IMG/VR virus record: IMGVR_UViG_3300027777_000134
Coordinates: 1 to 25,869 of that record
Length of the DNA: 25,869 nt
Direction: 5' to 3' (one strand)
Origin: a virus
Every line of letters begins with the position of its first letter. Position 1 is the stretch's first letter. Under the pieces are notes generated by a model. The model was not told the DNA's origin. It saw only the letters and a list, made by a program, of their open reading frames with translations, and did not search any database. Made by a program: the position numbers and the translations under genes. This document shows positions 1 to 25,869 of the stretch, piece after piece.

Positions 1-28
1 AAGCTCTCCCCTTTTTTAAGGAATTACT

Positions 29-442
29 ATGCCTAATACGCAAGCAGTAGGGGTTGCATATAGCGATCCAGAATTCACGACCTGCTACGCAAGCCAAGAA
101 ATTGGTTATAGCGCGGGCGCTCAAGGTGCGGTTACGCAAGCAACAGACAAATCAACGGCAGTCACGTTGAACAAGTCTGCTGGTCGCATCACAATGAACA
201 ACGCGGCTTTGGCCGGTGGTGCAGTAGCAACATTTACGCTGAACAACAACCTGATTTCTGCTAACGACACAATGATTGTGTGTATCTCTAGCGTTACGAC
301 TGGTAGTACCGCTGCTGCATACACCACTTACGTTTGCAGCTTGACCACGGGTTCTGCTGTAATCGCATTGCGTAATTTGAGCGCGACTTCATACTCTGAA
401 GCCGTTATCATCAATTACTCAATCATTCACGGCGCAAGCTAA
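29..442 (+). CDS. Beta-rich virion structural protein, possible head decoration or fibre
   Basis: A 137-residue protein rich in Thr, Ala, Ser and Asn with alternating polar and hydrophobic residues, as expected of an all-beta virion protein. It has no signal peptide or membrane segment. The start is supported by AAGGA at 18-22, six bases before the ATG. It lies directly upstream of the gp4-like tail accessory gene, where P22-type phages have just finished the coat-protein gene, so a capsid-associated decoration or head-fibre role is inferred from place and composition only. No catalytic motif is visible. It is followed by a GC-rich hairpin, and could alternatively be a small tail protein. Confidence 0.75.
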   Translation: MPNTQAVGVAYSDPEFTTCYASQEIGYSAGAQGAVTQATDKSTAVTLNKSAGRITMNNAALAGGAVATFTLNNNLISANDTMIVCISSVTTGSTAAAYTTYVCSLTTGSAVIALRNLSATSYSEAVIINYSIIHGAS

Positions 443-444
443 AC

Positions 445-464
445 GGCGGGGCTTCGGCCCCGTC
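445..464 (+). terminator. Stable UUCG-capped hairpin after the first gene
   Basis: Eight base pairs, 445-452 with 457-464 (one G-T wobble), closed by the very stable TTCG tetraloop, three bases after the stop codon. No T-tract follows, so it is a weak candidate for an intrinsic terminator. It may instead protect the 3' end of the abundant upstream mRNA or attenuate transcription before the tail genes. Confidence 0.5.
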
Positions 465-478
465 TACTGAGGTTTACG

Positions 479-1195
479 ATGGCGACATATTCCGCTGGTG
501 AGCAGATCAACCGCGCCTTGCGTTTGTTAGGTGTCCTAGCAGAAGGTGAGACAACCTCGGCCTCGGTAATGCAAGATTCATTGACTGCAATGAATCAAAT
601 GATTGACAGTTGGAACACCGAGCGCCTATCGGTGTACAACACGCAAGACCAGACATATCTTTGGACGCCAGGTCTGATTACACAAACGCTCGGACCGTCT
701 GGCGACTTTGTGGGCAACCGCCCAATCCTGCTCGACGATGCAACATATTTCCGCGACCCGTCAACGAACGTAAGCTACGGCATCAAGTTTATCAACCAGC
801 AGCAGTACGACGGCATCGCGGTTAAGACCGTGACATCCACGTATCCACAGGTGATGTGGATTAACATGGAATACCCCAACATTATGATGACGATCTACCC
901 CAAACCCACGCGGGTTTTGGAGTGGCACTTCATCAGCGTTGAAGAATTGATGCAGCCAGCTACGCTGGCAACAATCATGGCTTACCCGCCAGGTTACCTG
1001 CGGGCGTTCACTTACAATCTGGCGATGGAAATCGCGCCTGAGTTTGGTGTTGAACCATCAGAGCAGGTCAAGCGGATTGCTATGACCAGCAAGCGCAACC
1101 TCAAGCGCATCAATAATCCTGACGATGTGATGGCAATGCCGTACTCGCTGGTTGCAACGCGCCAGCGGTTCAACGTCTACGCCGGTAACTACTGA
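479..1195 (+). CDS. P22 gp4-like tail accessory factor (head-to-tail connector)
   Basis: A 238-residue protein with the features of the P22 tail accessory factor gp4 family, which binds the portal ring after DNA packaging and forms the platform for the tail. The N-terminal helical part (residues 1-50, with 'INRALRLLGVLAEGE' and 'LTAMNQMIDSWNTERL') and the later 'YPPGYLRAFTYNLAMEIAPEFG' region, about 168-189, are typical of this family. P22 gp4 is shorter (about 166 residues), but longer versions are common. GAGG at 469-472 serves the ATG. Its stop overlaps the start of the gp10-like gene by one base, the same gene order as in P22, which supports the call. Confidence 0.88.
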   Translation: MATYSAGEQINRALRLLGVLAEGETTSASVMQDSLTAMNQMIDSWNTERLSVYNTQDQTYLWTPGLITQTLGPSGDFVGNRPILLDDATYFRDPSTNVSYGIKFINQQQYDGIAVKTVTSTYPQVMWINMEYPNIMMTIYPKPTRVLEWHFISVEELMQPATLATIMAYPPGYLRAFTYNLAMEIAPEFGVEPSEQVKRIAMTSKRNLKRINNPDDVMAMPYSLVATRQRFNVYAGNY

Positions 1196-2724
1196 TGAAA
1201 ACGCCGATTCTGGGATCGGCATACGTTGCTCGGAGCATCAATGCTGCCGACAACAGAATGGTAAATTTGTTTCCGGAGATTATCCCCGAAGGCGGTAAAG
1301 AACCGGCATTTCTAAATCGAGCGCCGGGATTAACAAAACTAGCCACCGTTGGTACTGGTCCCATTCGTGGGCTGTGGACGTTTAACGGTGTTGGGTACGT
1401 TGTCAGCGGGTTAGAACTTTACAAGATTACTAGCAACTACGTTGCTACATTATTGGGTACGGTGTCCGGCACGGGGCCTGTTAGCATGGCTGACAACGGT
1501 ACACAGTTGTTTATCGCCTGTGGTGGCCCAAGCTACATCTACAACTCGCTGACCAACGTATTTGTACAAATCACAGACCCAGACTTTCCTGGCGCTTTGA
1601 CTGTTGGGTATCTGGATGGTTACTTTGTATTTATTGAGCCAAATAGTCAAAAAGTCTGGGTAACTGCGCTTTTAGAAGGTACGTCGGTTGACCCGCTAGA
1701 TTTTGCCAGTGCGGAAGGTTCTCCAGATAATTTGGTTGGCATGATTGTTGACCACCGCGAAGTGTGGTTGTATGGAACCAACTCGGTTGAAGTTTGGTAT
1801 GACTCGGGTAACGCAGACTTTCCGTTGCAACGCATCCAAGGTGCGTATAACGAGATTGGTTGTGCGGCAACGTTCTCGGTAGCCAAGTTAGACAACGGTT
1901 TGTTTTGGTTGGGCGCCGACGCTCGCGGTCAAGGTATCGTTTACCGCGCCAATGGCTATACCGGCCAGCGGGTAAGTACTCACGCAATTGAATACGCGAT
2001 TGCACAATATCCAATTATCAGCGATGCGATAGCGTACACCTATCAGCAAGAAGGTCACGCCTTTTACGTTCTAACATTCCCATCGGCTAATGCAACTTGG
2101 GTGTACGACGTATCTACACAAGCGTGGCATGAACGAGCGACGTTTTCTAACGGTTTGTTTTTGCGCCATCGCAGCAACTGCCAAATGGCGTTTAACAGCG
2201 AGATTGTTGTTGGCGATTTTGCTAATGGCAATTTGTACGCTTTTGATTTAGACATCTATGCTGACAACGGTGCGCCACAAAAATGGTTGCGATCTTGGCG
2301 GGCGCTGCCAACGGGGCAAAACAACCTAACTCGTACGGCGCACCATAGCTTACAACTGGATTGTCAAAGCGGCGTTGGTATCAATAACAGCAGCGGTACA
2401 GATCCAACGTATTTGTTAACAGAATCCGGTTTGTTTATTATTACCGAGAGCGGTGACTATTTGGTCAGCGTCGCTGAAGGTACGCCTACGGTTGGATCTG
2501 ACCCGCAAGTAATGTTGCGATGGTCGGACGATGGCGGTCACACTTGGTCTAACGAGCATTGGGCAACGCTTGGCAAAATTGGCATTTACCAACAGCGTGT
2601 GTTCTGGCGGCGTTTGGGTATGACGCTCAAACTGCGTGATCGAGTGTATGAGTTATCTGGCACAGACCCCGTAAAGATTGCCATTATGGGGGCAGAACTG
2701 CACGCAAGCGGGACAAGTTCTTAA
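1195..2724 (+). CDS. P22 gp10-like packaged DNA stabilisation / tail hub protein
   Basis: A 509-residue protein matching the phage stabilisation family (P22 gp10, 472 residues), which forms the tail hub that plugs the portal channel and retains the packaged DNA. Family-like stretches are the N-terminus (residues 1-30, 'NAADNRMVNLFPE'), 'RAPGLTKLATVGTGPIRGLW' at 42-61 and 'HREVWLYGTNSVEVWYDSG' at 187-205. The body is beta-rich, consistent with the propeller-like fold of gp10. It is translationally coupled to both neighbours by one-base overlaps (TGATG at its start, TAATG at its end). The order gp4-like, gp10-like, fibre reproduces the P22 tail-machine cluster. Confidence 0.9.
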   Translation: MKTPILGSAYVARSINAADNRMVNLFPEIIPEGGKEPAFLNRAPGLTKLATVGTGPIRGLWTFNGVGYVVSGLELYKITSNYVATLLGTVSGTGPVSMADNGTQLFIACGGPSYIYNSLTNVFVQITDPDFPGALTVGYLDGYFVFIEPNSQKVWVTALLEGTSVDPLDFASAEGSPDNLVGMIVDHREVWLYGTNSVEVWYDSGNADFPLQRIQGAYNEIGCAATFSVAKLDNGLFWLGADARGQGIVYRANGYTGQRVSTHAIEYAIAQYPIISDAIAYTYQQEGHAFYVLTFPSANATWVYDVSTQAWHERATFSNGLFLRHRSNCQMAFNSEIVVGDFANGNLYAFDLDIYADNGAPQKWLRSWRALPTGQNNLTRTAHHSLQLDCQSGVGINNSSGTDPTYLLTESGLFIITESGDYLVSVAEGTPTVGSDPQVMLRWSDDGGHTWSNEHWATLGKIGIYQQRVFWRRLGMTLKLRDRVYELSGTDPVKIAIMGAELHASGTSS

Positions 2725-3614
2725 TGCCAGTCATCAATAACATCACCCAGATACCCGCACCTCGGGTTGATTTTATTGACTCGCGCACCGGATTGATGTC
2801 GCGCGAGTGGTACAGGTTTTTTTTGAACCTGTTTACGCTGACCGGTTCTGGTTCAAACGATACGGCAGTTGAATACTTAAACTACGTTCCGCTGCCGCAA
2901 CCATCTGGCTCAAACATCAACGATTTTTCAATTGGTCAGCCAGTCCCAGACAGCGGCGTCATTCAAGTCAATACAGGAACAGGGCTAATTGGTGGCCCAA
3001 TCGTTACGACCGGAACGATTGCGATAGCAAACACTTCAGTCACGCCTGGTAGCTACACAGCAGCAAACATTACGGTCAACGCCCAAGGGCAGTTAACTGC
3101 CGCCAGCAACGGATCGTCTGGAAGTGTTACGCGAGTAAATACCGGCACGGGTCTAACTGGTGGGCCGATAACAACGTCTGGCACGGTCAGTATTGATAAC
3201 ACGGTTGTGACGTTGACTGGCATACAGACGCTAACTAGTAAGACTATTACGGGGTTAGCAACCGGCTCCACGGTTAACGACAGTAGCGGCAATCCTTATG
3301 GGTTTGGTTTCCTTACCATGCCTCAATCGAGCAACATCAGCGGAACGTTGGTTTTGTCAGATAGCGCCAAACATCTTTATTTAACTGGCAACGTTACGGT
3401 GCCGCCCAATAGTAGTGTGGCGTTTGAGATTGGTACGGTTGTAAGCGTCATCAGCAACGCAACCGCGTTGGTTATTCAAGCTGGATCGGGTGTTACTCTT
3501 AAGTTAGCCAACTCAACGTCTACAGGTGACAGATCTGTCGCGTCTAATGGTGTCGCTACCATGATCAAGGTTGCAATCGACACTTGGTACGTTTTTGGTC
3601 TGGGTGTGACATGA
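2724..3614 (+). CDS. Tail fibre / tail needle-region protein with GTGLTGG repeats
   Basis: 296 residues. The N-terminal 45 residues ('APRVDFIDSRTGLMSREWY' followed by 'RFFLNLFTLTG') form a short conserved-looking module that recurs at the start of many phage fibre proteins and probably anchors it to the virion. Then come two copies of a repeat (residues 82-101 and 138-157, core GTGLxGGPIxTxGT) and a 'GSYTAANITVNAQGQLTAAS' segment (109-128), all typical of trimeric fibre shafts. The C-terminal 100 residues are beta-rich, possibly the receptor-binding tip. It follows gp10-like directly, the position of the P22 tail needle gp26. I see no coiled coil like that of gp26, so a fibre is the better call. 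Confidence 0.82.
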   Translation: MPVINNITQIPAPRVDFIDSRTGLMSREWYRFFLNLFTLTGSGSNDTAVEYLNYVPLPQPSGSNINDFSIGQPVPDSGVIQVNTGTGLIGGPIVTTGTIAIANTSVTPGSYTAANITVNAQGQLTAASNGSSGSVTRVNTGTGLTGGPITTSGTVSIDNTVVTLTGIQTLTSKTITGLATGSTVNDSSGNPYGFGFLTMPQSSNISGTLVLSDSAKHLYLTGNVTVPPNSSVAFEIGTVVSVISNATALVIQAGSGVTLKLANSTSTGDRSVASNGVATMIKVAIDTWYVFGLGVT

Positions 3615-4660
3615 GCGGTTTTCTTGGAATGTTCAATTATGGGTATGGGGCAGTACCACCTACTTCATCGCAATACATCGCGTATTCTGGATCGGCCACG
3701 GTTGGCGCAACGGTAGGTGTTTTTCCTTGGGACTCTACAACTGGTTTTGGAACTGTTTATAGCAATCCATCGGCCATAACCTCTATCACCGTACAAGAAA
3801 TTTCGTTTGTACGGGACAATTCTTTAATTTCTGCATCTTTTTCACTATCGCCATACATTTACGCGTGGCCTTGGTCCGCTTCTGGGTACGGAACCAGATA
3901 CTCCAATCCATCCAGTCTTTTAAGCCCAACTGGTACGCCAGTTGGATTTACTTGGACAAACGCGATAGATGCAATTCTTACATTTAACCAATCGTCTCCG
4001 TCTTATCCGCAAGCATGGGCTTGGAGTTCTGGGTTTGGAACCAAATACACCAACGGAAGCGTCATTACCAACAGCGGTGCAACTTACGGAATTTCTCTAA
4101 ACGGCGACAACACGTTGGTGGCGTTTAATTTTAGCGCAACCCCGTATGTTGCTTTGTATCCTTGGTCATCTTCATCTGGGTTTGGTACGCGTTACGCTAA
4201 TCCTTCAACTTCGTACACCGGCAACGCTATACGTCAAACGATTTCGTTTAACAAAGTGACAAACGATTTGGCGCTTGGCGCTGGGCTTAACCCGTACGTT
4301 ACTGCTTACGCAGTTAGTAGTTCTGGGTTTGGTTCAAAATACGCTAACCCAACGCTTGATGGTGTTATAAAAAACACTGTGGATTTCAACCCAGACGGGA
4401 CATATTTGGCAACTGGAACCGGCGCTGGGACACCTATTTTTGTGTATCCTTGGAGTTCTGGGTTTGGCACTAGAATTTTTAGCCCAACGTCTTCTAGCGC
4501 CGTTACAGTGAGCTGGTCAAGCACAGGCACTGAAATCTCTAAAAACGGTGGGCCGATTAACGCTTGGCCTTGGAGCGCAGGGTTTGGTACGCAATACACC
4601 AACCCATCTATTAGTGCAACTACTCCCACTTGTGTGTCTTTTTCTAACCAGTCAAGATGA
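3611..4660 (+). CDS. Seven-repeat beta-propeller protein, putative tail tip or receptor-binding
   Basis: 349 residues containing seven copies of a roughly 40-49 residue repeat whose core is aWPWSsGFGTkYaNPs; the GFGT-like tetrads start at residues 45, 92, 141, 190, 239, 284 and 324. Each unit has a further segment resembling WD40 strands ('VDFNPDGTYLATG' at 257-269). Seven such blades predict a closed propeller, with the N-terminal strands (about 21-38) completing the blade begun by the C-terminus. Start chosen at ATG 3611, which overlaps the fibre stop as ATGA; an in-frame TTG at 3584 lies inside the fibre gene and is unlikely. Placed among tail genes, it probably binds a receptor or caps the fibre; no enzyme motif is visible. 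Function is inference. Confidence 0.85.
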   Translation: MSGFLGMFNYGYGAVPPTSSQYIAYSGSATVGATVGVFPWDSTTGFGTVYSNPSAITSITVQEISFVRDNSLISASFSLSPYIYAWPWSASGYGTRYSNPSSLLSPTGTPVGFTWTNAIDAILTFNQSSPSYPQAWAWSSGFGTKYTNGSVITNSGATYGISLNGDNTLVAFNFSATPYVALYPWSSSSGFGTRYANPSTSYTGNAIRQTISFNKVTNDLALGAGLNPYVTAYAVSSSGFGSKYANPTLDGVIKNTVDFNPDGTYLATGTGAGTPIFVYPWSSGFGTRIFSPTSSSAVTVSWSSTGTEISKNGGPINAWPWSAGFGTQYTNPSISATTPTCVSFSNQSR

Positions 4661-5022
4661 TTACTAACGACGAAAAACTAGCTTCGGCAGTCATGAACGC
4701 CTATTACCGCGAAATGGAAATCTACGGGTATCAGGTGAATATTGACAATTACTCTGCTATGCTAATGGCGTTGCCTTTGGATGATTGGCCCCAGAATTGG
4801 GTGGCATTTAAGGGCGTCAAGATTGACGAACTGCCGCATTCGTTGTCAGATGACGATGCTCAATCAATTAGCGATTACCAGTACCGCGACCGGCTGCGTT
4901 CGTTGATCAGGACCGAACGGGCAGAGCAAAACAAGACTATTCGAATCAGGGACGTTCTTAAGACTCAGATTGGCGACAACTACGACGCGTTGGTTTTGGC
5001 GTATAAGGCAGCACAACCATGA
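4657..5022 (+). CDS. Uncharacterised small protein of the tail-gene cluster
   Basis: 121 residues, mostly predicted helical, with charged C-terminal helices ('YQYRDRLRSLIRTERAEQNK' about 84-103). No membrane segment, signal peptide or recognised motif. The ATGA overlaps at both ends show it is coupled to the propeller gene upstream and a beta-rich gene downstream. From size, helical character and position just after putative receptor-binding genes it could be a fibre assembly chaperone, but nothing in the sequence proves it. Confidence 0.75.
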   Translation: MITNDEKLASAVMNAYYREMEIYGYQVNIDNYSAMLMALPLDDWPQNWVAFKGVKIDELPHSLSDDDAQSISDYQYRDRLRSLIRTERAEQNKTIRIRDVLKTQIGDNYDALVLAYKAAQP

Positions 5023-5354
5023 CTGTTACCGTAAAATTATTGATCCCAGCAAAGCTGGCTGAGCCAAGCCAAACTACCCAATACACTGCCGTTGGCGTCA
5101 CGACGCTGATTGATAAGTTTACCGCGACCAACTTTAGCGGGTCAGCGGCGACCATTAGCGTCAACTTGGTCACGGTTGCAGACTCGGCTGGCAATCAGAA
5201 TTTGATCGTCAAAGCCAAGACACTTCAACCGTCAGAGACGTATACGTTCCCCGAAATCATTGGTTCGGCGTTAGCGCCTGGTGGGTTTATCAGCACCATC
5301 GCAGGGACGGCATCGGCGATCAACATCCGGTCTAACGGGCGGGAGATTACATAA
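5019..5354 (+). CDS. Small beta-rich virion-associated protein
   Basis: 111 residues with alternating hydrophobic and Thr/Ser residues ('VSVNL', 'TVTVKLLIPAKL', 'PSETYTFPEIIGSALAPGGF'), suggesting a compact beta-sandwich. No signal peptide, cysteines or catalytic motif. Coupled by ATGA to the upstream gene and by TAATG to the ejection-type gene, so it is co-translated with virion components. Probably a minor structural protein; I do not recognise the family with certainty. Confidence 0.75.
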   Translation: MTVTVKLLIPAKLAEPSQTTQYTAVGVTTLIDKFTATNFSGSAATISVNLVTVADSAGNQNLIVKAKTLQPSETYTFPEIIGSALAPGGFISTIAGTASAINIRSNGREIT

Positions 5355-6430
5355 TGAATATCTTTCAAAGATTGGTTAATAAAGTAAGTGACGAACTTGC
5401 TGGTCTAGATGATACAGTCCGTGAAAGAATTCCTGGCGGGTGGGCTATTCCAGCACTTTTGGCGGGTGGTTACTATTTTGCGCCTGAAATCGGAGCGTTC
5501 TTTAACCCTGCTACCGGCGGTACGGTAGCCGCCGCTGAAGTTGCAGGCGGCGAGGCAGCAATTAACGCCGCGCTTACTAGTGGTGAATTGGCAAGTACTG
5601 CTGGCGCTACTAATGCTTTAGCAGGGGGCGAAGCACTTACCTCCATGCCTACAAATTTTCTTGGTACGGGCGCAGGAGGTATGACGTTAGGCGGCGACGT
5701 TGCGTCTTCCGCTTTTCCTTTAACAGGCGGTGCTGGTCTTCCAGTAGGTGCGGAATCTACAGGGCTAATGTCCTATCTTCCATCCGGAATTTCTGCTGGA
5801 ACCGCACTTACTGCTGGTAGTGCTTTGTTAGGGGCGGCTGGATCGCTTGGCGCAGCCAATTCAATGTCCAAGGCCAATCAAGCCATAAGTGATTCAAACT
5901 ACAGAATTTTCCAAGAACAGAAAGCACTTCAAGAACCGTGGCGTCAAGCGGGTATAACCGCGCTTAACAAACTGCAATCGCCTGAAATGCAGTTCACGCC
6001 TTTTTCGGCTGACAAATTTCAAGTTGATCCGGGTTACGCTTTTCGTTTGTCAGAAGGCATGAAAGCATTGGACCGTACTGCTGCCGCTCGCGGCGGTTTG
6101 TTATCTGGCGCTACGCTTAAAGGGGCGCAACAATACAATCAAGGTTTGGCGTCGCAGGAATACCAGAATGCTTACAATCGGTACAACACCGATTACAACA
6201 TGAAATTGGCTCCGTTACAGACATTGGCGGGATATGGTCAAGGTGCTACCAATAATTTGGCCGCGACTACTGGCGCATACGGTACAAACCAAGCTGAAAC
6301 GTTAGCCAATACGGGCAACATTAAAGCATCTTCTTATTTGAACGCAACCGACGCTTTGGCTCGCGGTGCAAGTCAATATCTCAGAAACGAAAGCGACAAC
6401 GCTCTCATTGCCGCATTACGGAGGCCGTGA
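5354..6430 (+). CDS. Ejection-type virion protein, P22 gp7-like DNA transfer protein
   Basis: 358 residues. An N-terminal amphipathic segment is followed by a hydrophobic stretch (30-50) and a long low-complexity Gly/Ala/Thr/Leu-rich region (about 51-170). The C-terminal half is helical and contains 'DPGYAFRLSEGMKALD' (225-240) followed by 'RTAAARGGLLSGATLKG' (241-257), a segment typical of phage DNA transfer or internal virion proteins. It is the first of three large consecutive genes in the position of P22 genes 7, 20 and 16, whose products are ejected to build a DNA conduit through the cell envelope. The Gly/Ala-rich region fits a membrane-active role. The exact equivalence to gp7 is inferred from order and motif. 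Confidence 0.8.
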   Translation: MNIFQRLVNKVSDELAGLDDTVRERIPGGWAIPALLAGGYYFAPEIGAFFNPATGGTVAAAEVAGGEAAINAALTSGELASTAGATNALAGGEALTSMPTNFLGTGAGGMTLGGDVASSAFPLTGGAGLPVGAESTGLMSYLPSGISAGTALTAGSALLGAAGSLGAANSMSKANQAISDSNYRIFQEQKALQEPWRQAGITALNKLQSPEMQFTPFSADKFQVDPGYAFRLSEGMKALDRTAAARGGLLSGATLKGAQQYNQGLASQEYQNAYNRYNTDYNMKLAPLQTLAGYGQGATNNLAATTGAYGTNQAETLANTGNIKASSYLNATDALARGASQYLRNESDNALIAALRRP

Positions 6431-6431
6431 A

Positions 6432-7838
6432 ATGCCGCTGAACACTAACCTTTTGCGCGGTTCTGCGGGTATTGAACTGCCAGACCAACTGTCTCGCATG
6501 GCTACGGTCGAGCAGATTAGGTCTGCTCAAATGAACCAAGAAACAGCGCGGTTGAACCAGCAGGCTCGTGAACTAGAGTTGGCTGATAAAGAAGAAGCCA
6601 AAACCATTCTTAACCAAGTATCTTCGCAAATAAAATCTGAAGAAGACTTGCCAAACGCCAGAAGTTTAATTACTGGGCTACAATCGCACCCAAACAAAAT
6701 TGTACGAGATGTAGGCGCGCGTCTTAGGCAAGACCTTGACTTGTATGATGCCGAAGAAAAATACGCCGCAGCACACCCGGGGACAGTAAAAGTTGGTGCT
6801 TTGAGTGGCCCTGAAGGGCAACCCGCGCCTGTAAATAATCTTGCTCCGCAACAGGGGGCTACAAACGCGCTAGTTCCAGATCAATTTAAGCAACAACTTG
6901 ACGCGGAAAGACAATCGGCGGCGCAAAGAGCGCGCTATTGGGAAAGGCAAGCGTTGCGGAATCCAAAATTTGCTCCGCAAGCCAAAGAAGCGCGGGATTA
7001 TTTTAATTCGTTTGGAAAACTTACGGAAGTTGGGCAAGGAAAAACTTTGCTAAGTGGCGGCGTGGGTATGTCGACGCCCGAAGGAACGCCAGCAGATCAA
7101 AGAATGTTTAATGCATACATGAATATGACGCCTGAGCAACAGGCGGCATTTGATAGATTTCAAAAGTCTAACAAACCAAATACAAGTGTAAATCTAAGCG
7201 TTTCAACAGAAGGGAAATATGGCGGGGCTTTTGCTGGAAAACTCGCAGAAAGCGATATTAACTTAAGAGACGCCGCAGCAAGCGCACCAGATGCGGCAAG
7301 AAATGCAAACAGAATTTTAGAAGTTTTGTCTACTGGAAACATAATTGCTGGCCCCGGGGCGGAGTGGAAACTTAAAGCCGCAAAACTATTGAATGCTTCT
7401 GGGCTCCCTGGGTTTGTCGGAAAAGATAATACGGAGTTAATTTCCAACACCGAACAATTGCAAGTAGGTTTGGCATCTCAAACTTTGGATGCAATTAAAA
7501 CCTCTGGTTTGGGGGCAGGAGCAGGATTTACTAACGCCGACAGAGACTTTTTGGAAAAAGCAAAAAGCGGCAACATAGATATGACGCCAGAAACTTTGCG
7601 CCGAACCGCTGAATTGGCAAGAAGATCGGCAGAAGCAACTGCCGAAAAATGGAACACAAGAGTTAGGCAAATACCAAAATCTGCTGTTCAAGGAACTGGT
7701 CTTTCTGTTCAACCTATTGAGTTGCCTAGTAAATTTGAAGCGAAAAAAACCAAAGCATCAACGTCTAAAGCTCCGTCTGGTGTAGACCAATCAATTTGGG
7801 ATGTGATGACGCCAGAGGAGAAAAAACTGTGGCAATGA
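6432..7838 (+). CDS. Ejection-type internal virion protein (middle of three)
   Basis: 468 residues from ATG 6432, which has GGAGG about eight bases upstream; an in-frame start at 6366 lies inside the previous gene and is rejected. Residues 25-60 look like a coiled coil, 155-185 are charged helix, and 295-390 hold a conserved-looking domain with 'GPGAEWKLKAAKLL', 'NTEQLQ' and 'GFTNADRDFLEKAKSGNI' that recurs in phage internal virion proteins. The C-terminus is Lys/Ser-rich and ends 'DVMTPEEKKLWQ'. No enzymatic motif is visible. It sits between two other ejection candidates and overlaps the next gene by four bases, the place of gp20 in P22. Function by context. Confidence 0.78.
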   Translation: MPLNTNLLRGSAGIELPDQLSRMATVEQIRSAQMNQETARLNQQARELELADKEEAKTILNQVSSQIKSEEDLPNARSLITGLQSHPNKIVRDVGARLRQDLDLYDAEEKYAAAHPGTVKVGALSGPEGQPAPVNNLAPQQGATNALVPDQFKQQLDAERQSAAQRARYWERQALRNPKFAPQAKEARDYFNSFGKLTEVGQGKTLLSGGVGMSTPEGTPADQRMFNAYMNMTPEQQAAFDRFQKSNKPNTSVNLSVSTEGKYGGAFAGKLAESDINLRDAAASAPDAARNANRILEVLSTGNIIAGPGAEWKLKAAKLLNASGLPGFVGKDNTELISNTEQLQVGLASQTLDAIKTSGLGAGAGFTNADRDFLEKAKSGNIDMTPETLRRTAELARRSAEATAEKWNTRVRQIPKSAVQGTGLSVQPIELPSKFEAKKTKASTSKAPSGVDQSIWDVMTPEEKKLWQ

Positions 7839-9616
7839 CAATTGAGCAGCAACGTGCGCTTGCTATGGCAAAAGCACGTTTGCGTTTGCAAGAACAACCC
7901 CAAGAATTGTCTATAGCTTCACCGGAACAAATTCCCGGCGCGGTACCCCAACCAGCGTTGCAAGAACCATCTTTCTTTGAAAGAGTAGGTGCAGCGCCGG
8001 AAACGGCTGCAAGAATGATTTATGGCGGCCTAACTAGTTTGGCCGCAGCACCCATTGGTTTGGGCAAAGAAATACTTACGGGTACTCCTAAAGAGCAGAC
8101 CGCCCGTCAAATTATGGAGTTGGGTAGCAACGTACCCATAAGCCCTGCTGCACAAGCAAACCTTCAATCGGTTGGCAATTTAATGCCAAACCTCCCCGCG
8201 TTTGTGCCGGCTGTTGGTCAGGCGGGGCAAATTGCTCAAACAGCCAACGCTCTCGCCGCTCGCGCTACGCCAGCAGCGCAACGTGTAGCCCAAACGGTAC
8301 AGAACGCTCTGGTACGGACGCCGGAACCACAAATGGCTGGTGGTGGTGCTGCGTTAACTGGCATTGATAAAATGCGAGTTGCTCGAAATATGGAACTGCC
8401 AGTACCGCTGCGTATGACGCCCGGACACATCACAAGAGACACGGCAGCGTTGCGCCGAGAACAAGAGTTGGCAAAGCAAGAAGTTGGCAAACCTATCCGT
8501 GAGTTGTACATGGATAACAACCAACGTATTTTGCAAAACATTGGCGAATTTTTAGATGAAACTGGCGCTGAAGCACCAACTTTAAGAGCAACAGGCAAAG
8601 TTGTTGATAAGGTTCTTGTTGATCGTGTTAACAAGGCAAAAACTGAAATCAGCGGAGCGTATAAAAAAGCTCAAGATGCCGGCGAACTTAACCAATCTGT
8701 TGATGTCACGCCGTTAAAAACATGGGTAAACGGTTACGAATCCGAAATAAAAAGCGGGAACGCACCTGTCCTTGCAAATTTGCAACTAAAACTAAATCAA
8801 TTTTCCCCAAACGGCGAACCGCTTACAGTCAAACAAATTGAAGATTTAAGAAAGGCTTCTAACAGAATATCCAAGAGCAACCCAGTAAACCAAGCATTTA
8901 TGCCGGAAATTGGCAATCAACTTGACTCAATTACCGAAGGATTGCCAGGGTTTGACGAGTACAGAAAAGCTCGTAGGTTGCACGACAACTACGCTACTGA
9001 ATTCAAAAATGTTGGGGTAATCAACGATCTTCTTAGCAAAAAACCGGGAACCAATGACCGGCGAGTTGCTTTTGAAGATGTTTTTAATCGTTCAATCATC
9101 CAAGGTAGTCTTGATGATGTTAGAAACGTAAGGAACACGTTGACAAAACCAGCGGCTGGAGAAGAAGGAAAGCAAGCATGGCGCGAACTGCAAGGTTCAA
9201 CTCTTAAATATATTAGAGATCAAATTACTAAAGGTGTTACCACAAACGAACGTGGCGACACGGTGGTTGCTGCTGCTCAGTTCAACCAAGCAATGAAAAC
9301 TTTAGATGACAAACTAGATTTTTTGTTCCCTAAAGGTGGCTCTGAAAAGTTAAGAACTCTCATGGACGCATCTAAAGATGTTCTGACGTTGCCTCCTGGA
9401 GCTGCAAACACCTCAGGTACTGCGTCTGCTTTGATTGCAATGATGGACGTTGTGATCTCTGGTCTTGGCGGTATACCAGCGCCAGTAGGATCTGTCATTT
9501 ATCATGGCAAAAAAGCAATTCAAAACAAAAAACTTAAAAAAGAAGTCGCAGATATTGTTAGCGGTCAGCAAATGAACGCCCTTGCCCCAACTAACCAAAA
9601 CCAACTGGTCCCATGA
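7835..9616 (+). CDS. Ejection-type internal virion protein (third of three, gp16 position)
   Basis: 593 residues. The N-terminus is Gln/Ala-rich helix; about 40-165 is Ala/Gly/Pro-rich with amphipathic segments that could insert in membranes; 185-480 is long charged helix ('LRREQELAKQEVGKPIREL', 'VKQIEDLRKASNRI'); about 520-560 is a hydrophobic Ala/Gly/Ile segment ('ALIAMMDVVISGLGGIPAPV'). No lytic transglycosylase motif is seen. ATG 7835 overlaps the upstream stop as ATGA, but GTG 7829 has better spacing from GAGGAG (7815-7820), so the true start may be two codons earlier. Position and architecture suggest a pilot protein like P22 gp16. Confidence 0.78.
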   Translation: MTIEQQRALAMAKARLRLQEQPQELSIASPEQIPGAVPQPALQEPSFFERVGAAPETAARMIYGGLTSLAAAPIGLGKEILTGTPKEQTARQIMELGSNVPISPAAQANLQSVGNLMPNLPAFVPAVGQAGQIAQTANALAARATPAAQRVAQTVQNALVRTPEPQMAGGGAALTGIDKMRVARNMELPVPLRMTPGHITRDTAALRREQELAKQEVGKPIRELYMDNNQRILQNIGEFLDETGAEAPTLRATGKVVDKVLVDRVNKAKTEISGAYKKAQDAGELNQSVDVTPLKTWVNGYESEIKSGNAPVLANLQLKLNQFSPNGEPLTVKQIEDLRKASNRISKSNPVNQAFMPEIGNQLDSITEGLPGFDEYRKARRLHDNYATEFKNVGVINDLLSKKPGTNDRRVAFEDVFNRSIIQGSLDDVRNVRNTLTKPAAGEEGKQAWRELQGSTLKYIRDQITKGVTTNERGDTVVAAAQFNQAMKTLDDKLDFLFPKGGSEKLRTLMDASKDVLTLPPGAANTSGTASALIAMMDVVISGLGGIPAPVGSVIYHGKKAIQNKKLKKEVADIVSGQQMNALAPTNQNQLVP

Positions 9617-9804
9617 TGGTTACATTATCTGAAGTTGAACACAAAATTGATGCCCACGTTGACATCTGCGCGATTCGGTACGAAGGTATTGAAAAAGAAA
9701 CGCGAGGTATCCACGCCCGGATCAAACGCCTAGAGCAGATCTTGGTCACCGGCTGCGGGTCAATCATCCTGCTGTTGCTGACCATACTGACTAGAGGTCA
9801 TTAA
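9613..9804 (+). CDS. Small XhlA-like membrane protein (coiled coil plus C-terminal helix)
   Basis: 63 residues: a charged helical N-terminal part (about 5-42, 'EKETRGIHARIKRLEQ') followed by one hydrophobic segment (43-60, 'ILVTGCGSIILLLLTILT') and a short basic tail. This is the layout of haemolysin XhlA-type and related phage lysis accessory proteins. The start overlaps the ejection gene stop (ATGA); a second ATG follows immediately at 9616. It may take part in lysis or may be a membrane partner of the ejection proteins. The family call rests on topology only. Confidence 0.68.
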   Translation: MMVTLSEVEHKIDAHVDICAIRYEGIEKETRGIHARIKRLEQILVTGCGSIILLLLTILTRGH

Positions 9805-9814
9805 AAAGTCATCA

Positions 9815-9844
9815 TCAGTTCGTAAACTGAAAATTCCTTTTTTT
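9815..9844 (+). terminator. Short hairpin with distal T-tract, weak terminator candidate
   Basis: A six-base-pair A+T-rich stem (9815-9820 with 9825-9830, loop CGTA) is followed after seven bases by seven T residues (9838-9844). It fills most of the 50-base gap between the small membrane protein and the acidic protein. The weak stem and separated T-tract make it a poor intrinsic terminator; it may only partly reduce read-through. Confidence 0.3.
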
Positions 9845-9854
9845 GGAGCCTGAC

Positions 9855-10079
9855 ATGAAAGACGACATTCTTGACGCGATCAATGACTCTGAGCCAGTTG
9901 ATGCCCTGAACGCTCTGTTCTCGGTGGCGTTCCTCGTTGCCAAAGCATCGAACATCAACAAGTTCACCTTGTCTTCGCTTTTCTTTTCAACCGCCGACGC
10001 GCTCTTCCAAGCCCACGCTGAAGACGAAGAAGAGGAAGAAGTTGAAGCCGAAGAGGTTGACGAACAGACCGAAGAGTAA
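9855..10079 (+). CDS. Small acidic protein with poly-Glu tail
   Basis: 74 residues: an N-terminal helical part with hydrophobic faces ('LNALFSVAFLVAKASN', 'LSSLFFSTADALF') and a C-terminal tail (about 55-74) made almost only of Glu, Asp and Val. ATG 9855 has GGAG at 9845-9848; an in-frame TTG at 9843 is rejected because it precedes that ribosome-binding site. Such tails mimic nucleic acid or keep proteins soluble, and similar short acidic proteins occur in phages, but I do not recognise the family. It is flanked by hairpins on both sides, so it may be expressed as a separate unit. Confidence 0.7.
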   Translation: MKDDILDAINDSEPVDALNALFSVAFLVAKASNINKFTLSSLFFSTADALFQAHAEDEEEEEVEAEEVDEQTEE

Positions 10080-10085
10080 TGATCT

Positions 10086-10110
10086 GGCCCCCCGACAACC
10101 TCGGGGGGTC
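10086..10110 (+). terminator. Ten-base-pair GC hairpin after the acidic-protein gene
   Basis: A stem of up to ten base pairs (10086-10095 with 10101-10110, one G-T wobble, six consecutive C-G pairs) with loop CAACC, starting seven bases after the stop. No T-tract follows on either strand. It could be a Rho-assisted or attenuating structure, or a 3'-end stabiliser. Confidence 0.5.
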
Positions 10111-10165
10111 ACCCCACCGCAACAAAACTGTGCTATTTGGTGTGGTTCTTCTACAAGGATGAAGA

Positions 10166-11119
10166 ATGAAGCCACAAAAAATAAGCGACGAAGAGTTCTT
10201 GCGGTTATGGGAAGAGCATAAATCACCTGTCAAAGTTGCTAGACTGGCGGGGATTTCTGAGCGGCGCGTTCATTCTCGGCGTCGTTCTTTAGAGAGTAAG
10301 TTGAACCTCAACTTACTAACTGGCAAACCAATCCACATTCAGAAAGCCAGGCACGAAGCTGGCCTGACTGATGGCATCGCCATTATTTTTTCTGACGCCC
10401 ACTTCTGGCCTGGCATCCGCTCAACGGCCTTCAAGGGCTTGCTATGGGCGATAAACGAACTTAAACCTCACGTTGTGATTGCCAACGGCGATATTTTTGA
10501 CGGAAGTTCAATCAGCAGACACGCCAGAATAAATTGGAGCGCGGTCCCAAACGTGAAGCAAGAACTGCAAGCGTGTCAGGAAGCACTTAAAGAGATTGAA
10601 GACGCTTGTGAAAAGGCTCGCCACCACACCCAACTGATCTGGCCTTTGGGTAACCATGATTCTCGCTTTGAATCACGCCTGTCCGAGGCAGCGCCGCAAT
10701 TTGAAGGCGTCGGCGGCACGGCGCTTAAAGACCATTTCCCCAAATGGCATCCCTGCTGGTCTTGCTGGCTGTCAGACAACGTAGTGATCAAGCACCGCTA
10801 CAAGGGTGGCATCCACGCTACCCACAACAACACGGTCAATTCTGGCGTCACGACTATCACCGGCCATCTACACAGTCTCAAGGTCACGCCGTTTGGGGAC
10901 TATAATGGGACTCGATGGGGCGTTGATACTGGTACGCTTGCGGAAATAGATGGACCACAGTTTCTTGATTACCTTGAAGATGGGCCAGTTAACTGGCGCA
11001 GCGGGTTTGCGGTCATAACAATGAAAGACAGCAAACCACTTTGGCCGGAACTGGTCAGCAAGTACGCAGAGGGTATCATCAACTTCCGTGGTCAACTTAT
11101 TGATGTGAGTAAACTATGA
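10166..11119 (+). CDS. Calcineurin-like metallophosphoesterase with N-terminal HTH
   Basis: 317 residues. Residues about 7-45 form a helix-turn-helix-like segment ('VKVARLAGISERRVHSRRRS'). The rest carries the metallophosphoesterase signature in order: D77-A-H79, G108-D109-x-x-D112, G162-N-H-D165, a later His (H217) and G233-H-L-H236, which together ligate two metal ions. The substrate could be a phosphoprotein, nucleotide or DNA end; it cannot be read from sequence. AAGGA at 10155-10159 supports the start. It lies between ejection-type and lysis genes in the late block and overlaps the next gene by ATGA. The HTH may direct it to DNA, for example to process DNA during packaging; this is inference. 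Confidence 0.9.
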   Translation: MKPQKISDEEFLRLWEEHKSPVKVARLAGISERRVHSRRRSLESKLNLNLLTGKPIHIQKARHEAGLTDGIAIIFSDAHFWPGIRSTAFKGLLWAINELKPHVVIANGDIFDGSSISRHARINWSAVPNVKQELQACQEALKEIEDACEKARHHTQLIWPLGNHDSRFESRLSEAAPQFEGVGGTALKDHFPKWHPCWSCWLSDNVVIKHRYKGGIHATHNNTVNSGVTTITGHLHSLKVTPFGDYNGTRWGVDTGTLAEIDGPQFLDYLEDGPVNWRSGFAVITMKDSKPLWPELVSKYAEGIINFRGQLIDVSKL

Positions 11120-11421
11120 CTGAAAAGTTGGAAGCCAAGTCGCAGTTAATTGAGAAGACCGCGTTTGCCGTCTTGCCGATTTTGTTTACCTGCGTTGTCT
11201 ATTTGATGAGCGCGTTGGACAAGATCACGCACGATGTGACGGTTCTTAACGCCAAAATCAGCCTTGTGGTTACCAGCGACAACAAGCAAGCCGCCAACAG
11301 CGGCGCAGAACTGGCGCGGGAAAAGTTGCGCCAAGATCTAGAAAAGCAGATTGGTGAGAACCGGGAACTGATCCACCTGAACCGAGAGCGGATTGTCATT
11401 CTTGAGCAGAAGGTGAAGTGA
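11116..11421 (+). CDS. Membrane-anchored coiled-coil protein of the lysis cassette
   Basis: 101 residues: a short polar N-terminus, one hydrophobic segment (about 15-34, 'TAFAVLPILFTCVVYLMSAL') and a long charged helical region (66-100) with heptad-like hydrophobics ('LREDLEKQ'-type and 'LIHLNRERIVILEQKV'). This matches an inner-membrane spanin-like or holin-accessory layout. It sits directly before another single-helix protein and the endolysin. No lipoprotein partner is visible nearby, so a classic two-component spanin is not established. Coupled by ATGA upstream and TGATG downstream. Confidence 0.75.
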   Translation: MTEKLEAKSQLIEKTAFAVLPILFTCVVYLMSALDKITHDVTVLNAKISLVVTSDNKQAANSGAELAREKLRQDLEKQIGENRELIHLNRERIVILEQKVK

Positions 11422-11579
11422 TGGACGCATTTGAACTTATCCTAAAAGCGTCGCCAGCGATTCTTGCGCTGATCACGTTGATTGTTGTCTTAGCCAAGCT
11501 CGACCTGCGAGTTGCGGTTCTTGAGGAAAAGGTCAAGACGCTCTTCGACCTTATCAATAAGAGGCCGCACAATGGCTGA
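11421..11579 (+). CDS. 52-residue single-helix membrane protein, holin-like
   Basis: Hand translation gives 52 residues: a hydrophobic segment (about 7-26, 'LILKASPAILALITLIVVLA') followed by a heptad-patterned helix (28-46, 'DLRVAVLEEKVKTLFDLIN') and a short basic end. ATG 11421 overlaps the upstream TGA by one base; the stop lies eight bases inside the endolysin gene. Such coupling in a lysis cassette argues that it is translated. It repeats the plan of the 101-residue protein before it (membrane helix then coil), so the two may interact. A small holin or anti-holin is plausible. Confidence 0.72.
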   Translation: MDAFELILKASPAILALITLIVVLAKLDLRVAVLEEKVKTLFDLINKRPHNG

Positions 11580-12087
11580 CTTCAATGCTGCTTTTGAAAA
11601 GATGATCGCCGACGAAGGCGGTTACGTTCTACACAATATCCCCGGCGACACGGGTGGGATGACATATGCAGGTATTGCGAGAAACAAGAACCCCAACTGG
11701 CCTGGATGGAACCTCATTGACCACGAAGCCACCAGCAACCCGCTCCTTACTGGAATGGTGCGTAACTTTTATAAAGTTGAGTTTTGGGATCGTATCCGAG
11801 GGGATGAAGTTACGAACCAAGTTGTTGCAGAATCGGTTTTTAACTTCGGTGTAAACACCGGAATAGGCGTTGCGGTTAAGTTGGCGCAGTTGATCGTGGG
11901 CGCTACGCCAGACGGCGCGGTTGGTAATGTGACCTTGCAAAAGTTCAACAATGTTGAACCCGAAGCGTTCAAGAAAGCCTACGCACTTGCCAAAATTACC
12001 AGATACGTTGACATCTGCAATAAGAATCGCACGCAGTCTAAATTTCTGTTGGGCTGGCTAAATCGTACTCTGAAAGGGCTGAAGTGA
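11572..12087 (+). CDS. Endolysin, glycoside hydrolase family 108 type
   Basis: 171 residues. The N-terminal half has the GH108 lysozyme signature: 'DEGGY' with catalytic Glu15, followed by 'DTGGMTYAGI' (26-35), as in N-acetylmuramidases of phages. The C-terminal half (about 85-168, 'VAESVFNFGVNTG', 'GAVGNVTLQKF' and 'RYVDICNKN') fits the companion peptidoglycan-binding domain of this family. No signal peptide is present, so release needs a holin. ATG 11572 is served by GAGG at 11561-11564; an in-frame start at 11512 is rejected because it would overlap most of the small membrane gene. It cleaves the glycan strands of the cell wall at lysis. Confidence 0.93.
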   Translation: MADFNAAFEKMIADEGGYVLHNIPGDTGGMTYAGIARNKNPNWPGWNLIDHEATSNPLLTGMVRNFYKVEFWDRIRGDEVTNQVVAESVFNFGVNTGIGVAVKLAQLIVGATPDGAVGNVTLQKFNNVEPEAFKKAYALAKITRYVDICNKNRTQSKFLLGWLNRTLKGLK

Positions 12088-12524
12088 TGGATCTGATAGG
12101 TATTGGGTCAATTATTGAGGGGGTTGGCAAAGTTGCAGGTGATCTCATTACGACAGACAAGGAGAGACTTGAGATGGCGCTCGAAGAGCGCAAACTCTCT
12201 CTGGAGGAAAAGAAGATTGATCAAGCCACCGATCTCGCCCAGGTGGACATCAATAAGATTGAAGCGGCGTCTACTAGCCTATTTGTCTCTGGCTGGCGTC
12301 CTGCTGTTGGTTGGGTTGGGGTTGCTGGCCTAGCCTACCAGTTCTTAGGCTACCCTCTGATGCAATGGTGTTGGGCGTTTGGGCAGGGCGTGGACTTGAT
12401 CCCGAAGGGTCTGGCCGCACCGCCAGACCTCCAAGTTGAACAGTTGATGACTCTACTCGCCGGCCTTCTCGGTTTCGGTGGGATGCGTAGCTTCGAAAAA
12501 TCCAAGGGAGTCGCGGCGAAGTAA
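12087..12524 (+). CDS. Three-helix holin, GTA-type
   Basis: 145 residues matching the three-transmembrane holin family first named from gene transfer agents. Residues 22-60 are a charged helix, followed by 'FVSGWRPAVGWVGVAGLAYQ' (66-85), a hallmark of the family, a second hydrophobic stretch around 86-98, and a third at 117-132 ('QLMTLLAGLLGFGGM'). It would permeabilise the inner membrane to release the endolysin. ATG 12087 overlaps the endolysin stop as TGATG; GTG 12084 is one codon upstream. It is the last rightward gene of this block and its 3' end overlaps a leftward gene by 72 bases. Confidence 0.88.
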   Translation: MDLIGIGSIIEGVGKVAGDLITTDKERLEMALEERKLSLEEKKIDQATDLAQVDINKIEAASTSLFVSGWRPAVGWVGVAGLAYQFLGYPLMQWCWAFGQGVDLIPKGLAAPPDLQVEQLMTLLAGLLGFGGMRSFEKSKGVAAK

Positions 12525-12662
12525 CTCACGGTATGCGTTAATCGCCGTTTTTAAGTCGGCGTTTAGCGCGTCAATCTCCGCATTAAGCAATGCCAGCCGT
12601 TCGTTTGCTTCAACTGCAAACTTGACAAGATTTTCGTAGCGCCACGTTGCAAAATTGGTCAT
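12453..12662 (-). CDS. Small coiled-coil protein, last gene of the leftward operon
   Basis: 69 residues: 'NFATWRYENLVKFAVEAN' followed by a helix with regular Leu/Ala spacing (about 22-50, 'LALLNAEIDALNADLKTAIN'). The start has AGGAAA just upstream and overlaps the previous leftward stop as ATGA, which supports it. The final 23 codons lie opposite the holin C-terminus, so the genes converge and overlap by 72 bases. No function is recognised; it might be a small DNA-binding or scaffold protein. Confidence 0.68.
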   Translation of the reverse strand: MTNFATWRYENLVKFAVEANERLALLNAEIDALNADLKTAINAYRELLRRDSLGFFEATHPTETEKAGE

Positions 12663-12910
12663 ACGGTTTCCTTTCTGGGTAGGTTTCTAAGAATATACGA
12701 GTAATCTGGTTCTATCGGGGAAGGTCCGATGTTGAACACAAAATACTTTCTGTTGTGATCTCCAACTTCACGTTTGGAAACAGAACCGTTGGCGCACAAA
12801 CGGTTCAGTATTCCAAACAATGCCTTGGCAGTCACGCCCGGCACGTTCATTTCTTTTCTAGTCATCTCCCCGTGCTCACTTAAATAATCTAAAACCTTCT
12901 GTTGGCTCAT
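12659..12910 (-). CDS. Small winged-helix DNA-binding protein
   Basis: 83 residues. The first 60 fit a winged helix-turn-helix: 'SQQKVLDYLSEHGEMTRKEM' (helix 1-2), 'VTAKALFGILNRLCANG' (recognition helix region about 26-42) and a wing 'SVSKREVGDHNRKYFVFN'. This pattern is common in small phage and bacterial regulators. Near the end of the early operon it could be a late-gene or host-takeover regulator. No ligand site is visible. It is coupled to the downstream gene by ATGA and lies seven bases after the 47-residue gene. Confidence 0.75.
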   Translation of the reverse strand: MSQQKVLDYLSEHGEMTRKEMNVPGVTAKALFGILNRLCANGSVSKREVGDHNRKYFVFNIGPSPIEPDYSYILRNLPRKETV

Positions 12911-12917
12911 ATTTATC

Positions 12918-13061
12918 TCAAAATAGTGCGTCTGGTACGTTAGATAGATCCAGCTTTGGTTTGCGCTGGCGTTTTATTTTCTGGACGATGTGCGGGTATG
13001 GCGGCATATGCCAGATCCAACGAACGACGTTACCCTCGTCGTCAAGGATTCCGTATCTCAT
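12918..13061 (-). CDS. 47-residue small phage protein, unknown
   Basis: Hand translation starts 'MRYGILDDEGNVVRW' and ends 'LDLSNVPDALF', with a Lys/Arg-rich middle ('IVQKIKRQRKPK', about 25-36). A strong GGAAGGAGT lies six bases before the ATG, the best ribosome-binding site in this part of the operon, so expression is likely. The ATG overlaps the zinc-ribbon gene stop as ATGA. The N-terminal 'DDEGNVVRW' looks like a small beta hairpin. Function not recognised. Confidence 0.7.
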   Translation of the reverse strand: MRYGILDDEGNVVRWIWHMPPYPHIVQKIKRQRKPKLDLSNVPDALF

Positions 13062-13141
13062 AACGGACTCCTTCCGCAGTACGGGCAGTTAACGATGATT
13101 GTGCGGATTGGTTTGCCGCAGCGTAAACAGGTATAAGTCAT
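13058..13141 (-). CDS. 27-residue zinc-ribbon microprotein
   Basis: Hand translation gives 27 residues with two CxxC pairs: Cys5/Cys8 in 'TCLRCGK' and Cys19/Cys22 in 'NCPYCGR', a complete minimal zinc-ribbon knuckle. ATGA overlaps at both ends fix its reading frame between two other small genes, which is the main reason to believe it. Small zinc ribbons of this kind can bind nucleic acid or a partner protein. Alone it is at the lower limit of credible genes. Confidence 0.62.
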   Translation of the reverse strand: MTYTCLRCGKPIRTIIVNCPYCGRSPL

Positions 13142-13278
13142 GCGATCTTGTCCTTGAATCCGCTTGTGTTCAACCGCTTAAAGCAAGCCTCGCACTTCCA
13201 CCGATAGCCTTTACCGCTTGATAGCGGAACCTTGTGGATTGCAGGGTTGACCCTGCATTGCTGGCAGTTAGGTTTCAT
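13138..13278 (-). CDS. 46-residue zinc-finger microprotein
   Basis: Hand translation gives 46 residues with Cys5/Cys8 ('NCQQCRV') and Cys29/Cys32 ('KCEACFK'), separated by a 20-residue basic stretch; this is a four-cysteine zinc-binding layout. The start overlaps the 83-residue gene stop and its own stop overlaps the next start, both as ATGA. It is immediately before a second, smaller zinc-ribbon gene. Probably a small DNA or RNA-binding or host-modulating early protein; the function is not known. Confidence 0.68.
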   Translation of the reverse strand: MKPNCQQCRVNPAIHKVPLSSGKGYRWKCEACFKRLNTSGFKDKIA

Positions 13279-13526
13279 TTCCACGACCCACCCCTTGCCG
13301 CCATCTGACCGGCTAGGAACGCAGCCTTGTACGCACCATCGTTGGTGTTAGCACGCATCAGTTGTTCCTTTAAGTGATTAATCTCAATCTGAGATTGCTT
13401 GTCTGCCGCATCCCACGCAGCCTCCCATGCGTCGTACATTCGTGCTTCGATTGGGTTGTAACTACCAGCGGGAACTGTTTTACGAAGTTCGTTCCACCAC
13501 TCGCGCCATGCTTCTGTTTTGCTCAT
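13275..13526 (-). CDS. Trp-rich small protein, unknown
   Basis: 83 residues, helical, with an unusual density of tryptophan in the N-terminal half ('EAWREWWNELRK', 'DAWEAAWDAADKQ') and 'GAYKAAFLAGQMAARGG' near the end. No recognised motif. Overlaps both neighbours by four bases (ATGA), inside the early leftward operon. Its soluble helical nature suggests a protein-binding role. Confidence 0.72.
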   Translation of the reverse strand: MSKTEAWREWWNELRKTVPAGSYNPIEARMYDAWEAAWDAADKQSQIEINHLKEQLMRANTNDGAYKAAFLAGQMAARGGSWK

Positions 13527-13843
13527 AGCCGTGCCTTTATCAAGATTTTAAGTTCTGCGCTGCTAAACGCCCGTTCTTTACCTTGGAAGATAATCTTTTC
13601 TGTCCACGGTCTAGACCACAGGCATTGAAGTTCTGGGACGGCACGGGAGTTAAGCAACTCCTCGGTTGTGTGCATAAACCCACCCAATCCCACCCATTTG
13701 TGCGGCTCAATAAAATGTGGCACGACAATCTGTTCGCTGTTGGGCAACCTAAATACAGGCTCCAAAGCATAGTCAGAAAAACGCTGAAGCATTTCAGCAA
13801 GGCTAAAGTTAACTTTGAACTCTGGCTTTTGTTTCTTGGTCAT
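13523..13843 (-). CDS. Uncharacterised early protein
   Basis: 106 residues, mixed alpha/beta, beginning with a basic 'MTKKQKPEFKVNFSLAEML'. It contains 'VVPHFIEPHKWVGLGGFMHT' (about 40-59), but no motif I can assign. ATGA overlaps link it to the VRR-NUC nuclease gene upstream and the Trp-rich gene downstream. It may act with the nuclease, but that is context only. Confidence 0.72.
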   Translation of the reverse strand: MTKKQKPEFKVNFSLAEMLQRFSDYALEPVFRLPNSEQIVVPHFIEPHKWVGLGGFMHTTEELLNSRAVPELQCLWSRPWTEKIIFQGKERAFSSAELKILIKARL

Positions 13844-14169
13844 TTCTGCTCTCCGATTTTGGTTTTGGCATCGTCAAACCCATACCCCACAATGACCCGA
13901 TGCCCGCAGCCCTGTAGGTAATCAATCCAATCTTTCTGTTCTGGTCTTAGCACACCTCCTTTTTGACGTTTCATCTCAATCCACAAACCCCACGACGGCA
14001 CAAACAAGTCAGGAACCCCGGCGCTAACGCCTTCAGCCTTAAGCCTTCCAGCTACGCTGATACTGCGTTTTTCCCCGTTTGGGATGGCGAAGATGCGGAC
14101 GTCTGGGTACGTCTGGCGAAACCAGCGCACCAAGTCGCGTTGTTCTTCATGCTCGGTTGGTATTACCAT
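13840..14169 (-). CDS. VRR-NUC domain nuclease
   Basis: 109 residues forming a stand-alone VRR-NUC domain of the PD-(D/E)XK superfamily. Visible parts are the N-terminal 'HEEQRDLVRWFR' (7-18), 'IPNGEKR' (29-35), the catalytic D54 in 'GVPDLFVP' and E65-M-K67 in 'WIEMKRQKGG', and 'PEQKDWIDYL' (76-85). Phage single-domain VRR-NUC proteins are thought to be structure-specific or Holliday-junction-type nucleases. Here it follows the SF2 helicase (7-base overlap) and so probably belongs to the recombination/replication kit. All core residues are present. Confidence 0.92.
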   Translation of the reverse strand: MVIPTEHEEQRDLVRWFRQTYPDVRIFAIPNGEKRSISVAGRLKAEGVSAGVPDLFVPSWGLWIEMKRQKGGVLRPEQKDWIDYLQGCGHRVIVGYGFDDAKTKIGEQK

Positions 14170-15764
14170 TTCCTACTCACAACCCTAAAGAATTTTCCAT
14201 CGCGCTTGTACTCAATGGATACTGGGGGAAACCCTTGGTTCATCTGCGCCACCACATAATCAACCGCGTCTGACTCGGCCACTTCGTTGATCTGATTTAG
14301 TACTGTTTGTGCTTTGTTGGCGATGTAATACAACGTACCCAGCGCCTTCTCACCGGCAAAACCAGAGTGAAGTATGGGTAAATATTCCGTAATAGGAATA
14401 TCGCTCAAGCCACCGTAGTAGGTGATTGACACCATTAGCTTGCCGCTGGCCTGACTAACGTGCCGCCGCCAAGACCAGTCGGTGACAGCCATCTCAGTCC
14501 CGCTGTCGCCCATAATGTCGTCATGTTGTAGCTTTAATCTCTTAGGCTCAACGGCGGGAAAATCCGTCCCGCAGGCGGGGCATACGCGCACCGCCAGCGC
14601 ACATATCTCGTTGCAGTTGTCGCATACTTTGACCGGGGCTACGCCGTCGCCTGTACCGCCTTTCTTTGGTGGTTGGACGTTAGTGATCGGCCCATGCGTT
14701 GCAACCACCTTGGCAAAGTCCAGCACCAAGCAATGATCGGTGTGGCTTTTAGGGCGCATCCCTCGACCTGCCATTTGGATGTATAGACCAGGCGACATTG
14801 TTGGTCGCAGCATGGCTATCAGGTCAATGTCTGGGTAGTCAAACCCCGTAGTCAGCACGTTGGCGTTGGTTAATGCCCTAATTTTTCCTGTCTTGAACTC
14901 CTCAATGATCTTCTCGCGTTCTTTTTTAGGCGTGTCGCCGGTCACGCACTTGGACGGCACACCCCAGTAGTTCAGAATCTCGCAGACGTTCTCGGCGTGG
15001 GATACGCCGGTGCAAAAGAACAACCAATGCTTCCGGTCTTCGGCCAGCGCAATGACCTCGCTAACCACGCGCACGTTTTGGTCTTTGGTGTTGACTGCCT
15101 TCTGTAGCTCGCCTTCAACAAACTCCCCACCGCGCTTGGCAACTCCGGTTGTGTCTAACGCAGTCGATGTGATCTTGGAACGTAACGGTGCAAGATGCTT
15201 CTTAAAGATCAACTCTTCAATCGTTACTGGTTCAATTAGTGCGTTGAAGATCGCCGGCTCATCGGTAATCATGCCGTGGCCTAACCGGTACGGGGTTGCG
15301 GTCAGGCCGATGACACGCAGGTTTGGGTTGATGCGCTGAAGCTGGCGCAACAGATCGCGGTAGCCGCCGGTATCTTTGTGGTTTACTAGGTGGCACTCGT
15401 CAATGATCACCAAATCAACGTGGTCAATCTGCGCCGCCTTATCCCGCACCGATTGGATGCCGGCAAACGTGATCGGCTGGTGTAACTCACGCCGCCCTAT
15501 GCCCGCGCTATAGATACCAAGCGGAGCGTCCGGCCAATGTGCGTACATCTTCTCGGCGTTTTGCTCAATCAATTCTTTAACGTGGGTCAACATCAAGATG
15601 CGAGTCTCAGGCCACTTGGTCAGCGCGTCTTCGCAGATAGCGGCAACGATGTGGCTCTTGCCTGATCCTGTTGGCAATACCAGACAAGGGTTGCCCGTAT
15701 AGCCAGCAAGAAACCAAGCGTACAGATCGTCTATGGCGCGTTGCTGGTAGTCACGCAGGATCAT
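14163..15764 (-). CDS. Superfamily 2 DEAD/DEAH-type helicase with zinc ribbon
   Basis: 533 residues. Domain 1 has Walker A PTGSGKS (31-37), the DECH box (122-125) and TAT (155-157); domain 2 has the late motifs including QMAGRGMR (330-337). This is the ResIII/RecQ-like SF2 core found in many phages. After it come Cys381, Cys384, Cys395 and Cys398 ('CDNCNE', 'CPACG'), a zinc ribbon likely to grip DNA, then a 130-residue C-terminal region ('WSWRRHVSQASGKLMVSI') without a recognised fold. It probably unwinds DNA or forks in replication and recombination. Its start overlaps the exonuclease stop (ATGA). Confidence 0.93.
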   Translation of the reverse strand: MILRDYQQRAIDDLYAWFLAGYTGNPCLVLPTGSGKSHIVAAICEDALTKWPETRILMLTHVKELIEQNAEKMYAHWPDAPLGIYSAGIGRRELHQPITFAGIQSVRDKAAQIDHVDLVIIDECHLVNHKDTGGYRDLLRQLQRINPNLRVIGLTATPYRLGHGMITDEPAIFNALIEPVTIEELIFKKHLAPLRSKITSTALDTTGVAKRGGEFVEGELQKAVNTKDQNVRVVSEVIALAEDRKHWLFFCTGVSHAENVCEILNYWGVPSKCVTGDTPKKEREKIIEEFKTGKIRALTNANVLTTGFDYPDIDLIAMLRPTMSPGLYIQMAGRGMRPKSHTDHCLVLDFAKVVATHGPITNVQPPKKGGTGDGVAPVKVCDNCNEICALAVRVCPACGTDFPAVEPKRLKLQHDDIMGDSGTEMAVTDWSWRRHVSQASGKLMVSITYYGGLSDIPITEYLPILHSGFAGEKALGTLYYIANKAQTVLNQINEVAESDAVDYVVAQMNQGFPPVSIEYKRDGKFFRVVSRKW

Positions 15765-16786
15765 CCAATTACCCGCGCATCAAACATCTTCCGAAACTCA
15801 ATCATCCCTTCGTCAGACTCAGCACAGGCTTGCGCGTTAGCAACCAATTCCTTAGACCCGTACACGCCATCGCCTGGCTCGCCGTTCACCACTTCTTTGC
15901 CGTTGATAACGTAGATGGTCTGCCACTCGTCACCGGCTTCTTTGCGCTGCCACGGGACCATATCGGGGTGCAGGACATGGCTACCGCAACCCTCACGCTG
16001 CCAGTCAACTGGGATCTCGTTACCAGCATGGCGCTCGCAGATCCACTTGGAATCCTCGGTCGCCGTGCTATGGGCGCAAGTGCGGCAGTTGACTTCCTTG
16101 GTCAAGCGGTTGCCGTGACAGAACTCATGCGCGGCACACCACTTGCATTGATACCAGCTAGGGTCTGCGCTCAAAGGTTCGGGCATTCGGTCTGACAATG
16201 CAATCCGCTTACCACGGGCTATTGCGTTTTCGGCGACGCCTTTGTCGTACTCCACCCGCTCGGTGTATAGCCTGTCGTCATCTTTGCAGACAGCCACATA
16301 CAACGCGCGGTCAATACCAGTGCCATGCATATAAGACTGCATTTGCACAAAGTGATCAAACTTCGCACGCTCCACACCCTTGTCTTCGACTTGTTCAAAC
16401 GATTTCTTGTTATGCGTTTTGTACTCACAAACGTGTTTCTTCTGTGGCGCTCCCGGCACTCCAGATATTGCGATGTCATCTATGCTCCCGCTGATGTGAC
16501 AACCAAAATCCACGCGCTCCTGCGCTATGCCTGGCTTGAACTCAATGCCAATAGCCTGTAAATCATCTTTGATCGTGGCTTCTTCGTTCTGGCCGCGTCT
16601 AAACATACGCAACACTCGGCCTTCAAATTTGAATGCGACGGCCCATCTAAACGACAGCCATAACCAGCGGTCGCAAGGGTGACCAAGTTGGCTTGCACCA
16701 AGATGGGCGCGAGGCTTTTCTGGTTTGTTTGCGTGGTGCTGGTCAATTAGCTCGGGAATGCTATACTGCGCGTCAGGGATTTTCAT
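15761..16786 (-). CDS. Cas4/AddB-like PD-(D/E)XK exonuclease, probable Fe-S protein
   Basis: 341 residues from ATG 16786 (AAGGAG upstream); a longer in-frame version from 16834 would run through the hairpin and is rejected. The nuclease core is visible: D103/D104 in 'GSIDDIAISG', E121-Y-K123 in 'CEYKTHN', and Q148 in 'VQMQSYMHG'. One N-terminal Cys38 ('GHPCDRWLW') and Cys214, Cys217, Cys223 ('CKWCAAHEFC') match the four-cysteine iron-sulphur cluster of Cas4 and AddB-like nucleases. A second cysteine set (234, 237, 250, 267) may bind zinc. With Sak4 and DUF669 nearby it probably resects DNA ends to expose single strands for annealing. Confidence 0.88.
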   Translation of the reverse strand: MKIPDAQYSIPELIDQHHANKPEKPRAHLGASQLGHPCDRWLWLSFRWAVAFKFEGRVLRMFRRGQNEEATIKDDLQAIGIEFKPGIAQERVDFGCHISGSIDDIAISGVPGAPQKKHVCEYKTHNKKSFEQVEDKGVERAKFDHFVQMQSYMHGTGIDRALYVAVCKDDDRLYTERVEYDKGVAENAIARGKRIALSDRMPEPLSADPSWYQCKWCAAHEFCHGNRLTKEVNCRTCAHSTATEDSKWICERHAGNEIPVDWQREGCGSHVLHPDMVPWQRKEAGDEWQTIYVINGKEVVNGEPGDGVYGSKELVANAQACAESDEGMIEFRKMFDARVIG

Positions 16787-16810
16787 TTCGTGCTCTCTCC
16801 TTGGTATATT

Positions 16811-16841
16811 TGCCCCGGCACTCCACCGGGGCATTTTTTTT
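16811..16841 (+). terminator. Intrinsic terminator in + orientation inside the leftward operon
   Basis: Eight base pairs (16811-16818 with 16826-16833), loop CACTCCA, then eight T residues at 16834-16841 on the + strand: a textbook intrinsic terminator for rightward transcription. On the - strand the A-tract precedes the hairpin, so leftward operon RNA should pass through. It sits between the DUF669 and exonuclease genes, both leftward. It would stop antisense transcripts entering the DUF669/Sak4 genes. Confidence 0.78.
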
Positions 16842-16845
16842 CCTG

Positions 16846-17325
16846 TTACTTCTTAGCCCACGGTGGCGCGGCCTTGACACCACCTGCCGGGGGCGCTGGC
16901 GCAGCCTTTGGCGCAGGTGCAACACCGCCAGACAACGACTTAAACCCCTTAACCTCGTTGCTGTTGCCGTATTGCTCCGAGATCCGAATATCCAACTTGA
17001 TCGACAGGTTGCCGCCGATCATCTGGTCCGTATCCTTTAGGCTGGTTAAGCCAATAGCCCGCATGATCTCGCCCAACTGCTGGCGTCCGATCTCCTCGGC
17101 CTTCGGGTTGGGGTTGCGTACATTCAAGTTGCCAAACACCACGCGGCCCTGATGCGTCGGGCCTTGAATGTCATATCGGATCTTGATGTACTTGCCATTA
17201 CCCATCTTCGTAGGCATCACTTCTGCGTTAGAAATTGTTGCGGTGTACCAGCCAGCGGGCAGGGGTTCAAAGTTGCGCTCCGACTGAGGCAGCGAGGCAA
17301 CGTCAAAGGTTTCGTCTAAAAGCAT
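16846..17325 (-). CDS. DUF669 protein, probable ssDNA-binding protein
   Basis: 159 residues. The core (1-130) has family features of DUF669: 'LPAGWYTATISNAEV' (22-36), 'GNGKYIKIRYDI' (42-53) and 'NLNVRNPNPKAEEIGRQQLG' (66-85). The tail (about 133-159) is Pro/Ala/Gly-rich and ends in 'PPWAKK', like the flexible tails of single-strand binding proteins, though lacking the acidic tip of bacterial SSB. Genes of this family often neighbour Sak-type recombinases; here Sak4 is two genes upstream. The ssDNA-binding role is inferred from family context. The gap to the upstream stop is one base. Confidence 0.87.
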   Translation of the reverse strand: MLLDETFDVASLPQSERNFEPLPAGWYTATISNAEVMPTKMGNGKYIKIRYDIQGPTHQGRVVFGNLNVRNPNPKAEEIGRQQLGEIMRAIGLTSLKDTDQMIGGNLSIKLDIRISEQYGNSNEVKGFKSLSGGVAPAPKAAPAPPAGGVKAAPPWAKK

Positions 17326-17326
17326 T

Positions 17327-17731
17327 TCACTTCCTTGTGATGGTGAATGATGGGCGACCGGGATTGGCAGTTATCGCTGCCGCAAACGGTTTGGTAATTG
17401 ACTCGTCCGTTGCTTTCCAGACGGTCATATTGATCTCGGGTTTCCACCGGAAAACGGTGGACAAATGCTCTCCAGTACCCGTCTCATGGGCGATGACCAG
17501 CAGCTTGTCAGCGTTGACCGTCCGGTTGACCCGACCTTCAATCTTAATAGCGAAAGGTGACCCAACTTGCACCACGTTCTCGGTTCCCTCAAACGTCTCA
17601 GGGAAGTGAACTTTCTTGGCGATCTGGTCTTCAATCTCGCGCCGTTTCTCAACGGCAAACTTCTCGGCTTCCTTGTAGCCGATCCAACGCTCGGCCAGTT
17701 CGTCTAAGGTAATGTCGTCAAACACTCTCAT
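17327..17731 (-). CDS. Uncharacterised early protein between Sak4 and DUF669
   Basis: 134 residues starting 'MRVFDDITLDELAERWIGYK'. The first 40 residues are a charged helix ('ELAERWIGYKEAEKFAVEKR'), and the rest is beta-rich with Thr/Val. The start at 17731 is preceded by AAGGAAG and overlaps the Sak4 stop (ATGA); an in-frame start at 17776 would lie inside Sak4 and is rejected. Conserved placement between recombinase and ssDNA-binding genes suggests a recombination accessory, for example a single-strand handling factor. I do not recognise the family. Confidence 0.78.
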   Translation of the reverse strand: MRVFDDITLDELAERWIGYKEAEKFAVEKRREIEDQIAKKVHFPETFEGTENVVQVGSPFAIKIEGRVNRTVNADKLLVIAHETGTGEHLSTVFRWKPEINMTVWKATDESITKPFAAAITANPGRPSFTITRK

Positions 17732-18399
17732 GATCCAATCTTCCTTATGATGTCGCCGAGATCGGCGTCTTCCCAAACATCCAGCTTGCCGCTACGGTCC
17801 TTGGCAAGCCACAACCCATCGCCATCAGTCATCAAAGCGCGTCGGGTCATTCCTTCGGCATCCTTCTCCACCCGCAAAGCCAGCACCTCGTCAAAGAAGT
17901 AGGGCAACGACTGGCCGGTCTTGTTACCCGGCATCGAGGGCGCATACAACACGCGGCCCATCTCGTCCTGAGTCTTTTCCAACTTGGCACTCATATAAAC
18001 GTGCTTACCTGGCAGATCGCGGAAGCCCCGGATGATGTCGGCCATCTGCTCTTGCATCGCACCGTAGGCAGCTCGTGGGTCCTTATTGATCTTCTTCTCA
18101 GCATTCAACACCACCTCGGCGATTTCCGAGATGCTGTCCAGCGCAACCGACTCAAACTCTGCCGCTTCGGTGCTGCTAGTCAGCCACTTGTAAGCCTCCC
18201 TAAGATCATCCATGCTCGTGATTTCAATGAAAGGTAGGTTGGTGTCGGCGATGCTCAACAAGCCGCCCTCTGCGCTTAGAATCACGGGTTTTGGCAGGGT
18301 TGGGATAAGACTGGTCTTACCCGCACCGGCCTGACCGTAGACCAGCAACTTGACCGCTTGCGCGGTGGCTTCCTTTGTCCTTTTTAACTGAATTGCCAT
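17728..18399 (-). CDS. Sak4-type RecA-like single-strand annealing ATPase (AAA_24)
   Basis: 223 residues. Walker A GQAGAGKTS at 22-30 and Walker B in 'SVALDSIS' (D88) place it in the RecA-fold AAA_24/Sak4 group. The 'YMSAKLEKTQDEMGRV' stretch (135-150) and 'PSMPGNKTGQSLPYFFDEV' (154-172) fit that family. Sak4 proteins of phages have single-strand annealing activity stimulated by a partner SSB; the DUF669 gene two genes downstream could be that partner. The start at 18399 has GGAGG six bases upstream and overlaps the preceding TGA by one base. A longer in-frame start at 18480 lies in the membrane microprotein gene and is rejected. Confidence 0.87.
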   Translation of the reverse strand: MAIQLKRTKEATAQAVKLLVYGQAGAGKTSLIPTLPKPVILSAEGGLLSIADTNLPFIEITSMDDLREAYKWLTSSTEAAEFESVALDSISEIAEVVLNAEKKINKDPRAAYGAMQEQMADIIRGFRDLPGKHVYMSAKLEKTQDEMGRVLYAPSMPGNKTGQSLPYFFDEVLALRVEKDAEGMTRRALMTDGDGLWLAKDRSGKLDVWEDADLGDIIRKIGS

Positions 18400-18509
18400 C
18401 AGATGCCTCCGCTTAACGCAAGAAACAAGACGATGGCAGCAGATGCGCCGACCGCAATGGACGCCAGCACAATGACCCAAGGCGGGTCTTCTTTAGGTTC
18501 AAACTTCAT
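18399..18509 (-). CDS. 36-residue single-helix membrane microprotein, first early gene
   Basis: Hand translation: a charged start 'MKFEPKEDPPW' then one hydrophobic helix (about 12-31, 'VIVLASIAVGASAAIVLFLA') and a short end 'LSGGI'. AAGGAG lies six bases before the ATG, and its stop overlaps the Sak4 start (TGATG). It is the first gene downstream of the leftward promoter, so it should be made early and in quantity. Early membrane microproteins in other phages include exclusion or host-inhibiting proteins; the role here is unknown. Confidence 0.7.
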   Translation of the reverse strand: MKFEPKEDPPWVIVLASIAVGASAAIVLFLALSGGI

Positions 18510-18560
18510 GATTACTCCTTGGTTGGAACCGCACATTCGGGCTATCCGTTCGTGCAGTTG

Positions 18561-18589
18561 TTGCTACTTTACCCGTTTCACTTTAGAGT
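18561..18589 (+). promoter_or_regulatory. Candidate rightward promoter for cro and replication genes
   Basis: TTGCTA (18561-18566) and TAGAGT (18584-18589) are separated by 17 bases, each matching four of six sigma-70 consensus bases. A start near 18596 would leave a short leader before the cro GTG at 18622. It occupies almost the same DNA as the leftward promoter. Confidence 0.5.
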
Positions 18590-18594
18590 GTCAA
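18566..18594 (-). promoter_or_regulatory. Strong candidate leftward early promoter
   Basis: On the - strand TTGACA (18594-18589) is a perfect -35 box and TAAAGT (18571-18566) a four-of-six -10 box, with the optimal spacing of 17 bases. The RNA would begin about 50 bases before the first early ATG at 18509. It is the best sigma-70 match in the region and fits the start of the 14-gene leftward operon. Confidence 0.72.
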
Positions 18595-18619
18595 CACAAA
18601 GTTTCAACCCAAGGTGAAA
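18575..18619. promoter_or_regulatory. Operator-like repeats for the Cro-like protein
   Basis: The half-site GTTTCA occurs at 18575-18580 and 18601-18606. The second is part of an imperfect 18-base palindrome, TTTCA then eight bases then TGAAA (18602-18619). The first overlaps CACTTTAGAGTG (18579-18590), itself nearly palindromic. The sites cover the spacer of both promoters and the cro ribosome-binding region, where a repressor would block transcription in both directions. Confidence 0.5.
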
Positions 18620-18621
18620 AA

Positions 18622-18795
18622 GTGACAACAGAGGAAGCGATCAAGCACTTTGGCGGGCTGAAAAAGCTCGCCGATGCGCTACAAATCTGGCCCCAGGTGA
18701 TCTATCGGTGGGGTGACAGGCCCCCGATGGCGCGTCAATACGAGATTGAAGTTAAGACCGAGGGTAAGCTCCGTGCCGATCATGAACAAGATTGA
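18622..18795 (+). CDS. cro: Cro-like transcriptional repressor
   Basis: 57 residues from GTG 18622, beginning 'VTTEEAIKHFGGLKKLADAL' and followed by 'QIWPQVIYRWGDRPP'. This is the small Cro helix-turn-helix pattern ('HFGG-KKLADAL-xxxVYxWGD') followed by the 'ARQYEIEVKTEGKLRAD' tail typical of Cro. AAGGTG at 18611-18616 is its ribosome-binding site. A longer ORF from 18403 would cross the divergent promoters and is rejected. It likely represses both early promoters and itself. Its 3' end overlaps the prim-pol gene by 14 bases. No CI-type partner is visible. Confidence 0.85.
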   Translation: MTTEEAIKHFGGLKKLADALQIWPQVIYRWGDRPPMARQYEIEVKTEGKLRADHEQD

Positions 18796-20647
18796 AGCCG
18801 CCCTGACCTATGCCTCATGGGGCTGGCGAGTCCTGCCTGTAGTACCCAACGGGAAGGTTCCAGCCACCGCCCACGGCGTTAACGATGCAACGACAGACCC
18901 GGCCCAGATCCAGCGTTGGTGGGGGCAGAACCCGAATTTGAACGTAGGTATTGCCTGCGGCAGCACCAGCGGGATCGTGGTGTTTGACATTGACCCACGC
19001 AACGGTGGCGATGCCAGTTGGCAGCAATGGCTATCGGATCACGGCCCTATGTCAGACGGCGCTATGGCGCTCACCGCAGGCGGCGGGCAGCACTACATTG
19101 CCAAGCACGTTGAGGGCATCCGGTCTTGCAAGCTAGCCGATGGAATAGACTTGCTGGCCGATGGCCGGTATTTCATCGTTTACCCGTCCACAATCGAAAA
19201 CCGCGCCTACGATTGGGAGGCATCAAGCGACCCGTTAGACGGTGTAGCACCAAGTGTGATACCAACCCATTGGTTAGCGCTTCTCGGGCAGCGCAAGGTA
19301 GCACCCACAACCAACGGCGATCTGATCCAAGGTAACCGTAACGATGGCCTGACCAGTCTGGCCGGGGCGATGCGCTCATTTGGCATGACCGAGGCTGAGA
19401 TTCTGGCCGCGATAAGTGTTGCGAATGAGACACGTTGCGAGATCCCATTACCATCTAGCGAGATCAAGCAGATCGCACGCTCAGTCTCACGCTACGAGCC
19501 TGACGCAGATGTGGCCGCAAGTAGCGCAATCGGTTCAGAGGCCGCAGACGCGCTTTTATCTGAGTCACCGACACGAGACTATTTCCTGACCCGCGCAACG
19601 AGCTTCTTGGGCCAACCAAGCCCCGTGCCGTGGATTGTGAAGGGTTGGCTTCCTGCATATGCCACAACCATGATGTATGGCGAGTCTGGAGTTGGTAAGA
19701 CGTTCGTTGCGTTGGATATGGCCTGTTGTATAGCCAGCGGTATTGACTGGCACGGCATCAGAACCAAGCCCGGCATCGTGGTGTATCTGGCAGGTGAAGG
19801 GAATTACGGTATGCGCCAGCGGATCGCAAGCTGGTGCAAGCGTAACAACGTAACGAGCTTGGACAACTTGCTAATCAGCAACAAGGCTATTGACATGGAC
19901 GGCCCCGGCGCTGCTACGCAAGTGATCGCGGCAGTCCGGTCGTTGACCTCGGAACCAGTTGCGCTAGTCAACATCGACACGCTCAACAACCATATGTCAG
20001 GGGATGAGAACTCAGCCAAAGACTCACGCGCCATGATCAATGCTTGTAATGTGGTCTCAATGGCTCTCAGTGCGACGACCATGCTGATCCATCACCTAGG
20101 CCATAGCAACGAAGCCAAGCAGCGTGCGCGCGGTTCCAGCGCGTGGCGCGGGGCATTGGACGCGAGCATCTTGGTTCATGGCAAGACGCATGAGATTGTC
20201 GTTAGCTGCACCAAGCAGAAAGACGCGCCGGAACCAAGCGATCTGTTTGGATGTTTAAGCCCGGTTGATCTTGGTTGGCAGGACGAAGATGGGATGCCGC
20301 TGCCTGGTGCGGTGTTTGAGATGTTCCAAGAGGGCGATCTTCGTATCCCACAACCAAAGGAAGACAAGCTGGCAGAGCACAAAACCAACTTGGAACGCGC
20401 TTGGTTCGTTGGCGGTGCGGAAGTAATAAACGATCAACCCTACGTCAGTCGAGAGGCGTTTAAGACGTTTTTGCTTGAGCAAGGCATCAAAGCCAACTCG
20501 GTTGACCAGCATCTAAAGGCTTCAGCCAGACCAGGAATGATTATCAGGGATCTGACCGATGCTGAAATTATAGGCAAGATGGAAAAGGGATGGCTGGTTA
20601 AAGATACAGTCTTGGCATCTAAACTCATTATAAAAGTTAGTCCGTAA
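18782..20647 (+). CDS. Primase-polymerase / RepA-type helicase replication protein
   Basis: 621 residues. The N-terminal prim-pol domain (1-150) has 'GIVVFDIDPRNGG' (64-76) with D69-x-D71, and the His of 'GGQHYIAKH' (H104), the archaeo-eukaryotic primase catalytic set. A short helical primase C-terminal region (about 186-238) follows. The C-terminal RepA/DnaB-like ATPase has Walker A GESGVGKT (300-307), Walker B in 'ALVNIDT' (D399) and 'LIHHLGH' (435-441). One protein thus primes and unwinds. The ATG at 18782 has only a weak ribosome-binding site and relies on coupling to cro. It is the likely initiator for the adjacent repeat cluster. Confidence 0.9.
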   Translation: MNKIEAALTYASWGWRVLPVVPNGKVPATAHGVNDATTDPAQIQRWWGQNPNLNVGIACGSTSGIVVFDIDPRNGGDASWQQWLSDHGPMSDGAMALTAGGGQHYIAKHVEGIRSCKLADGIDLLADGRYFIVYPSTIENRAYDWEASSDPLDGVAPSVIPTHWLALLGQRKVAPTTNGDLIQGNRNDGLTSLAGAMRSFGMTEAEILAAISVANETRCEIPLPSSEIKQIARSVSRYEPDADVAASSAIGSEAADALLSESPTRDYFLTRATSFLGQPSPVPWIVKGWLPAYATTMMYGESGVGKTFVALDMACCIASGIDWHGIRTKPGIVVYLAGEGNYGMRQRIASWCKRNNVTSLDNLLISNKAIDMDGPGAATQVIAAVRSLTSEPVALVNIDTLNNHMSGDENSAKDSRAMINACNVVSMALSATTMLIHHLGHSNEAKQRARGSSAWRGALDASILVHGKTHEIVVSCTKQKDAPEPSDLFGCLSPVDLGWQDEDGMPLPGAVFEMFQEGDLRIPQPKEDKLAEHKTNLERAWFVGGAEVINDQPYVSREAFKTFLLEQGIKANSVDQHLKASARPGMIIRDLTDAEIIGKMEKGWLVKDTVLASKLIIKVSP

Positions 20648-20770
20648 CAACCGTAACATGCCGTAACATGCCGTAACATTGTTACGTCGGCAAAGGCGAG
20701 TTTACCGTAACGTAACGTAACACACCCTTTAGGGTGTTACGGTGTTACGGTACGATGCGGGCTGTTACGG
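20642..20770. repeat. GTAAC/GTTAC pentamer cluster, iteron-like, possible replication origin
   Basis: Eleven copies of one pentamer in about 127 bases: GTAAC at 20644, 20653, 20663, 20673, 20707, 20712 and 20717, and its reverse GTTAC at 20681, 20736, 20744 and 20764. The copies at 20653-20673 are exactly 10 bases apart (one helical turn), and a perfect 7-base-arm palindrome lies at 20672-20686. A hairpin ACACCC/GGGTGT follows (20722-20737). It begins at the prim-pol stop codon and otherwise fills the gap before the methyltransferase gene. Origin, operator or protein-loading site are all possible. Confidence 0.7.
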
Positions 20771-20806
20771 TACGCAAAGGTTTCACCTTGAGGGGAAAAT
20801 CGAAAG

Positions 20807-21976
20807 ATGACCGATCCAGCAGAAAAAATTGAAAAATGGGCGATTGAAAAACTGATCCCCTACGCGAGAAATGCCAGGACGCACTCGGATGAGCAGGTAG
20901 GGCAGATTGCTGCTTCTATCCGCGAGTGGGGGTGGACTACCCCGGTGTTGGTAGATGAGGATGGGGGAATCATTGCTGGCCACGGCAGGACGATGGCAGC
21001 GAAGCGTTTAGGGATGCGTGAAGTCCCCGTGATGGTGGCTAGAGGGTGGAGCGATGCGAAGAAGCGAGCCTACGTTCTAGCCGATAACAAACTGGCCCTA
21101 AACGCTGGATGGGACAACGAGATGCTGGCCCTTGAACTCAAGGAGTTGGGCGAGACAGGGTTTGACCTAGATTTGACTGGTTTTTCCCTTGATGAGATCA
21201 ATGGGCTCACGCCGTTAGAGGTTGAACCTGGGCTAACGGATGAGGATGCCGTTCCAGAGGCCCCAGAAGAGCCTGTAACGCGATTGGGCGACGTTTGGAT
21301 ACTAGGACAGCACCGATTGATGTGCGGCGATTCTACGTCGATTGACGCGGTTGAGAAGCTGATGGATGGGCAGAAAGCTGAGATGGTGTTTACGGACCCG
21401 CCTTATGGGATGAACGCGGTAACAAAATCGTCTGTTCTGAAGAAAAATTACGGGCAAGACATTCTTGGAGATGACAACACAGACGCAGCGAAAGATTCGT
21501 TTTTGCTGGCCTTTGGCCTTTATCCAGACGCAAACCATGTCTGGTGGGGGGCAAATTATTACGGCTCCGCACTTCCAGACAGCGAATGTTGGATTGTTTG
21601 GGACAAAAACAACGGGCAGTCAGATCAAACGGATTGCGAATTGGCGTGGACAAACTTTAGAAGTGTTGTGCGACAGTTCACAATGGCATCAGAAAAGAAA
21701 AACAGAGTTCATCCAACTCAAAAGCCAATATCATTAATCGAATGGGTTTTTAACAGATTTAAAGTCTCATCAAATTTTGTACTTGATTTGTTTGGTGGAA
21801 GCGGCAGCACATTGATCGGATGCGAGAAAATGGGGCGCAAAGCTTTTGTGATGGAGCTTGACCCGAAGTATTGCGATGTCATAATCAAACGATGGGAGGA
21901 ATACACTGGAAAAAATGCAGTCAACTCAATTTGTGGTAGGGAATTCAAGACGTTACAGAAGCAAGTTCATGAATAA
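20807..21976 (+). CDS. ParB-domain / beta-class DNA methyltransferase fusion
   Basis: 389 residues. Residues 10-100 form a ParB/Srx-type domain with 'IIAGHGRTMAAKRLG' (55-69). The rest is an amino-methyltransferase: catalytic DPPY (197-200), 'RVHPTQKPISL' (300-310) and the AdoMet-binding FGGSGS (329-334). With the catalytic motif first it is of the beta class, making N6-adenine or N4-cytosine. Fusions of this kind are common in phages and act as orphan methyltransferases, often protecting phage DNA from restriction. GAGGGG lies about 11 bases before the ATG. No restriction endonuclease is nearby. The target sequence cannot be read from the protein. Confidence 0.94.
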   Translation: MTDPAEKIEKWAIEKLIPYARNARTHSDEQVGQIAASIREWGWTTPVLVDEDGGIIAGHGRTMAAKRLGMREVPVMVARGWSDAKKRAYVLADNKLALNAGWDNEMLALELKELGETGFDLDLTGFSLDEINGLTPLEVEPGLTDEDAVPEAPEEPVTRLGDVWILGQHRLMCGDSTSIDAVEKLMDGQKAEMVFTDPPYGMNAVTKSSVLKKNYGQDILGDDNTDAAKDSFLLAFGLYPDANHVWWGANYYGSALPDSECWIVWDKNNGQSDQTDCELAWTNFRSVVRQFTMASEKKNRVHPTQKPISLIEWVFNRFKVSSNFVLDLFGGSGSTLIGCEKMGRKAFVMELDPKYCDVIIKRWEEYTGKNAVNSICGREFKTLQKQVHE

Positions 21977-22484
21977 CCATCAACAAGAAATTGAAGAATC
22001 GAGGGGTCGCGGCCGCCCACGCTTTGAACCAACGGACGAAGAGCGCAAGCAAGTCGAGGCAATGGCTGGTTATGGCGTTGCTGAAGCGCACATCGCATCG
22101 TTGATTCGCGGCGGGATTGGCGTCTCGACTTTGCGCGAGCGGTTTAAGGAGAACCTTGAGCAAGGCCGCGCTAAAGCTCACGCCGGGATCGGCAAGACGC
22201 TTTATCAGAAGGCCATGTCCGGCGACGTGGCGAGCTTGATCTGGTGGACCAAGACGCAGATGCGCTGGACCGAAGCACCGCGCCAGATCGAACTGAGCGG
22301 CAACATCAGCATCACGGACGCGCTCGCCCAGGCGCAGGCACGCTTGATTGAGGCCGAGGTCATCGAGATGGACGCGCCGTTACTGACCGTAACAGAGCCC
22401 GTTACGCTTGTTACGGATGCCGTTACGGTAAGTGAGAAGGTATGTATTGACGCCAAACACCCCGCAAACCCGCATGAATCCTAG
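21969..22484 (+). CDS. terS: Terminase small subunit
   Basis: 171 residues. A basic N-terminus 'RGRGRPRFEPTDEERKQVE' leads into a helix-turn-helix ('GVAEAHIASLIRGGIGVSTL', about 36-55), then the coil 'FKENLEQGRAKAHAGIGKTLY' and 'MSGDVASLIWWTKTQMRW' (83-100), which are typical of small terminases that recognise the pac or cos site. The C-terminal third is longer than usual and contains a Val-Thr repeat region (140-154). ATG 21969 overlaps the methyltransferase stop by 8 bases; ATG 21915 is a less likely alternative. The large subunit follows after a 211-base gap. Confidence 0.88.
   Translation: MNNHQQEIEESRGRGRPRFEPTDEERKQVEAMAGYGVAEAHIASLIRGGIGVSTLRERFKENLEQGRAKAHAGIGKTLYQKAMSGDVASLIWWTKTQMRWTEAPRQIELSGNISITDALAQAQARLIEAEVIEMDAPLLTVTEPVTLVTDAVTVSEKVCIDAKHPANPHES
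22379..22426. repeat. GTTAC/GTAAC cluster inside terS, candidate pac-site element
   Basis: Five copies of the same pentamer that crowds the gap at 20642-20770: GTTAC at 22379, 22401, 22410 and 22422 and GTAAC at 22389, in 48 bases. They lie in the terS coding sequence and mostly encode Val-Thr. A sixth copy is at 22655 in the terS-terL gap. In P22 the pac site lies inside the small-terminase gene, so this is a candidate; codon use could also explain it. Confidence 0.45.
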
Positions 22485-22487
22485 TTC

Positions 22488-22512
22488 GATGGCGGACATA
22501 TCCTCCGCCATC
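22488..22512 (+). terminator. Nine-base-pair hairpin after terS
   Basis: A perfect nine-base-pair stem, 22488-22496 with 22504-22512, and a seven-base loop (CATATCC), three bases after the terS stop. No T-tract follows. It may attenuate read-through into terL or be part of the packaging site. A 25-codon ORF starting at 22489 also begins here but has no support. Confidence 0.45.
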
Positions 22513-22580
22513 ATTCCGATGAGTCGCAACGCTGACGGCAAAAGTCCAATGAAATCAACGGTTTAGCGCCGATTCTTCAA

Positions 22581-22690
22581 GCCCAGGCAGGGCCGGCGAC
22601 GGGTCCGGCCACGCGCCGAGGGGGCCGGGTAGGGCCGGCGGGCGACCGGTCACGGTAACGGTGGCCACGCGCAAATTTTTTTTATTTTTT
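22581..22690. other. G+C-rich block with imperfect direct repeats and A/T tract before terL
   Basis: In 22581-22672 only about 16 of 92 bases are A or T, far above the surrounding composition. It holds two copies of AGGGCCGGCG (22589-22598, 22631-22640) and two of GGCCACGCGC (22607-22616, 22663-22672), so two related units of 28 and 42 bases. A small stem GGTCAC/GTGGCC (22648-22666) is followed by the tract of nine and six T residues (22675-22690). No coding pattern is seen. A packaging signal or terminator is possible. Confidence 0.55.
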
Positions 22691-22695
22691 GAAAA

Positions 22696-24219
22696 ATGCA
22701 AAAAACTCGTTACAGCGCCGAAGATGAACAGATCCTGATGACCAAGCTATGGTCGCCGGCGGTTGCGGACAACCCGGAGGCGTTCGTGTTGTTTGCGTTC
22801 CCGTGGGGTCAGGAAAACACGCCGTTGGCTAAGTTTAGTGGGCCGAGGAAGTGGCAGCGCGAGATCCTGCGAGATATTGCCAAGCATATTAAGGAGAACA
22901 AAGGCCAGGTTGATATGCAGACGCTGCGCGAGGCGGTGTCTAGTGGGCGGGGTATTGGCAAGTCTGCGCTGGTGAGTTGGTTGATTCTGTGGATGTTGTC
23001 AACGCGAATCGGCTCGACGGTGATTGTGTCGGCCAACAGCGAGAGCCAGCTACGCTCGGTGACCTGGGGCGAGTTGACCAAGTGGCAGGCGATGATTATC
23101 AACAGCCATTGGTGGGAGATCAGCGCGACTAAGATCGTGCCGGCGCAATGGCTGACCGAACTGGTTGAGCGGGATCTGAAGAAGGGGACGCGCTATTGGG
23201 CGGCAGAGGGCAAGCTCTGGTCAGAAGAGAATCCGGACGCTTACGCCGGGGTACACAACCACGACGGAATGATGTTGATATTTGACGAGGCAAGCGGGAT
23301 ACCGGACCCGATCTGGGCGGTGGGTGCGGGGTTCTTTACCGAGAATATTCTAGACAGGTACTGGTTTGCGTTTAGTAATCCGAGGAGGAATAGTGGGTAT
23401 TTCTTTGAGACATTTCATGGCAAGCGGGATTTTTGGAAGGGCCGGCAGATTGACGCCAGGGAGGTTGAGGGGACGGACAAGAATACGTATGAGCAGATCA
23501 TCGCCGAGTATGGTGAGGATTCACCTCAAGCGCGGGTGGAGGTATACGGAGAGTTTCCGGCTAGCGGGGATGACCAATTTATTGGGCCAGGTTTGGTGGA
23601 CGATGCTATGGAGAGGGAAAAATATAAAGATCAGACCGCGCCGATTGTCATTGGCGTTGATCCGGCGCGAGGAGGATTGGATTCAACGGTAATTGTGGTT
23701 AGACAGGGTCGGGATATTGTTGCGATTAAGCGGTTTAGGGGCGACGATACGATGACCACGGTTGGCAATGTCATTGATGCGATTGAAGAGTACAAGCCCA
23801 CATTGACGGTAATTGACGAGGGTGGTTTGGGGTATGGAATACTTGACCGCCTGGTTGAACAAAGGTATAAGGTGAGAGGGGTTAATTTTGGCTGGAAGGC
23901 CAAAAACCCGGTGATGTGGGGTAATAAACGGGCAGAGATGTGGGGTGCTATGCGGGACTGGTTACGGTCTGCGAGTATTCCGAAGGATCGGCAGTTAAAA
24001 GCAGATCTGGTTGGTCCGATGAAAAAGCCTAACAGCGCGGGTACGATCTTCCTTGAGGGAAAGAAGGAAATGAAAGCTAGGGGTTTAGCAAGTCCTGATG
24101 CGGCTGATGCATTAGCCGTGACCTTTGCTTACCCTGTAGCGCATCGAGAATACAAAGAGCCACCTAAGACGTTAAGGTCTAGTGGGTCTACAATGTCTGG
24201 ATCTTGGATGGGTGCATAA
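22696..24219 (+). CDS. terL: Terminase large subunit, packaging ATPase and nuclease
   Basis: 507 residues. The ATPase domain has a Walker A variant SGRGIGKS (83-90) and Walker B 'MLIFDEAS' (193-200, D197 and E198). The RNase-H-like nuclease has D322 in 'GVDPARGG' (320-327), D374 in 'VIDEGGLG' and D468/D471 in 'SPDAADALA'. All are intact. The protein cuts concatemers and pumps DNA into the prohead through the portal. The start has no Shine-Dalgarno sequence, only an A-rich leader after a T-tract, so translation may depend on that structure. Stop and next start overlap (TAATG). Confidence 0.96.
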   Translation: MQKTRYSAEDEQILMTKLWSPAVADNPEAFVLFAFPWGQENTPLAKFSGPRKWQREILRDIAKHIKENKGQVDMQTLREAVSSGRGIGKSALVSWLILWMLSTRIGSTVIVSANSESQLRSVTWGELTKWQAMIINSHWWEISATKIVPAQWLTELVERDLKKGTRYWAAEGKLWSEENPDAYAGVHNHDGMMLIFDEASGIPDPIWAVGAGFFTENILDRYWFAFSNPRRNSGYFFETFHGKRDFWKGRQIDAREVEGTDKNTYEQIIAEYGEDSPQARVEVYGEFPASGDDQFIGPGLVDDAMEREKYKDQTAPIVIGVDPARGGLDSTVIVVRQGRDIVAIKRFRGDDTMTTVGNVIDAIEEYKPTLTVIDEGGLGYGILDRLVEQRYKVRGVNFGWKAKNPVMWGNKRAEMWGAMRDWLRSASIPKDRQLKADLVGPMKKPNSAGTIFLEGKKEMKARGLASPDAADALAVTFAYPVAHREYKEPPKTLRSSGSTMSGSWMGA

Positions 24220-24350
24220 TGCTTAAAAAGTCTGCTTCTCCAAAAGCCTTCAAAGAAAACATCAAGATTGAAGTAAAGGCCGGTAAGCCGGTCAAACAAG
24301 CGGTTGCGATTGCCTACGCTACCAAGCGTGAAGCGGCGAAGAAGAAATGA
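24219..24350 (+). CDS. 43-residue basic microprotein between terL and portal
   Basis: Hand translation: 'MLKKSASPKAFKENIKIEVK' then 'AGKPVKQAVAIAYATKREAA' and a Lys end. About a quarter of the residues are Lys or Arg, with one amphipathic helix. The start overlaps the terL stop by one base and its stop overlaps the next start as ATGA. Small proteins of this kind lie between the terminase and portal genes in many phages. It may bind DNA or help capsid assembly; function unknown. Confidence 0.72.
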   Translation: MLKKSASPKAFKENIKIEVKAGKPVKQAVAIAYATKREAAKKK

Positions 24351-24496
24351 GTAAACCCGGCCTGTACGCCAATATTCACGCCAAGCAGGAACGCATTAAG
24401 GCTGGTTCTGGCGAGAAGATGAACAAGGTTGGCAGCAAGAACGCGCCAACGGCTAAAGACTTCAAAGACTCGGCTAAGACGGCTAAGAAAAAGTGA
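24347..24496 (+). CDS. 49-residue basic microprotein, portal-adjacent family
   Basis: Hand translation begins 'MSKPGLYANIHAKQERIKAG' and continues 'SGEKMNKVGSKNAPTAKDFK', ending in a Lys-rich tail. This 'KPGLYANIHAKQERIKAGSG' pattern is a recognisable small phage protein seen next to portal genes. It is coupled by ATGA to the gene before and by GTGA to the portal gene. Function is not established; a capsid or portal assembly factor is conceivable. Confidence 0.82.
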   Translation: MSKPGLYANIHAKQERIKAGSGEKMNKVGSKNAPTAKDFKDSAKTAKKK

Positions 24497-25869
24497 GCGA
24501 TTACACCGGAATAAACGCTGTTGGCAATGTCGCGTTGGGTGGCAAACCACTCAAGAGCGACTCGGATGTACTGTCAACGGCACGAGATCGCCTGTCGATG
24601 GCAATCTCGGCGTATTCCGAGAGTAGGGAAGACGAGCTAGACGACTTGCGGTTCTACGCAGGCTCACCGGATAACCAATGGCAATGGCCCGCAGATGTGC
24701 TGGCGACCCGTGGCGCGGTGCAGGGGCAGACGATTAACGCGCGGCCATGCTTGACGATCAATAAGCTGCCGCAGCACGTCCACCAGATTACCAACGACCA
24801 GCGCCAGAATCGTCCTAGCGTGAAGGTTATCCCGGTAGATGACAACGCTGATGTTGAGGTTGCCGAGATTTTTAACGGTATGATCCGGCATATCGAGTAC
24901 ATCTCGGATGCCGATGTGGCCTACGATACGGCTTGTGAAAACCAGGTGGCCTACGGCGAGGGTTATATTCGGGTTCTGACCGAGTATTGCGACGACAATA
25001 CGTTTGACCAAGACATCAAGATCGCGAGAGTACGCAATAGTTTCTCGGTCTACATGGACCCGTTGATTCAAGACCCGTGCGGCAGCGATGCTAAGTGGTG
25101 TTTTATCACTGAGGATTTAAGCCAAGAGGAATACCACAGGCTTTTTCCGAATGCGTCGCCGCTTTCTACGCTGGAAACGCTTGGTGTTGGGGATCAGAAC
25201 CTGAGTCAGTGGTTAAATACCGATACGATCCGAATTGCGGAGTATTTTTACTGCGATTACGAGCGTAAAACGCTGAATTTGTACCCTGGCAACGTGACTG
25301 CGTTTGAAGGTACGCCAGAAGACAAGCAGTTAAAGGCGGTTTACGGCAAACCGAAGAAATCACGTCAAGCAGAGATCAAAAAGATCAAGTGGTGCAAGAT
25401 CAACGGCTACGAAATCCTTGAAGAGCAAGAGTGGGCCGGTAATTGCATTCCTGTTGTGCGGGTAATTGGCAACGAATACGAAGTTGAGGGCCGGATTTAC
25501 ATCAGCGGGCTGGTCAGAAACGCTAAAGATGCCCAACGGATGTACAACTATTGGACTAGCCAAGAGGCAGAAATGCTGGCGCTGGCTCCAAAGGCCCCGT
25601 TTATTGGTTATGGTGGGCAGTTTGAAGGGTACGAAACCCAATGGAAGACTGCAAACACGCAGAATTGGCCGTATTTGGAGGTCAATCCAGATGTAACGGA
25701 CGGTCAGGGTGCTGTGTTACCGTTGCCGCAACGTGCGTTGCCGCCAATGGCCCAAACTGGTCTGATTCAAGCCAAAATGGGGGCGTCCGAGGACATAAAA
25801 TCGGCAACTGGACAGTACAACGCATCACTTGGGCAGCAATCGAACGAGCGTTCTGGCAAGGCTATTCTT
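24493..25869 (+). CDS. Portal protein, P22 gp1-like (3' end beyond the window)
   Basis: 459 codons are open to the end of the window with no stop, so the gene is cut. GTG 24493 overlaps the preceding TGA. The sequence 'SAYSESREDELDDLRFYAGS' (about 40-59), 'KLPQHVHQITNDQRQNRPSV' (91-110) and 'VAYGEGYIRVLTEYC' (152-166) fit the P22-type portal family; P22 gp1 is 725 residues, so about a third is missing. The portal forms a dodecameric ring at one vertex, through which DNA is pumped and to which gp4 binds. The gene order terL then portal is as expected. Confidence 0.93.
   Translation, partial: MSDYTGINAVGNVALGGKPLKSDSDVLSTARDRLSMAISAYSESREDELDDLRFYAGSPDNQWQWPADVLATRGAVQGQTINARPCLTINKLPQHVHQITNDQRQNRPSVKVIPVDDNADVEVAEIFNGMIRHIEYISDADVAYDTACENQVAYGEGYIRVLTEYCDDNTFDQDIKIARVRNSFSVYMDPLIQDPCGSDAKWCFITEDLSQEEYHRLFPNASPLSTLETLGVGDQNLSQWLNTDTIRIAEYFYCDYERKTLNLYPGNVTAFEGTPEDKQLKAVYGKPKKSRQAEIKKIKWCKINGYEILEEQEWAGNCIPVVRVIGNEYEVEGRIYISGLVRNAKDAQRMYNYWTSQEAEMLALAPKAPFIGYGGQFEGYETQWKTANTQNWPYLEVNPDVTDGQGAVLPLPQRALPPMAQTGLIQAKMGASEDIKSATGQYNASLGQQSNERSGKAIL

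Follow-up and report, generated by a model that had tools for sequence, protein, structure and literature searches.

Host recognition by a separate protein at the tip of a tail fibre has been described for gp38 of T2-type phages, S16 and PP01, in which a conserved scaffold carries variable loops that determine host specificity (PMC12892980). Other receptor-binding proteins contain a beta-propeller. When Gp45 of phage phi11 was solved, few receptor-binding proteins with propeller domains were known, namely PRD1 P2 and phiKZ gp131C (PMC4901313). The propellers of Gp45 and P2 are five-bladed, that of P2 being distorted, and the Gp45 propeller serves as the platform of a trimeric stem protein (PMC4901313). 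The phiKZ protein gp131C (PDB 4GBF; cited in PMC4901313) is a seven-bladed virion propeller and a suspected receptor-binding domain, forming part of a jumbo myophage baseplate protein.

The protein discussed here is encoded next to a short tail fibre in a stretch of viral DNA of 25,869 bases, referred to as the window. No sequence match to phi11 Gp45 or PRD1 P2 was found for it, and phiKZ gp131C is not among its listed sequence or fold matches. A weak profile match was obtained to another phiKZ chain, PHIKZ130 (E=0.41).

The propeller gene and its surroundings

The gene lies at positions 3611-4660 on the plus strand, with an ATG at 3611 and a stop codon at 4658-4660, and its product has 349 aa. 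A sequence-only reading of this DNA had described a seven-copy repeat, and seven blade motifs of the form G[FY]G[TS]x[YI]x[NS][PG] (typically GFGTxYxNP) were indeed located, 40-49 residues apart. They begin at residues 45, 92, 141, 190, 239, 284 and 324, giving spacings of 47, 49, 49, 49, 45 and 40 residues. In nucleotide terms, they are 27 nt each within 3743-4606, with starts at 3743, 3884, 4031, 4178, 4325, 4460 and 4580. The motif count was 0 in 2000 shuffles of the protein. Since the ORF is undamaged in dozens of homologous contigs and under purifying selection (for example, dN 0.09 against dS 0.92 between the window and its relative L001), it is, on this comparative evidence, a real gene.

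Both ends of the protein are distinctive. The N-terminal tail (residues 1-21, positions 3611-3673) reads MSGFLGMFNYGYG... followed by a Pro-rich linker and is conserved in the close clade, with M1, S2, G3, F4 and G6 invariant across 24 relatives. This tail is a candidate attachment peptide; in the structural model it is disordered, with pLDDT below 50 at residues 1-14 only. An N-terminal M..LG peptide occurs in 59 of 130 family members against a background of 5%, but most of these come from one clade, so the peptide is not used as an argument outside that clade. At the other end, the terminus VSFSNQSR is kept throughout the close clade.

Upstream, on the same strand, are a P22 gp4-like head-tail adaptor (Ad3; 479-1195; phrog_12985, phrog_637), a P22 gp10-like tail nozzle or head closure protein (Hc3; 1195-2724; phrog_578, E=7e-141), which was used as the conserved reference gene in comparisons, and a short tail fibre of 296 aa (2724-3614) with GTGLTGGPI shaft repeats and a weak match to the tail fibre family phrog_38058. 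The last 105 residues of this fibre (192-296, positions 3297-3611) form a C-terminal knob domain. A gene for a DNA-ejection protein follows shortly downstream of the propeller and its companion, and endolysin, holin, helicase, terminase and portal genes are found elsewhere in the window. The sequence-only reading had placed the propeller beside a tail-fibre gene in a short-tailed phage, and both points hold: the fibre stop overlaps the propeller start as ATGA, an arrangement seen in all 61 close relatives, and the adaptor, nozzle and ejection genes, with portal and terminase, are those of such a phage. Within the window, no further gene could be recognised as encoding a fibre or spike. No capsid gene was seen in it either, so it is a fragment, and another receptor binder could lie beyond its ends.

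Immediately downstream is a companion gene (4657-5022, plus strand) for a small protein of 121 aa with the core YQxNIDNY ... EQxK. Such a protein stands beside the propeller in nearly all loci (152 of 166), and several of the remaining loci carry either a diverged YQxNIDNY look-alike (aligned, unscored) or tandem propellers that precede the small protein. The protein of the window has no Pfam, PHROG, NCBIfam or PDB family and is probably helical. A further small protein of 111 aa (5019-5354, plus strand) follows. In remote loci, a Phage_tail_APC gene for tail-fibre assembly or a chaperone is often found two genes downstream of the propeller.

Several other features of these loci were recorded. 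Fibre shaft length varies among close relatives by whole GTGLTGGPI...ITVNAQGQLTAASNG units around a constant knob, giving fibres of 372 aa in L001, 260 aa in L005 and 246 aa in L006. In L005 and similar loci (11 loci), a cupin-looking protein of ~110-168 aa, encoded by the third gene downstream, occupies the place of the ejection gene. A sulfotransferase-looking gene separates the propeller from the small companion gene in another locus (L107:7035-7865). Within the window itself, positions 20807-21976 encode a ParB-like N-terminus joined to a DNA methyltransferase (phrog_620, phrog_498).

Predicted fold and family

An AlphaFold2 model built with 53 homologues, drawn from viral and genome contigs, reached a pLDDT of 87.2 and a pTM of 0.87 as a monomer. 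The protein is thereby confidently predicted to be a seven-bladed beta-propeller, a toroid of four-stranded blades. Its top structural matches in the PDB are the seven-bladed 6-phosphogluconolactonases 6nau and 1ri6 and WD40 domains, with TM-scores of ~0.7. The best matches in a library of structures predicted for viral proteins are 'WD40/YVTN' proteins of uncultured phages, a protein of Pseudomonas phage POR1 and one whose name refers to a coagulation factor 5/8 C-terminal domain. The model thus agrees with the closed seven-bladed toroid that had been proposed from the repeats. It also agrees with the idea that strands from the two termini complete one blade: strands 22-27 and 35-41 begin the chain, and the strand at residues 339-344 (positions 4625-4642), which finishes it, would join the N-terminal blade and so complete the toroid. 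Single-sequence AlphaFold2 failed, yielding a meaningless model with a pLDDT of 31, so support for the fold comes from the alignment. A model-independent check is provided by ORF length. Complete homologous ORFs come in two sizes, ~335-365 aa, in which there are seven main motifs, and ~680-700 aa, in which there are about fourteen, matching one or two full rings of seven blades.

Profile searches against propeller families, by which the sequence-only reading had hoped to corroborate the fold, gave no such result. Searches of Pfam, PHROGs and NCBIfam returned no significant family for the window propeller, and no Pfam family scored above its cut-off. The best Pfam match, the EML propeller, lies under its cut-off. 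By the WD40 family PF00400, the protein does not qualify as a member (E=0.14, 13.2 bits against a cut-off of 27), and it has no match to PF10282 Lactonase in the Pfam search. Likewise, a sequence search of the PDB gave weak WD40 matches only. Among remote relatives, MW202701 passes PF07676 PD40, and only CGphi29 passes the PF10282 cut-off.

The same reading had called a propeller in this position unusual, a judgement that does not survive the searches, as relatives are encoded in hundreds of environmental viral contigs (at least 586 and at least 572 viral stretches confirmed in two scans of viral contigs). A single scan of genome contigs found remote relatives only, in metagenome bins. The protein seems unusual only because annotated phage genomes almost lack its family, to which neither Pfam nor PHROGs nor NCBIfam assigns a functional name. 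In INPHARED, the window propeller has one clear relative, MW202701 (annotated 'wD40 repeat protein'), and a partial match to ZRG1 (E=3e-5); with a remote member as the query, Salicola phage CGphi29, Xanthomonas phage XacN1 and Pseudomonas phage POR1 were found. The family phrog_19311, which carries no functional annotation, covers the propellers of POR1, CGphi29, ZRG1 and MW202701, but not the window protein. A search of the open-access literature found no paper on the propeller family or the companion gene. Judged from these searches, the family is large, viral and almost unannotated.

Members differ in the age of their repeats. Blade-to-blade identity is mostly 72-82% in the single-propeller remote members examined, compared with 23% in the window protein, whose blades are, by this measure, old and diverged. 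A profile of the remote members matches WRAP-derived chains (7bie, E=8e-11). Two further loci, L154 and L151, encode family propellers whose N-terminal domain looks like Fn3. The L154 protein has a match to a PHROG of minor tail proteins, and in L154 a second propeller lies immediately behind the first.

Linkage to the fibre and divergence of the propeller

In two loci, the knob and the propeller are parts of one protein. The knob of L167, at residues 270-373, continues directly into a propeller that runs to the protein end, and that of L166, at residues 700-798 of 1140 aa, is likewise followed by a propeller. A knob profile from the close clade finds both fusions, with E-values of 2e-9 for L167 and 6e-10 for L166, provided that the HMMER bias filter is off, and a single BLASTP comparison of the window knob with L167 gave 36% identity (E=1e-7). 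A knob profile built partly from remote fibres and run with the filter off likewise matches both fused proteins and, at many remote loci, the last part of the fibre encoded ahead of the propeller. L166 was considered as a double-propeller protein and rejected as such, residues 700-798 being the knob. Immediately upstream of its fused fibre-propeller gene lies a putative GIY-YIG homing endonuclease gene (L166:2960-3580).

Two genome types are represented among the close relatives. In the first, adaptor and nozzle precede the fibre; in the second, adaptor-like and nozzle-sized genes follow it, an assignment made by sequence reading and gene size, not by profile. Between these two backbones, identity is 63-70% for the fibre C-terminus, 64-69% for the small protein and 45-54% for the propeller, while the fibre N-termini do not align. 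The 111-aa protein is conserved beside these genes in one backbone only. On these identities, the knob, the propeller and the small protein are a cassette common to both backbones.

Remote relatives show further arrangements. In POR1, the propeller gene overlaps the gene before it, which encodes a collagen-like fibre, by four bases, and in CGphi29 it lies inside what reads as a collar-like tail protein, two genes past the tape measure. Pseudomonas phage ZRG1 (L101:7161-8963) joins a tail-terminator-like domain (phrog_4204), a long Pro-Asp linker and a family propeller, and in XacN1 the propeller is found within a 2823-aa protein. These last two place the propeller in other contexts, which counts against a fibre-tip role.

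Within the first genome type, the propeller shares 48-57% identity in most genomes, compared with ~82-94% for the nozzle, fibre C-terminus and small protein. Divergent propeller alleles differ from the window gene with a dN of 0.38-0.50, whereas the nozzle, fibre and small-protein genes of those genomes give 0.04-0.15. By these measures, no other gene of the module has diverged nearly as far as the propeller, which shows accelerated modular diversification relative to its neighbours. Propeller dS is near or past saturation, which points to replacement by older alleles and not to fast point change alone. The propeller and nozzle trees conflict: the nozzle clade is rejected by the propeller data (p-AU 2e-140) and the propeller clades by the nozzle data (p-AU 8e-5 and 5e-5), the clades having been named after the trees were seen. 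Gene distances of the propeller correlate modestly with those of the small protein (r=0.60) and the nozzle (r=0.34), and these correlations are given little weight.

In propellers, the BC and DA loops share one face. When loop variability was placed on the model, these loops were more variable than the AB and CD loops (1.88 against 1.06 bits, p 5e-5), and the bias recurred inside each of two allele groups (p 0.0004 and 0.03). It was absent among distant relatives (p 0.12), so it characterises the close clade and does not come with the fold itself. Raised divergence in a tail gene and in surface loops is what one would expect of a receptor binder, without proving that the protein is one.

Proposed role and comparison with known systems

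Taken together, the knob fusions, the shared cassette, allele swapping and one-sided surface variability favour the role that the sequence-only reading had put forward, and the propeller is quite probably a fibre-tip adhesin, a putative receptor-binding protein. The fibre (2724-3614) would form a shaft ending in the knob, on which the separately encoded propeller would dock, probably through its conserved N-terminal peptide and/or the conserved bottom (AB/CD) face. The variable top face, made of BC and DA loops, would then bind the host-cell receptor, and the 121-aa YQxNIDNY protein probably acts as an assembly chaperone or adaptor dedicated to the tip.

Other roles were weighed, and each is less consistent with the data than a fibre-tip adhesin. 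The propeller could be a tail-borne carbohydrate-active or lactonase-like enzyme (a depolymerase), not a plain binder, given the 6-phosphogluconolactonases among its best fold matches, the lactonase profile match of CGphi29 and the use of propellers by phage endosialidases (PMC4901313). This appears unlikely, as invariant or near-invariant residues in 53 sequences are nearly all within the repeat motif, with no catalytic-like conserved polar set elsewhere, and the near-identical blades of many relatives (72-82% mutual identity) leave little room for one specialised active site.

Podovirus nozzles do contain propellers (PMC10386132; see also PMC6702177), and a structural cap or tail-tip plug without receptor contact, comparable to the nozzle propeller layers of P22 gp10 and T7 gp12, could be imagined here. 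However, the nozzle is a separate, highly conserved gene (phrog_578), and it is the propeller that is least conserved in the module, exchanged between genomes, fused to fibres and present in phages with other tail types, making a plug very improbable. The least credible of these roles is that of a transient fibre-assembly chaperone that leaves the virion, as T4 gp38 does (PMC12892980), with diversity arising from co-evolution with the fibre. The position of the gene directly behind the fibre gene would suit it, but the fibre C-terminus, to which such a chaperone would need to be fitted, is conserved (84-93%), unlike the variable propeller, the knob fusions in L166 and L167 argue for permanent attachment, and small candidate chaperones already adjoin the propeller.

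A broader and more tentative proposal, to which we give somewhat less than an even chance, is that knob, propeller and YQxNIDNY protein make up a self-contained host-recognition cassette, one of the receptor-binding systems that are common among environmental phages. In it, the propeller would be the reader that can be exchanged, and the small protein would be a dedicated chaperone or adaptor of a new kind. New variants would come from the swapping of whole genes and, where the blades of a member are nearly identical, also from single blades being amplified anew. For many environmental phages, no receptor-binding protein can be recognised, leaving their hosts and host range unreadable from the genome. 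With its clear fold, fixed gene neighbourhood and defined variable face, a family such as this would allow many viral contigs to be annotated at once, and it offers a concrete target for adsorption tests in the cultured relatives POR1, CGphi29 and ZRG1.

Among described systems, the near-identical blades of many viral members resemble those of WRAP, recently amplified WD40-type propellers (PMC9218822), although the bacterial ones are attached to STAND ATPases whereas the viral family consists of stand-alone genes beside tail fibres. The eBAP3 fibres of eCIS (PMC12923769) combine beta-propeller lectins with collagen shafts and recall the collagen-like fibre and propeller of POR1 (Orf75/Orf76), but they are single-chain fibres. 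Closest in position and logic is T2-type gp38, which has a different fold: gp38 is a poly-glycine-II sandwich on long tail fibres, whereas the protein described here, a putative tip adhesin, has a predicted propeller fold that sets it outside the gp38 type and belongs to a short-tailed phage.
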